Assembly: GCA_946557785.1 (NCBI GenBank)
Contig: CAMNTH010000015.1
Span: forward strand, 1-64,000
Reading direction: 5' to 3'
DNA from: an uncultured Blautia sp.
Lineage (GTDB): Bacteria > Bacillota > Clostridia > Lachnospirales > Lachnospiraceae
DNA: 64,000 nt
The notes under the pieces were generated by a model. The model was given only the letters and a program-made list of their open reading frames with translations, did no database searches and was not told the DNA's origin. Position 1 is the stretch's first letter, and each line of letters opens with the position of its first letter. Made by a program: the position numbers and the translations under genes. Positions 1 to 64,000 of this stretch are shown in pieces.

Positions 1-552
1 GTGGATTTGTTCCAGGTACAGGAGCTTATGAATGTACAGGTAAGAACCTTATCCCTGGGAGAACGGATGAAAATGGAACTGATTGCTGCGCTGCTTCATA
101 ATCCGAAAATATTGTTTCTGGATGAACCGACCATTGGACTGGATGCTGTGGCAAGTAAGCAGATCCGGACTTTCCTAAAAGATGTGAATGAATCAAGAGG
201 AACCACCATTCTGCTTACTTCCCATTATATGGAGGATATTAAGGTATTGTGTAAACGCTCCATTGTAGTGAATCACGGCAGAAAAATATATGATGGTGAT
301 ACGGATATGCTATTTGAAAATTATCAAAAGAGTAAGAAAATGACGATATACTTTGAACACAGTGTAGAGCCTGATGTGCCGGATGATTGCAGAGTATTGG
401 AAAAAGCGAATGACAAACTGGTACTTGAAATACCAAAACAGAACGCAGAAAAAGTTCTGGAATCTTATATCGGTCATTATCCGATTCGGGATATTGGAAT
501 TGAGGAAGAAGAAATAGGTTCTGTCGTAGAGCGTATCTATAAGGGGGTATAG
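1..552 (+). CDS. ABC transporter ATP-binding protein (5'-truncated; ABC-2/NatA-like)
   Basis: Signature-like LSLGERMKMELIAALLHNPKILFLDEPTIGLD (ABC signature plus Walker B) and H-loop LLTSHYMEDI; Walker A lies outside the window; the 1-nt GTG start is probably not real. Confidence 0.85.
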   Translation: MDLFQVQELMNVQVRTLSLGERMKMELIAALLHNPKILFLDEPTIGLDAVASKQIRTFLKDVNESRGTTILLTSHYMEDIKVLCKRSIVVNHGRKIYDGDTDMLFENYQKSKKMTIYFEHSVEPDVPDDCRVLEKANDKLVLEIPKQNAEKVLESYIGHYPIRDIGIEEEEIGSVVERIYKGV

Positions 553-555
553 GAC

Positions 556-1350
556 ATGAAGAAATATTTGGAAATCGCTAAGGCATATATGAAAGCACAG
601 TTGATTTGGAGGCCGGATGCCTTTGCTGACGTGATTATGGCGGTGGAGAAGATACTTTTTGCATGGCTCTTATGGAGTATTCTGTTTGAAGGAAAGGAGC
701 AGATAGCGGGACTTGGCTTTCAAGCCATGATCTCTTACTACATTGTAAGTTCCTATTTGTTCCAACTTGAAAAATCCGCTGAAATCAGCCAGCAGATGAC
801 TGGTATGTTGAGAAATGGTACTTTTTCAAAATATATGGTGCTGCCAGTACAGACTCAAGGGTATTTTGTGGCAATGGAAGCTGGGAAGATTGCATTTTCG
901 GCAGGAATTGGTCTTTTGGCAACTGTTCTTTGGTTCTATTTGTTCCGGATTCCATTCATGCTTATTGCCAATATGAAGATGCTGTTATGCGCAAGCTTCA
1001 TGGTTATTTTAGGACTGTTGTTTATGGCGGAGCTCAATTATTTTCTTGGAATTTTGACCTTGAAATTTCAGGAGATCAGTACCTTTCTCATGATAAAAGA
1101 CAACTTTTCAGCATTTGTCACAGGGGCAGTGATTCCCCTTGCGCTTTTACCGGAATGGATCATTGAAGGTATGAGATTTCTGCCTTTCTATTATGTCACA
1201 TACCTCCCAAGTATGCTGTTTATAGGGAAATGTGAGGACGAAGCAATCACGGGCTTATACGTTTTAAGCGTGTGGTGCATTGTCTTTGTTGTTTTAAATC
1301 AGATAACTTATGAACATTATAGAATCAAATATGATGGAGCAGGCATATGA
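556..1350 (+). CDS. ABC-2 type transporter permease
   Basis: Hydrophobic ~6 TM protein directly downstream of and coupled to the ATPase. Confidence 0.75.
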   Translation: MKKYLEIAKAYMKAQLIWRPDAFADVIMAVEKILFAWLLWSILFEGKEQIAGLGFQAMISYYIVSSYLFQLEKSAEISQQMTGMLRNGTFSKYMVLPVQTQGYFVAMEAGKIAFSAGIGLLATVLWFYLFRIPFMLIANMKMLLCASFMVILGLLFMAELNYFLGILTLKFQEISTFLMIKDNFSAFVTGAVIPLALLPEWIIEGMRFLPFYYVTYLPSMLFIGKCEDEAITGLYVLSVWCIVFVVLNQITYEHYRIKYDGAGI

Positions 1351-2138
1351 AAAATAATTTTAAATTTATATCAGAACTAATCAAATTAAGATTATCCCAT
1401 ATTATGACTTTCCGGTTGGGATTTTTTGGCCCGTTTTTTATCAACACCAGTTATTTTCTGGTTCAGCTTTTTGCTTTTGAAGCCATTTACGGACATGTAG
1501 ATAATATTCGTGGATGGGGACATGGGGAAATACTTATTTTTATTGGAACCTTTTCCCTCATTGATTCTATAAATATGGTAATCTGCTTTTTCGGGGTGAT
1601 TTCCATACCTGAAAAAATACAGACAGGGGAATTGGATCTATATTTGACCAAACCAGTAAATCCACTTTTGAGAATTACTTTTGAAAAAGTGAATCCGGGA
1701 GCCATACCGCTTCTGATATTCAGTGTATATATCATTGGATATGGAGTGAGAGAAAGCGGAATGAATCTTTCCTGTGCGAGTGTCATTGAATATTTGGTTA
1801 TGGTTCTTTTGATGACGATATTATTTTACGATATGGAGCTTCTGCTGCGGTGCTTTGCCTTTTTAGTATTTTCGGTAAACAATCTGATGAAAATAGAAAA
1901 TACAGCTATGGATCTGTGTATGAAAATACCGGGGATTGCTTTTTATGGAATCTATAAGCTCATTTTTTATTGTATATTGCCATATGGCGTGATCGCAACA
2001 CTGCCAGCTCAGGCGTTGATAGGGGCGTTGTCGGCAAAAGGACTGATTTTCGGGGCGGCAATCGCTTGCATCTTTACTTTTATCGCACTATCTTTTTGGA
2101 CTTATGGAGTACACAGATATGAAAGTGCAAGCAGTTGA
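1347..2138 (+). CDS. ABC-2 type transporter permease (second subunit)
   Basis: ATGA overlap with previous CDS; polytopic, contains EKIQTGELDLYLTKPVNPL typical of ABC-2 family permeases. Confidence 0.75.
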   Translation: MKNNFKFISELIKLRLSHIMTFRLGFFGPFFINTSYFLVQLFAFEAIYGHVDNIRGWGHGEILIFIGTFSLIDSINMVICFFGVISIPEKIQTGELDLYLTKPVNPLLRITFEKVNPGAIPLLIFSVYIIGYGVRESGMNLSCASVIEYLVMVLLMTILFYDMELLLRCFAFLVFSVNNLMKIENTAMDLCMKIPGIAFYGIYKLIFYCILPYGVIATLPAQALIGALSAKGLIFGAAIACIFTFIALSFWTYGVHRYESASS

Positions 2139-2197
2139 TAAGCTGATACTGGTGTGAAAGCTCTGATTTTCGTACAATAAGAAAGATACGTGCCTGA

Positions 2198-2293
2198 CGG
2201 ACGTTGGGAACGAAAGCGGTACCAGCGGCAAAAGAACGTATTCGGGCACTCATGGAACTGGGATATGAAAAATCCAATCATGTCATGTGCTGC
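2198..2293 (+). pseudogene. Possible remnant of a LacI-family HTH region
   Basis: In-frame peptide RTLGTKAVPAAKERIRALMELGYEKSN resembles the LacI N-terminal consensus (VSRvLNgt.kVs..trerI..am.eLGY.pN); preceded by an in-frame TGA at 2195-2197, no upstream half. Confidence 0.35.
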
Positions 2294-3214
2294 TTAAAAA
2301 GCACAGACAAAGTCTTCCGGCAGGGAAGCTGTGAAAAGGAGCCCTTCCCCTGTGAGGGGATGGGTGAATTCCAGCTGATAGGAGTGGAGAGGCTGCCGCC
2401 TGATACGGTCATAATTGGGATGGTAAAGGTAATCGCCGGGAAGAGGATATCCCAGATATTTCATGTGCACCCGGATCTGGTGGGTACGGCCTGTTTCCAG
2501 ATGAAGCTCCATAAGGGAATATCCGTTTTTGACAGCAAGACGTTCAAAATGGGTTACCGCAGTTTCTCCCGTCTGAAAATTAATCTCTCGTTCTATAGTG
2601 GAACCATTTACCCTGGCAATAGGGGCGGAAATGGTTCCTTTTTTTGGAGGAATTCCTTCTACAATGGCAAGATAAGTTCGGCGTATCTGGCGGTTCCGCA
2701 TCTGGGAAGAGAGGACTGCAGCACTTAAAGGGTTTTTCGCAAGGATCAATGCCCCTGTAGTATCCCGATCCAGGCGGTTGACGCAGCGATAAACAAAGGC
2801 TTCTCCCTTTTCCATGGCGTAAAAAGCAGCTCCATTGGCAAGGGTATTTTCATAATTTCCCTGGGATGGGTGAATAGGCATACCGGCTGGTTTGTTGATG
2901 ACCAGAAGATCCTCATCCTCATAGAGAATGTGAAGATTTATTTTTACAGGAATAATTTTCTCGGAGGTTTCTGTTTCAAGAATGCGGATTCTTAAACAGT
3001 CGCCTTCTGTAAGAATAGTCCTTCCGTAGGCTTTTTCTCCGTTTAGCAAAATGGCATGTTTGTCTGCCTTCATTTGAGTAAGAATATGCCTGGAAAATCC
3101 TTTGGAGCGGAGAAATGCAAGGATTTCCAGCCCTTCTTCTTTGGCTTCAATCTGATAAGTAACAGTTCTGTCCAGGGGAATTCCCCTCCTTTCCCGAAAA
3201 ATCATATATATCAT
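2294..3214 (-). CDS. RluA family pseudouridine synthase
   Basis: CVNRLDRDTTGALILAKN catalytic motif, S4-like N-terminus, GRTHQIRVHMKYLGYPLPGD. Confidence 0.9.
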   Translation of the reverse strand: MIYMIFRERRGIPLDRTVTYQIEAKEEGLEILAFLRSKGFSRHILTQMKADKHAILLNGEKAYGRTILTEGDCLRIRILETETSEKIIPVKINLHILYEDEDLLVINKPAGMPIHPSQGNYENTLANGAAFYAMEKGEAFVYRCVNRLDRDTTGALILAKNPLSAAVLSSQMRNRQIRRTYLAIVEGIPPKKGTISAPIARVNGSTIEREINFQTGETAVTHFERLAVKNGYSLMELHLETGRTHQIRVHMKYLGYPLPGDYLYHPNYDRIRRQPLHSYQLEFTHPLTGEGLLFTASLPEDFVCAF

Positions 3215-3270
3215 TGGAACAGGATATCAGATTTTGGGGAGAAATACAAGGAAAGACCTGTTTTGCTGCA

Positions 3271-3299
3271 TTGACTTTTCTTTGTATAGAATATATAAT
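3271..3299 (+). promoter_or_regulatory. Sigma-A-type promoter of the cob operon
   Basis: TTGACT-N17-TATAAT immediately upstream of the riboswitch. Confidence 0.75.
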
Positions 3300-3304
3300 G
3301 GATA

Positions 3305-3400
3305 GCGAAATAAAATAGGGAAAAACGTTTTAGGAAGCGGGTGGAAGTCCTGCGCAAGTCCGTTACTGTGAAAGTCAGATACTGAACGTTTTTTCAGGAA
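3305..3400 (+). promoter_or_regulatory. Cobalamin riboswitch
   Basis: GAAGCGGGTGGAAGTCCTGCGC...GTCCGTTACTGTGAAAGTCAGATACTGAACG matches the B12-element core; upstream of cbiD; compact, with no large peripheral domain. Confidence 0.85.
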
Positions 3401-3441
3401 CGGAATTTTTTGCGGCAACCGGAAAATTCTGATAGAAGGGA

Positions 3442-3471
3442 AAGTTTTGTTGTCATGACAAAACTTTTTTT
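3442..3471 (+). terminator. Intrinsic terminator in the cob leader (riboswitch expression platform)
   Basis: AAGTTTTGT-TGTCATG-ACAAAACTT followed by a T run. Confidence 0.8.
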
Positions 3472-3524
3472 GCATCATAGGAAAGTATTAATGAGAATTC
3501 CTATAATACATTTAGGAGGATTGC

Positions 3525-4697
3525 ATGGTACATAATACAGGACTTGAGGATTACTATGTAATCCGTAATCAAAAAAAAATGCGCTTTGGATATACCACAG
3601 GTTCCTGCGCTGCAGCAGCCTGTAAAGGAGCTGTGCTTATGCTTCTTGGAGGAGAAAGGGTGAACGATGTGGAGCTTTTGACTCCCAAGGGAATTCTTCT
3701 TCACCTGGAACTTGAGGATATAATGCAAAGGGAAGGGGCGGTTTCCTGTGCAGTACGAAAGGATGCAGGAGATGACCCTGACACTACCAATGGAATGCTG
3801 ATCTATGCAAGGGCAGAAAAAGAAAGTAATCCCGGAATTATCATTGATGGAGGCGTTGGGGTAGGACGTGTTACCAGACCGGGACTATCCCAGAAGGTGG
3901 GAGAGGCTGCGATCAATCCTGTTCCAAAAGAAATGATACGCAGGGCAGCACAGGAAGCAGCAGAAGGCTTTGGTTATAAAGGGGGAATGAAGATCACCAT
4001 TTCAGCTCCGGAAGGTGTGGAGGTCGGGAAAAAAACCTTTAATCCAAGGCTTGGAATTGAGGGCGGGATTTCCATTCTGGGAACATCAGGGATTGTGGAG
4101 CCCATGAGCGAAAAGGCCCTTATCGAAAGTATCCGTGTGGAAATGAAGCAGCATGGGGCATTGGGAGAAGAGTATCTTCTTGTAACGCCTGGAAATTATG
4201 GTGCAGATTATCTCCGGAACCATATGGAGCTTCCCTTTGAAAAAAACATAAAATGCAGCAATTATGTGGGGGAAACAATTGACATGGCAATTGATATGGG
4301 ATTAAAGGGAATTCTGTTCGTTTCCCATATCGGAAAATTTGTGAAAGTGGCGGCTGGAATTATGAATACCCATTCTCACAGTGCAGACGGCCGCATGGAA
4401 ATTCTGGCATCCAATGCCATACGGGCAGGAGGAAGCCTTGAATGCGCAAGAAGAATCCTGGATGCAGGCACAACGGATGAAGCCCTGGATATTTTGCAGG
4501 AATATCATCTTTTAGAGCACGCTATGGAGGAAATCATGAAGAGAATCCAGTTCTATCTGAGCCATCGTTCCTATGAGCAGATTCTTCTGGGCGCCGTGGT
4601 ATTTAACAATACCTATGGGTATCTGGGGCAGACAGAAAATGCCGAAAAATTAATACAAGAAATACAGATTAAAAATATAGATCGAAAACATAAATAA
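3525..4697 (+). CDS. cbiD: Cobalt-precorrin-5B C1-methyltransferase
   Basis: LRFGYTTGSCAAAACKGA-type N-terminus and CbiD-like GTSGIVEPMSEKA; cob operon context. Confidence 0.95.
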   Translation: MVHNTGLEDYYVIRNQKKMRFGYTTGSCAAAACKGAVLMLLGGERVNDVELLTPKGILLHLELEDIMQREGAVSCAVRKDAGDDPDTTNGMLIYARAEKESNPGIIIDGGVGVGRVTRPGLSQKVGEAAINPVPKEMIRRAAQEAAEGFGYKGGMKITISAPEGVEVGKKTFNPRLGIEGGISILGTSGIVEPMSEKALIESIRVEMKQHGALGEEYLLVTPGNYGADYLRNHMELPFEKNIKCSNYVGETIDMAIDMGLKGILFVSHIGKFVKVAAGIMNTHSHSADGRMEILASNAIRAGGSLECARRILDAGTTDEALDILQEYHLLEHAMEEIMKRIQFYLSHRSYEQILLGAVVFNNTYGYLGQTENAEKLIQEIQIKNIDRKHK

Positions 4698-4711
4698 AGA
4701 AAGGATATATT

Positions 4712-5407
4712 ATGAGCGGAAAGTTATATGGAGTAGGAGTCGGACCGGGGGATCCGGAACTTTTGACATTGAAAGCCTTAAGACTGGTGAAGGAAGCAGA
4801 TGTGATTGCCCTGCCTGGAGAGGATCCAAAAAAAAGCGTGGCATATGCCATTGTAAAAGGGGCTTATCCGGAGCTTGATAAAAAAGAACTGATGGCAGTT
4901 CCCATGCCTATGACAAAGGATAAGGAAATTCTGGAAAAATCCCATGCAGAAGGAACCAAAGCTATTCGGATGGAACTGGATAAAGGGCATAAGGTGGTAT
5001 TTTTAACATTGGGAGATCCAACCGTATATTCCACTTATCTTTATATTCATAATAGAATCAATAAACTGGGCTATGAAACAGAGATTGTCAGCGGAATCCC
5101 ATCTTTCTGCGCAGTTTCTGCCAGATTAAATACAGGACTTGTGGAAAGGGCAGAGCCACTTCATGTGATCCCTGCTTCTTATCAGATTAAAGAAGCCCTG
5201 ACTCTTCCCGGAACGAAGGTTCTTATGAAAGCGGGAAAGAAAATGAAGGAAGTAAAAAAACAGATTCAGCAACTTGGAGCCAAAGGCATGATGATCGAAA
5301 ACTGCGGTATGCCGGATGAGAAAGTTTATAACTCCATTGAAGAGATTCCGGAAAATGCAGGATATTATTCCCTGATCATTGTAAAAGATGAACCAGCCGG
5401 GAAATAA
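4712..5407 (+). CDS. cbiL: Cobalt-precorrin-2 C20-methyltransferase
   Basis: MSGKLYGVGVGPGDPELLTLKALRL tetrapyrrole methylase motif; GDPTVYSTYLYIH. Confidence 0.93.
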   Translation: MSGKLYGVGVGPGDPELLTLKALRLVKEADVIALPGEDPKKSVAYAIVKGAYPELDKKELMAVPMPMTKDKEILEKSHAEGTKAIRMELDKGHKVVFLTLGDPTVYSTYLYIHNRINKLGYETEIVSGIPSFCAVSARLNTGLVERAEPLHVIPASYQIKEALTLPGTKVLMKAGKKMKEVKKQIQQLGAKGMMIENCGMPDEKVYNSIEEIPENAGYYSLIIVKDEPAGK

Positions 5408-5452
5408 GAAAGAAGATACGATAATTTAAGTAACAAAAAAAGGAGAGAAGCA

Positions 5453-6214
5453 ATGGTACATTTTGTAGGAGCAGGTTCCGGGGCACCGGATTTAATTACG
5501 GTTAGAGGAAAACAGTATCTGGAGGAAGCGGATGTGATCATCTATGCAGGTTCCCTTGTGAACCCCAAGCTTCTGGAATACAGCAAAGACGTTTGTACGA
5601 TTCATAACAGCGCAAGGATGACCCTGGAAGAAGTGATTTCCGTTATAGAGCGGGCGGAAGCAGAAGGAAAGATGACAGTGCGTCTTCATACAGGAGATCC
5701 CTGCCTGTACGGTGCAATTCGGGAGCAGATGGATATTCTGGATGAAAAATGCATTTCTTATGATTATTGTCCGGGAGTCAGTTCTTTTTGCGGTGCAGCA
5801 AGCGCCCTGAACCTGGAGTATACCTTGCCGGATATTTCCCAGAGCGTGATCATTACCAGAATGGAGGGCAGAACCCCGGTTCCGGCAAAAGAAAGTATCC
5901 AGTCCTTTGCTGCCCATCAGGCGACAATGGTGGTATTTTTAAGTACCGGAATGCTGGAGGAATTAAGCCGCAGGCTTATTGAGGGCGGATATCAGGAGGA
6001 CACCCCGGCTGCCATTGTTTATAAAGCAACCTGGGAAGATGAGAAATCCTTCGTATGTACGGTAGGAACACTTGCACAGACTGCAAAAGAACATAATATT
6101 ACGAAAACAGCCCTGATGATCATCGGGGATGTGGTAAGCGGAGCAAAATATGACCGCTCAAAGCTTTATGATCCGGAATTTACCACGGAATTCCGGAAAG
6201 CATCTAAATCATGA
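5453..6214 (+). CDS. cbiF: Cobalt-precorrin-4 C11-methyltransferase
   Basis: MVHFVGAGSGAPDLITVRG and LHTGDPCLYGAIREQM motifs. Confidence 0.94.
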   Translation: MVHFVGAGSGAPDLITVRGKQYLEEADVIIYAGSLVNPKLLEYSKDVCTIHNSARMTLEEVISVIERAEAEGKMTVRLHTGDPCLYGAIREQMDILDEKCISYDYCPGVSSFCGAASALNLEYTLPDISQSVIITRMEGRTPVPAKESIQSFAAHQATMVVFLSTGMLEELSRRLIEGGYQEDTPAAIVYKATWEDEKSFVCTVGTLAQTAKEHNITKTALMIIGDVVSGAKYDRSKLYDPEFTTEFRKASKS

Positions 6215-7302
6215 AAGCAGCAATTCTCTGCTTTAGCCTCACAGGCTATCAGACAGGAAGATGCCTGAAGAAGGGACTTGCCTCCCTTGGATGGGAGGTG
6301 ACTCTGGATGGGAAGAGCAAATATCTGCCGGACTCTATTGAAATCAGCCATCAGAAATGGACTGCCGGACAGTTTCAAAATGCAGATGCTCTTGTATTTG
6401 TTGGGGCATGCGGAATTGCTGTGCGCAGCATTGCGCCATTTGTAAAAAGCAAAAAGACAGATCCTGGGGTACTGGTAATTGACGAGTGCGGGAAATTTGT
6501 GATTTCCCTTTTGTCCGGACACTTAGGCGGTGCAAACGATTTTGCCGGGATCTGTGCAGAGATTCTGGATGCCTTGCCGGTTGTGACAACGGCCACAGAC
6601 CTCCACGGCTGTTTTGCTGTGGATATGTTTGCAAAGAAAAATAGCTGCGGGATCTTTCATATGAAGGAAGCCAAGGAAGTGTCAGCCGCCCTTCTGGCAG
6701 GAGAAAATGTTGGATTTTACAGTGATTATCCATATGGGGGAAGTCTGCCAAAGGGACTGGTTCTTTGTGACAGGGAGGGATATGCTGTCACAGAAGAGGG
6801 GACTGCGTACCAGGAAGGCTTCGGAAACAGGAAACGAATGGATCTTGGAATTGCGGTGACTATTTATGAGGATGTGCTGCCCTTTCCCTCTACAGTACAT
6901 GTAGTTCCCAAAACAGCAGTTCTTGGAATTGGATGCAGAAAAGGCAGGGAAGAAGAGGCTATTTGTGAAGTTTCTAAAAATTGCATAAAGGCAGCAGGAA
7001 TCTACCCTGAATCCATTTCTTGCATTGCAAGTATAGATTTAAAAAGGGAAGAGCCGGGAATCCTTTCTCTTTGTGAAAACTGGAAGCTTCCATTTACAAC
7101 CTTTACAGGGGAAGAGCTTTTGGAAGCAGAGGGAGAGTTTTCGCCGTCGGATTTTGTTCGTCAGGTGACAGGTGTGGACAATGTATGTGAACGAAGTGCT
7201 GTTCTTGCCGCAGGGCAGGGAAAGCTGATACAGAAAAAAGTAAAGGACTGCGGCGTAACAACTGCCATGGCAGTCAGGGAATGGAGGATATGTTTTGAAT
7301 AA
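6211..7302 (+). CDS. cbiG: Cobalt-precorrin 5A hydrolase
   Basis: VGACGIAVRSIAPFVKSKKTDPGVLVIDE...VISLLSGHLGGAND is CbiG-diagnostic; overlaps cbiF by ATGA. Confidence 0.94.
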   Translation: MKAAILCFSLTGYQTGRCLKKGLASLGWEVTLDGKSKYLPDSIEISHQKWTAGQFQNADALVFVGACGIAVRSIAPFVKSKKTDPGVLVIDECGKFVISLLSGHLGGANDFAGICAEILDALPVVTTATDLHGCFAVDMFAKKNSCGIFHMKEAKEVSAALLAGENVGFYSDYPYGGSLPKGLVLCDREGYAVTEEGTAYQEGFGNRKRMDLGIAVTIYEDVLPFPSTVHVVPKTAVLGIGCRKGREEEAICEVSKNCIKAAGIYPESISCIASIDLKREEPGILSLCENWKLPFTTFTGEELLEAEGEFSPSDFVRQVTGVDNVCERSAVLAAGQGKLIQKKVKDCGVTTAMAVREWRICFE

Positions 7303-8023
7303 AATTTATGTAGTAGGCATTGGCCCGGGAGCATATGACCAGATGACTGGAAAAGCAATTTCTGCCTTGCAGGAAAGCGATGTGATTATTGGATATACCG
7401 TTTATGTAGACCTTATAAAAGACCATTTTGCTGATAAAGAGTTTATGACAACCCCTATGAAAAAAGAGGTAGACCGCTGTGTCCTTGCTTTTGAGGAAGC
7501 GAAAAAGGGAAAAACGGTTTCCATGATCTGCAGCGGAGATGCAGGAGTATACGGAATGTCCGGACTGATGTATGAGGTTGGAGAAGATTATTCTGATGTG
7601 GAACTGGAGATCATCCCGGGAGTAACAGCAGCAATGGGCGGCGGAGCAGTTCTTGGAGCACCGCTGATCCACGATTTCTGCCTGATCAGCTTAAGCGATC
7701 TTCTGACCCCCTGGGAAAAGATCGAAGCCAGACTGCTTGGAGCATCTCAGGCAGATTTTGTCATTTGTCTTTATAATCCCTCCAGCAAAAAGCGCCATGA
7801 TTATCTTCAAAAAGCATGCAATCTGATGATGCAGTATAAATCTCCGGAAACCGTATGCGGAATCGTTGCGAACATTGCCAGGGAGGGAGAAATGTCAAAG
7901 ATAATGACGTTAAAAGAACTTCGTGATACAAAGGTGGATATGTTTACCACCGTGTTTATCGGAAATTCCCAGACAAAAGAAATTCATGGAAAGATGGTAA
8001 CTCCAAGAGGCTATAGAAGATGA
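7295..8023 (+). CDS. cbiH: Precorrin-3B C17-methyltransferase
   Basis: IYVVGIGPGAYDQMTGKA, CSGDAGVYGMSGLMYE, LYNPSSKKRHDYL motifs. Confidence 0.94.
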   Translation: MNKIYVVGIGPGAYDQMTGKAISALQESDVIIGYTVYVDLIKDHFADKEFMTTPMKKEVDRCVLAFEEAKKGKTVSMICSGDAGVYGMSGLMYEVGEDYSDVELEIIPGVTAAMGGGAVLGAPLIHDFCLISLSDLLTPWEKIEARLLGASQADFVICLYNPSSKKRHDYLQKACNLMMQYKSPETVCGIVANIAREGEMSKIMTLKELRDTKVDMFTTVFIGNSQTKEIHGKMVTPRGYRR

Positions 8024-9987
8024 TGTATCAGGCAATCGTATTTGCAGGAACCACAGAAGGATATGAACTATGCCGTTTTCTTTCGGAAAATCAGATATCG
8101 GTATATGCTTGTGTTGCTACGGAATACGGAAGCAGAACCGTAGAGGAAGGCCCCTGCCTGAAGGTTCATGCCGCACGCCTTGGGGAAGAGGAAATGGAGG
8201 AATTATTTACAGAGATTCAGCCGGAGATCGTGCTGGATGCCACCCATCCCTATGCGGCAGAGGTAACGGAAAACATCCGTACCGCCTGCGGTCATACCAA
8301 TATGGTTTATCAGCGTGTGTTGCGGGATGAAAGCAGCCGCCGAAAGGAGGCTGTTTATGTGGAGAGTCCTGAGGCTGCAGTGGAATACCTGAAAGAAACA
8401 GAAGGGAATATTCTATTGACCACAGGAAGTAAAGAACTTGGAATATTTACCGCCCTGCCTGGATTTCGGGAGCGGATTTTTGCAAGGGTACTTTCTCTTC
8501 CCTCTGTAATGACTGCCTGTGCAAAGCTTGGAATCGAAGGAAAACACCTCATCGGCATGCAGGGTCCTTTTTCCATGGAGTTAAATGCAGCCATGCTAAA
8601 GCAGTATGACTGCCGTTTCCTGGTTACAAAGGATTCCGGCAGGGCCGGGGGTTTTTTGGAAAAAGCAGAAGCCGCACATGCCTGCAATGTAAAATTAGTA
8701 ATCATTGGGCGCCCTTTAAAGGAAGAAGGAATTTCCCTTATGGAATGCAAGTCCATCCTTGCCCGGAAATTCCGGATGGTGAGAAAAAGCCATGTAACAC
8801 TTCTTGGCATTGGAATGGGAAGCAGGGAGACTCTGACCATACAGGGGCAGGAGGCTCTTGAGAGAGCAGATCTGGTGATCGGAGCCAGAAGAATGGCAGA
8901 TGCAGTGAAGCTGTCTCACCATCAGGTATTGTATGAATACAGAAGCGAGAGCATTGCAGCATATATAGCCAGTCATCCGGAATTTGAGCATGTGGTGATC
9001 GCTCTTTCCGGAGATGTGGGATTTTATAGCGGAGCGAAAAGGCTGCTGGAACTTTTGGGAGAGGAAACAGAGGTGATCTGCGGTATTTCCTCTGTAGCAT
9101 ATTTTATGGCAAAAGCAGGGCTGTCCTGGGATGATGCCAAAGTCGTCAGCGCCCATGGCAGGCACTGCAACCTGGTATCTTTGATTCGCCACCACAAAAA
9201 GGTGTTTGCTATTTTGGGGACTGCAGATGGAGTAGCCAGCCTTGCGGAAAAGCTGACAGAATATGGTATGGGAGAGGTGATCCTTCATGTAGGAGAAAAT
9301 CTTTCTTATGAAAATGAAAAAGTTTTTTCTGCCCTTGCCAGGGATCTTACAAAATACCAGGGAGATCCATTAAGCGTTGTATGTGCTTATCATGAAGATC
9401 ATGTTCCCATGCACACTACCCATGGAATTCCGGATGGAGAGTTTATCAGGGGAAAAGCTCCCATGACAAAAGAAGAGGTGCGTACCGTATCCCTTTCCAA
9501 ATTAAGGCTTACAAAGGATTCAATCTGCTATGATGTGGGAGCAGGCACTGGCTCCGTATCCGTTGAAATGGCCCTTAGGGCACATCAGGGACGGGTGTAC
9601 GCCATTGAAAAGAAGGAAGAAGCGTCAGAGCTTCTTTTGGAAAATAAAAAGAAATTTGCAGCAGATAATCTGGAAATTATCAAAGGAAGTGCCCCGGAGG
9701 CGTTGGAAGGGCTGCCTGCGCCTACCCATGCTTTTATTGGTGGATCCTCCGGAAACCTGAAGGAAATCCTGAAGGTTTTATTGAAAAAGAATGAGAATGT
9801 GCGGATCGTAATAAACTGCATTACCCTGGAAACCATAGGGGAGACTCTGTCCGCTATTCGGGAATTCGCTTTTGAAGAAACGGAAGTGGTGCAGCTTTGC
9901 GCTGCCAGGGCAAAAGAGCTTGGACGATATCATTTGATGATGGGAGAGAATCCCATTTATGTGATTACCTGTAAGAAAAAGGCATGA
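8020..9987 (+). CDS. Trifunctional fusion: precorrin-6A reductase (CbiJ) - precorrin-6Y C5,15-methyltransferase (CbiE) - decarboxylating C15-methyltransferase (CbiT)
   Basis: CbiJ FAGTTEGYELCRFL...DATHPYAAEVTENI; CbiE VTLLGIGMGSRETLTIQGQEALERADLVIGARRM from ~8797; CbiT YDVGAGTGSVSVEMALRA from ~9421; single uninterrupted ORF. Confidence 0.92.
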   Translation: MMYQAIVFAGTTEGYELCRFLSENQISVYACVATEYGSRTVEEGPCLKVHAARLGEEEMEELFTEIQPEIVLDATHPYAAEVTENIRTACGHTNMVYQRVLRDESSRRKEAVYVESPEAAVEYLKETEGNILLTTGSKELGIFTALPGFRERIFARVLSLPSVMTACAKLGIEGKHLIGMQGPFSMELNAAMLKQYDCRFLVTKDSGRAGGFLEKAEAAHACNVKLVIIGRPLKEEGISLMECKSILARKFRMVRKSHVTLLGIGMGSRETLTIQGQEALERADLVIGARRMADAVKLSHHQVLYEYRSESIAAYIASHPEFEHVVIALSGDVGFYSGAKRLLELLGEETEVICGISSVAYFMAKAGLSWDDAKVVSAHGRHCNLVSLIRHHKKVFAILGTADGVASLAEKLTEYGMGEVILHVGENLSYENEKVFSALARDLTKYQGDPLSVVCAYHEDHVPMHTTHGIPDGEFIRGKAPMTKEEVRTVSLSKLRLTKDSICYDVGAGTGSVSVEMALRAHQGRVYAIEKKEEASELLLENKKKFAADNLEIIKGSAPEALEGLPAPTHAFIGGSSGNLKEILKVLLKKNENVRIVINCITLETIGETLSAIREFAFEETEVVQLCAARAKELGRYHLMMGENPIYVITCKKKA

Positions 9988-10004
9988 GAAGGAGGGCTGC
10001 TTTT

Positions 10005-11402
10005 ATGGAAACACCCAGGATTCTTCTGGCTGCTGGAGCAAGCGGAAGCGGAAAAACACTGATCACCTGCGGAATTCTGCAGGCACTGGTAAATTGCGGA
10101 AAAAAGGTTGCATCTTTTAAATGCGGCCCTGATTACATAGACCCTATGTTTCACAGCCGTGTGATCGGGACAAAATCCAGGAACCTGGATATGTTTTTTA
10201 CATCACCGGAGATTACCGGCTATCTTCTGGAAAAAAATGCAGGGGATTGTGATATTTCGGTGATAGAGGGGGTAATGGGATATTATGACGGCGTTGGTGG
10301 GATCTCGGATAAGGCAAGCGCCTATGATCTGGCCGCTTCCACAGATACCCCTGTGATCTTTATTGTAAACAGTAAAGGAATGAGCGTTTCATTGGCTGCG
10401 TATGTGAAGGGATTTCTGGAATACAAAAAGAACAGCCATATAAAGGGTGTGATTTTAAACCAGATGTCCCCTATGCTTTATCCAAGGATGAAAAAACTTT
10501 TGGAAGGGGAACTTGGAATAAAAGTTTTAGGATATGTGCCAAAGGTGGAAGATTGTGTGATTGAGAGCAGACATCTTGGCCTGGTACTTCCTGAGGAAAT
10601 TCCGGAGCTTCAAAAGCGGCTTGCAAAGCTTGCCGGGATTTTGGAACAGACCCTGGATATGGACGGGATTCTGGAAGTGGCTTCTGGTGCACCCCCTCTT
10701 AAGAAAGGGGAACTAAAAGATCCTGTGTTCTCCTTTAGACTTCCTAAGAAGGTACGAATCGGTGTGGCAGATGATGAGGCCTTTTGTTTTTTTTACCAGG
10801 ATAATTTCCAGCTTCTAAAAGAAATGGGGGCAGAACTTGTGCCCTTTTCCCCTATACATGACAGCGCTCTTTTAGAGGATCTGGATGGAATGCTCCTTTA
10901 TGGCGGCTATCCGGAGCTGAAGGGCAGGGCGCTGGAAGAAAATGAAGGGATGCGCAGGAGTGTGAAGGAGGCCATCCAAAATGGGATGCCATGTATGGCA
11001 GAATGCGGTGGGTTCATGTACCTTCATGAAGAAATAGAGGATATGGACGGAACCCTCCGTAAGATGGCAGGGGTGATTCCTGGAAAAGTGTTCCGCACAC
11101 CCAGCCTTAAAAGATTTGGTTATATTACTTTGGAAGAAACAACGGGGTCGTTTTTGGGAGAACAAAAGATAGGATTGATTCCTGCCCATGAGTTTCATTA
11201 TTTTGAATCCGAAAACTGCGGAAGTGATTTTCATGCATCCAAGCCCATGAGTACCAGGGGATGGGACTGCATTCACGGCACAAAGAGGATGATGGCCGGA
11301 TTTCCCCATTTACATTATTATGGAAATCCCGGAATCCCAAAGGCATTTTTAGAGAAGTGCCTGGAGTATCAAAAAGAACGGGAAAAGGTGAATGAAAAAT
11401 GA
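10005..11402 (+). CDS. cbiA: Cobyrinate a,c-diamide synthase
   Basis: AAGASGSGKTLITCGIL, FKCGPDYIDPMFH, AECGGFMYL glutaminase motif; start at ATG 10005 with GGAGG upstream. Confidence 0.94.
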   Translation: METPRILLAAGASGSGKTLITCGILQALVNCGKKVASFKCGPDYIDPMFHSRVIGTKSRNLDMFFTSPEITGYLLEKNAGDCDISVIEGVMGYYDGVGGISDKASAYDLAASTDTPVIFIVNSKGMSVSLAAYVKGFLEYKKNSHIKGVILNQMSPMLYPRMKKLLEGELGIKVLGYVPKVEDCVIESRHLGLVLPEEIPELQKRLAKLAGILEQTLDMDGILEVASGAPPLKKGELKDPVFSFRLPKKVRIGVADDEAFCFFYQDNFQLLKEMGAELVPFSPIHDSALLEDLDGMLLYGGYPELKGRALEENEGMRRSVKEAIQNGMPCMAECGGFMYLHEEIEDMDGTLRKMAGVIPGKVFRTPSLKRFGYITLEETTGSFLGEQKIGLIPAHEFHYFESENCGSDFHASKPMSTRGWDCIHGTKRMMAGFPHLHYYGNPGIPKAFLEKCLEYQKEREKVNEK

Positions 11403-12370
11403 ATTACGGAACCATGGCCCTGGCAGCAGGGTTTTTCATAGATTTGCTTGCGGGAGATCCCAGGAAGCTGTATCATCCCATTTGCCTGGTGGGAAATCTA
11501 ATTTCCTTTCTCGAAAAAAGAATCCGAAGGATATTCCCGAAAAATCCCAAGGGAGAACTTTTGGGCGGGGGATTTCTGGTGATCCTGGTATGTGTTTTCT
11601 GCGGAGGAATACCTTTGGGAATCCTGTATGGTTTATATCAGATCAGTCCGGTTCTGGGATTTTTGCTGGAAACCTTCTGGTGCTGGCAGCTTTTTGCTGC
11701 AAAATCCCTGAAAACAGAAAGTATGAAGGTGTATGAAAGTCTGAAAAACGGAACCCTTGAGGATGGCCGACATGCAGTTTCCATGATCGTAGGACGGGAC
11801 ACCAGGGATTTGACAGAAGAAGGTGTGATCAAAGCCACAGTGGAGACGGTTGCAGAAAATACCTCCGACGGGGTGATTGCCCCTATGCTTTATATGGCCA
11901 TTGGGGGAGTGCCTTTGATGTTCCTTTATAAAGGAATCAATACCATGGATTCTATGCTTGGATATAAAAACGATAAATATCTGTATTTCGGCAGATGCGC
12001 TGCAAAGCTGGACGATGCTGCCAACTTCCTTCCTGCCAGGATTTCGGGATTTTTGATGATAGCGGCATCCTTTGTTCTTGGGATGGACGGGAAGCATGCA
12101 GCAGAAATCTATTTCAGAGACAGAAAAAAACATGCAAGTCCTAATTCCGCCCAGACAGAAGCGGTGATGGCAGGAGCGCTGGACATTCAGCTCGCCGGAA
12201 ATGCCTGTTATTTTGGGAAATTATACGAAAAGCCCACCATCGGAGATCCCATCCGCCCTGTGGAAAAAGAGGATATCCCCCGTTCCAACCGTCTTTTATA
12301 TGGAACCTCTATACTGGGAGTCCTTGTTTTTTGGGGGGTTCGAATGGCAGCAGCCAGTTTCCTTTTTTAG
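11399..12370 (+). CDS. cbiB: Adenosylcobinamide-phosphate synthase
   Basis: LLAGDPRKLYHPICLVGNLI, VSMIVGRDTRDLTEE, AETVAENTSDGVIAPMLY. Confidence 0.94.
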   Translation: MNYGTMALAAGFFIDLLAGDPRKLYHPICLVGNLISFLEKRIRRIFPKNPKGELLGGGFLVILVCVFCGGIPLGILYGLYQISPVLGFLLETFWCWQLFAAKSLKTESMKVYESLKNGTLEDGRHAVSMIVGRDTRDLTEEGVIKATVETVAENTSDGVIAPMLYMAIGGVPLMFLYKGINTMDSMLGYKNDKYLYFGRCAAKLDDAANFLPARISGFLMIAASFVLGMDGKHAAEIYFRDRKKHASPNSAQTEAVMAGALDIQLAGNACYFGKLYEKPTIGDPIRPVEKEDIPRSNRLLYGTSILGVLVFWGVRMAAASFLF

Positions 12371-12412
12371 GATTGCGCTGACGAGCAATACATTTGACTA
12401 GGAGAAAGACAC

Positions 12413-13465
12413 ATGAAAAAACATATTCATGGAGGAAATATTTATCAATATAAGAACTGCCTGGACTTTTCAGCAAACTGTAATCCTCTTGGCACACCGG
12501 AAGGGGTGATCCGTGCGGCAAAAGAAAGCCTTGCCCATATTTATGCGTATCCAAGAGTGGACTGTGCTCCCTTGCGGGCAGCTATTGGGGCATATGAGGA
12601 AGTTTCCCCGGAGAAGATCATCTGCGGAAACGGTGCTGCAGATCTGATATTTTCTTTGTGCAGGGCAGTGAAACCAAAACATGCCCTCCTTCCCGCCCCT
12701 ACCTTTGCAGAGTATGAGCAGGCATTAAAAAATGAGAACTGCCGGATTACCCGTTTTTGTTTAAATGAAAAAGAGGATTTTCGGATACAGGAAGATTTTC
12801 TTGAGGCACTTTATGAGGATCTGGATATTCTTTTTCTTTGTAATCCCAACAATCCTACAGGAATGCTGACGGATCGGGAGCTTCTGATGAAAATTTTAGA
12901 AAAGTGCAGAGAGCTTGGAATTTTGCTGGTAATAGATGAATGTTTCCTGGATTTTGTAAAATATCCGGAGCAGTATACCTTAAAAGAACAGCTTTCTCTC
13001 TTCCCTAATTTGTTTATATTAAAGGCATTTACCAAGCGTTATGCCATGGCGGGGATCCGCCTGGGATACGGTATGACGGGAAATCAGGAGCTTTTGGAAA
13101 AGCTGGCATTTGTCACCCAGCCTTGGAATGTATCCACTGTGGCTCAGGAAGCAGGAATCGCGGCACTTAAAGAAAAGGAATATGTACAAGAGGGAAGGCA
13201 GCTTGTCTTTGGGGAAAGGGAATATCTTAAAGAAGCCCTGAAGAAGCTTGGTTTTACCGTATTTCCTTCAGAGGCAAACTATGTGTTTTTTAAAGGGCCG
13301 GAGTATTTCTTTGATTCCTGTGTAAAAGAAGGCATCCTTATTCGTGACTGCAGCAATTACCCGGGACTTAGGAGGGGGTATTACCGCATTGCAGTAAAAA
13401 CACATGAGGAGAACAAGAAACTTGTGGAAGTTTTTACAAAAATACAGAAACAGGAAGGAAAATAA
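12413..13465 (+). CDS. cobD: Threonine-phosphate decarboxylase / histidinol-phosphate aminotransferase family
   Basis: [24 protein letters not shown] start and [20 protein letters not shown]-Lys region; cob operon context. Confidence 0.88.
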
Positions 13466-13467
13466 CA

Positions 13468-14976
13468 ATGGCAAAGACAATTATGATTCAGGGAACAATG
13501 TCCAATGCAGGCAAGAGTCTTCTGGCAGCAGGACTTTGCCGGATCTTTCATCAGGATGGCTATCGAACCGCTCCCTTCAAATCTCAGAATATGGCTCTGA
13601 ATTCCTTTATTACAGAGGAAGGGCTGGAAATGGGGCGAGCCCAGGTAATGCAGGCAGAGGCAGCAGGCATTAAGCCCTCTGTACTGATGAACCCCATCCT
13701 TTTAAAGCCAACCAATGATTTAGGTTCCCAGGTGATCGTAAATGGTGAGGTTCTTGGAACCATGAGCGCCCGGGATTATTTTAAATATAAGAAACAGCTG
13801 GTGCCGGATGTGATGAAAGCCTTTCAAAAGCTTTCAGATGAATATGATATTATTGTGATCGAGGGTGCAGGCAGTCCGGCTGAGATCAACTTAAAAGAAG
13901 AAGATATTGTAAATATGGGTATGGCAAAAATGGCAAAGGCTCCGGTGCTTCTTGTTGGAGACATTGACAGGGGCGGTGTTTTTGCACAGCTTGTTGGCAC
14001 TGTGGAACTTCTGGAAGAGGATGAAAAAGCCATGATCAAGGGACTGATCATAAATAAATTTCGGGGAGACAAGACGATCCTGGATCCTGGAGTTCGTATG
14101 CTGGAGGAAAAAACCGGCATTCCGGTTGTGGGAGTAGCACCTTATCTTCAGATCCAGGTGGAGGACGAGGACAGCCTTACGGAGCGCTTTGACAGGAATC
14201 AGGAAATCGGCCGGATTGATATTGCAGTAGTACGCCTGCCAAGGATCTCTAACTTTACGGATTTTAATCCTCTGGAAAGTATTCCGGGAGTTTCTCTGCG
14301 TTATGTGAAAAATGTAAAAGAACTGGGAAATCCTGATATGATCATTCTGCCTGGAACCAAAAATACCATGGATGACCTGAAATGGATGCGGGAAACAGGA
14401 ATGGAGGCAGCGATTTTGAAAGAGGCAGCCAAAGGCAGGCTGATCTTCGGAATCTGCGGAGGCTATCAGATGCTTGGAGAAACCTTAAGCGATCCCTTTA
14501 GTGTGGAAGCGGGAGGCTCTATGAAGGGCATGGGTCTGATTCCCATGGACACGGTATTTGCAAAAGACAAGACCAGAACCAGAGTTTCCGGAACCTTCCT
14601 TAAAATGGAGGGAGACTGGGAGCCGTTTACAGGAGCAGAGCTTTTAGGCTATGAGATCCACATGGGGGATTCTGTACTAAAGGATGGCGCCAGGAACTTT
14701 ACAATTGTCAGGGACAGTGTAAGCGGTGAAGAAAAAGAAGAGGGCGCCTGCTGGAGAAATGTGTGCGGAACCTATGTCCACGGTGTATTTGACTGCGAGG
14801 ATGCGTCCAAAGCCATGATCCGCGTCCTGGGAAAGAAAAAGGGCATTGATGTGGAAGAAATGTCAGGGGTTGATTTTGCAGCTTTTAAAGAAACCCAGTA
14901 TGATCTTTTGGCTGCAGGGCTTAGAGAGCATTTGGATATGAAACAAATATATGAGATTCTGGAGGAGGGTGTGTAA
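13468..14976 (+). CDS. cbiP: Cobyric acid synthase
   Basis: [47 protein letters not shown]. Confidence 0.95.
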
Positions 14977-14977
14977 C

Positions 14978-15619
14978 ATGAAGGTAGAACTGGAAAATGT
15001 AAAGCCAATGGACATTGAGGAACGAAGCTTTGCCATGATTACAGAGGAATTGGGAGACACCCCGCTTATTCCGGGAACAGAGCTTGTGGTAAAGCGCTGC
15101 ATTCATACAAGCGCAGATTTTGACTACGTAAAAAATCTTTGCTTTTCTGAAAATGCAGTGGAAAAGGCTATGGAGGCCATTAAGGAGGGTGCTTGTATCG
15201 TTACGGATACCCAAATGGCCAAATCCGGAATCAACAAGCGTGCCCTTGCCCGGTACGGCGGTGAGGTGTACTGCTTTATGTCAGATGAGGATGTGGCAAA
15301 GATTGCAAAGGAAAAGGGAACCACACGAGCTACAGCCAGCATGGATAAGGCTGCCACCATGGATAAGAAACTGATCTTTGCCATTGGGAATGCACCTACG
15401 GCGCTGGTAAGGCTTTATGAACTGATACAGGAAGGAAAACTAGATCCCAAACTGATCATAGGTGTTCCTGTAGGATTTGTGAATGTGGTGCAGTCAAAGG
15501 AACTGATCATGGAGACGGAGGTTCCTTATATTGTGGCACGGGGAAGAAAAGGGGGCAGCAACATTGCAGCCTGCATCTGCAATGCACTGCTCTACATGAT
15601 TGACAATAAAAGGGACTAA
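14978..15619 (+). CDS. cbiC: Precorrin-8X methylmutase
   Basis: IEERSFAMITEEL, VIKR-like VVKRCIHTSADFDY, IGVPVGFVNVVQSKE. Confidence 0.94.
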   Translation: MKVELENVKPMDIEERSFAMITEELGDTPLIPGTELVVKRCIHTSADFDYVKNLCFSENAVEKAMEAIKEGACIVTDTQMAKSGINKRALARYGGEVYCFMSDEDVAKIAKEKGTTRATASMDKAATMDKKLIFAIGNAPTALVRLYELIQEGKLDPKLIIGVPVGFVNVVQSKELIMETEVPYIVARGRKGGSNIAACICNALLYMIDNKRD

Positions 15620-16950
15620 CAGATACTTTTTAAAAGGCGGCATGCAGGAAGAAAATCCTGTTCCGGCATGGAGGAGCAGGAGAGGATGACCGTAACCTCG
15701 CCTGGGGCTTCCTTTAGTATGGGAATGCGCAGGCTTTCATTTGCAGCTCTTTTTTGCAGCTCTTCTCCTGTGTACGGAACAGACAAGGTAAGGGCCAGGC
15801 TGGTGCCTGCAGATCCGATCTGGATCTGGCTGCCGCTTCCAAAAATCGTTTCTACGGCAGAGAGAAGCTGCTTAAGCTTTGCGGAATACAGCCTTTTAAG
15901 CTTCCGGGTCTGGGCGGATAGATGTCCATCGCGGATAAACTGGCAAAGGGCGATCTGCTCGGCTTTTGAGGCTGTCTGGTTGTAGTTCGCCGCTTTTTTC
16001 TGATAGGCCTCCTTTAGCCCAGGGGGCAGTACCATGAAACTGATTCGGATAGAAGGAAGCAGAAGTTTGGAAAAGGAACCAATATACACGACGCCCTGCC
16101 CCCCGGAGAGCCCGAACAGAGAGGGGGTGGGTTTCTGGAGATATACAAATTCATTTTCAAAATCATCCTCAATGATGAGACTCTGGTTCTTTGCTGCATA
16201 GCGGATCAGCTCCAGACGTCTGGAAACAGGCATAATCTCACCCCATTTGGTCATGTGGGCAGGGGAAACATAGATTACGCCGCTGTCCTTATTTCTGTAG
16301 CGGACTTCAAATCCATAATCTGAAAAAACCGTACTGCCCTGTACAAAAGAAGGGGTGGGAAAGGATACGGTTTTTTTGTCAAGGACAAGGGGGCACAGGA
16401 TATGAAGCAGGCTTTGGACTCCAGCGCCTACCACAATATCCTCCGGGCTGCAAAGGATGTTCCGCCTGTCCCGGATATATTCGCAAAGAGCCTGGCGGAA
16501 ATCCGCCTCGCCCTGGAATTCGCCGTAGGAAAGAAGACGTTCATCCTGCCGCAGGGCACTTTTTATATAACGCCTCCAAAGGTCAAAACGAAAGCTTTCT
16601 CTGTCCACTCCGGAAGAGGCGAAGCTGTACCGGAATCCGGTCTGCTTCTTTGATTTTGGGGGTAAGGGAAGGAATTGTTTGGTTGCAATGTCCGTAACGT
16701 AATAGCCGCTTTGGGCTTTGGAAATAATGTAGCCGTCTGCGGCAAGCTGCAGGTATGCATTTTCAATGGTGGTGCGGCTTAGGCGAAGTTCGCTGGCACA
16801 TTTGCGCAGGGAAGGCATTTTACTGCCAGGCAATAGCTTTTGCTCCATGATCAGATCCCTGTAGTAGTGATAAATTTCCATATAAAGATGTTCTGATTTT
16901 TCTGATTTGTTTAATGTAAGTTTCATACATGTGTCCTCATAAATAGACAT
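15616..16950 (-). CDS. MocR-type transcriptional regulator (GntR wHTH + class I aminotransferase domain)
   Basis: N-terminal wHTH PGSKMPSLRKCASELRLSRTTIENAYLQLAADGYI followed by an aminotransferase fold incl. YIGSFSKLLLPSIRISFMVLP. Confidence 0.92.
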   Translation of the reverse strand: MSIYEDTCMKLTLNKSEKSEHLYMEIYHYYRDLIMEQKLLPGSKMPSLRKCASELRLSRTTIENAYLQLAADGYIISKAQSGYYVTDIATKQFLPLPPKSKKQTGFRYSFASSGVDRESFRFDLWRRYIKSALRQDERLLSYGEFQGEADFRQALCEYIRDRRNILCSPEDIVVGAGVQSLLHILCPLVLDKKTVSFPTPSFVQGSTVFSDYGFEVRYRNKDSGVIYVSPAHMTKWGEIMPVSRRLELIRYAAKNQSLIIEDDFENEFVYLQKPTPSLFGLSGGQGVVYIGSFSKLLLPSIRISFMVLPPGLKEAYQKKAANYNQTASKAEQIALCQFIRDGHLSAQTRKLKRLYSAKLKQLLSAVETIFGSGSQIQIGSAGTSLALTLSVPYTGEELQKRAANESLRIPILKEAPGEVTVILSCSSMPEQDFLPACRLLKSIC

Positions 16951-17040
16951 TCACTGAAAAGGGTTAACTATTTAGCACATTATAGTATTTCATATAAAAA
17001 AAGTCAATTTTCTGAATTAGGATAGAAATATGTACCCGGC

Positions 17041-17069
17041 TTGACATTAAACTGCCGAGTGATTATGAT
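17041..17069 (+). promoter_or_regulatory. Sigma-A-type promoter of the hemA operon
   Basis: TTGACA-N17-TATGAT upstream of hemA. Confidence 0.7.
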
Positions 17070-17104
17070 GATAAAGACAGTAGTACAAAGGAGAACGATA
17101 CGTT

Positions 17105-18334
17105 ATGAGTATTTCCATGATTGGAGTCGATCACAGCATGGCCCCCCTGGATATCCGAGCACTTTTTGCATTTTCGAAAAAGAATGCCGGAGAGGCAATG
17201 GTGAAGTTAAAAGAAGAGGCAGGAGTCAAAGGCTGTATTATCTTATCCACCTGCAATCGCCTGGAAATTTGGGTGAGCATGGATGAAGATGCCAAAATTT
17301 CTCTTTATGACTGCCTTTGCAGGATGAAAGGGATAAAGGAGGCTTCCTATGAACCGTATTTTATAAAGCGGGAGGATCGGGAGGCTGTGGAGCATTTGTT
17401 TTACCTGGCAAGCGGACTGAAATCCCAGATTATGGGCGAGGATCAGATCTTAACCCAGGTGAAGGATGCCTTAAGCCTTGCAAGAGAATATTTTGCAACG
17501 GACAGCGTACTGGAAGTGCTGTTTCGTATGGCTGTTACCGCTGGAAAAAAAATTAAGACAGAAGTACCCTTTGCCCATGGAAATCCATCGGTTATCCACA
17601 AGGCGGTTTCCTTTCTGGAGGAACAGGGATATTCCGTCCGCAATAAAGTCTGTCTCGTAATCGGAAACGGGGAAATGGGAAAGGTAGCTGCCCAGACTCT
17701 TCGGGAGTGGGGCGGAGACGTAACTGTAACCATACGTCAGTACAGAAGCGGAGTTGTGAACATTCCCGTAGGCTGTAAGCGGATTAATTACGGTGACCGT
17801 ATGGAATACCTTCCTAAGTGCGACCTGGTAGTGAGCGCAACAGCAAGCCCCAATTATACCCTTAGGGAAGAACTTTTTGAAGGGGTTGCGTGTAAGGAAA
17901 GGCTGGTGCTCATTGATCTGGCAGTGCCCAGGGATATTGAGCCTGCCCTTGGAAAAAGAGAGGGTATTACGCTTTATGATATGGATAGCTTCCGCATGCC
18001 GGAAGTGCCAAAAGAACTGGAAGAAAGCCTGGAGGCAGCAGGCGCCATTGTCCGGGGACAGATGGAGGAATTTTATCTGTGGCTGGACGGACGGGATGTG
18101 ATTCCAAGGATTCAGGAAATCCGGGAAGAAGCCGTTCACGATCTGAACCTCCGTATTTCGAAAATACTAAAGAACACACCTATGGATGCATCTGACAGGG
18201 AGAAGCTGGAGCGCGCAGTAGATACAGCCGCAGGAAAGGTTGTAAATAAACTGATCTTCGGTCTTCGGGAAAGGCTGAACCAGGATGTTTTCCTGGAATG
18301 TGTGGCTGGACTGGAGCGGATTTATGAAGAATAA
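17105..18334 (+). CDS. hemA: Glutamyl-tRNA reductase
   Basis: MSISMIGVDHSMAPLDIR, ILSTCNRLEIW, GLKSQIMGEDQILTQVKDA. Confidence 0.95.
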   Translation: MSISMIGVDHSMAPLDIRALFAFSKKNAGEAMVKLKEEAGVKGCIILSTCNRLEIWVSMDEDAKISLYDCLCRMKGIKEASYEPYFIKREDREAVEHLFYLASGLKSQIMGEDQILTQVKDALSLAREYFATDSVLEVLFRMAVTAGKKIKTEVPFAHGNPSVIHKAVSFLEEQGYSVRNKVCLVIGNGEMGKVAAQTLREWGGDVTVTIRQYRSGVVNIPVGCKRINYGDRMEYLPKCDLVVSATASPNYTLREELFEGVACKERLVLIDLAVPRDIEPALGKREGITLYDMDSFRMPEVPKELEESLEAAGAIVRGQMEEFYLWLDGRDVIPRIQEIREEAVHDLNLRISKILKNTPMDASDREKLERAVDTAAGKVVNKLIFGLRERLNQDVFLECVAGLERIYEE

Positions 18335-18797
18335 ACGATATTTTCCCATGTTTGTGGATTTATCCGATAAAAATATTGTTGTGGTAGGCGGCGGGAACAT
18401 TGCAACGAGGAGGGTAAAGACCCTTCTGCAGTTTACAAGGAAGGTGACTGCAGTGGCTCCCATTTTAACGCCGGAGCTTGTGGAGCTTGGGAAGACGGGA
18501 ATGGTGAATGTACTGCAGCGGTCTGTAAAGCATTCGGATCTTACCATGGCCTACATGGTCATTGCAGCAACCAATGATCACAAGCTGAATGATGAAATCT
18601 ACCGGGTATGCAAAGAAGAGGGAATTTATGTAAATATTGCAGATGATAAAGAAAAGTGTGATTTTTATTTCCCTGGAATTTTTATGCAGGATGAGCTTGT
18701 GGTTGGAATCACAGCCAGCGGGCTGGATCACAAAAAAGCAAGAAAAGTGCGTCTTGCCATAGAACAGGCTATGGCAGAAGCCTCAGAAAAGGATTGA
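18324..18797 (+). CDS. Precorrin-2 dehydrogenase / sirohydrochlorin synthase (CysG N-terminal type)
   Basis: KNKRYFPMFVDLSDKNIVVVGGGNIATRRVKTLL; ADDKEKCDFYFPGIF. Confidence 0.92.
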   Translation: MKNKRYFPMFVDLSDKNIVVVGGGNIATRRVKTLLQFTRKVTAVAPILTPELVELGKTGMVNVLQRSVKHSDLTMAYMVIAATNDHKLNDEIYRVCKEEGIYVNIADDKEKCDFYFPGIFMQDELVVGITASGLDHKKARKVRLAIEQAMAEASEKD

Positions 18798-18803
18798 TGA
18801 TAC

Positions 18804-19718
18804 ATGAGAGACAAAATTGTAATAGGAAGCCGTGAAAGTGCGCTGGCTGTCTGCCAGAGTCAAATGGTGCGGGATTACATAAAGAAGAGAAATCCGGAGC
18901 TTTCTGTAGAAATACTGACGATGAAAACAACGGGAGATAAGATCCTTGATCGTACTCTTGATAAAGTAGGCGGCAAGGGACTATTTGTAAAAGAACTGGA
19001 TCTTGCCCTTCTTGACGGAAGGAGCCAGCTTTCTGTGCACAGCTTAAAGGATATGCCAATGGAAGTGCCCCATGAGCTTCCGCTTTTGGCCTTTTCCAAA
19101 AGAGAAGACCCAAGGGATGTGCTTGTTCTTCCAAAAGGAGCAAAGGAGCTGGATCCGTCCAAACCACTTGGAAGCGCAAGCCTTCGCCGTATTTTGCAGT
19201 TAAAGGAGCTGTATCCCTATATGGAAGTAAAAAGTGTACGGGGAAATCTTCAGACCAGGCTTCGAAAACTTGATGGCGGAGAATATTCGGGACTGATTCT
19301 GGCTGCGGCGGGTATGAAACGTATGGGGCTGGAAGAGAGGATTTGCCGCTATTTTACGCCGGATGAGATTATTCCGGCCGCCGGACAGGGAATCCTTGCA
19401 GTGCAGGGAACCTTGAATGAGGATTATAGTTTCCTGGAAGGGTATTGTGATGACGATGCCTGGATAGCGGGGACTGCAGAGCGTGCTTTTGTAAAATACC
19501 TTAATGGAGGCTGTTCCTCCCCTGTAGCCGCTTATGGGGAAGTAGAGGGAGATGAGCTGTATTTACGGGGACTGTATTACCATGAAGCAGACAGAACCTG
19601 GAATAAGGGCAGTATCCGGGGCAAGGTACAAGATGCGGCTATTTTGGGAGAGACCCTTGCGGAAAATTTGAAACGGCAGATGGAAGAATGCCAGAAGTCA
19701 AAAAAAGGAGAATTATAA
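18804..19718 (+). CDS. hemC: Hydroxymethylbilane synthase
   Basis: VIGSRESALAVCQSQMV, VHSLKDMP, GSASLRRILQL, NGGCSSPVAAYG. Confidence 0.96.
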   Translation: MRDKIVIGSRESALAVCQSQMVRDYIKKRNPELSVEILTMKTTGDKILDRTLDKVGGKGLFVKELDLALLDGRSQLSVHSLKDMPMEVPHELPLLAFSKREDPRDVLVLPKGAKELDPSKPLGSASLRRILQLKELYPYMEVKSVRGNLQTRLRKLDGGEYSGLILAAAGMKRMGLEERICRYFTPDEIIPAAGQGILAVQGTLNEDYSFLEGYCDDDAWIAGTAERAFVKYLNGGCSSPVAAYGEVEGDELYLRGLYYHEADRTWNKGSIRGKVQDAAILGETLAENLKRQMEECQKSKKGEL

Positions 19719-21247
19719 TGAGCGTGGGCAAAGTATGGCTGGTGGGTGCAGGCCCGGGGGATATCGGCCTTTTTACCATAAAGGGAATGGAAGTTCTAAA
19801 TAGTGCAGACGTTGTGGTGTACGATAGCTTAGTAGGACAGGGTGTCCTTTCCAAGATTCCTTCAGGCGTAAAACTGGTCAATGTAGGTAAGAGAGCCAAT
19901 CATCACACCATGCCCCAGGAGGAAATCAACAGGGTTTTAGTGGAGGAAGCAAAAAAAGGCTTCCGTGTAGTGCGGCTAAAGGGCGGCGATCCCTTTTTGT
20001 TCGGCAGAGGCGGGGAAGAACTGGAGCTTTTAAAAGAGGAAGGAATTCCCTATGAGGTAGTGCCTGGGGTCACATCTCCTCTGGCAGTGCCAGCCTATAA
20101 CGGAATACCAGTTACACACCGGGATTTTTGCTCTTCTTTGCATATTATCACAGGACATAAGAGAGCTGGCGAAGAATACGACATTGACTTTGAAGCTCTT
20201 GTTCGTACAAAGGGTACCCTTGTATTCCTCATGGGAGTTACTGCCCTTGAGGATATTATGAACGGGCTTTTAAAAGGCGGAATTTCGCCGGATATGCCTG
20301 CTGCGATCCTTCAGAAGGGAACTACCGCAGATCAGAAGAGGATCGTGGCAACGGTTTCCACCCTGAAGGAGGAGACCATGCGCAGAGGAATTGAAACACC
20401 GGCGATTATTGTTGTGGGTAAAGTGTGTACACTTGGGGAAAGGTTTGCCTGGTATGAAGAACTTCCTCTGTCCGGCTGGAAGGTTCTGGTTACAAGGCCG
20501 AAAAACATGATTTCCAAAACGGCAGCCAAACTGCGGGAGAAGGGAGCGGAGGTGCTTGAGCTACCGGCTATCCGTACGGAACCTATGGAGGATAAAGCGA
20601 AAATACGGGAGGCGCTTTTAAAGCTTTCTGCTTATCAGTGGCTTGTATTTACCAGCCCTACGGGAGTAGACGTGTTTTTTGAAGAAATGCGCTCCTTTGG
20701 CATAGATGTCCGTTCCCTTGGCTCTACGAAGATTGCGGTGATTGGTGAAGGTACCAGGAAAAAACTTCAAGATCATAGCCTGAATGCAGATCTGATGCCG
20801 GAAGTATATGACGGCGATTCCCTTGGAGCGGCTTTGGCAGCCCTTTTAGATGGAACGGAAAGGATCCTGCTTCCCCGTGCAGAAAAGGGAAATGAGAATC
20901 TGACAAAGCTTCTGAAAGAAACAGGAGCCCAAGTGGATGATATTCCTACCTACAGGACTCTTTATGAAAACAGTCTTCTGATTGATGAAAAGATGGAGCT
21001 GGAATCCGGAAATATTGATTGTGTGGTATTTACCAGTGCTTCCACAGTCCGGGGATTTGTGGAAGGAACGAAATGTGAGGACTATTCCGGCATTCGTGCC
21101 GCATGTATTGGAAAACAGACCCGTGCCGCAGCAGATGCCTATGGAATGCAGACCTTTATGGCAGAAAAAGCAACCATTGACAGCCTGATCGCACTGGTTA
21201 TGGAGATGAAGAATAGGGAGACTCTTACCAAAAGAGAATCCCTTTGA
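19718..21247 (+). CDS. Uroporphyrinogen-III C-methyltransferase / uroporphyrinogen-III synthase fusion
   Basis: VWLVGAGPGDIGLFTIKG, RLKGGDPFLFGRGGEE (CobA) then GWKVLVTRPKNMISKTAAKLREKGAEVLELPAI (HemD); TAATG overlap with hemC. Confidence 0.94.
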   Translation: MSVGKVWLVGAGPGDIGLFTIKGMEVLNSADVVVYDSLVGQGVLSKIPSGVKLVNVGKRANHHTMPQEEINRVLVEEAKKGFRVVRLKGGDPFLFGRGGEELELLKEEGIPYEVVPGVTSPLAVPAYNGIPVTHRDFCSSLHIITGHKRAGEEYDIDFEALVRTKGTLVFLMGVTALEDIMNGLLKGGISPDMPAAILQKGTTADQKRIVATVSTLKEETMRRGIETPAIIVVGKVCTLGERFAWYEELPLSGWKVLVTRPKNMISKTAAKLREKGAEVLELPAIRTEPMEDKAKIREALLKLSAYQWLVFTSPTGVDVFFEEMRSFGIDVRSLGSTKIAVIGEGTRKKLQDHSLNADLMPEVYDGDSLGAALAALLDGTERILLPRAEKGNENLTKLLKETGAQVDDIPTYRTLYENSLLIDEKMELESGNIDCVVFTSASTVRGFVEGTKCEDYSGIRAACIGKQTRAAADAYGMQTFMAEKATIDSLIALVMEMKNRETLTKRESL

Positions 21248-21263
21248 AAGTGAGGAGTAAAAA

Positions 21264-22247
21264 ATGGAATTGATTCAAAGACCAAGAAGGCTTAGGGGCA
21301 GCGATGCCATGAGAAGAATGGTAAGGGAGACACGGATGGATAAATCATCCCTTATTTATCCCCTTTTTGTAAAGGAAGGGACTGGAATCCAGGAGGAGAT
21401 TCCTTCCATGGAGGGACAGTACCGTTATAGTGTGGATCGTCTTCCTTATGAATTGGAGCGCCTTCAGAGAGCTGGCGTAGGCAGCATTATGCTGTTTGGC
21501 ATTCCTGATAAGAAGGACGAGATTGGAAGCGGCGCCTATGCTGAGGATGGCATTGTGCAGCGTGCCCTTCGGGAAGCAAAACGGGAGTTTCCGGATTTGT
21601 ATTACATTACAGATGTATGTATGTGCGAATATACCTCTCATGGACACTGCGGGGTTCTGTGCGGACACGATGTAGATAATGATGAAACCCTGAAGCTTCT
21701 TGCGAAAACAGCTCTTTCCCATGTAAAGGCCGGAGCGGATATGGTGGCGCCTTCCGATATGATGGACGGCCGTGTTCGTGCGATTCGGGAATGCCTGGAT
21801 CAAAAGGGATATGTTAACACGCCCATTATGTCTTATGCAGTAAAATATGCTTCTGCATTTTATGGCCCATTCCGTGATGCAGCAGGTTCGGCACCTTCCT
21901 TTGGGGATCGTAAAAGCTATCAGATGGATTTCCACAACCGAAGGGAAGGAATGAAGGAAGCCCTTATGGATATTGAAGAGGGAGCAGATATCATTATGGT
22001 AAAACCTGCCCTGTCCTATCTGGATATGATCTCAGAGGTAAGTAAGGCGACTAATGTTCCGGTTGCAGCCTACAGCGTCAGCGGAGAATATGCAATGGTA
22101 AAGGCTGCGGCAAAGATGGGATGGATCGATGAAGAAAGAATCATCTGTGAGATGGCAGTGGGAGCTTACCGTGCAGGAACCCAGATTTACATTACCTATT
22201 TTGCAAAAGAGCTGGCGAAGTTTATGGATGAAGGGAGAATTGGGTGA
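21264..22247 (+). CDS. hemB: Delta-aminolevulinic acid dehydratase
   Basis: [48 protein letters not shown]. Confidence 0.96.
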
Positions 22248-23518
22248 TGACAAAATCGGAAGAGTTATTTGAGCGTGCAGTAAAGAGAATTCCGGGAGGC
22301 GTCAATAGTCCGGTCCGCGCCTACGGGGCTATTGGAGAGGCTCCAAGATTTATAAAGAGGGCAGACGGATGCTATATTTATGATGTGGACGGAAAACGCT
22401 ATATTGACTATATAGATTCCTGGGGGCCTATGATCCTGGGCCACAATTTCCCTGCAATTCGGGAGAGCGTGTTAAAGGCAAGCGAAAATGGGTTAAGCTT
22501 TGGCTGTGCTACAGAGATCGAAGTAGAAATGGCGGAGTTTATCTGTGAGCACATTCCTCATGTGGAAATGATCCGTATGGTAAATTCCGGTACGGAGGCT
22601 GTAATGAGTGCTGTCCGTGCAGCAAGAGGATTTACAGGAAAAAGTAAGATTATTAAATTTGCAGGCTGTTATCATGGGCACAGCGATGCAATGCTGGTAA
22701 GCGCAGGTTCCGGCGTTATGACGAGCGGTGTGCCGGACAGCGCAGGGGTGCCAAAGGGATGTACGAAAGATACCATGACGGCTGTCTATAATAATCTGGA
22801 AAGCGTGGCTGCATTGATGGAGCAGGCAAAAGGCGAAGTTGCTGCAGTGATCGTGGAGCCTGTAGGAGCCAATATGGGCGTGGTTCCCCCTGGGGAAGGT
22901 TTTCTTGAAGGACTTAGAGAACTCTGTGACAAACATGGTGCCCTGTTGATTTTTGATGAGGTGATCACAGGCTTTCGGCTGGCTTTTGGTGGTGCTGCAG
23001 AGTATTTCGGAATCTGTCCGGATATGGTTACTTATGGTAAGATCATCGGCGCAGGAATGCCCGTAGGCGCTTACGGAGGCCGCAGAGAGATTATGGAGAT
23101 GGTTTCTCCTGTGGGTGCGGTTTATCAGGCAGGAACCTTAAGCGGAAATCCCATTGCCATGGCAGCGGGACTTACCCAGCTTCAATATCTGTACCAGCAC
23201 CCAGAGATCTATAAGGGGCTTTCAGAAAAAGGAGAGAAGCTTTACGGCGGTATGAGAAAGATCCTTAAGGAAAAAGGCGTTCCTTATAAGATACATTCTG
23301 TGTCATCCCTGGGCTGCATGTTCTTTACAAAAGAAGCTGTATCAAATTATTCTTCTGCAAAAACAGCAGATACAGAAGCCTTTGCCCAGTACTTTAAGAA
23401 AATGCTTTCTAAAGGAATTCATCTGGCTCCTTCTCAGTTTGAGGCCATGTTCCTTTCTGCCGCACATACAGATGAGGTGATTGGAGAGACACTGGATGCC
23501 ATAAGGCAATGTATTTGA
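22247..23518 (+). CDS. hemL: Glutamate-1-semialdehyde 2,1-aminomutase
   Basis: RIPGGVNSPVRAYGAIG, VNSGTEAVMSAVRAARG, FDEVITGFRLA, YGKIIGAGMPVGAYGG. Confidence 0.96.
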   Translation: MTKSEELFERAVKRIPGGVNSPVRAYGAIGEAPRFIKRADGCYIYDVDGKRYIDYIDSWGPMILGHNFPAIRESVLKASENGLSFGCATEIEVEMAEFICEHIPHVEMIRMVNSGTEAVMSAVRAARGFTGKSKIIKFAGCYHGHSDAMLVSAGSGVMTSGVPDSAGVPKGCTKDTMTAVYNNLESVAALMEQAKGEVAAVIVEPVGANMGVVPPGEGFLEGLRELCDKHGALLIFDEVITGFRLAFGGAAEYFGICPDMVTYGKIIGAGMPVGAYGGRREIMEMVSPVGAVYQAGTLSGNPIAMAAGLTQLQYLYQHPEIYKGLSEKGEKLYGGMRKILKEKGVPYKIHSVSSLGCMFFTKEAVSNYSSAKTADTEAFAQYFKKMLSKGIHLAPSQFEAMFLSAAHTDEVIGETLDAIRQCI

Positions 23519-23560
23519 GGCAATGCATTTGAGAAAATGCATTGGATGCTGTCAGAAATA

Positions 23561-23589
23561 TTGTCCTTCAAAGGGCTTTGTGTTATAAT
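23561..23589 (+). promoter_or_regulatory. Putative sigma-A promoter of the lactonase gene
   Basis: TTGTCC-N17-TATAAT. Confidence 0.5.
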
Positions 23590-23645
23590 GACAGAAGTGA
23601 AATAAGCCTATATGAAGGGTAGGAAGACAGTGGGAGGCAGGACAA

Positions 23646-24752
23646 ATGGAAAAAATGAAATATGTAGCCTATGTGGGAACCTATACACACGGAAACAGTA
23701 AGGGAATTCATGTGTATGATGTGGATGTGGAGAACGGAGTACTGACAGAGCGTGGTGAGGTGAAAGTCAGCAATGCATCCCATACCGCTATTTCGAAAAA
23801 CAGAAGATTTCTTTATTCAATTGAGGATGAAGGCGTTGCTGTATTTAAGAGAGATGAGAACGGAGATCTGGAGCGCATCAATAGTGTTAATATTGACGGA
23901 ATGCGCGGCTGTTTCCTTGCTACGGATGTGGATGGCAAATATTTATATGTGGCAGGTTATCATGACGGCAAGGTGACCGTTGTCCATACACATAAGGACG
24001 GCCGCCTTGGAAGCCTGATGGATGGCGTATTCCATACAGGTCTTGGAAGCGTTGCAGAACGTAATTTCCGTCCCCATGTAAACTGCGTGCGTCCTACTCC
24101 GGATAATAAATATTTATGTGCAGTAGATAATGGAATTGACCAGGTAAAGATTTACCGGATTAATAAGAGAAGGCATAAACTGGAGCTTGTGGATATTTTG
24201 AGATGCCCAAGAGAGAGCGGACCCCGTATCCTGCGTTTCAGTGCTGACGGACGTTTCGTATATATTCTCTTTGAGCTGAGCAATGAGATTAAAGTATACA
24301 GCTATGACGGATCCGGGAACACTCCGGAATTTGAGCTGCTTCAGACTATTTCTACTTTGACGAAGCGTGACGAGGATTCCATCCATAATGCTGCATCAGG
24401 GCTTGCCTTGGCGCCGGACGGCAAGCATTTGTTCTGCACAACGGCTGGTGAGAATACGGTTTCCATGTATGAAATTGATTCGGAAACAGGTCTTCTGGAG
24501 AAAAAATTCACTCTTCCTATTAGCGGAGATTATCCTAAGGATCTGGTGATTTTTCCGGATAACCAGCATATTGCCATTGCAAATCACGCAAGCAATACCA
24601 TTACCACTTTTAAGGTAGATTATGAGAAGAATATCATCACCATGAACAGCAGGCCGCTGAAGGTGGAGACACCAAACAGTATTCATATGTGGCTTGTCCC
24701 GGATCTGGATAATCCGGCGGATGATGTTCAGTATGAAGAACCGGAGGAATAA
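23646..24752 (+). CDS. Lactonase family (6-phosphogluconolactonase-like, seven-bladed beta-propeller)
   Basis: YVGTYTHGNSKGIHVYDVD start, RPHVNCVRPTPDNKYLCAVDNGIDQVKIYRI, repeated propeller blades. Confidence 0.88.
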   Translation: MEKMKYVAYVGTYTHGNSKGIHVYDVDVENGVLTERGEVKVSNASHTAISKNRRFLYSIEDEGVAVFKRDENGDLERINSVNIDGMRGCFLATDVDGKYLYVAGYHDGKVTVVHTHKDGRLGSLMDGVFHTGLGSVAERNFRPHVNCVRPTPDNKYLCAVDNGIDQVKIYRINKRRHKLELVDILRCPRESGPRILRFSADGRFVYILFELSNEIKVYSYDGSGNTPEFELLQTISTLTKRDEDSIHNAASGLALAPDGKHLFCTTAGENTVSMYEIDSETGLLEKKFTLPISGDYPKDLVIFPDNQHIAIANHASNTITTFKVDYEKNIITMNSRPLKVETPNSIHMWLVPDLDNPADDVQYEEPEE

Positions 24753-24778
24753 GAGGTTCGCAGATATAGAAGATTACA

Positions 24779-24804
24779 GGGAGCTGTCTTTAAGGACAGC
24801 TCCC
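24779..24804 (+). terminator. Intrinsic terminator-like hairpin
   Basis: GGGAGCTGTCTTTAAGGACAGCTCCC, between convergent lactonase and aroC genes; weak T tract. Confidence 0.55.
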
Positions 24805-24830
24805 TGTTGTATATGTGCCATGATTCGCTA

Positions 24831-25940
24831 TTAGATGTTTTTGTGCAGGCTGCTGTAGAAATCTTTGATCCGATCCATCCGCGCGCTCATATTGGCCATA
24901 AGTGCATCGGCAAGGGTAATGGCGCACATGGATTCTACCACTACCACAGCCCTTGGGACTATGACAGGGTCATGGCGGCCATGGATTTCCAGTGTGATAT
25001 TTTCCCCGGCACTGGAGACTGTTTTCTGGGGCTGGCTGATAGAAGGGGTGGGTTTTACTGCAGCCCGGAGGATGATCTCACTGCCGTCACTGATACCGCC
25101 CATGATACCGCCCGCATGGTTGGAGGTTTTCTGGACGGCGCCGTTTTGCATACAGAAGCCGTCATTGTCTGTGGATCCATTTAGGCCGGCAGTTCGTATT
25201 CCGTCTCCGATCTCTACAGCCTTTACGGCGCCGATGGACATCACTGCATGGGAAAGTATGGCGTCAAGTTTGCCAAAAACAGGGTCGCCAAGACCGGATG
25301 GAACGCCTGTGATGCGGCATTCGATGATACCGCCCGCACTGTCGCCTTTGTTCATGCATGTTTCCAGATAAGCCCCTGCTTCTTTTGCTGCCAGTGCATC
25401 CGGCATATAAAGAGCATTCCTGGTGATCTCTTCAGGATTTAACTCTTTAATGGAAACAGGGCCGATGGATTTTGTATAGGTGCAAAAAACTATGCCAAGC
25501 TCTTTCAGGAGTTTGGATGCGATGGCTCCGGCAATGGTACGCCCGATGGTTTCTCTTCCGGAGGAACGGCCCCCTCCCCGGTAGTCACGGATTCCATATT
25601 TCTGGTCAAAGGTATAATCTGCATGGCCAGGGCGGTAGGAAAGGGCAATGTTCCCATAATCCCTGGAGCGCTGGTCTGTATTTTGAACAATAACAGAAAT
25701 AGGGGTTCCGGTGGTTTTTCCTTCAAAAACACCTGAGAGTATTTCTGCAAGATCCCCTTCCTTCCGTGCAGTGGTAAAGCGGCTTTGTCCAGGCTTCCTG
25801 CGGTCCAGGAATTCCTGAATATCTTCTTCTTGGAGAGGAAGGCCTGCAGGACATCCGTCAATGACTGCGCCAAGAGCCCTGCCGTGGGATTCTCCCCAGG
25901 TTGTCACTGTAAATATATTACCAAATGATGATTTTCCCAT
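24831..25940 (-). CDS. aroC: Chorismate synthase
   Basis: MGKSSFGNIFTVTTWGESHGRALGAVIDGCPAGL; GRSSGRETIGRTIAGAIA; start trimmed to Met at 25940. Confidence 0.95.
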   Translation of the reverse strand: MGKSSFGNIFTVTTWGESHGRALGAVIDGCPAGLPLQEEDIQEFLDRRKPGQSRFTTARKEGDLAEILSGVFEGKTTGTPISVIVQNTDQRSRDYGNIALSYRPGHADYTFDQKYGIRDYRGGGRSSGRETIGRTIAGAIASKLLKELGIVFCTYTKSIGPVSIKELNPEEITRNALYMPDALAAKEAGAYLETCMNKGDSAGGIIECRITGVPSGLGDPVFGKLDAILSHAVMSIGAVKAVEIGDGIRTAGLNGSTDNDGFCMQNGAVQKTSNHAGGIMGGISDGSEIILRAAVKPTPSISQPQKTVSSAGENITLEIHGRHDPVIVPRAVVVVESMCAITLADALMANMSARMDRIKDFYSSLHKNI

Positions 25941-26041
25941 AGTCGTCCTTTCTATCAATATTTTTGGGATTTGTTTTCTGTAGGATATCTTCAAATCATT
26001 ATAGCGAAGTCTAAAAAATTTGTAAACCGAAACCATTGGAA

Positions 26042-26070
26042 TTGACAAAAAACTAACTACTATTTATAAT
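26042..26070 (+). promoter_or_regulatory. Putative sigma-A promoter of the CorA-like gene
   Basis: TTGACA-N17-TATAAT. Confidence 0.65.
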
Positions 26071-26184
26071 GGAAATTGAATTTTTTGTATCATAAGAAAG
26101 TGCGTGGCAATATGCACAGTACTTTTTGTACTAAGAGATGCGGGGGAAATAGATCAAAGAAGGGAAGTGGTAATTGTGATAAGA

Positions 26185-27117
26185 ATGTTTAAGTCCATTG
26201 ATGGTGTGATTCATCAGGTTCAGGAACCACAGGAGGGGTGCTGGATCGCTTTGACGAATCCCACAGCAACCGAGGTCTTTGAAATATCAGAACAGTTTGC
26301 CATAGAGGTTGACGATCTGCGAGCTCCTTTGGATGAGGAAGAGCGTTCCCGTATTGAAGTTGAGGATGCCTATACGCTGATTCTTGTGGATGTCCCCATT
26401 ATTGAGGAGCGTAATGACAAGGACTGGTATGGAACAATTCCTCTTGGCATTATTGTAACGGATAAGATGATCTTTACCATATGCCTGGAGGATACACAGG
26501 TACTTACCAGATTCATGGAAGGACGTGTACGCAACTTTTTCACTTATATGAAGACCCGTTTCATTCTGCAGATACTTTACCGCAATGCCAGTATGTATTT
26601 GCGCTATCTGCGTATCATAGATAAAAAGAGTGAGCAGGTGGAGGAGAAGCTGCATTTATCTCCCAGGAACCAGGAATTGATTGAACTTCTGGAACTGGAA
26701 AAATCTCTGGTATATTTTACGACCTCCCTGAGGTCCAATGAAGTAGTTCTGGAGAAGCTTATGAAGGTGGACAGCATTAAGAAATACCCGGAAGATACGG
26801 AGCTTCTTGATGATGTTATTATTGAAAATACCCAGGCGATCGAGATGGCGAATATTTACAGCGGAATCTTAAAGAGCATGATGGACGCCTTTGCTTCGGT
26901 TATTTCCAATAATCTGAATGACGTGATGAAGGTTTTGTCCATCATTACCATTGTTATGAGTATTCCAACGATGGTGTTTGGAGCTTACGGAATGAATTTA
27001 AATGCGGCTGGAATGCCTTTTTCAAGTACCCAGTGGGGATTTTTGATCATCATTCTGTTTTCCCTGGCTGCCAGCATCATAGCAGCCATTGTTCTTTCAA
27101 AGAAACGCTTTTTCTAA
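26185..27117 (+). CDS. CorA family divalent cation transporter
   Basis: Two C-terminal TMs with MVFGAYGMNLNAAGMPF (GMN motif); start trimmed to Met at 26185. Confidence 0.9.
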   Translation: MFKSIDGVIHQVQEPQEGCWIALTNPTATEVFEISEQFAIEVDDLRAPLDEEERSRIEVEDAYTLILVDVPIIEERNDKDWYGTIPLGIIVTDKMIFTICLEDTQVLTRFMEGRVRNFFTYMKTRFILQILYRNASMYLRYLRIIDKKSEQVEEKLHLSPRNQELIELLELEKSLVYFTTSLRSNEVVLEKLMKVDSIKKYPEDTELLDDVIIENTQAIEMANIYSGILKSMMDAFASVISNNLNDVMKVLSIITIVMSIPTMVFGAYGMNLNAAGMPFSSTQWGFLIIILFSLAASIIAAIVLSKKRFF

Positions 27118-27162
27118 AAGGAGACGATATATTTCCGAAATAATAAAGGAGATGAAAGTTTT

Positions 27163-28038
27163 ATGAGGTGGATTGATAAGCTTGAGCGAAAATTTGGCAG
27201 ATATGGAATTCCTAATCTAACGGTGTATGTAATCATCTGTTATGTAATAGGATACCTTTTGCTGTATCTGAATCCCGCTGTGCTCAGTATGCTGAGCCTG
27301 GATGTTTCTAAGATCCTGCAGGGGCAGATCTGGCGCCTTGTGACATGGGTGCTTTATCCGCCGTCCTCAGAAAGTATCATGTTATTTGCGATCATGATCA
27401 TATTTTTTTATTATCCTATCGGAACGTCATTGGAACGTACCTGGGGAACTTTCCGGTATACCCTGTATATTTTTTCGGGGATTTTGTTTACAGTCATCGG
27501 CGCATTCCTCCTTCATTTTATAACGGGGGGATATGTGATGATTCATGGGATCAAATTTGCCCTGGACGGAAGTATTTATACAACCTATTATGTCAGTATG
27601 TCTATTTTCCTGGCTCTGGCAGTGACTTATCCTAATATGCAGGTTCTTTTGATGTTTATCCTTCCTGTGAAGATGAGCTGGATGGCTGTTCTCTATGTTG
27701 TGATTATTTTATTTGATATATTGAATTATATTCGGGGAGGTCTGTGGTTTATGGCAATCCCCATTGTAGCTTCCCTTTTGAATTTCATTATCTATTATCT
27801 GGGAACCAGGGATCTGTACCGATACAATCCAAAGGAAATCCGCAGAAAACAGAAGTTTAAAAAGGCAGTTGCAGGAGGCAGGGTTAATCATACAGGCGGA
27901 GTCAGCAAGCATAAATGTGCTATCTGCGGCCGGACCGAGCTGGATGATCCAAATCTGGAGTTCCGTTTTTGCTCAAGATGCAGCGGAAACTATGAATATT
28001 GTCAGGATCATTTATTCACCCATGAGCATGTAAAGTGA
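27163..28038 (+). CDS. Rhomboid/derlin-like membrane protein with C-terminal Cys/His zinc-finger-like domain
   Basis: TM topology and QIWRLVTWVLYPPSS, LERTWGTFRYTLYIFSGIL, LTYPNMQVLLMFILPVKMSWMAVLYVV rhomboid-superfamily-like segments; CAICGRTELDDPNLEFRFCSRCSGNYEYCQDHLFTHEH. Confidence 0.65.
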   Translation: MRWIDKLERKFGRYGIPNLTVYVIICYVIGYLLLYLNPAVLSMLSLDVSKILQGQIWRLVTWVLYPPSSESIMLFAIMIIFFYYPIGTSLERTWGTFRYTLYIFSGILFTVIGAFLLHFITGGYVMIHGIKFALDGSIYTTYYVSMSIFLALAVTYPNMQVLLMFILPVKMSWMAVLYVVIILFDILNYIRGGLWFMAIPIVASLLNFIIYYLGTRDLYRYNPKEIRRKQKFKKAVAGGRVNHTGGVSKHKCAICGRTELDDPNLEFRFCSRCSGNYEYCQDHLFTHEHVK

Positions 28039-28070
28039 GAAATGGAAACTGACACGAGGAGAGGAATATT

Positions 28071-29348
28071 ATGAAAAAAAGACCATTTGTAACACTGGAG
28101 AAGCTGGAAGAGATTGCAGCAGAATATCCAACGCCTTTCCATCTTTACGATGAAAAGGGAATTCGTGCAAATGCCGCAGCGTTGAAAGAGGCATTTGCAT
28201 GGAATAAGGGATTTAAGGAATTTTTTGCGGTAAAAGCGACCCCAAATCCGTATCTGATCCGGATTCTGCAGGAGTATGGCTGCGGCTGCGACTGTTCTTC
28301 CATGACAGAGTTAATGCTTGCTAAGGCTATTGGATGCAAACAAGGAGACATTATGTTTTCCTCCAATGATACGCCGGAGGAGGAATTTTGCTATGCAGAT
28401 GAAATCGGCGGTATCATTAATCTGGATGATATTACCCATATTGAAAGTGTAGAGAGGGCGGTGGGAAGCATTCCAAAGACCATAAGCTGCCGTTACAATC
28501 CGGGAGGATTGTTTAAGATCAGCAATGACATTATGGATAATCCTGGGGATGCCAAATACGGCATGACTACAGAGCAGATTTTTGAAGCATTCCGGATCTT
28601 GAAGGCAAAGGGCGCACAGGAATTTGGTATCCATGCATTCCTTGCAAGCAATACGGTAACCAATGAATACTATCCCATCCTTGCAAAGGTGATGTTTGAG
28701 CTAGCTGTAAAGCTTCAAAAAGAAACCGGGGCACATATTAAATTCATTAACTTGTCCGGCGGTATTGGGATTGCATACAGTCCTGACCAGAGACCAAATG
28801 ATATCCGTGCGATTGGGGAAGGTGTCAGAAAAGTATATGAAGAAGTTCTTGTTCCGGAAGGAATGGGTGACGTGGCAATTTATACAGAGCTTGGCCGTTT
28901 TATGATGGGGCCTTATGGCTGTCTTGTAACCAGGGCGATTCATGAAAAGCATACCCATAAGGAATATGTAGGCGTGGATGCCTGTGCAGTAAATCTTATG
29001 CGTCCTGCCATGTACGGCGCTTATCACCACATTACCGTTATGGGTAAGGAAGAGGAACCCTGCGATCATCTGTATGATATTACAGGCTCTCTTTGTGAGA
29101 ACAATGATAAATTTGCCATTGACCGTTACCTTCCCAAAATAGACAAGGGGGATCTTCTGGTGATCCATGATACAGGCGCCCATGGTTTTGCTATGGGGTA
29201 TAATTATAATGGTAAGCTGAAATCTGCGGAGGTTCTTCTCCATGAAGACGGAAGCTTTGAAATGATCCGCCGCGCAGAAACTGCAAGGGATTATTTTGCG
29301 ACGTTTGACTGCCTGCCGATCTATGAGAAGCTGTTGGAAGACGAATAA
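28071..29348 (+). CDS. lysA: Diaminopimelate decarboxylase-like PLP enzyme (fold III)
   Basis: PTPFHLYDEKGIRANAAAL, FFAVKATPNPYLIRIL, LNLSGGIG-type INLSGGIGIAY, TELGRFMMGPYGCLVTR. Confidence 0.85.
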   Translation: MKKRPFVTLEKLEEIAAEYPTPFHLYDEKGIRANAAALKEAFAWNKGFKEFFAVKATPNPYLIRILQEYGCGCDCSSMTELMLAKAIGCKQGDIMFSSNDTPEEEFCYADEIGGIINLDDITHIESVERAVGSIPKTISCRYNPGGLFKISNDIMDNPGDAKYGMTTEQIFEAFRILKAKGAQEFGIHAFLASNTVTNEYYPILAKVMFELAVKLQKETGAHIKFINLSGGIGIAYSPDQRPNDIRAIGEGVRKVYEEVLVPEGMGDVAIYTELGRFMMGPYGCLVTRAIHEKHTHKEYVGVDACAVNLMRPAMYGAYHHITVMGKEEEPCDHLYDITGSLCENNDKFAIDRYLPKIDKGDLLVIHDTGAHGFAMGYNYNGKLKSAEVLLHEDGSFEMIRRAETARDYFATFDCLPIYEKLLEDE

Positions 29349-29418
29349 AGCACAGGAATCCGAAAGAGAAATCTTTTATATTCCAGGAAGCTGCAGGATA
29401 GTTTCCTGGAATATAAAA

Positions 29419-29450
29419 AACCTGTAAAGCACTTACTTTACAGGTTTTTT
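29419..29450 (+). terminator. Intrinsic terminator (usable in both directions)
   Basis: AAAACCTGTAAAG-CACTTA-CTTTACAGGTTTTTT between lysA-like gene and tRNA-Leu (opposite strand). Confidence 0.85.
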
Positions 29451-29453
29451 TAT

Positions 29454-29535
29454 GCCGGCAGTGGGACTTGAACCCACACGTAGTTGCCTACAACAGATTT
29501 TGAGTCTGCCTCGTCTGCCATTCCGACATGCCGGC
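29454..29535 (-). tRNA. tRNA-Leu (anticodon CAA)
   Basis: Minus-strand GCCGGCA...TGCCGGC acceptor stem, T-arm GGTTCAAGTCC, anticodon loop CTCAAAA; no CCA encoded. Confidence 0.9.
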
Positions 29536-29775
29536 ATCTGAACCGAGTTATATAATAGCATATAAAAAGGATAATAGCAAGAGATTTTTTGATTTTCGTG
29601 CTATTTTTTATATTTTTTTTTCAGAGGCAAGAAAAAGCATGCATCCAAAGAATTTTTTATGAAAAGTAAGGGATAATTTATAAAAAGTTCATGAATTTTA
29701 TCTGAAATGCATTGATATTTGCAATTAAAGGTGTTAAAGTACTCTAAATTAAACTATAGAAAACGAGGAAACCAT

Positions 29776-31623
29776 ATGGATTTGGGAAACAAGAAACCTG
29801 GAAAAAGACCAATGTATGTGTATTATATCATAGCGGTTGCTGTGATTTTTCTGCTGAATTTCCTGGTGCTTCCTTCCATTCAGGAGGGAAGCATGATTAC
29901 AACCGATTACAGCACGTTCTTAAGCAATGTAGAGAGAGGTAATGTATCGGAAGCCACTGTTGACGGAGATTATATTTACTATCTGGCGAAGCAGGAGGGA
30001 AGAGAGGTTCCATGCAAAACCGTAGCCATGGATGATCCGAACCTGGTAGAGAGGCTGAGACAGGCAGGGGTTCAGATGAGCGAGATTGCGCCTGAGAGAC
30101 AGTCTATTGTGCTGACGCTTCTTCTTAGCTATCTGGTTCCCATTGGTATTTTTATCCTGCTTGGACGCTGGATCAGCAAAAAAATGATGCGCTCCATGGG
30201 CGATGCTCCCGGAGGAATGATGTCTTTTGGAAAGAGCAATGCCAAAGTCTATGTAAAATCCACCAGCGGAATTAAGTTTCATGATGTTGCCGGCGAGGAT
30301 GAGGCTAAGGAATTACTGACGGAGATTGTGGACTATCTTCACAATCCTCATAAATATGCGGAAATTGGTGCGTCCATGCCTAAAGGAGCCCTTCTTGTAG
30401 GACCTCCCGGAACAGGAAAGACCCTTTTGGCAAAAGCGGTAGCCGGAGAAGCGGAAGTTCCGTTTTTCTCCATTTCCGGTTCGGAATTTGTGGAAATGTT
30501 TGTAGGTATGGGTGCTGCAAAGGTGCGTGACCTGTTTAAGCAGGCCAATGAGAAAGCTCCCTGTATCGTATTTATTGACGAGATCGATACCATTGGCAAG
30601 AAGCGTGACGGTGCAGGCTTCTCCGGTGGAAATGACGAGCGTGAGCAGACGCTGAATCAGCTTCTTACAGAGATGGATGGCTTTGACGGTTCCAAGGGCG
30701 TTGTGATCCTGGCAGCAACCAACCGTCCGGATTCCCTTGATCCTGCCCTTCTTCGTCCGGGCCGTTTCGACAGAAGGATTCCTGTAGAATTGCCGGATCT
30801 TCAGGGACGAGAAGAAATTCTGAAGGTTCATGCAAAAAAGATTAAGATTGCGGACAGTGTTCGCTTTGATGAAATTGCAAAAGCGGCAGCCGGAGCCTCC
30901 GGAGCAGAGCTGGCAAATATTGTAAATGAAGCTGCACTCAGGGCAGTGCGGGATGGAAGAAAATTTGCTACCCAGGCGGATTTTGAAGAGAGTATCGAGG
31001 TGGTAATTGCAGGCTATCAGAAGAAGAACCGCGTACTTTCCAATAAGGAGAAGCTGATCGTTTCTTATCACGAGATCGGTCATGCCCTTGTTGCTGCCAA
31101 GCAGACAGATTCTGCGCCTGTGCATAAGATTACCATCATTCCCCGAACATCCGGTGCATTGGGATATACCATGCAGGTGGATGAGAAGGAACATTTCCTT
31201 ATGTCAAAGGAAGAACTGGAGAATAAGATTGCTACATTTACAGGCGGACGTGCAGCAGAGGAACTGATTTTCCATACCATTACCACAGGTGCATCAAATG
31301 ATATTGAGCAGGCAACAAAAATTGCAAGAGCAATGATCTCCCGCTATGGTATGAGTGATGAATTTGATATGGTAGCTATGGAGAACGTTACCAATCAGTA
31401 CCTGGGAGGAGATGCGAGCCTGGCATGTTCTTTTGAAACGCAGACGATCCTGGATAAAAAGGTGGTAGATTTGGTAAGTACACAGCATCGAAAAGCCCTG
31501 AAGATTCTTCAGGATAATATTGGAAAGCTTCATGAGCTGGCAAAATATCTGTATGAGCATGAGACAATTACCGGAGAGGAATTTATGAAGATTTTGGAGG
31601 CTTCCGGTGAGGAAAGCCTTTAA
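29776..31623 (+). CDS. ftsH: ATP-dependent zinc metalloprotease FtsH
   Basis: [21 protein letters not shown] region [13 protein letters not shown] zinc motif. Confidence 0.95.
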
Positions 31624-31657
31624 GATCAAAAAAGAGAAGAAAAAGAGAAGAAGAAAG

Positions 31658-31696
31658 GTGATCCGTAGGGCAAAAAACGTCCCGGATCACTTTTTT
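31658..31696 (+). terminator. Intrinsic terminator after ftsH
   Basis: GTGATCCG...CGGATCACTTTTTT. Confidence 0.8.
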
Positions 31697-31713
31697 CAAT
31701 GTTTTTACGCCCC

Positions 31714-31742
31714 TTGTATTTTATTCTTGATTCCGTTATAAT
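31714..31742 (+). promoter_or_regulatory. Putative sigma-A promoter upstream of the zinc-finger protein / polA
   Basis: TTGTAT-N17-TATAAT. Confidence 0.55.
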
Positions 31743-31793
31743 CATGTGGAAGCTATGGAACGTTTTTGCTGACGAAAGGACAGGTGACGGATT

Positions 31794-32147
31794 ATGAACT
31801 GCCGTGCAGCAGAGGGAATGGTAACAAGATATATGGACCATACACTGTCGATCAAAGAACTGGAAGAATTCCTGGAGCACGTGCAGTCCTGCAGCTCCTG
31901 TTACGAAGAATTGGAAACATACTTTATTGTGCAGCAGGCTATGGTACAGCTTGATGAAGAGGAAGAAGAGGAAAGCGCTGTTTTGGATCTGCAGCATCTT
32001 TTGGAGCAGGATCTGAAAAAGAGCAGGAGATACATCCGTAAGAAAAAACTGGAGCAGATTCTAACGGCTGCTCTTTTTATCATACTGATCGCAGCGCTGA
32101 TTGCATTTTTCGCATTTGCGATCCAGGAACTGAGTCAGTTTTTATAA
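31794..32147 (+). CDS. Putative zinc-finger (anti-sigma-like) single-TM protein
   Basis: HVQSCSSCYEEL (H-x3-C-x2-C, zf-HC2-like) N-terminal and C-terminal TM LEQILTAALFIILIAALIAFFAFAI. Confidence 0.6.
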   Translation: MNCRAAEGMVTRYMDHTLSIKELEEFLEHVQSCSSCYEELETYFIVQQAMVQLDEEEEEESAVLDLQHLLEQDLKKSRRYIRKKKLEQILTAALFIILIAALIAFFAFAIQELSQFL

Positions 32148-32173
32148 AAAGACAGGGGATTTAGGAGGAAAAA

Positions 32174-34813
32174 ATGAGCCAAAAAATATTACTGATTGAC
32201 GGACACAGCATATTGAACAGAGCTTTTTACGGACTTCCCGATCTGACGAATTCAGAAGGGAGACATACGGGGGCAGTGTATGGATTTCTGAATATCCTGT
32301 TTCGTATTCTGGAAGAAGAGAAGCCGGATTATCTGACTGTGGCATTTGATCTTCATGCTCCTACTTTCCGGCATAAAATTTATGATGCGTATAAAGGCAC
32401 CCGTAAAGGAATGCCTGAGGAACTGGCAGAACAGGTGCCTTTGATGAAGGAAATGCTGGGGGCAATGGGAGTAAAAATAGTTTCCATGGAAGGTTATGAG
32501 GCAGATGACATTTTGGGAACCCTTGCAAGAAGAAGTGAGGAGTGTGGAATGGATGTTACGATCCTGTCCGGAGACCGTGATCTTCTGCAGCTTGCTACAG
32601 AGAAGGTTATGATCCGCCTTCCCAAAACCTCCAAGGGAAAGACCGTGATCGAAGATTATCATGCTGCCCAGGTGCTGGAAAAATACCAGGTAACTCCGCC
32701 TCAGATCATTGAACTGAAGGCTCTTATGGGAGACAGCTCCGATAATATTCCTGGTATTCCAGGCGTAGGAGAGAAAACAGCAACAAAAATGATCGTGGAA
32801 TTCGGCAATATTGAAAATGCATATGCTCACCTGGAAGAAGTGAAGCCAAATAAAGCCAGGGAATCCCTGCGAATGCATTATGATATGGCTTCTTTAAGCA
32901 AAACGCTTGCTACCATCAATACAGACAGCCCCATTGCATATGCATATGAGGATGCAAAACTGGGGGATCTTTTTACAAAAGAAGCATATGAGCTGTGCAA
33001 ACAGTTGGATTTTAAAAATCTCCTGGGAAGATTTGGAAGGGACACGGTGACAGAAATCACCATGGATCAGGACTTTTTTATCTGCAGTGATTTTTCAGGA
33101 ACAGAAGCCCTTTTTGAAAAGGCAGCTTTGAAGGAGACTGCGGGAGCTGCCCTTATGGCTGATAAGGACAGGGTCTATGGCCTTGGTCTGGCACTGAAGG
33201 AAAAGGAAGTCTATTACGTTCCTGTAGAGGGATTGGTTACAGGAGAATACCTGTGCGGAAAGCTTCAGGCATTATCAGGGAAAACCATCATCAGCGCATT
33301 GGATGTAAAAGCAATATTAAAGCATGTGGATATTCAGAAGCCTGCCCGGGTGTTTGATGTGGGTGTTGGTGCATATCTTATGAATCCGCTGAAATCCAAT
33401 TATACTTTTGACGATGTTGCAAAAGAATATATGGGAGGAGTGCTTCTCCCCTCTAAAGAGGATCTTCTTGGAAAAGCTTCCCTGGCAAAGGCATGGGAAG
33501 AGGGAATGGACGGTTTGATGAACCTGGCCTGCTATATGGCTTATGCTGCCCTTGGATGTATGGAGCCAGTAAAAAAAGCTTTGCAGGAAACCGGGATGTT
33601 AAGTGTTTACGAGGAAATCGAGCTGCCTTTGGTTTTTACCCTGGATTCCATGGAAAAATGGGGAATCCGTGTAAAAGGGGAAGAACTGAAGGCCTATGGA
33701 GAAAAGCTTACGGTAAGGATTCAGGAGCTGGAAAAGCTGATATATGGGCAGGCAGGGGAAGAATTTAATATCAACTCCCCAAAACAGCTTGGTGTGATCC
33801 TTTTTGAAAAAATGGGGATTCCGGGAGGAAAGAAGACAAAAACCGGATACTCTACTGCAGCTGATATTTTGGAAAAGCTGGCGCCGGAACAGCCTATTGT
33901 AAATGATATTTTAGAATACCGGCAGCTTACCAAGCTGAAATCCACCTATGCGGACGGCCTGGGCAATGTGATCGAGGAGGATGGAAGAATTCATTCCACC
34001 TTTAATCAGACGATCACAGCTACAGGGAGAATCAGCAGTACAGAGCCGAATCTTCAGAATATTCCTGTTCGGATGGAACTGGGAAGGCTGATCAGGAAGG
34101 TATTTGTACCGGAAGAGGGTTTTGTGTTTGTAGATGCAGATTATTCCCAGATCGAGCTGCGTGTGCTTGCCCATATGTCCGGAGACGAAAAGCTGATCCA
34201 GGCATATAAAGAGGCGCAGGATATTCATCGTCTGACTGCCTCTCAGGTGTTCCATGTACCCTTTGAGGAAGTAACCTCTCTTCAAAGACGGAATGCAAAG
34301 GCTGTGAATTTTGGAATCGTATACGGCATCAGTTCTTTTGGCCTGAGTCAGGATTTAAGTATTACCAGAAAAGAAGCAGCGGAATATATTGAGAGTTATT
34401 TTGACACCTATCCCAAAATCAAGGGATTTTTGGACGGGATGGTTCTGGAAGGAAAAGAAAAAGGCTATGTAACCACCATGTTCGGCAGACGCCGCCCTGT
34501 TCCGGAATTGAAGTCCAGTAATTTTATGCAGCGTTCTTTTGGAGAGCGGGTAGCTATGAATTCCCCTATTCAGGGAACTGCGGCAGATATTATCAAGATT
34601 GCCATGAATCGTGTTTACGGAAGGATGATCCAGGAAGGGCTTCAGTCCAGACTGGTACTGCAGGTACACGATGAGCTGCTTATTGAGACGAAAAAGGAAG
34701 AGCTGGCTGCTGTTTCCAGGATTTTGGAGGAAGAGATGAAGGGAGCCGCACGTTTAGCTGTGGAGCTTGAGGTTGACATGCATGAAGGGGAAAACTGGTA
34801 CGAGGCAAAATAA
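32174..34813 (+). CDS. polA: DNA polymerase I
   Basis: 5'-nuclease N-terminus (LLIDGHSILNRAFYGLPDL), polymerase motifs DADYSQIELRVLAHMSGD, VNFGIVYGISSFGLSQ, VLQVHDELLIE. Confidence 0.97.
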   Translation: MSQKILLIDGHSILNRAFYGLPDLTNSEGRHTGAVYGFLNILFRILEEEKPDYLTVAFDLHAPTFRHKIYDAYKGTRKGMPEELAEQVPLMKEMLGAMGVKIVSMEGYEADDILGTLARRSEECGMDVTILSGDRDLLQLATEKVMIRLPKTSKGKTVIEDYHAAQVLEKYQVTPPQIIELKALMGDSSDNIPGIPGVGEKTATKMIVEFGNIENAYAHLEEVKPNKARESLRMHYDMASLSKTLATINTDSPIAYAYEDAKLGDLFTKEAYELCKQLDFKNLLGRFGRDTVTEITMDQDFFICSDFSGTEALFEKAALKETAGAALMADKDRVYGLGLALKEKEVYYVPVEGLVTGEYLCGKLQALSGKTIISALDVKAILKHVDIQKPARVFDVGVGAYLMNPLKSNYTFDDVAKEYMGGVLLPSKEDLLGKASLAKAWEEGMDGLMNLACYMAYAALGCMEPVKKALQETGMLSVYEEIELPLVFTLDSMEKWGIRVKGEELKAYGEKLTVRIQELEKLIYGQAGEEFNINSPKQLGVILFEKMGIPGGKKTKTGYSTAADILEKLAPEQPIVNDILEYRQLTKLKSTYADGLGNVIEEDGRIHSTFNQTITATGRISSTEPNLQNIPVRMELGRLIRKVFVPEEGFVFVDADYSQIELRVLAHMSGDEKLIQAYKEAQDIHRLTASQVFHVPFEEVTSLQRRNAKAVNFGIVYGISSFGLSQDLSITRKEAAEYIESYFDTYPKIKGFLDGMVLEGKEKGYVTTMFGRRRPVPELKSSNFMQRSFGERVAMNSPIQGTAADIIKIAMNRVYGRMIQEGLQSRLVLQVHDELLIETKKEELAAVSRILEEEMKGAARLAVELEVDMHEGENWYEAK

Positions 34814-35413
34814 ATGAGAACCATTGGAATTACCGGCGGAGTGGGAGCCGGAAAAAGTACAGTCCTGGAATATATGGCGTCCCATCTGGATGCCTGTGTC
34901 CTGGAAGCGGATAAGGTTGGGCATCTTGTTATGGAGCCGGGAGGTGCCTGCTATGATGCAATAATTAACTTATTTGGAAAAGATGTGATAAAAAGTGATA
35001 AAACCATTGACCGGAAGCGTGTTTCGGATGTAGTATTCTGTAATGGGAAGATGCTTGCGCTTTTAAATGGGATTATCCATCCTGCTGTAAAGGAATTTAT
35101 CTGCAGGCGTCTTAGGGAAGAGCGGGAGAGCGGACGGAAGCTGTCTGTTGTAGAAGCAGCTCTTCTTTTGGAAGATCATTATGAAATATTCTGCGATGAG
35201 ATCTGGTATATTCATACGGATGAGGAAACCCGCATTGCCCGGCTTATGGAAAGCCGGGGCTATACCAGGGAGAAAGCATTGAGCATTATCCGCAATCAGG
35301 CTGCGGAAGAATTTTTCCGTGCCCATGCAGATTATGTTATTGAGAATAATGGTGATCTAAAAACGACCCACGAGCAAATCGAAAAAGGGGTAAAACGAAA
35401 TGAGATTTTGTAG
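34814..35413 (+). CDS. coaE: Dephospho-CoA kinase
   Basis: MRTIGITGGVGAGKSTVLEYM P-loop; directly abuts polA. Confidence 0.93.
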   Translation: MRTIGITGGVGAGKSTVLEYMASHLDACVLEADKVGHLVMEPGGACYDAIINLFGKDVIKSDKTIDRKRVSDVVFCNGKMLALLNGIIHPAVKEFICRRLREERESGRKLSVVEAALLLEDHYEIFCDEIWYIHTDEETRIARLMESRGYTREKALSIIRNQAAEEFFRAHADYVIENNGDLKTTHEQIEKGVKRNEIL

Positions 35414-36197
35414 TATAGCCAGTGGCAGCAGCGGAAATTGCATTTATGTAGGCGCGGAGAATACGCACGTCCTGGTAGATGTGGGAATCAGCGGTAAAAA
35501 GATCGAGGCCGGACTGAACAACGTAGAATTAACAGGCAGAGACATTGATGCGATTTTTATTACTCATGAACATTCGGATCATATAAAAAGTCTGGGCGTT
35601 ATGGCAAGAAAATACCAGATTCCTGTTTATGCCACGGGCGGTACGGTAGATGCCATAGAGCGTGCGGGAGGACTTGGGAAACTGCCGGAGGGAATCTTTC
35701 ATGAAATTCGGGAGGATGAGCCGTTTGTGCTCAAGGAGCTTACGGTAAATCCTTTTACCATTCCCCATGATGCTGCGCAGCCGGTGGGATATCGGTTTGA
35801 ATCAGGGGATCAGTCTGTTGGGATTGCCACGGATCTTGGAAAATACAATGAATATATTGTAGAAAATTTAAAAAATTTGGATGCGGTTCTCCTGGAAGCA
35901 AACCACGATATCAGGATGCTTCAGGTGGGAAGATATCCTTATTATTTAAAACAGAGGATACTTGGGGATCGGGGCCATTTGTCCAACGAAAATGCAGGAA
36001 GGCTTTTGTGCCGTCTCCTTCATGACAATATGAAGGCTATCTTTCTTGGGCATTTAAGCCAGGAGAACAATTATGAAGAATTAGCCTATGAAACCGTATG
36101 CTCAGAGGTAACTTTAGGTGATAACCCGTATAGATCCTGGGATTTTAAGATTCAGGTTGCCCATCGGGATACCATATCAGAACTGATTACAATTTAG
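35400..36197 (+). CDS. MBL-fold metallo-hydrolase (YycJ/WalJ-like)
   Basis: FCSIASGSSGNCIYVG, FITHEHSDHIKSLGVMARK. Confidence 0.9.
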   Translation: MRFCSIASGSSGNCIYVGAENTHVLVDVGISGKKIEAGLNNVELTGRDIDAIFITHEHSDHIKSLGVMARKYQIPVYATGGTVDAIERAGGLGKLPEGIFHEIREDEPFVLKELTVNPFTIPHDAAQPVGYRFESGDQSVGIATDLGKYNEYIVENLKNLDAVLLEANHDIRMLQVGRYPYYLKQRILGDRGHLSNENAGRLLCRLLHDNMKAIFLGHLSQENNYEELAYETVCSEVTLGDNPYRSWDFKIQVAHRDTISELITI

Positions 36198-36207
36198 AGA
36201 GGAAAAT

Positions 36208-36483
36208 ATGATGAAAAAGACAATTATTACAGTAGTAGGAAATGATACCGTAGGAATCATTGCAAAAGTATGTACATATCTTGCTGAGAACAAAGTAAAC
36301 ATTCTGGATATTTCCCAGACCATCGTGCAGGGATACTTTAACATGATGATGGTTGCAGATACAAGCGGTTCTGACAAAGATACAGGTACTATATCCAAAG
36401 ATCTTTCTGTCCTTGGAGAGGAAATCGGCGTAATCATCCGCTGCCAGCATGAGGACATTTTTAATAAAATGCACAGAATCTAA
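36208..36483 (+). CDS. ACT domain-containing protein (UPF0237 type)
   Basis: [35 protein letters not shown]. Confidence 0.88.
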
Positions 36484-36502
36484 TATCCGGGGAGACAAAC
36501 TT

Positions 36503-37867
36503 ATGATTAACATTTTTGAAGTAAACGAAACGAATAAAATGATAGAGCAGGAAAACCTGGACGTTCGTACCATAACCATGGGTATCAGTCTCTTGGACTG
36601 TATTGACAGCGACCTGGATGCTATGAATGAGAAAATTTATAAGAAGATCACTACCCTGGCAAAAGACCTGGTATCCACAGGAGATAAGATTGCTATGGAA
36701 TACGGGATCCCCATTGTAAATAAACGTATTTCCGTAACCCCCATTGCCCTGATCGGCGGCAGTGCATGCAGAAGCATTGATGATTTTGTATCCATTGCCA
36801 AAACACTGGATCGTGCGGCTAAGACAGTGGGCGTAAACTTCCTGGGAGGCTACAGTGCCTTGGTAAGTAAGGGAATGACTCCAGCGGAAGAACTGCTGAT
36901 CCAATCCATTCCCCAGGCACTGGCATGTACGGAGCGTGTCTGCAGTTCTGTGAATGTGGGTTCTACAAAAACAGGCATTGATATGGATGCGGTGAAGCTG
37001 ATGGGAGAGATCGTTCTGGAAACGGCGAAGGCTACAAAAGAGCAGGATTCCCTTGGCTGCGCCAAGCTGGTGGTTTTTTGTAATGCACCGGATGACAATC
37101 CATTTATGGCAGGGGCTTTCCATGGCGTAACAGAGGCTGACTGTATTATTAACGTAGGGGTAAGCGGTCCGGGGGTTGTAAAAAATGCCCTTCAGAAGGT
37201 AAAAGGAAGAGATTTTGAAACACTGTGCGAAATGATCAAGCGTACAGCCTTTAAGGTAACCCGAGTAGGACAGCTTGTTGCCCAGGAGGCTTCCAAACGC
37301 CTTGGAGTACCTTTTGGAATCGTGGACCTTTCTCTTGCACCAACTCCTGCGATAGGTGATAGTGTTGCGGAAATCCTGGAAGAGATCGGCCTGGAAAGAG
37401 TGGGCGCTCCCGGAACAACCGCAGCTCTTGCACTTTTGAATGACCAGGTGAAAAAGGGCGGTGTTATGGCAGCCACGGCAGTTGGCGGACTGAGCGGAGC
37501 TTTTATTCCTGTCAGCGAAGACCAGGGAATGATTGATGCAGTTAATGTGGGCGCCCTTACTATTGAAAAGCTGGAGGCAATGACCTGCGTATGTTCCGTA
37601 GGATTGGATATGATTGCGATCCCGGGAGATACCAAGGCATCTACCATTGCAGGAATTATTGCAGATGAGGCTGCCATCGGCATGATTAATCAGAAAACAA
37701 CAGCTGTGCGTGTGATACCGGTAATTGGAAAAGGAGTAGGTGAGACGGTTGAATTCGGCGGACTTTTGGGATATGCGCCCATCATGCCTGTCAACAGGTT
37801 CTCCTGTGAAGCATTTGTAGAAAGAGGCGGCAGAATTCCGGCTCCTATCCACAGCTTTAAGAATTAA
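36503..37867 (+). CDS. UPF0210/DUF711 (PFL-like) family protein
   Basis: [39 protein letters not shown]-type [19 protein letters not shown]. Confidence 0.88.
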
Positions 37868-37888
37868 CAGAAAATTATATGTATGGGG

Positions 37889-37917
37889 TTGACAAATCCC
37901 TCTTATGGTGTTACACT
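37889..37917 (+). promoter_or_regulatory. Sigma-A-type promoter upstream of the T-box leader
   Basis: TTGACA-N17-TACACT. Confidence 0.65.
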
Positions 37918-37939
37918 TTACAACAATAAAGGATAAAAC

Positions 37940-38230
37940 CGATGAGAAAGAGGAGTAAGCATTTATGTGAGATCACAGAGAGCTGCAGGCGGTGGGATTG
38001 CAGTATTGAGCGAAATGCTGAATGGACTTTTGAGGGTGAATCTGAAACATCTGTTTATATTTTTGCAGGATATGACAGCTGCAGTAGGAAACGCCGGGAA
38101 CCGAACCCGTTATCAATCAGGAGCGTATGATAGTACGTGAGAAAGTGGGCGATACGCCAAATTGAGTGGTACCGCGATAATAAGAAATTATTACCGTCTC
38201 AGATGATGATCTGAGACGGTATTTTTTTGC
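37940..38230 (+). promoter_or_regulatory. T-box leader, specifier codon UGG (Trp)
   Basis: T-box TGAGTGGTACCGCG at ~38163-38175; stem I GAAAG/CTTTT and AGCATT/AATGCT flank an AGTA / GAA-TGG-A specifier loop (TGG 38023-38025); followed by intrinsic terminator. Confidence 0.9.
38193..38228 (+). terminator. T-box terminator hairpin
   Basis: ACCGTCTCAGAT-GATG-ATCTGAGACGGT followed by ATTTTTTT. Confidence 0.9.
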
Positions 38231-38300
38231 TGAATACCCGGGAATCATCAGTTATCCTTTTGAAAAAAGCAAATATGCAAAGAGAAAAGGAGAAAAAATT

Positions 38301-39323
38301 ATGAAGAAAAAACTTATGGCATGTGGGGCAGCAGCAATGGCGTCTATGATGATGGCAAGTACCGTTATGGCTGAGGATTTTAAGGTTGGTATCTGCAACT
38401 ATGTGGATGATGCATCCTTGAACCAGATTGTAGAAAACATTCAGAAACGTCTGGAAGAGATTGGGGAAGAACAGGGTGTGACCTTTGATATTTCTTATGA
38501 CAACTGCAATGCAGATGCAAATGTAATGGATCAGATCATTACAGATTTTCAGGCTGACGGTATGGATCTGATGGTGGGCGTTGCCACTCCGGTTGCAATG
38601 CGTATGCAGGCGGCTACAGAAGGGAGCGATACGCCGGTTGTGTTTTCTGCAGTGTCCGATCCTGTAGGGGCAGGATTGGTTGAGTCCAATGAAGCTCCGG
38701 GTGCAAACCTTACCGGAACCTCTGATTATTTGGATACGGCGTCCATTATGAATCTTATTTTGGCACACAATCCAGATGCGGAAAAGATCGGACTTCTCTA
38801 TGATATAGGACAGGATTCCTCTACAACGGCTATTGAAGCTGCAAAAGCTTATCTGGAAGAACATGACATGGAATATGTAGAGCGTACCGGAACAACCACA
38901 GATGAAGTGCAGCTTGCAGCACAGGCCCTTGTGGCAGATGGTGTGGATGCGGTGTTTACACCTACGGACAACACCATTATGACAGCAGAGCTTTCCATTT
39001 ACGAAACATTCATTGCTGCAGGAATTCCCCATTATACAGGCGCTGACTCTTTTGCATTAAACGGTGCATTTGTGGGATACGGAGTTGACTATGCAAATCT
39101 TGGTGTCGAAACTGCAGAAATGATCGCAGACATTTTAATGAACAATGCAGACCCTGCAGTGACGCCTGTAAAAACTTTTGACAATGGTACGGCTACGGTA
39201 AATACGGAAACCTGCGAAGGACTGGGACTGGATTTCCAAAAGGTAAAAGCTGCTTTTGAGCCTCTTTGCACACAGGTGAACGAAATTGTGACTGCAGAAA
39301 GCTTCGAAGATCTGGAAAATTAA
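38301..39323 (+). CDS. trpX: ABC transporter substrate-binding protein (TrpX-like)
   Basis: Signal peptide MKKKLMACGAAAMASMMMASTVMA; ABC_sub_bind-like VGVATPVAMRMQ, FSAVSDPVGAGLV; Trp T-box upstream. Confidence 0.82.
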   Translation: MKKKLMACGAAAMASMMMASTVMAEDFKVGICNYVDDASLNQIVENIQKRLEEIGEEQGVTFDISYDNCNADANVMDQIITDFQADGMDLMVGVATPVAMRMQAATEGSDTPVVFSAVSDPVGAGLVESNEAPGANLTGTSDYLDTASIMNLILAHNPDAEKIGLLYDIGQDSSTTAIEAAKAYLEEHDMEYVERTGTTTDEVQLAAQALVADGVDAVFTPTDNTIMTAELSIYETFIAAGIPHYTGADSFALNGAFVGYGVDYANLGVETAEMIADILMNNADPAVTPVKTFDNGTATVNTETCEGLGLDFQKVKAAFEPLCTQVNEIVTAESFEDLEN

Positions 39324-39347
39324 GGGAATGATTGGGAGGAGACCATC

Positions 39348-40274
39348 GTGACATTAACTGCTGTATTTGCACTGGGACAAACAGCCCTGAAGCTGGGGCT
39401 GATCTGCTCCCTTACTGTACTGGCTTTGTTTTTAAGCTATTCTATGCTGAATGTCTGCGACCTTTCCACAGACGGCTGTTTCACGCTCGGGGCAGCCGTA
39501 GGCGCCGCAGTGGCAATCAGCGGGCACCCGTTTTTATCCATTTTTGCTGCAATGCTGGCAGGAGTCAGCTCCGGTTTTATTACCGCTATTTTGCAGACAA
39601 AGCTTGGGGTGGACAGCCTGCTTGCCGGTATTATTGTAAATACCGGGCTGTATTCCATCAACATCGCTGTGATGGGCGGTTCATCGCTTTTGAACATGAA
39701 TAAAACTACCACTGTTTTTACCATGGCAAAGGATATGCTTTCCGATACACCCCTGGCAGCACAGACGGAAATCCTGGCTGCCGCAGCGGCGGTCATCCTG
39801 GTAATAGGTTTTCTGGTGTTTTTCTTGAAGACCCGCCTGGGACTTGCCATCCGTGCAACCGGAAATAATGCGGATATGGTAAAATCCTCTTCCATTAATC
39901 CGGTGTTTACCACGGTGGCTGGTCTTTGTGTGGCAAATGCTTTTACCGGGCTTTCCGGCTGTCTCTTGGCGCAGTCCCAGAAATCCGTTGATATTAATAT
40001 CGGACAGGGAATGGTAACCATTGCCCTTGCTTCCCTGCTTATTGGAGGTACGGTTATGGGAAGGGGCGGAATTTTGAAAAGAGCAGTGGGAATGGTACTT
40101 GGCTCAGTTATTTTCCGTCTGGTCTATACGATAGCGCTCCGGTTTAATATGCCGGCATTTATGCTGAAGCTGGTGTCCTCTGTAATTGTTATCCTGGCAA
40201 TTTCCGGGCCGTATTTGAAAAAACAGTGGCCGCAGATGAAGCGCAGGCTGACTTACAAAAAGGGAGGGATTTAA
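39348..40274 (+). CDS. trpY: ABC transporter permease (TrpY-like)
   Basis: Polytopic; DLSTDGCFTLGAAVGAAVAISGHPF, IRATGNNADMVKSSSIN typical of BPD_transp_2 family. Confidence 0.82.
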   Translation: MTLTAVFALGQTALKLGLICSLTVLALFLSYSMLNVCDLSTDGCFTLGAAVGAAVAISGHPFLSIFAAMLAGVSSGFITAILQTKLGVDSLLAGIIVNTGLYSINIAVMGGSSLLNMNKTTTVFTMAKDMLSDTPLAAQTEILAAAAAVILVIGFLVFFLKTRLGLAIRATGNNADMVKSSSINPVFTTVAGLCVANAFTGLSGCLLAQSQKSVDINIGQGMVTIALASLLIGGTVMGRGGILKRAVGMVLGSVIFRLVYTIALRFNMPAFMLKLVSSVIVILAISGPYLKKQWPQMKRRLTYKKGGI

Positions 40275-40276
40275 AA

Positions 40277-41071
40277 ATGCTGAAACTAAATCATATTTCA
40301 AAAACCTTTAATCCCGGAACCGTCAATGAGAAAACAGCTATCCAGGATCTTTCCCTTCATCTGAAAAAGGGAGATTTTGCAACTATTATTGGCTCCAACG
40401 GAGCTGGAAAATCTACATTATTTAATGCCATCTGCGGGGATTTTCTTACGGATTCCGGATCTGTTATACTGGATGGAGCAGATATTACCTTTGTGCCTCA
40501 GCATGTGCGGGCAAAAAATATCGGAAGGCTTTACCAGGATCCTATGCGCGGAAGTGCGCCGGGTATGACCATTGAGGAAAATCTGGCTCTTGCAGCTGGA
40601 TCGGGAGGTTGGTTTTCCCGCATATCCAAAAAGGATAAAGCAAGATTTCGTGAGAAGCTTGCCTTATTGGATATTGGCCTTGAGGACCGCATGAGCCAGC
40701 CTGTAGGGCTTCTGTCAGGAGGGCAGAGACAGGCTCTGACACTTTTAATGTCAACTATGGTGCCGCCGAAGCTTCTCCTTTTGGATGAGCATACGGCAGC
40801 CCTGGATCCTGCCACTGCAGAAAAAGTGCTGAATCTGACAAAACGGATTGTAGAGGAAAATCAACTCACCTGCCTTATGATCACCCACAATATGCAGTCT
40901 GCCCTGGAGCTTGGAAACCGTACCCTGATGATGGATTCCGGCAGAATCGTACTGGATATCAGCGGCAGTGAAAGGGAAGGGCTGACAGTAGACAGCCTTT
41001 TGGAGAAATTTAATGCAGGTGCAGGCAGGAAGCTGGATAATGACAGAATCCTGCTTTCAAAAAAGAAGTAG
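40277..41071 (+). CDS. trpZ: ABC transporter ATP-binding protein (TrpZ-like)
   Basis: IIGSNGAGKSTLFNAI, LLSGGQRQALTLLMSTMVPPKLLLLDEHTAALDP; start at ATG 40277. Confidence 0.85.
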   Translation: MLKLNHISKTFNPGTVNEKTAIQDLSLHLKKGDFATIIGSNGAGKSTLFNAICGDFLTDSGSVILDGADITFVPQHVRAKNIGRLYQDPMRGSAPGMTIEENLALAAGSGGWFSRISKKDKARFREKLALLDIGLEDRMSQPVGLLSGGQRQALTLLMSTMVPPKLLLLDEHTAALDPATAEKVLNLTKRIVEENQLTCLMITHNMQSALELGNRTLMMDSGRIVLDISGSEREGLTVDSLLEKFNAGAGRKLDNDRILLSKKK

Positions 41072-41072
41072 G

Positions 41073-42344
41073 TTAGATGATTACCACTTTCTTTTGCATT
41101 TCGTGAAGAAATTCCCCATGAGTTTTGTGGCAGACCAGGCCTTCATAGAGATTGGAGGCAAATACTGTTTCCTGAAACGCCACCAGGGAGGTCTGATCAA
41201 GCCGCCTTTGCGCATCAGCCGCCTTGGTTAAAAGGGGAAGCGTGCTTCCTTTTTTGATGGCGGACAATAAAGAAGAGGCGTTTTTTCGAAAACCAAGAAC
41301 CCTGGCATAGCCTACAGGTGCAGGAATGTCCTGAAGCTTTAGAAGAATGTGAAGCAGGGAGCGCTGGATCCTGGTTCTGGTAAGCTCCTTTGTTTTTAGT
41401 GATTCCGCAAATGAAAGAAAGCCCTGATACTGGTTTTTCATGCGCTGGATTCTGGCTGCCAGGTCATTGGATACATCCAGATATCTTGAAAGGCTTACGG
41501 TATCTTCCAAAAGGAGACGGTAGAAAAGGAGGATGTCCAGATCTTCTTCAAAAACAAAGCGTTTTTCAGAAATTGCGGCAAGGGAAAGTTTTAATGATTC
41601 CAGTGGAAGCATTCCATAGAGGGGATGGCCGGTAAGGTCATCCGTGGATGGGAAGATTCCCTTTTTTATGAGCTGTTCTTTTACATAATTTCGGATGCCG
41701 GAGGCAGAAGGTGCTGTGCTTGCAGAAAGGGTCTGGTCATGATATCCGGCTCCTTCCCTTGGCAAAGTCAGGGGTTCTAAGGGGCTTTTTTGACGCAGGA
41801 TGGCCTTGCAGTATTCGATTCCAAGGATGTTATTAGGCTCAGAAAGAAATTTTTGATAGGCTTCTTTATTGGAAATGATTCCTTTGTCAGAGACATATTT
41901 CCATAATGCCTTGGATCTTGCAGAGGGATAGGAAAGCCCTGTTTTTAAAACGTCTTTTAAAAGCTCCTGATATTCTTTGGGCTCTGTACATAATATTTCT
42001 GCTGTCTTCTGGAAAAGGGGGAGACTGCCTTCTTCACTTCCGAAACAAAGGACATCCGTCACGCCGATGCCTGAAAGAAGCTCTACGCCGCCTTTGGCGA
42101 AAAGTTCTGCACTTGCGCAGGATACCGAAACAGGCAGCTCCAGCACAAGATCTGCACCGCAGCGAAGGGCAGCCTCCGCTCGCAGATGCTTTGGAAAAAG
42201 GGCAGGCGTCCCCCTTTGAACAAAATCACCGCTCATGGCTATAATGATATAATCCGCATTGCAGTTTTTTCGGAGAAAAGAAATCTGTCTTAAGTGACCC
42301 TGGTGAAAAGGGTTGTATTCCGCAATGATTCCCGCAGTTTTCAT
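41073..42344 (-). CDS. tmcAL: tRNA(Met) cytidine acetate ligase / YlbM-like nucleotidyltransferase
   Basis: MKTAGIIAEYNPFHQGHLRQISFLRK, AMSGDFVQRGTPALFPKHLRAEAAL; start trimmed to 42344. Confidence 0.9.
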   Translation of the reverse strand: MKTAGIIAEYNPFHQGHLRQISFLRKNCNADYIIIAMSGDFVQRGTPALFPKHLRAEAALRCGADLVLELPVSVSCASAELFAKGGVELLSGIGVTDVLCFGSEEGSLPLFQKTAEILCTEPKEYQELLKDVLKTGLSYPSARSKALWKYVSDKGIISNKEAYQKFLSEPNNILGIEYCKAILRQKSPLEPLTLPREGAGYHDQTLSASTAPSASGIRNYVKEQLIKKGIFPSTDDLTGHPLYGMLPLESLKLSLAAISEKRFVFEEDLDILLFYRLLLEDTVSLSRYLDVSNDLAARIQRMKNQYQGFLSFAESLKTKELTRTRIQRSLLHILLKLQDIPAPVGYARVLGFRKNASSLLSAIKKGSTLPLLTKAADAQRRLDQTSLVAFQETVFASNLYEGLVCHKTHGEFLHEMQKKVVII

Positions 42345-42397
42345 GAAATTGCACCTCAAAAAATACGATTCTGTGTCATATTCTACCATGGAAGTGC

Positions 42398-42426
42398 TTG
42401 AAATACAAGGATGCAGGGGTTATAAT
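42398..42426 (+). promoter_or_regulatory. Sigma-A-type promoter of pta-ackA
   Basis: TTGAAA-N17-TATAAT. Confidence 0.65.
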
Positions 42427-42447
42427 AAAATTAACTATGAAAATTGA

Positions 42448-43470
<1,023 letters not shown>

Positions 43471-43528
43471 GAAATTTGTGTAGATTAAATGGATCAGATT
43501 AACTGACAATTAACAGGAGAGTAAAATC

Positions 43529-44716
43529 ATGAATGTATTGGTAATTAATTGCGGAAGTTCTTCCTTAAAATATCAGCTTATTAACTCGGACACAGAGGCA
43601 GTTCTTGCAAAAGGTCTCTGCGAGAGAATCGGCATTGACGGAAGATTGGTATATCAGAAAACAGGCTGCGATAAAGAAATCACAGAAGCAGCAATGCCTA
43701 CTCATAAAGAAGCGATCCAGATGGTTCTTAATGCCCTTACAAACGAAAAGACAGGTGCTATTGCAAGCCTTCAGGAAGTGAATGCAATCGGTCACCGTGT
43801 GGTACACGGCGGAGAAAAATTTGCTTCCTCAGCAGTGATCACTGATGAGATGATTGCAGCAGTAGAAGAGTGCAATGAACTTGCTCCTCTGCACAATCCT
43901 GCAAACCTGATCGGTATCCGTGTGTGTGCAGAACTGATGCCTGGCGTACCTCAGGTTGGTGTATTTGATACCGCTTTCCATCAGACTATGCCTGCAAAAG
44001 CATATCTCTATGGTCTGCCCATTGAATACTACAAGAATTACAAAGTAAGAAGATACGGTTTCCACGGAACATCCCACAGCTTCGTTTCCAAACGTGCTGT
44101 ACAGTTCCTTGGCCTTGATAAGGACAACTCAAAGGTAATCGTTTGCCATCTTGGAAACGGTTCCTCCATCAGTGCTGTTGTAAATGGCAAATGCGTAGAT
44201 ACCACTATGGGTCTTACTCCGCTGGAAGGTGTTGTTATGGGTACTCGTTCTGGTAATATTGACCCGGCTATTATGGAATACATCGGAAAGAAAGAAAATC
44301 TGGATCTTGCGGGTGTTATGAATGTCCTGAATAAAAAATCAGGCCTTCAGGGTATGTCTGGCGTTTCCAGTGATATGCGTGATATTGACGCTGCTATTGA
44401 AGCTGGAAATGAGGATGCTAAGAATGCATACGATGTTCTTTGCTATGGAATCGCAAAATTCGTAGGCGGTTATGTGGCTGCTATGAATGGTGTGGATGCC
44501 ATTGTATTTACCGCTGGTATCGGTGAGAATGCAGCCAATGTTCGTGAGACAGTCTGCTCTTATCTTGGATACTTAGGAATTACTGTTGATGCTGAAGCAA
44601 ACAAGGTTCGGGGAGAAGAGAAAGTAATCTCCACAGCAGATTCTAAAGTAAAGGTTGCTGTAATTCCTACAAACGAAGAACTTGCAATCTGCAGAGAAAC
44701 CGTAGCACTTGTATAG
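43529..44716 (+). CDS. ackA: Acetate kinase
   Basis: MNVLVINCGSSSLKYQLI, RRYGFHGTSHSFVS, HLGNGSSISAV. Confidence 0.97.
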   Translation: MNVLVINCGSSSLKYQLINSDTEAVLAKGLCERIGIDGRLVYQKTGCDKEITEAAMPTHKEAIQMVLNALTNEKTGAIASLQEVNAIGHRVVHGGEKFASSAVITDEMIAAVEECNELAPLHNPANLIGIRVCAELMPGVPQVGVFDTAFHQTMPAKAYLYGLPIEYYKNYKVRRYGFHGTSHSFVSKRAVQFLGLDKDNSKVIVCHLGNGSSISAVVNGKCVDTTMGLTPLEGVVMGTRSGNIDPAIMEYIGKKENLDLAGVMNVLNKKSGLQGMSGVSSDMRDIDAAIEAGNEDAKNAYDVLCYGIAKFVGGYVAAMNGVDAIVFTAGIGENAANVRETVCSYLGYLGITVDAEANKVRGEEKVISTADSKVKVAVIPTNEELAICRETVALV

Positions 44717-44732
44717 ATAAAGAAAATATTCG

Positions 44733-44761
44733 TTGACAAATACTGGCGGGATATGTATAAT
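44733..44761 (+). promoter_or_regulatory. Sigma-A-type promoter of yceD-rpmF
   Basis: TTGACA-N17-TATAAT. Confidence 0.7.
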
Positions 44762-44787
44762 TTATTAGGTGTGGATAGGAGATAATT

Positions 44788-45315
44788 ATGCAGATACATT
44801 TATCAGAAATTTCATCCTGTGATGGGAAATGTGTCCAATACTCCGCAGCATTTGAGATGGATACTATTACCTTTCAGTCGGGAAGCTATCCGATTCTTCA
44901 TAAGAATCCCATAGAGCTGACTATTACGAATACAGGCAATAAGGTTCTGGAAATCGAAGGTGCGGGAGAGCTTACTGTTGGGATTCCCTGTGACCGCTGT
45001 CTTTTGGAAGTGGCTGTCTGCATTCCGTTTTCTTTTCAGAGGAAGCTGGATATGAAGCTTACGGATGAAGATCGGATTCATGATTTGGATGAGAAGAGCT
45101 ATCTCACTGGTATGGACCTGGATGTGGACCGGCTGGTCTATCTTGAGGTACTGATGAGCTGGCCTTTGAAGGTCTTGTGTAAGGAAGACTGCAAAGGATT
45201 ATGCAGCCGGTGCGGAAAGAATCTGAATGAAGGTTCCTGTGATTGTACAGATGAACCTAAGGATCCCCGTATGGCAGCTATCAGTGATATATTTAGTAAA
45301 TTTAAGGAGGTGTAA
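44788..45315 (+). CDS. DUF177/YceD family protein
   Basis: CDRCLLEV, LCKEDCKGLCSRCGKNLNEGSCDC; directly upstream of rpmF. Confidence 0.88.
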   Translation: MQIHLSEISSCDGKCVQYSAAFEMDTITFQSGSYPILHKNPIELTITNTGNKVLEIEGAGELTVGIPCDRCLLEVAVCIPFSFQRKLDMKLTDEDRIHDLDEKSYLTGMDLDVDRLVYLEVLMSWPLKVLCKEDCKGLCSRCGKNLNEGSCDCTDEPKDPRMAAISDIFSKFKEV

Positions 45316-45318
45316 TAT

Positions 45319-45501
45319 ATGTCCATCTGTCCAAAGAATAAATCATCTAAAGCAAGACGCGATAAGAGAAGAGCAAACTGGAAAATGAGCGCTCCGAACT
45401 TGGTAAAATGCAGCAAATGTGGTGCTCTGATGATGCCTCACAGAGTTTGCAAGGCTTGCGGAAGCTACAACAAAAAAGAAATCATTAAGATTGAAGACTA
45501 A
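45319..45501 (+). CDS. rpmF: 50S ribosomal protein L32
   Basis: MSICPKNKSSKARRDKRRANWKMSAPNLVKCSKCGALMMPHRVCKACGSYNKKEII. Confidence 0.95.
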   Translation: MSICPKNKSSKARRDKRRANWKMSAPNLVKCSKCGALMMPHRVCKACGSYNKKEIIKIED

Positions 45502-45513
45502 TGAACAAGGTAA

Positions 45514-45557
45514 AGCAGGGCATTTCCGTATTTGGGAAAAGCCCTGTTTTCTTTTTA
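45514..45557 (+). terminator. Intrinsic terminator after rpmF
   Basis: AGCAGGGCATTTCC...GGGAAAAGCCCTGTTTTCTTTTT. Confidence 0.8.
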
Positions 45558-45612
45558 TCAAAAAAGGTCGTCTTTTGTCGAACGAATTATAAGATAAAAT
45601 CGGGAAAATGGA

Positions 45613-45641
45613 TTGACATTTTTCTGCATGGAGTTTAAGAT
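45613..45641 (+). promoter_or_regulatory. Putative sigma-A promoter of the sipW operon
   Basis: TTGACA-N17-TAAGAT; implies a ~300 nt 5' leader. Confidence 0.6.
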
Positions 45642-45860
45642 AATTACATCTTAAATAACAAACGCTTCTGTTTCAGATTCTATTGATTCCGAAGGTTCAT
45701 TCAAGATTCCATATAACAACATATTTATCATTTAATAATTGATCTGCAATGACTATATTTTCTGTTATTATTCAAATTTACTTTACTTCATTCAAAATTT
45801 CCAAATGGACTCACTAATGCCTCTTGCAGGCAGCTTAGATTTTATATTTTTTAAGGAGGG

Positions 45861-45908
45861 ATGCTTTTGCCAAAAGAGTGCAGCAGACGTTCTCCGCCTG
45901 CTGAGTAG
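45861..45908 (+). other. Candidate leader mini-ORF (MLLPKECSRRSPPAE, or TTG start at 45867 giving 13 aa)
   Basis: Strong SD AAGGAGG at 45853-45859 with 7-nt spacing to TTG; TAG stop 45906-45908; overlaps hairpin CAGCAG/CTGCTG. Confidence 0.35.
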
Positions 45909-45952
45909 AGATTTATTGTGTTTACAAGTAAATACGAGGAAAAGGAGCGGCT

Positions 45953-46468
45953 ATGAAATTCATAAAATGGATTCTTAACGGGCTTGCAGGATGTATTGTA
46001 CTTTTTGGTGCAGCAATGCTGATTTTGTGCATGTCTGGTATTAGGCCTTATGCAGTGCTGTCCGGTTCTATGGAGCCGGAGATTGCAGCAGGTGGAATGG
46101 TATTTACCAATACAAGGGAGAGACAGCCAAAAGAGGGTGACATTGTTACATACCGTCTGAACGGAACTACGGTTACCCATCGGGTATTCCGCTGGACTGA
46201 AGATGGCTGTATCACTAAGGGTGATGCGAACCAGGAAGAAGATGCAAATCCTGTCCTTCCTTCCCAGATTCTGGGAACGGTCTGCTTTTCTTTGCCTATT
46301 CTAGGCTTTGTCGTTTCCTATCTTCAGGAGCAGACAACGATCCTTCTGATGACCGCTGTGTTTGCTTCCACATTTCTTTTAGAATCCATGCCCGTTATGA
46401 GACGGCAAACATCTTCAACAGGAAAAAAGGTAAAAGGAGAGCGCAGGGGAAAATGCGCGGAGAAGTGA
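45953..46468 (+). CDS. sipW: Signal peptidase I, SipW/ER type
   Basis: VLSGSMEPEIAAGGMVFT, GDIVTYRLNGTTVTHRV (Ser/His type), two TM segments. Confidence 0.9.
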   Translation: MKFIKWILNGLAGCIVLFGAAMLILCMSGIRPYAVLSGSMEPEIAAGGMVFTNTRERQPKEGDIVTYRLNGTTVTHRVFRWTEDGCITKGDANQEEDANPVLPSQILGTVCFSLPILGFVVSYLQEQTTILLMTAVFASTFLLESMPVMRRQTSSTGKKVKGERRGKCAEK

Positions 46469-46469
46469 C

Positions 46470-47117
46470 ATGAAAATAAGAAGAACATTTGCAAAAACGG
46501 CGGCTGTCTGCTGTGCAGTAGGCGCATTGGCTGCAGGCGGAACTATGGCCTATTTAACAGATTACGATAAAACAGTAAATGAATTTGCGATTGGAAAAGT
46601 GGATATCCAGCTGCAGGAACCCAACTGGAAGCCGGAGGAAAATACGAAGCTTGAGCCGTCAGAGCAGATTCGGAAGGATCCGCAGGTGAAAAATGTGGGA
46701 AAGAATGATGCATTTGTTTATTTGGAGGTATCCATTCCTACGGCAGATGTAATCACGGCAGATGCATCAGGAAATCGGATCGGCAGGAAAAATACGGAGC
46801 TATTTGCTTTTGAAAAAAAGGCAGACTGGACTTTGCTGGAATCAAAAACTTCAGGGCAGAACAAGGTTTATACCTTTTCGTATAATAAAATCCTGAAACC
46901 AGGGCAGACCAGTATGTCCCTATTTGATACAGTTACCTTTGCCAATATCATTGAAGGGCAATTAGACACCAGGCAGTTTACCGTGCCGGTAAAAGCTTAT
47001 GCCATTCAAACGGTAAATACCGGAGGGGATGCAGGGACGATTGTCCAGCAGGCTGCCTCTGCATATCAAAAATACGTGAAGCAAAACAACGGACAGGCCG
47101 GTGAGGTGACAAAATGA
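46470..47117 (+). CDS. SipW-dependent-type signal peptide protein (TasA/CalY-like)
   Basis: VGALAAGGTMAYLTDYDKTVNEFAIGKVDIQLQEPNW: SipW-type signal sequence and TasA-like strand. Confidence 0.82.
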   Translation: MKIRRTFAKTAAVCCAVGALAAGGTMAYLTDYDKTVNEFAIGKVDIQLQEPNWKPEENTKLEPSEQIRKDPQVKNVGKNDAFVYLEVSIPTADVITADASGNRIGRKNTELFAFEKKADWTLLESKTSGQNKVYTFSYNKILKPGQTSMSLFDTVTFANIIEGQLDTRQFTVPVKAYAIQTVNTGGDAGTIVQQAASAYQKYVKQNNGQAGEVTK

Positions 47118-47683
47118 AGGGGCATAAGATACATAAGTCCGTGTATGTCATTTCTGTGGTGATGATCTTGGGTATTGGGGGAACCGGGGCTTATTTCAGT
47201 GATTTTGACCAGGCTGAAAACCGTGTGGCTGTAGGGCGGAATACAACAGAAATCCATGAGGAATTTCCGGACCCTCCGGATCCGGGAGAGAAAGAAAAGC
47301 CCGAATATAAAAAAACAGTATGGGTAGGAAATCATTCTTCCCAAGAAAAGGGCTTTAATGTGGAGTGCTATGTGCGCATTAGTTTATCCTATTCCAACTA
47401 TGACATTGGTAGGGCAGTAACCCTGCTGGGGCTTGACACTGCAAATTGGATTTATAATGTTGAGGATGGATATTACTATTACAGAAAGCCTTTGAAGGAG
47501 GGGGAAGCTTCCTCTGCATTGTTTACCGGATTTCAGATCGATAGGAGCAAACTGGAAAAGCTTTATCTGGATACCATAGATGATTTTCAGATAAATGTTT
47601 ATGAGGAATCCGTAAGCGCTTTGGGATTTAAAGACTATCAGTCTGCTTGGAGGTTTTATGGAAATCCCATTGGAACTGCTTAG
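47114..47683 (+). CDS. SipW-dependent-type signal peptide protein
   Basis: VVMILGIGGTGAYFSDFDQAENRVAVG; ATGA overlap with previous CDS. Confidence 0.78.
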   Translation: MKGHKIHKSVYVISVVMILGIGGTGAYFSDFDQAENRVAVGRNTTEIHEEFPDPPDPGEKEKPEYKKTVWVGNHSSQEKGFNVECYVRISLSYSNYDIGRAVTLLGLDTANWIYNVEDGYYYYRKPLKEGEASSALFTGFQIDRSKLEKLYLDTIDDFQINVYEESVSALGFKDYQSAWRFYGNPIGTA

Positions 47684-47699
47684 GGAAGGGGGGACCGAT

Positions 47700-48914
47700 T
47701 TGAAAATACGGAAACGAACGATGATTCTTCTGGCAGCAGCTGCAATGATTTTGGGAATAACCGGAACTTATGGATACTTTTCGGATATTGTGGCAGTAAC
47801 CAACCGTATTGCCCTTGGAGACGTAGACATTAGCCTGAAAGAGTATGAAATAGTACAGGGGAAAGAAGTAGTTTATACCAATCCCAAAGCAGTTCTTCCG
47901 GGAGATGTTATTTCCAAGATTCCCCGCATTACCAACCATGGGGAACCCTGCTGGGTGAGAGCAAGGATTTCCTACGAAAATGATAGAAGGGAACTGGAAT
48001 CCCTGTCCGATGAAAATCTTATGGGGATGCCCTATGGCTGGGTGAAGCAGGGGGAATATTACTATTACACAGAGATTTTAAAAAAGGGAGAGACTGTAAC
48101 CCTCTTTCAGGAATTGGAGATTCCATCAGACTGGACAGAGGAACACTCACTGCAGAGACTTCAGGTGGATATCCAGGCAGACGCTATACAGTCAGCTAAT
48201 TTTCAGCCGGATTTCAGCGCCATGTCTCCCTGGGGAAACCAAGAAATCGAACTCTGCATTCATGAAGAAAACGGAGAGATGATATCCAGGAAAGAAAAGG
48301 TAAAGCTTTCTGTAGAATTTAACGGAAGTGCGCATAAGCTGCTGGCTGTGCCGAAGGATTTCTTTGGGAATATGGGGACAGCTATGCCGGGAGACGTATT
48401 CCGGGATTCTGTCATTGTTTCCAATACTACAGGAAACACTGCAGAAATATTCTTTCATACAGGGCTGGTTTGCCAGAGGGCTGACAGAATGGATCTTCTG
48501 AAAAAGCTGCAACTTACCATTGCAATGAATGGGAAAACCATTTATTCAGGAGATCTGCAGGCCGAAAAGCTGAAAACAGATATCTCCCTTGGGAAATTTC
48601 AGTCAGGAGAGGCGGGAACTATGGATTTTATGGTTTCTGTGCCAAAGGAACTGAATAATGCATATGCTCTTCGGGATACGGCTGTAAAATGGTATTTTAC
48701 CGTATATGAAGATGAGAAACACACTGCAGAAGCGCCAGGAAAGGAAGGATGGAATGCTCCGGGCTCGCCTGGAAATAAAGTTTTGTCGCAGAATAGTTCC
48801 TCTGTAAAAACCGGGGACGAATCTCCGATTTTATTTATGGGGCTTTTAACCTTTTTATCAGCATTGATCCTGGTAACTGTCCTGATAGTGAAAAAGAGAG
48901 GTAAGAAACAGTGA
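47700..48914 (+). CDS. SipW-dependent-type signal peptide protein with sortase-signal-like C-terminus
   Basis: Probable TTG start 47700 after GGGG-rich SD; MILGITGTYGYFSDIVAVTNRIALGDVDISL; C-term SVKTGDESPILFMGLLTFLSALILVTVLIVKKRGKKQ. Confidence 0.78.
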   Translation: MKIRKRTMILLAAAAMILGITGTYGYFSDIVAVTNRIALGDVDISLKEYEIVQGKEVVYTNPKAVLPGDVISKIPRITNHGEPCWVRARISYENDRRELESLSDENLMGMPYGWVKQGEYYYYTEILKKGETVTLFQELEIPSDWTEEHSLQRLQVDIQADAIQSANFQPDFSAMSPWGNQEIELCIHEENGEMISRKEKVKLSVEFNGSAHKLLAVPKDFFGNMGTAMPGDVFRDSVIVSNTTGNTAEIFFHTGLVCQRADRMDLLKKLQLTIAMNGKTIYSGDLQAEKLKTDISLGKFQSGEAGTMDFMVSVPKELNNAYALRDTAVKWYFTVYEDEKHTAEAPGKEGWNAPGSPGNKVLSQNSSSVKTGDESPILFMGLLTFLSALILVTVLIVKKRGKKQ

Positions 48915-51900
48915 AAAAAAGGATGATAAGCTTATTTTTCGCAGGCGCTGTGACCATGATGTCTGTAGCAGTCCCGGCTTTTGGGGCGGATAGAGATACA
49001 TGGAAGGAAAAAACTGCGGAATATGCAGGTTGGGAAATACAAGGGGAGGAGATTCCTTTGGAAGAGGCGAATGCGGGAGAAAAACCGGCAGATATAGAAG
49101 AACCGGAAGACTTTGCAGATACAGAGGATCCGGGTGAACCAGTCAAATCAGAAGAGACGGAAGGACCTAATAATCAGGATTTTGAAAATTGGGAAGAAGA
49201 AGATCTGTATGAGAACTTCGATTTCACATGGTTTGATGAGGAAACTGCAGATCTGATTCATGCAGACACGCCGGAAACAGAAGAGCTTGTTGAGGAGATT
49301 AAGTCAGGGGAGGTTCTGGCTCTGGCACCTATTGAGAATGTAACGATGGAAAGAGCAGCTATGGTTGGGACTACACCAGAAAATGAAGCCATCAGTCTGG
49401 CAGCAGGAACCAGTTCCTTTACATTACGCATAGGAGCCTACAACAATATGGATGAGGTTTGGGTGAATAATGGTGCTTCACTGGATCATTTTGGAACTGT
49501 ATACAGGGAAATCGTATATACAGATGATGAAGGCACGACTAGAAAAGCACCGGTTTATTGCATGAATGCAAGCAAAAGCGGTCCTTTAAGTCCCCAGGAA
49601 GTGAAGGATGAAGCAATCAAAGTCCTTTCTGATGCCAGTTTGAAAAAGATTCTTTATTTTGGGTATGGTGGTCCAGGAGATGTTTCAGACAGCTATGACC
49701 CTACATGCAGCCATTGTGACTGGTCTAAAAAAGAGAACAGGTATGTGCTGACCCATTATGCATTGAGTAAGCTTTATTCCAATGATGTTGCAGGAGCCAC
49801 GGCAGCGGAATGCGAGCATATAGGATTGAACAGATGGATCAGTAAATTGACTTCCCTGGCAGTTCCCAATGTTATGGATCTGAGATTTTATGGAAAGGAT
49901 ACCAATGGAGATACGGTATCCGCAAAAGATATGTCCGGAAATTTAACATATTATAAAGCAGTTCCAGAGTCCTTATCCTGGACCGGAATGAAAAAAGGCG
50001 TACAGATTTCCGGCATCTACAGACTGACTTCCAGCCTGGAGAAGAACGGAATCCGATTTACCAAAGGAACTTCCGATTCCTGGATGATGGGCTACTGGAC
50101 AAGCGGAGAAGACTATACTGCCCGGGGAATGGGAAATCCCAGGATTCTGGGAGAAGGAAAAAGCGTTACCCTTTATAAAGGAGCAAGAATCCGTTTTGCA
50201 TTTCCTTATAATGTTACAGGAAACCAGAAAATGACCTATACATCCATTCTAAAACCGGTGGAATATATTGCCATCAGTACTTCCGTTTTGCTGAACCAAA
50301 GCGGAATGCAGGATTTGGGAACCTATTACCATGAAGGAAAGAGGGAGACGCTGAGTCTGACATTTCGCCCATCTCCATTTGGAACGGTAATTCTTAAAAA
50401 GACTGCTGACCAGGATCCCAACATAAAAATCCAGGGAGCCGGATATCAGCTGAAAGCAGGGGAAGATATTATTTCCAATGGAACGGTTGTTTTAAAGAAG
50501 GGTGAGAAAATGGCAGGGGGATATACAGACCAACAGGGAGGAATTACCTTTTCTGATATTCCAGCAGGAAAGTATTACCTGGTAGAAGTAGGAGCAAAGG
50601 AAGGATCAGAGGCAGAGAAATATTTGGTGGATACCATGAAACATCCGGTTACGGTGATAAAGAATACTTCTTCAACAGTGGCTGTTTCGGAGATTCCGGA
50701 TATACAAGGAAGGGTTTCCATCCGCAAAAAAATCAAGAATACGGAACTGAACCTGGAAGGTGCGGAGTTTACCCTGTATTCTTACAGCAAAAGCAGCGGC
50801 AAGTATACCAACGGAGTAAAACTTACATATGATACTTCCTCCAGGCGGTACATATCTGAGAATTTTTGCTATATGCCTGACAACCAGGGGAGATTCCTGG
50901 TGGAAGAAACGAAAAATCCAGAAGGGTTTACAGGAACCTTTCGGGAGGAATTTTCTCTTACGAAACCGGGACTGGAGGAATTGTTTGAATTTACAGCAGA
51001 AAATACAACTGCTCCCATGCGTGTGGAAATTACCAAAGTAGATTCTGTTACAAGAGAGATTTTGGAGGATGCGGAATTTTCCATTTATGAATGGGATGCT
51101 GTAAAGCAGGCGTATAAAAACATTGGAGAGCCATTGGCATTCCAAAAAGAAGTAAGAAAATATCAAAGCAGGGAGCTGAAGATCACAGACTCCAATCAAG
51201 GACGTTTTCGGGTAGAAGAAACAAGGCCTCCGGAAGGATATACCGGAAAATTTGTACAGGAGATCAATCTGTACGATGGAAATAGAAAGCTGCAGTTTAC
51301 AGCAGAAAATACACCGATTCCACAGAAAAAGGGAAGCATTCAAATTAGAAAAACCGATTCTGTAAAAGGAGCCATTCTATCTGACGCAGAGTTTACTATT
51401 TCCCAGTACAATACGTTTTCCGGGAAATATGAAAATACTCTTGGCGCTGCTTCCAAGCTTGCTTATGATGAAAAAAGCCAGCTGTATATTTCCGGGGATC
51501 TGACTGTTAATAAAAGCAATGGAGGGAAATTCAAAGTAACAGAAACAAAAGCTCCCCAAGGTTACATAGGAGGCTGGGAGCGGGAATTTATCCTTACAGA
51601 GGATAATCTCCATCCGGAACCCTTTGAAGCAGTGAACGAACCGGATAGACCTCCCTTAACAGAAATCACGGTAACCAAAAAGATAAAAGAAAGGGAAATT
51701 CTCTGGGATCATGGAAATCCTGTCTTTTCTTTTACAGCAGAGGGAATAGACGATAGTGGCATCAGCAGGAAATATGAAAATTTTGTGTGTTTTTCTCCCG
51801 GAGGGTATACGGTGGACGAGGATGGATATGGAGTGCTGAAAATTACCTTCCGGAATGTACCGGCAGGTCAGTATACCATATATGAAAAACCGGTTTTATA

Positions 51901-52123
51901 CTATTATCTTACAGATGCCATAGCCAATACATCGAACGTTTCTATTATAAAAGGCGACAGTCCGGCTTATGGAAAAACACCAAAATCCATTGCCTATGGG
52001 AAGCTTCGTCTGACAAAAGACGAAAAGAAAGCAGCCATTACATTTGTGAATACAAAGGGAAGATACGATCGTTATATTCACAATGATGTGGTAAAAAATA
52101 GAGTTCCTGTTTCATTTGAATAA
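48911..52123 (+). CDS. Large secreted surface protein with N-terminal thioester-like domain and several Cna-B/SpaA-type domains
   Basis: Sec signal MKKRMISLFFAGAVTMMSVAVPAFGA; VYCMN...LTHYALSKLY thioester-domain-like; repeats of AEFTLY...FLVEETKNPEGFTG; GTG start overlapping previous stop. Confidence 0.8.
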   Translation: MKKRMISLFFAGAVTMMSVAVPAFGADRDTWKEKTAEYAGWEIQGEEIPLEEANAGEKPADIEEPEDFADTEDPGEPVKSEETEGPNNQDFENWEEEDLYENFDFTWFDEETADLIHADTPETEELVEEIKSGEVLALAPIENVTMERAAMVGTTPENEAISLAAGTSSFTLRIGAYNNMDEVWVNNGASLDHFGTVYREIVYTDDEGTTRKAPVYCMNASKSGPLSPQEVKDEAIKVLSDASLKKILYFGYGGPGDVSDSYDPTCSHCDWSKKENRYVLTHYALSKLYSNDVAGATAAECEHIGLNRWISKLTSLAVPNVMDLRFYGKDTNGDTVSAKDMSGNLTYYKAVPESLSWTGMKKGVQISGIYRLTSSLEKNGIRFTKGTSDSWMMGYWTSGEDYTARGMGNPRILGEGKSVTLYKGARIRFAFPYNVTGNQKMTYTSILKPVEYIAISTSVLLNQSGMQDLGTYYHEGKRETLSLTFRPSPFGTVILKKTADQDPNIKIQGAGYQLKAGEDIISNGTVVLKKGEKMAGGYTDQQGGITFSDIPAGKYYLVEVGAKEGSEAEKYLVDTMKHPVTVIKNTSSTVAVSEIPDIQGRVSIRKKIKNTELNLEGAEFTLYSYSKSSGKYTNGVKLTYDTSSRRYISENFCYMPDNQGRFLVEETKNPEGFTGTFREEFSLTKPGLEELFEFTAENTTAPMRVEITKVDSVTREILEDAEFSIYEWDAVKQAYKNIGEPLAFQKEVRKYQSRELKITDSNQGRFRVEETRPPEGYTGKFVQEINLYDGNRKLQFTAENTPIPQKKGSIQIRKTDSVKGAILSDAEFTISQYNTFSGKYENTLGAASKLAYDEKSQLYISGDLTVNKSNGGKFKVTETKAPQGYIGGWEREFILTEDNLHPEPFEAVNEPDRPPLTEITVTKKIKEREILWDHGNPVFSFTAEGIDDSGISRKYENFVCFSPGGYTVDEDGYGVLKITFRNVPAGQYTIYEKPVLYYYLTDAIANTSNVSIIKGDSPAYGKTPKSIAYGKLRLTKDEKKAAITFVNTKGRYDRYIHNDVVKNRVPVSFE

Positions 52124-52138
52124 GCCTTCTAAGGAAAA

Positions 52139-52176
52139 TGGCTGCCTTTCATGACAAAATCTTGAAGAGCAGCCAT
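52139..52176 (+). terminator. Inverted repeat, weak terminator candidate after the surface-protein operon
   Basis: ATGGCTGC...GCAGCCAT, not followed by a clean T run. Confidence 0.4.
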
Positions 52177-52281
52177 TGATATTGATTGAGGAACCCCAAA
52201 AATTGTGATATAATGTGGACATTTGATGAGCACAGGCGCTGGCGAAGCAGTGTGAAACTTAAGAGGAACAGGAGAAGAACC

Positions 52282-52785
52282 ATGATTCGAAAAGCAGAAA
52301 TAAGAGATTTGGAAGAAATCCTGCAGATATATGAAGCGGCCAGAAATTTTATGGCTGCAAACGGAAATCCGGGCCAGTGGGTAAATGGATATCCTACCAG
52401 AGCCCTGGTGGAAGAAGATCTGAAAAAAGGGCAGCTTTATGTGTATGAGACAGAAGAAGGAATAGAAGCTGCCTTTGTTTTCTTTATTGGAGAGGAACCA
52501 AATTATTGTGAAATCCGGGAGGGAAGCTGGCTAAATGACAAAGCCTACGGTGTCCTTCATAGAATTGCTGCTGCAAAGCAGGGGAAAGGAATTGCTTCCA
52601 TCTGTGTAAACTGGTGCTTCCGGAACTGTGGTAATATGCGGGGAGATACCCATCAAAATAATAAGAGTATGCAGCGCATTTTTGAAAAGAATGGATTTGT
52701 AAAATGCGGAATCATCTGCGTAGAAGATGGAACAGACAGAATTGCATTTCAGAAGACTTCAGAAAAAGAGGGATTATCTGTATGA
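52282..52785 (+). CDS. GNAT family N-acetyltransferase
   Basis: MIRKAEIRDLEEILQIYEAAR...; HRIAAAKQGKGIASICVNW; NNKSMQRIFEKNGFVKCG. Confidence 0.88.
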   Translation: MIRKAEIRDLEEILQIYEAARNFMAANGNPGQWVNGYPTRALVEEDLKKGQLYVYETEEGIEAAFVFFIGEEPNYCEIREGSWLNDKAYGVLHRIAAAKQGKGIASICVNWCFRNCGNMRGDTHQNNKSMQRIFEKNGFVKCGIICVEDGTDRIAFQKTSEKEGLSV

Positions 52786-54596
52786 ATATTATAAATATAG
52801 AACATATCAGCAAAATATATGGAGATAAGGTGATTTTTGACGATGTTTCTTATGGAATCCATCAGGGAGAAAAGATTGGGATCATCGGTATTAATGGAAC
52901 AGGAAAGACCACATTGCTGAAGATCATTACAGGAATGGAGGAAACGGATCAGGGGCAGGTAATTACCCAGAACGGGCTTCGTATTACTTATCTTCCTCAA
53001 CACCCTGATTTTCCAAAAGACGCAGCCATTCTTTCCTATGTAATGGCGGGACAGGCAGAAAAAAGCTGGAATGGGGAGTCAGAAGGAAAAACAGTGCTGA
53101 ACCGTCTGGGGATTACGAACTATGAAGAACCAGTGGCGCATTTGTCAGGAGGCCAGAAAAAGCGGGTAGCTTTAGCCAGAACTCTGGTAAACCCTGCAGA
53201 CGTATTGATCCTGGATGAGCCTACCAACCACCTGGATAATGAAATGGCATCTTGGCTGGAGGATTATCTGAACCGATTTAAAGGAACTGTGATCATGGTT
53301 ACCCATGACCGTTATTTTCTGGATCGGGTGACAAATAAGATTCTGGAGATCAGCCATGGGAAATTATATTGTTATGATACCAATTATTCCGGATTTCTGG
53401 AACTGAAGGCAGAGCGGGAGGAGATGGAGCTTGCCGCAGAGCGAAAACGCCAAAGCGTCCTTCGCATGGAAGTGGAATGGGCGAAACGGGGATGCCGGGC
53501 AAGAAGTACCAAGCAGCGGGCACGTCTGGAACGTCTGGAGGCTTTGAAAAACGGTGTGGCGCCCCTTAGGGATCAGACAGTGGAGATTGATTCTGTAGAA
53601 ACCCGTATGGGAAAGAAAACCATAGAGCTTCATCATGTTTCCAAAAGTTTTGGAGAGAAAGTCTGTGTGGAAAATTTTGATTATATTGTCCTGAAAAATC
53701 AAAGGCTTGGTATTATCGGACCAAACGGCTGCGGAAAATCTACTCTGCTGAAAATGATTGCGGGAATCCAGGCTCCGGATTCCGGTGAAATCGAAATAGG
53801 AGAAACTATCAAAATCGGCTATTTTTCACAGGAAGTGGAAGATATGGACACAAGGCAGCGTGTCATTGATTATATTAGGGACGTTGCGGAATATATTCCT
53901 ACCAGGGAAGGGCTTGTAAGTGCAGCCAAGCTTTTGGAACGTTTCCTGTTTGATTCTTCCATGCAGTATGCACCGATTTCCAAGCTGTCCGGAGGAGAAA
54001 AGAAGCGTTTATACCTTTTGAAGGTTCTGGCCGCAGCGCCAAACGTGCTTTTGCTGGATGAGATTACCAATGACATTGATATTCCTACACTGACAATTTT
54101 AGAAGACTATCTGGATTCCTTTTCCGGAATTGTAATTGCGGTTTCTCATGACCGCTACTTCCTGGACAATCTGGCAGATCGTATTTTTGAATTTGACAGA
54201 AATGGTCATCTGACGCAGTATGAGGGAGGATATACGGATTATCTGGAGGCAAAGGCACAGAGAATGCGAAAGGAAGCAGGTTCCTTTGAAACAAAAGCAC
54301 AGACCAGGCAAAAAAGAAGTGGAAAGGACTGGAAGCAAAATCAGAACCGCATTGTGAAACTGAAATTTACTTTTAAGGAACAGCGGGAATTCGAGACTAT
54401 TGATGATGATATCGCAGCGTTGGAAGAAAAGATCGCATCTATTGAGAAAGAAATTATGGCAAATGCCACCAATTCCGGAAAGCTCAATGAGCTTACAAAA
54501 GCCAAAGAACAGGCAGAAGGAGAGCTGGATGAGAAAATGGACCGCTGGGTTTATTTAAATGATCTGGCAGAAAAGATTCAGGCACAGAATAATTAA
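52782..54596 (+). CDS. ABC-F family ATPase (Uup-like, two NBDs)
   Basis: GINGTGKTTLLKIITG, HLSGGQKKRVALARTLVNPADVLILDEPTNHLD, second NBD GPNGCGKSTLLKMIAG; C-terminal coiled coil. Confidence 0.92.
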   Translation: MNIINIEHISKIYGDKVIFDDVSYGIHQGEKIGIIGINGTGKTTLLKIITGMEETDQGQVITQNGLRITYLPQHPDFPKDAAILSYVMAGQAEKSWNGESEGKTVLNRLGITNYEEPVAHLSGGQKKRVALARTLVNPADVLILDEPTNHLDNEMASWLEDYLNRFKGTVIMVTHDRYFLDRVTNKILEISHGKLYCYDTNYSGFLELKAEREEMELAAERKRQSVLRMEVEWAKRGCRARSTKQRARLERLEALKNGVAPLRDQTVEIDSVETRMGKKTIELHHVSKSFGEKVCVENFDYIVLKNQRLGIIGPNGCGKSTLLKMIAGIQAPDSGEIEIGETIKIGYFSQEVEDMDTRQRVIDYIRDVAEYIPTREGLVSAAKLLERFLFDSSMQYAPISKLSGGEKKRLYLLKVLAAAPNVLLLDEITNDIDIPTLTILEDYLDSFSGIVIAVSHDRYFLDNLADRIFEFDRNGHLTQYEGGYTDYLEAKAQRMRKEAGSFETKAQTRQKRSGKDWKQNQNRIVKLKFTFKEQREFETIDDDIAALEEKIASIEKEIMANATNSGKLNELTKAKEQAEGELDEKMDRWVYLNDLAEKIQAQNN

Positions 54597-54642
54597 GAAA
54601 ATAGCTATGCTTACAAAAGATAAGAAAGGCTGGGGGGTTACT

Positions 54643-55158
54643 ATGGCAAAACATCCGATGACAACACTTTGTTATGTGGAGAAGGACGATGCGTATTTAA
54701 TGCTGCATCGGATTTTCAAGAAGAATGACGTAAATAAAGAAAAATGGATCGGGATCGGCGGACATTTTGAAGAGGGAGAAAGCCCGGAAGAGTGCTTGCT
54801 TCGGGAAGCTTATGAGGAGACGGGACTTACCCTGCATTCTTTCCGTTTTCGTGGGATCGTCACCTTTACCCAGGAGAATTATGGGACGGAGTATATGTGC
54901 CTGTATACTGCGGATGAATTTTCCGGAGAACTGAAGGAATGCGATGAGGGAGTGCTTCAATGGGTTTTTAAGAAAGACCTTTTTAATTTGAATCTGTGGG
55001 TAGGAGATTTGATATTTCTAAAGCTATTGCAGGAGGATGCTCCGTTCTTTTCTCTGAAGCTTTCCTATAAGGGCGATGAGCTTATTGAGGCGGTCTTAAA
55101 CGGGAAAGAACTTAAGCACAGGGATTGGGATCAGCTGGAAGATCGGAGATTGTTTTGA
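54643..55158 (+). CDS. NUDIX hydrolase (8-oxo-dGTP diphosphatase-like)
   Basis: GGHFEEGESPEECLLREAYEETGL Nudix box. Confidence 0.9.
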   Translation: MAKHPMTTLCYVEKDDAYLMLHRIFKKNDVNKEKWIGIGGHFEEGESPEECLLREAYEETGLTLHSFRFRGIVTFTQENYGTEYMCLYTADEFSGELKECDEGVLQWVFKKDLFNLNLWVGDLIFLKLLQEDAPFFSLKLSYKGDELIEAVLNGKELKHRDWDQLEDRRLF

Positions 55159-55183
55159 GTCTCCAACTTTTTTATGCAATCTA

Positions 55184-55213
55184 TTGACTTTTACAGTGAT
55201 TGTTTAGTATGAT
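55184..55213 (+). promoter_or_regulatory. Putative sigma-A promoter of plsX
   Basis: TTGACT-N18-TATGAT. Confidence 0.55.
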
Positions 55214-55253
55214 AAAGTGTAATTATTCGTGTGAACACGCAGGAGGAACGGTT

Positions 55254-56264
55254 ATGGCAGAAGTGGTAAAAGTAGTGGTAGACGCTATGGGCGGAGACAA
55301 TGCACCCGTGGAGCCTATAAAAGGCGCAGTGGAAGCAGTGACCCAAAGGCAGGATATTGAGGTTATTTTGACAGGTCAGAAAGAAGTAATTGAAAAAGAG
55401 CTGGAAAAGTATCCAGGATGTCCCAGGGAGCGCATTGCCGTGGTACATGCAGAAGAAGTAATTGAGACGGCAGAACCTCCGGTGATAGCAATACGCCAAA
55501 AGAAGAATTCTTCCATTGTAGTTGGTTTGAATATGTTGAAAAAGCAGGAGGCAGATGCATTTGTTTCTTCTGGAAGTACAGGCGCAGTGCTGGTAGGAGG
55601 TCAGGTTCTTGTGGGAAGAAGCAAAGGAGTGCAGAGGCCGCCCCTAGCGCCGCTGATTCCTACTACAGAGGGAGTTTCCCTTCTGATCGATTGTGGGGCG
55701 AATGTGGACGCCCGTCCTTCTCATCTCGTGCAGTTTGCAAAAATGGGATCCATTTATATGGAACACGTAGTTGGAATTCATAAACCAAGAGTAGCCATTG
55801 TCAATAACGGTGCGGAAGAAGAAAAGGGAAATGCCCTGGTAAAAGAAACCTTCCCCCTTCTGAAAGAATGTAAGGATATTAATTTTATCGGAAGTATTGA
55901 GGCAAGGGATATTCCCATGGGTTATGCGGATGTGGTTGTCTGCGAAGCTTTTGTAGGAAATGTGATCCTGAAGCTGTATGAAGGAGTAGGTGCTGCGATG
56001 ATGAAAAAGATCAAAGCAGGGATGATGACAGATTTACGAAGCAAGATGGGGGCGCTTCTGGTAAAACCAGCCTTGAAAGCTACGCTGAAAACCTTTGATG
56101 CAAGCGAGCACGGGGGTGCACCGCTTCTGGGCTTAAAAGGACTTGTAGTAAAGACCCACGGCAGTGCAAAAGCGGGAGAAATACGCAATGCGATCTTCCA
56201 GTGTGTGCAGTTTAAGCAGGAGAAGATCAATGAAAAGATTGCAGAGCGGATTTTGTCTGAATAA
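55254..56264 (+). CDS. plsX: Phosphate acyltransferase PlsX
   Basis: VVVDAMGGDNAPVEPIKGAVEA; VSSGSTGAVLVGG; start trimmed to 55254. Confidence 0.94.
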   Translation: MAEVVKVVVDAMGGDNAPVEPIKGAVEAVTQRQDIEVILTGQKEVIEKELEKYPGCPRERIAVVHAEEVIETAEPPVIAIRQKKNSSIVVGLNMLKKQEADAFVSSGSTGAVLVGGQVLVGRSKGVQRPPLAPLIPTTEGVSLLIDCGANVDARPSHLVQFAKMGSIYMEHVVGIHKPRVAIVNNGAEEEKGNALVKETFPLLKECKDINFIGSIEARDIPMGYADVVVCEAFVGNVILKLYEGVGAAMMKKIKAGMMTDLRSKMGALLVKPALKATLKTFDASEHGGAPLLGLKGLVVKTHGSAKAGEIRNAIFQCVQFKQEKINEKIAERILSE

Positions 56265-56374
56265 AAGAAGACATACAACTGCAGACGTGAAGAAGCATAT
56301 AAAGAAAGCTTTTTAAGAAAGAAGAAAGGCAGGGTGCTGAGTCAAATTTCCAGCACCTGTGCCATTAGATTGGA

Positions 56375-57070
56375 GTGAAGCAAGTGAATAAAAAAATGGA
56401 AGAACTGGAACAAAAGATCGGCTATAAGTTTCGAAGCAGAAGCCTTCTTAATCAGGCATTAACACACAGCTCCTATGCAAATGAGAAGAAGCTTGGGAAG
56501 CTTGGGTGCAACGAGCGGCTGGAATTTTTGGGGGATGCAGTGCTGGAATTGGTAAGCAGTGAGTTTCTGTATCAAAAGTATCCCGATGTACCTGAGGGAG
56601 AATTGACGAAAAAGCGGGCAAGCCTTGTGTGTGAGCCAAGTCTGGCTTTTTGTGCAAGAGAGTTTGGGCTTCCGGATTATCTGCTTCTTGGAAGAGGCGA
56701 GGATCTGACAGGAGGCAGACAACGTGACTCCATTGTATCAGATGCTACAGAAGCACTTCTTGGAGCTATATATCTGGACGGTGGTTTTGCTAATGCAAAG
56801 GAGTTTGTACTGAACTTTATTCTGAATGACATAGAGCATAAGCAGCTCTTTTATGATAGCAAGACCATCTTACAGGAAATCGTTCAGGAAAGCGGCAGGC
56901 AGATGTCCGTAGAATATGTTCTTTTGAAAGAAGAGGGTCCTGATCATAACAAGAGCTTTACAGTGTGTGTTTCTATTCATGGAGAAAAGATGGGAATCGG
57001 GACAGGGCATACGAAGAAGGCGGCAGAACAGGCAGCAGCTTATCAGGCAATCCGTAAGATGAAAAAATAG
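56375..57070 (+). CDS. rnc: Ribonuclease III
   Basis: NERLEFLGDAVLELVSSEFLY signature; dsRBD C-terminus GTGHTKKAAEQAAAYQAI. Confidence 0.95.
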   Translation: MKQVNKKMEELEQKIGYKFRSRSLLNQALTHSSYANEKKLGKLGCNERLEFLGDAVLELVSSEFLYQKYPDVPEGELTKKRASLVCEPSLAFCAREFGLPDYLLLGRGEDLTGGRQRDSIVSDATEALLGAIYLDGGFANAKEFVLNFILNDIEHKQLFYDSKTILQEIVQESGRQMSVEYVLLKEEGPDHNKSFTVCVSIHGEKMGIGTGHTKKAAEQAAAYQAIRKMKK

Positions 57071-57080
57071 CAGGTGAAAT

Positions 57081-60000
57081 ATGTATCTGAAAAATATTGA
57101 AGTGCATGGGTTTAAGTCCTTTGCACAGAAAATTAATTTTGAATTTCATAATGGGATTACCGGCATTGTGGGACCAAATGGAAGTGGAAAGAGCAATGTG
57201 GGAGACGCCGTGCGCTGGGTGCTTGGGGAACAAAGTGCCAAGCAGCTTCGTGGTGGGAACATGCAGGACGTTATTTTTTCCGGAACAGAAACCAGGAAGC
57301 CTTTAAGCTTCGCTTCCGTTGCCATTACACTGGATAATTGTGATCATAAGCTTCCGGTTGATTATAATGAGGTGACAGTTACCAGGCGTTTATACCGATC
57401 AGGCGAAAGCGAATATCTGATCAATGGCAGTACCTGCCGTCTGAAAGACATTAATGAAATGTTTTACGATACCGGTATTGGAAAAGAGGGATATTCCATT
57501 ATCGGCCAGGGCCAGATAGACAAGATCCTAAGCGGCAAGCCGGAAGAGCGCAGGGAGCTGTTTGATGAAGCTGCCGGAATCGTAAAGTTTAAGCGAAGAA
57601 AAAATACCACCATCAAAAAGCTGGAGGAAGAACGGCAGAACCTGGTTCGTGTTACGGATATTTTAAGCGAACTGACAAAGCAGCTTGGGCCTTTGGAGAA
57701 ACAGTCAGAAGCAGCGAAAATCTATTTGGCAAAGAGAGACGTTCTCCGAGAATTGGATGTCAACCTTTTTTTGGCGGATCACGAATATACAGGAAAGATT
57801 CTGAAGCAACTGGAAGAAAAAAACGAAAACTCCCAGGAAGAACTGAAAGAAGCCCAGGAAGCTTTTGAGAAAACAAAAGAAGAATACGAGAAGCTGGAAG
57901 TAGAGCTTGAGGAATTAAGCAAAAAGATTGATGCTTTGCGTGAAGAGTCCCAGGAAAATGCGCTGATGTCCCAGCAGTACGAAGGGCAGATCAATGTATT
58001 GGAGGAGCAGATTTCCTCAGGACATCAAAGCGACCAGCACTATAGAGGCCGAATGAATGTGATTCAGGAGGATCTGGAAAAGCGTGCAAGATCCAGAGAG
58101 GAACTTGAACAGGAAAAATCAGAGCTTCGAGCCTCCATGAAAGAAATCCGCAGGCGGTTAAGTACAGAGGAAGAGCACTTGGAAACTATTCTTGCGGGTG
58201 TAGAGGAGTGCAGCAGCGCTGTAGAAAACGGCAAAAATGAAATTATTGAGATTTTGAACAGCCGTGCAACCACAAAAGGAAAGGCGCAGCGTTTTGATGC
58301 CATGATGGAGCAGATGGGGATTCGAAAGGCACAGATCAGCCAGAGGATCCTTCATTTAAAGACGGATGAAGATGAGCTTAGAACATCCAAAGCAAAGGCT
58401 CGGGCAGAATATGACAGCATCAGCTCTTCCATTCAGGCCATGAATGAGGAATGCGTCCGTCTGGACGGGGAGGTGCAGAAGCTTCAGGCAGAACTGAAAA
58501 AGCAGAACAGTCAGATGGAGATCGGGCAGACTGCATATCATCGGGAAGAATCCCGTTTGGAATCCCTAAAAAATATTACAGAGCGCTATGATGGTTACGG
58601 AAACAGTATCCGAAGAGTCATGGAGCAGAAGGGACGGATGACCGGAATCAAGGGTGTTGTGGCAGATTTGATCCAGGTAAATAAGGATTATGAAATTGCC
58701 ATAGAGACAGCCCTTGGGGGAAGTATTCAGAATATTGTAACAGATAATGAGAATACTGCTAAGCAGATGATTGAGTTTCTGAAAAAGAACCGATTCGGCC
58801 GTGCAACCTTCCTGCCTTTAAGTAGCGTTAGTTCCAGAGGAGATTTTCAGCAAAAAGATGCTCTAAAGGAAACAGGCGTGATTGGTGTGGCAAGTGAGCT
58901 TGTAAGTGCAGACCAGGAGTATGCAGGGCTTGTGAAATATTTGCTGGGCAGGGTTTTGGTTGTAGATCATATTGATCATGCCATACCGATTGCAAAGAAA
59001 TATCGGCACAGTCTGCGTATGGTAACCGTGGAGGGAGAATCCTTTAGCCCGGGCGGATCCATGACCGGTGGTGCCTTTAAGAATAACAGCAATCTTCTTG
59101 GAAGACGGCGCGAAATAGAGGAACTGGAATTCAGTGTCAAATCCTTGAAAAAGGATATGGATGAGATGCAGAAATCCATTGATGAAAACAGAAGCAAAAG
59201 AAATGTGATCAGGGATACCATTGCAGAGTTTCAGGAAAAGCTGAGAGGACAGTATGTAGCACAAAACACTGCCAAACTGAATCTGGAACAGCTGCAGGAA
59301 AAAGAAAAAGATATTCAGAACAGCTATGCACAGATTCAGAGGGACAGGGCGGAGTTAAAGCGTCAGATGGAGGAGCTTTCGGAGGATAACAGCCACATTG
59401 CCAGGGAACTGGAGGCGTCCCAAAAGGATGAGGAGGAATTAAAGACCTTTATTGCAGCTAAGCAGGAGGAATTGGACGAGCTTCATAATGAAGAAGCTGC
59501 CAAGCAGAAAGAACTGGAAGCAATTCGGCTGGAAGCGGCCGCTATGGAGCAAAAGGCGGATTTTGGCAGGGAGAATCTGGATCGTTTGATTTCTGAGATG
59601 AAGGCTTTGGAAGAGGAAAAGGAGAATATTCATCAAATGCTTCTTGAGGGAAGCCAGGAGATGGAGAAAAAGAAACTGGCCATCCATGACTTGAAGGCTG
59701 AAATCATCAGGTGCAAAAAACAGCAGGAAAAAAGCAATGGGCAGATGGAGCAGTGGCAGGCACAAAAGGAAGAACGCAATAACAGACATAAAGTATTTTT
59801 TCAAAAACGTGATGAGCTTTCCGGACATATCAGTCTTTTGGACAAGGAGTGCTTCCGCTTAAAAAGCCAGATCGAAAAGCTGGAAGAACACAGAGAGGCG
59901 CAGATCAATTACCTGTGGGAGGAATATGAAATCACACCTAACAGCGCCCTTGCATATAGAAAAGAAGAAATGAATGACCGCCAGGCTATGAAGAAAGAGA

Positions 60001-60641
60001 TTTCGGTGATCAAGGATGAAATACGAAAGCTTGGAACTGTTAACGTAAATGCCATTGAAGATTATAAAAATCTGCTGGAGAGACATACCTTCCTGTCTGG
60101 GCAGTATAATGACCTGGTAAAGGCAGAAGAAACCCTTGCAGGTATTATTCAGGAATTGGATGAAGGTATGCGGCGCCAGTTTACGGAGAAATTTAAGGAT
60201 ATCCAAAGAGAGTTTGATAAAGCATTTAAGGAGCTTTTTGGAGGCGGAAAGGGTACTTTGGAGCTTGCGGAGGATGAAGATATTCTGGAAGCAGGCATTA
60301 AGATCATTTCACAGCCTCCGGGAAAGAAGCTGCAGAATATGATGCAGCTTTCCGGGGGAGAGAAGGCGCTGACGGCAATTGCTCTTTTGTTTGCCATTCA
60401 GAATCTCAAGCCGTCTCCTTTCTGCCTTCTTGATGAAATTGAGGCTGCGCTGGATGATTCTAACGTAGGGCGATTTGCTGCATATTTACAAAAGCTGACG
60501 GAGAATACGCAGTTTATTATCATTACACACAGGCGCGGTACGATGAATGCCGCAGACCGTCTTTATGGTATTACCATGCAGGAAAAAGGAGTTTCCACTT
60601 TGGTGTCTGTTGACCTGGTGGAGAATCAGCTTACCAAGTAG
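57081..60641 (+). CDS. smc: Chromosome segregation protein SMC
   Basis: MYLKNIEVHGFKSFAQKI, GPNGSGKSNVGDAVRWVLGEQSAK, long coiled coils, hinge, LSGGEKALTAIALLFAI. Confidence 0.97.
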   Translation: MYLKNIEVHGFKSFAQKINFEFHNGITGIVGPNGSGKSNVGDAVRWVLGEQSAKQLRGGNMQDVIFSGTETRKPLSFASVAITLDNCDHKLPVDYNEVTVTRRLYRSGESEYLINGSTCRLKDINEMFYDTGIGKEGYSIIGQGQIDKILSGKPEERRELFDEAAGIVKFKRRKNTTIKKLEEERQNLVRVTDILSELTKQLGPLEKQSEAAKIYLAKRDVLRELDVNLFLADHEYTGKILKQLEEKNENSQEELKEAQEAFEKTKEEYEKLEVELEELSKKIDALREESQENALMSQQYEGQINVLEEQISSGHQSDQHYRGRMNVIQEDLEKRARSREELEQEKSELRASMKEIRRRLSTEEEHLETILAGVEECSSAVENGKNEIIEILNSRATTKGKAQRFDAMMEQMGIRKAQISQRILHLKTDEDELRTSKAKARAEYDSISSSIQAMNEECVRLDGEVQKLQAELKKQNSQMEIGQTAYHREESRLESLKNITERYDGYGNSIRRVMEQKGRMTGIKGVVADLIQVNKDYEIAIETALGGSIQNIVTDNENTAKQMIEFLKKNRFGRATFLPLSSVSSRGDFQQKDALKETGVIGVASELVSADQEYAGLVKYLLGRVLVVDHIDHAIPIAKKYRHSLRMVTVEGESFSPGGSMTGGAFKNNSNLLGRRREIEELEFSVKSLKKDMDEMQKSIDENRSKRNVIRDTIAEFQEKLRGQYVAQNTAKLNLEQLQEKEKDIQNSYAQIQRDRAELKRQMEELSEDNSHIARELEASQKDEEELKTFIAAKQEELDELHNEEAAKQKELEAIRLEAAAMEQKADFGRENLDRLISEMKALEEEKENIHQMLLEGSQEMEKKKLAIHDLKAEIIRCKKQQEKSNGQMEQWQAQKEERNNRHKVFFQKRDELSGHISLLDKECFRLKSQIEKLEEHREAQINYLWEEYEITPNSALAYRKEEMNDRQAMKKEISVIKDEIRKLGTVNVNAIEDYKNLLERHTFLSGQYNDLVKAEETLAGIIQELDEGMRRQFTEKFKDIQREFDKAFKELFGGGKGTLELAEDEDILEAGIKIISQPPGKKLQNMMQLSGGEKALTAIALLFAIQNLKPSPFCLLDEIEAALDDSNVGRFAAYLQKLTENTQFIIITHRRGTMNAADRLYGITMQEKGVSTLVSVDLVENQLTK

Positions 60642-60654
60642 GAGGAGAATGCAT

Positions 60655-61590
60655 ATGTCAGAGGAAAAAAAGGGATTTTTTAAACGTCTTGTAAGTGGGC
60701 TTACTAAGACAAGAGATAATATTGTGGCTGGATTTGACTCTATTTTCAGCGGTTATTCCAGCATTGACGATGATTTTTATGAGGAACTGGAGGAAATCCT
60801 CATTATGGGAGATATTGGAATTAATGCAACATCTTCAATATTAGATCATCTCAAGGAGCAGGTTGCAGACAAACATATCCGTGACCCAAAGGAATGCAAG
60901 GAGCTTTTGATCAATAGTATTAAGGAACAGATGAAGGTGGACAGTACGGAGTACGAATTTGAAAACCGCAAATCTGTAGTCCTGGTGATTGGCGTAAATG
61001 GTGTGGGAAAGACCACATCCGTAGGAAAGCTTGCAGGAAAATTAAAGGATCAGGGGAAAAAAGTGGTTTTGGCTGCAGCAGATACTTTCCGCGCAGCGGC
61101 AGGGGAGCAGCTTACCCAGTGGGCAAATCGTGCAGGGGTAGATATTATTGGCGGACAGTCCGGCGCAGATCCGGCTTCTGTTGTGTATGATGCGGTTGCA
61201 GCTGCAAAAGCACGAAACGCAGATGTTCTTCTTTGCGATACAGCAGGGCGCCTTCATAATAAGAAAAACCTTATGGAAGAGCTTCGGAAAATTTACCGGA
61301 TCCTGGAGAGGGAGTATCCTGAGGCCTATTTGGAAACACTGGTGGTTCTGGATGGAACCACAGGGCAGAATGCCCTTGCCCAGGCGAAGCAGTTTTCCGA
61401 AGTAGCCAGTGTAACGGGAATTATCCTGACAAAGCTGGACGGAACTGCGAAAGGCGGAATTGCAGTGGCTATTCAGTCAGAACTGGATATTCCCGTAAAA
61501 TATATCGGTGTTGGTGAAAGCATTGATGATCTTCAGAAGTTCGATGCAGATGCATTTGTGGATGCATTGTTTAATCGTACAGAAGAGTAA
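60655..61590 (+). CDS. ftsY: Signal recognition particle receptor FtsY
   Basis: GVNGVGKTTSVGKLAGKL, AADTFRAAAGEQL, DTAGRLHNKKNLMEEL, TKLDGTAKGGIAV. Confidence 0.96.
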   Translation: MSEEKKGFFKRLVSGLTKTRDNIVAGFDSIFSGYSSIDDDFYEELEEILIMGDIGINATSSILDHLKEQVADKHIRDPKECKELLINSIKEQMKVDSTEYEFENRKSVVLVIGVNGVGKTTSVGKLAGKLKDQGKKVVLAAADTFRAAAGEQLTQWANRAGVDIIGGQSGADPASVVYDAVAAAKARNADVLLCDTAGRLHNKKNLMEELRKIYRILEREYPEAYLETLVVLDGTTGQNALAQAKQFSEVASVTGIILTKLDGTAKGGIAVAIQSELDIPVKYIGVGESIDDLQKFDADAFVDALFNRTEE

Positions 61591-61650
61591 CAGGAAGAAG
61601 GCACTGCACAAGAAAAGAGAAACGGACGGGAAATGTCCAGGAGGAAGATT

Positions 61651-62862
61651 ATGCTCACATTAGAAAGTTTTGAAGAAGCATCAGAGATCGTAAAAAAGGT
61701 TACCCAGGAAACAAAGCTGATCAAAAGCAGTTATTTTACGGATCTTACAGGAAATAAGGTTTTTTTTAAGCCGGAAAATATGCAGCGTACAGGGGCTTAT
61801 AAGGTTCGGGGCGCTTATTATAAGATCAGTACCCTTACAGAGGAAGAAAGAGCGAAGGGGCTGATTGCTGCATCTGCAGGAAACCATGCCCAGGGCGTTG
61901 CTTATGCAGCACACAAATTCGGTGTGAAGGCTGTGATCGTGATGCCTACTACCACACCCCTTATTAAGGTAGAACGTACAAAGAGCTACGGTGCGGAAGT
62001 CATTCTTAAAGGAGATGTTTATGACGAAGCCTGCACATATGCTATGGAGCTTGCCCAAAAAGAGGGTTATACCTTTATCCATCCCTTTGATGATCCTGCG
62101 GTCGCAACCGGGCAGGGAACCATTGCTATGGAGATCGTGCAGGAACTGCCACTGGTAGATTATATTCTGGTACCGGTAGGGGGAGGCGGCCTGGCAACGG
62201 GAGTATCCACCCTTGCTAAGCTTTTGAACCCTCATATTAAGGTGATCGGTGTGGAACCTGCAGGGGCAGCCTGCTTGAGGGCCTCTCTTAATAAGGGAGA
62301 GGTGGTAACGCTGCAAAACATCAATACAATTGCAGATGGGACTGCAGTACAGACTCCCGGAGAGCATATTTTTCCCTATTTACAAGAAAACCTGGACGAT
62401 GTGATTATGGTTGAGGACGATGAGCTGATCGTGGCGTTTCTGGACATGGTTGAGAACCATAAGATGATTGTGGAAAACTCAGGACTTTTGACAGTGGCAG
62501 CGCTTCGCCATTTGGATTTTAAAAACAAAAAGGTAGTTGCTATTTTAAGCGGTGGAAATATGGATGTTATTACCATGTCCTCTGTAGTGCAGCATGGTCT
62601 GATCCAGAGAGACAGGATCTTTACGGTTTCCGTATTGATCCCGGACAAAGCAGGAGAGCTTGTACGTGTAGCCACCATTATTGCAGAAAACCAGGGAAAT
62701 GTTATTAAACTGGATCACAACCAATTTGTCAGCACCAACCGTAATGCAGCAGTGGAATTAAAGATTACAATGGAAGCATACGGAACAGATCATAAGAATC
62801 AGATCGTAAAGGCTCTGGAGGACGCCGGATGCAGACCAAGGGTAATCCGTGCAAGCTTATAA
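61651..62862 (+). CDS. ilvA: Threonine ammonia-lyase (with C-terminal ACT domain)
   Basis: RTGAYKVRGAYYKI PLP-Lys motif, ASAGNHAQGVAYAA, GGGGLATGV; C-terminal ACT-like segment; start at ATG 61651 after AGGAGG. Confidence 0.93.
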   Translation: MLTLESFEEASEIVKKVTQETKLIKSSYFTDLTGNKVFFKPENMQRTGAYKVRGAYYKISTLTEEERAKGLIAASAGNHAQGVAYAAHKFGVKAVIVMPTTTPLIKVERTKSYGAEVILKGDVYDEACTYAMELAQKEGYTFIHPFDDPAVATGQGTIAMEIVQELPLVDYILVPVGGGGLATGVSTLAKLLNPHIKVIGVEPAGAACLRASLNKGEVVTLQNINTIADGTAVQTPGEHIFPYLQENLDDVIMVEDDELIVAFLDMVENHKMIVENSGLLTVAALRHLDFKNKKVVAILSGGNMDVITMSSVVQHGLIQRDRIFTVSVLIPDKAGELVRVATIIAENQGNVIKLDHNQFVSTNRNAAVELKITMEAYGTDHKNQIVKALEDAGCRPRVIRASL

Positions 62863-62887
62863 GCTATAAATGAGATATATTATGATA

Positions 62888-62937
62888 TAAAAAAGCCAGC
62901 CAGCGTTTCCTTATAGATAGAAGGAAAGCTGGCTGAA
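62888..62937 (-). terminator. Intrinsic terminator of the DUF362 gene
   Basis: On the minus strand AGCCAGCTTTCCTT...AAGGAAACGCTGGCT followed by TTTTTT. Confidence 0.8.
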
Positions 62938-62940
62938 GCT

Positions 62941-64000
62941 TTATTTTACTTCGATCAGTTCATATTCGTCAGTTCCGATACCGATCTTCTTTGCATGTTC
63001 AATGCAGGATCTCCAGTTTGTAGTAGGAGAAACCGCTCCGAAATGATCATGTCCCTGGTGATCCGATTCTGCCAAAAGGGTACCCTCAATAATAGGCTGT
63101 CTGTTTACTGCATCAGCACAGGCGGTATCTAAGGCAACAGGATCGAAGGAGGCAAAGAAGCCAACATCCGGAACAATGGCAGCGTCATTTTCTCCATGGC
63201 AGTCGCAGTACGGAGAAACGTCGATTACCAGACTGATATGGAAATGAGGACGTCCGTCAATAACAGCCTTTGAATATTCTGCAATCTTGCAGTTCAGCAC
63301 ATCATTTGATTCATCAGATGCAGCAAGAACGGCATCCTTGGGACAAACGCCGATACATCTTCCGCAGCCTACGCATTTGTGGTGGTCAATAGACGCTTTA
63401 TTATTGGTAAATACAGGAGCCTGGTGAGCGCAGATTTTTTCACAGCGATGGCAGCCGATGCACAGATCCTGATCTATATGAGGTTTCCCTGCACTGTGCA
63501 TTTCCATCTTACCTGCTCGGGAACCGCAGCCCATACCGATGTTTTTCAGGGCGCCGCCGAAGCCTGTTGCTTCATGGCCTTTAAAATGGGAGAGGGAAAT
63601 AAAAATATCCGCATCCATGACAGCACGGCCGATCTTTGCTTCCTTTACATATTCGCCGCCCCGGACAGGTACATACTCCTCATCCGTCCCTTTGAGACCG
63701 TCAGCGATGAGAATATGGCAGCCTGTAGAGAACGGGGAAAATCCGTTGACATAGGCACTTTCCAGATGATCCAGAGCATTCTTGCGGCCCCCTACATAAA
63801 GTGTATTACAGTCTGTTAGAAATGGTTTTCCTCCCAGTTCCTTTACCATATCGGCAACTACCTTTGCATAGTTGGGGCGAAGGAAAGCCAGGTTTCCAGG
63901 TTCTCCGAAATGAATTTTGATCGCGGTATATTTGCCCTCAAAATCAATATTTCCCATTCCTGCTTTTTTTATAAGGCGCTGAAGCTTGTCCAAAAGACTT
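62941..64000 (-). CDS. DUF362 domain-containing protein with 4Fe-4S ferredoxin motifs (5' end beyond window)
   Basis: DLCIGCHRCEKICAH and HKCVGCGRCIGVCPK 4Fe-4S motifs; IKIHFGEPGNLAFLRPNY; reading frame open to the window edge. Confidence 0.88.
   Translation of the reverse strand, partial: SLLDKLQRLIKKAGMGNIDFEGKYTAIKIHFGEPGNLAFLRPNYAKVVADMVKELGGKPFLTDCNTLYVGGRKNALDHLESAYVNGFSPFSTGCHILIADGLKGTDEEYVPVRGGEYVKEAKIGRAVMDADIFISLSHFKGHEATGFGGALKNIGMGCGSRAGKMEMHSAGKPHIDQDLCIGCHRCEKICAHQAPVFTNNKASIDHHKCVGCGRCIGVCPKDAVLAASDESNDVLNCKIAEYSKAVIDGRPHFHISLVIDVSPYCDCHGENDAAIVPDVGFFASFDPVALDTACADAVNRQPIIEGTLLAESDHQGHDHFGAVSPTTNWRSCIEHAKKIGIGTDEYELIEVK

Follow-up and report, generated by a model that had tools for sequence, protein, structure and literature searches.

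Known SipW-type fiber systems and the Blautia operon

TasA-type fibers are known as biofilm matrix scaffolds. In the tapA-sipW-tasA system of Bacillus subtilis, the donor strand of TasA comprises mature residues 28–38, and the N-terminus of TapA, which resembles this strand, starts TasA fibers (PMC9674648, PMC10151520). In Clostridium perfringens, the sipW-bsaABC operon gives rise to SDS-resistant BsaA polymers, and without SipW no BsaA was found outside the cell (PMC7395162). Our literature search found no paper linking SipW and Blautia. Here, we analyzed five consecutive Blautia genes within a 64-kb window (i.e., the whole stretch of DNA that was analyzed):

45953..46468, + strand: sipW, 171 aa; SipW-type signal peptidase I (TIGR02228)
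46470..47117, + strand: gene 2, 215 aa; TasA/BsaA-like fiber subunit (predicted), SipW-type signal
47114..47683, + strand: gene 3, 189 aa; second TasA/BsaA-like protein, SipW-type signal
47700..48914, + strand: gene 4, 404 aa; TTG start behind GGAAGGGGGG
48911..52123, + strand: gene 5, 1070 aa; GTG start; giant adhesin (predicted)

An earlier note on this DNA had described the five genes as tightly coupled, and the open reading frames agree with this (junction spacings in order of +1, −4 (ATGA), +16, and −4 (GTGA)), except that its “2-nt gap” after sipW measures 1 nt. Like the B. subtilis system, the Blautia operon combines an apparently dedicated SipW, SipW-type signals, putative donor strands at mature N-termini, and a donor-like accessory protein (TapA in B. 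subtilis), whereas B. subtilis has neither a CnaB adhesin nor a sortase-type anchor in this system; in addition, the TapA donor is N-terminal, while the one proposed here is C-terminal on a giant adhesin. The sipW-bsaABCRSD operon of C. perfringens (PMC7395162) likewise comprises sipW and several secreted proteins and is adjoined by srtB, but in the part of that report considered here, neither CnaB or thioester proteins nor a protein with a donor-like tail is mentioned. The Blautia operon, unlike that of C. perfringens, is without bsaRS-like genes (bsaB, bsaC, and bsaD were left out of the sequence comparison).

SipW and its putative TasA-like substrates

A SipW-type peptidase and three SipW-type signal sequences had been claimed from the sequence, and both assignments hold against curated models. 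sipW scored 77.1 bits against TIGR02228 (cut-off 51.85) and was alone in the whole genome in passing that cut-off; it failed the Bacillus SipW model NF046067 (68.5, cut-off 190). Genes 2, 3, and 4 scored 30.8, 26.1, and 27.9 bits, respectively, against the SipW-type signal model TIGR04088 (cut-off 19), and were the only genes to pass it in a whole-genome scan. With a sole SipW-type peptidase and the sole three SipW-type signals in the genome, SipW appears dedicated to genes 2–4, their dependence on it being inferred. Gene 5 gave no TIGR04088 match, carries an ordinary N-terminal signal peptide instead, and is predicted not to be processed by SipW, which corrects the earlier reading.

Of the three proteins that the note had called TasA-like, those of genes 2 (29.9 bits) and 4 (27.6 bits) pass PF12389 (TasA/camelysin; cut-off 22.5), and that of gene 3 (14.7 bits) does not. 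The scores of the TasA-like genes against the TasA model NF046066 were far below its cut-off, and matches of genes 2, 3, and 4 to TIGR04090, the BsaA model of the C. perfringens type, also remained below threshold (35.5, 40.5, and 19.8 bits; cut-off 60); by these models, genes 2–4 are relatives, not members, of the BsaA family. The mature N-terminus of gene 2 lies at about Y28 and carries the putative donor strand YLTDYDKTVNEFAIG; the putative donor strand of gene 3 is AYFSDFDQAENRVAVG. In the AlphaFold2 model of gene 2 (pLDDT 79.7), residues 1–35 are unstructured and the remainder is beta-rich. This model matched the TasA fiber structure 8aur only weakly (rank 4, E 3e-3), so that the case for a TasA fold in genes 2–4 is mainly one of sequence models; when gene 2 profiles were searched against PDB sequences, no real match emerged.

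Architecture and conservation of gene 5

Gene 5 is predicted to consist, in order, of its signal peptide, an acidic linker, a TED_2 head, four SpaA/CnaB domains, a conserved C-terminal domain, and a donor-like tail. The parts considered below are:

49553..49855, + strand: TED_2 “thioester” domain (residues 215–315), with Cys217 and with His282 instead of Gln
51653..52048, + strand: conserved C-terminal domain (residues 915–1046)
52073..52111, + strand: donor-strand-like tail (residues 1055–1067), YIHNDVVKNRVPV

The earlier note had called this protein a thioester-CnaB adhesin. The fold and the stalk stand: TED_2 (3.4e-12; 46.9 bits, cut-off 27) and four SpaA stretches (6.5e-32) were detected, and the best structural neighbor of the model was the TIE protein 6fwv of B. 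anthracis (E 5e-27). In the TED_2-type members, Cys217 is invariant, and the TQ motif reads TH in 15 of 15; four other gene 5 members, which come from other lineages, retain the canonical TQ. Since His replaces the expected Gln, the thioester chemistry of the head is doubtful, and the “thioester adhesin” label, for which the chemistry could only be inferred, is not established. Gene 5 thus resembles sortase-assembled CnaB pili and TIE adhesins in its SpaA/CnaB stalk, TED-type head, and match to 6fwv, but differs from them in this replacement and in its lack of a sorting signal: we found no LPXTG or other such signal in gene 5, in which only a short stretch follows the last folded domain, and without a sorting signal, and without a pilin sortase in the cluster, the locus does not meet the definition of a sortase-assembled pilus. 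The earlier note had mentioned neither the Gln-to-His replacement in the head nor the conserved tail nor the missing anchor.

Across 36 gene 5 members, the head belonged to the TED_2 (17), AgI/II-C2 (10), choline-binding (4), or TED (2) families. Mean identity to 35 relatives was 17–27% in head and stalk, 46% in the C-terminal domain, and 53% over the last 20 residues. The C-terminal domain was modeled with block pLDDT values of 84–94 over most of its length, and no wall-binding family was found in it. Judged from these alignments, gene 5 is conserved in the way expected if a binding module that can be exchanged sits on a docking module that stays fixed.

The donor-like tail of gene 5

The consensus of the gene 5 tails, Y-S-H-[NT]-D-V-V-x-N-x-I-P-V (YxHNDVVKNxIPV), is in the same register as the mature N-termini of genes 2–4, [LF]-[ST]-D-x-x-x-x-x-N-x-[FIV]-x-[VL] (YFSDxxxxxNxIAV). 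Common to both are an aromatic residue or L, S/T, H or D, five residues, N, any residue, I/V/F, any residue, and V, with His in most gene 5 tails where donor strands have Asp; the Asn of this register is present in 60/60 gene 5 tails and in 98% of donor strands. Within the window, the tail YIHNDVVKNRVPV can be compared with FSDFDQAENRVAV of gene 3 and FSDIVAVTNRIAL of gene 4, and the tail of one relative, YFTDKTMKTNSIKV, closely resembles a mature N-terminus of the SipW type. A donor-strand profile of genes 2–4, built without gene 5, scored highest within the gene 5 alignment at residues 1055–1067 (13.36), above all 2000 column permutations. However, the reversed profile, used as a control, reached 12.87 at the neighboring segment 1043–1055, and for single gene 5 proteins the counts were 37/61 for the donor profile versus 34/61 for the reversed one; with scores so nearly equal, the likeness is suggestive and not proof. 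A donor profile of gene 2 alone was weak at the tail, most of the signal coming from genes 3 and 4.

Of 61 distinct gene 5 tails, 56 had the tail motif, compared with 5 of 881 internal windows and 1 of 160 other large ORFs, a count that permits His at the third position, which was chosen after the tails had been seen. In the AlphaFold2 model, residues 1051–1070 are unpaired beyond a strand at 1040–1049, even though they are highly conserved; the donor stretch of gene 2 is likewise unstructured in its model. That the tail docks by mimicking a donor strand is an inference made without interaction data or a model of the complex, and the evidence for it is suggestive.

Gene 4 and a proposed fiber model

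Gene 4 consists of a TasA-like N-terminal domain, a second domain without a confident family, and a C-terminal sorting-type signal, i.e., the motif SVKTGDE, a membrane helix, and the basic tail KKRGKK (KKRGKKQ). In the VKTGD motif, T371 is invariant and K370 is conserved in at least 90% (24 homologues). This sorting signal, too, had not been described in the earlier note. The whole genome encodes one sortase, with a TLSTC site, on a different contig from the operon, and in other genera a TLSTC sortase gene lies inside the corresponding locus. Gene 4 is putatively a TasA-like wall anchor and the base of a fiber, the match between sortase and substrate being inferred.

Beyond the observed operon conservation and family assignments, fiber assembly and its tip-to-base polarity are matters of inference. 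We propose that SipW would cut the products of genes 2–4 just before the donor β-strand, and that the freed strand would complete the following subunit's fold, by the donor-strand exchange known from Bacillus TasA. Gene 4 would receive the chain and would be fixed to the cell wall by the sortase, whose gene lies outside the operon. Gene 5, exported via its ordinary signal peptide, would have its N-terminus available for a binding head, borne on a CnaB stalk, and its C-terminal donor-strand copy would plug into the sole open groove of the chain. Because the tail would fill this one groove, gene 5 may cap the fiber, most likely at the tip, and because nothing beyond the C-terminal domain and the tail would be needed for docking, the head could be exchanged between strains. 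With some reservations, we consider it probable that the operon encodes one donor-strand fiber, wall-anchored via gene 4 and capped by a swappable gene 5 adhesin.

A TasA/SipW-type fiber that is anchored to the wall and bears an interchangeable adhesin would be a new variant, its docking step a testable inference. If true, TasA-type fibers would serve in gut commensals as adhesive pili whose head can be exchanged; Gram-positive bacteria would then have a counterpart to tip-adhesin pili, with a short testable docking tag. Gram-negative chaperone-usher and type V pili share the donor-strand principle and the tip adhesin, by analogy only, as their proteins are unrelated and SipW processing differs from the usher or lipoprotein route.

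The polarity could also be the opposite, with the gene 5 tail donating, TapA-like, into the groove of gene 4 near the cell, the fiber growing from the donor strand of gene 4, and gene 5 being a wall-linked adhesin beside a matrix fiber. B. subtilis TapA does provide the first donor strand near the cell, and gene 4 retains a well-conserved donor strand of its own, for which the tip-to-base model has no need, a point against that model. We nevertheless regard the opposite polarity as unlikely, since some other genera have a degenerate donor strand in gene 4 and yet keep the gene 5 tail, and since a variable adhesion head would, we infer, be most useful distally.

A tentative extension of the fiber model, inferred from sequence alone and possible but doubtful, is that the fiber is covalently locked, the donor Asn (N37, N36, and N35 in genes 2–4, and N1063 in the gene 5 tail) forming an intermolecular isopeptide bond with a Lys of the next subunit (K69, K67, and K73 in genes 2–4), aided by Glu (E50, E49, and E48). 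Conservation of the Asn/Lys/Glu triad is 91–100%. TasA of B. subtilis has the Lys and the Glu but is not known to have the Asn, so these two residues may be structural, which counts against an isopeptide. If it did form, the adhesin would be welded to the fiber without a sortase, and this would explain the SDS- and formic acid-resistant BsaA polymers made without a sortase.

Conservation of the gene order

The earlier note had inferred one device from the adjacency of the CnaB gene and the sipW block, which loss of synteny in relatives would have refuted. When named genomes (Blautia, Fusicatenibacter, Lacrimispora, Hominisplanchenecus, and others) were searched with gene 2 as the only query, and loci with genes 2 and 4 present and enough room downstream were counted as testable, we found gene 5 in 41/41 testable loci; no loss of synteny was seen, and the one-device claim gained support. 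The order sipW-2-3-4-5 was present in 36 of the 41, and in the remaining five sipW was last (2), lay between genes 4 and 5 (2), or was not detected (1). These counts take in related species, and the events are not independent. An initial contig search with gene 5 alone as the query gave no match. Within the genus, 37 of 60 genomes had gene 5, and Blautia genomes found via gene 5 had the full block upstream in nearly all cases where the contig allowed; relatives include B. luti, B. massiliensis, and B. schinkii. The corresponding neighborhood also occurs in other Lachnospiraceae genera, and in another family of Clostridia gene 5 relatives adjoin sipW/TasA-like genes in two genomes, one such TasA-like gene carrying a PxTGD sorting motif. 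In a class-wide search, few genomes outside the family had the gene 5 C-terminal domain, which was present in 5 of 342 genomes, the window's own included. As far as gene order can indicate function, co-function of the five genes as one system is strongly supported.

This association also bears on whether the tail instead has another binding partner (an S-layer, a membrane protein, or the cell wall), with gene 5 being a separate adhesin merely co-regulated with a TasA-like fiber. Such a target is left room by the reversed-profile control, under which the donor-strand match was not unique, but we hold it to be quite improbable: in different families gene 5 accompanies the TasA-like genes, including loci in which sipW has changed its place in the block; the end of the tail, like the start of the donor strands, lies outside the folded domain; and the C-terminal domain has no wall-binding family. 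That two unrelated systems lie side by side by chance is scarcely credible, for although both families, TasA-like genes as well as CnaB adhesins, are common, the 41/41 loci, the overlapping start and stop codons, and the same pairing in another Clostridia family rule it out, as far as synteny can tell.

Putative transcription signals

Two predicted sites precede the operon:

45574..45582, + strand: TTTGTCGAA, an exact match to the Spo0A-box consensus, upstream of the operon promoter
45613..45641, + strand: putative sigma-A promoter TTGACA-17-TAAGAT, 312 nt before sipW, 10/12 consensus positions

The candidate promoter comes after the rpmF region, and its TTGAC is aligned in relatives. Downstream of gene 5, a GNAT-like gene has its own promoter-like site (52186–52214), so the transcription unit probably ends with gene 5, a boundary resting on predicted promoters only. 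An Rfam match in the leader was dismissed as chance. The sequence TTTGTCGAA, which we take to be a Spo0A box, lies about 30 nt before the putative −35 element, and no second exact copy occurs in the 64-kb window. The genome encodes Spo0A (full-length Spo0A_C match), and in 10 of 42 loci an exact copy of the box preceded sipW, compared to 0.35 expected from shuffles.

Head domain of gene 5

The TED_2 heads of the giant CnaB adhesin (gene 5 residues 215-315; window 49553-49855) kept the Cys but carried His at the expected thioester Gln in all 15 of the 15 TED_2-type members, and it is possible, judging from sequence alone, that their chemistry differs from that of a thioester. Separately, the gene 5 copy of one MAG (locus L063, genome:contig G153:C147) was divided by an in-frame stop into ORFs of 466 and 628 aa, which could be an assembly error or head loss.

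Upstream region and chromosomal neighbourhood

Across relatives, the Spo0A-box consensus was over-represented upstream of sipW. The window's own features are:

45574-45582, exact match to the Spo0A-box consensus, 5' of the putative operon promoter, with a second, partial copy (GTCG) immediately 5' of it
45641-45953, long sipW leader (~310 nt), which contains a good Shine-Dalgarno as well as an ORF of 13 codons starting at about TTG 45867; an Rfam search of this leader gave no match

Several Blautia relatives encoded large proteins with LPXTG-like C-termini (TADxxPxG, then a membrane helix, then RRKK) upstream of the sipW block (L107, L109, L115, L118, L121, L133, and L146), unlike the window, which has no such protein there. 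In another genus (L027, minus strand), the system also lay close to pta-ackA and a DUF177-like gene (compare window 42463-45500). It sat on the opposite side of these genes from its place in the window, and the arrangement suggests a conserved chromosomal neighbourhood.
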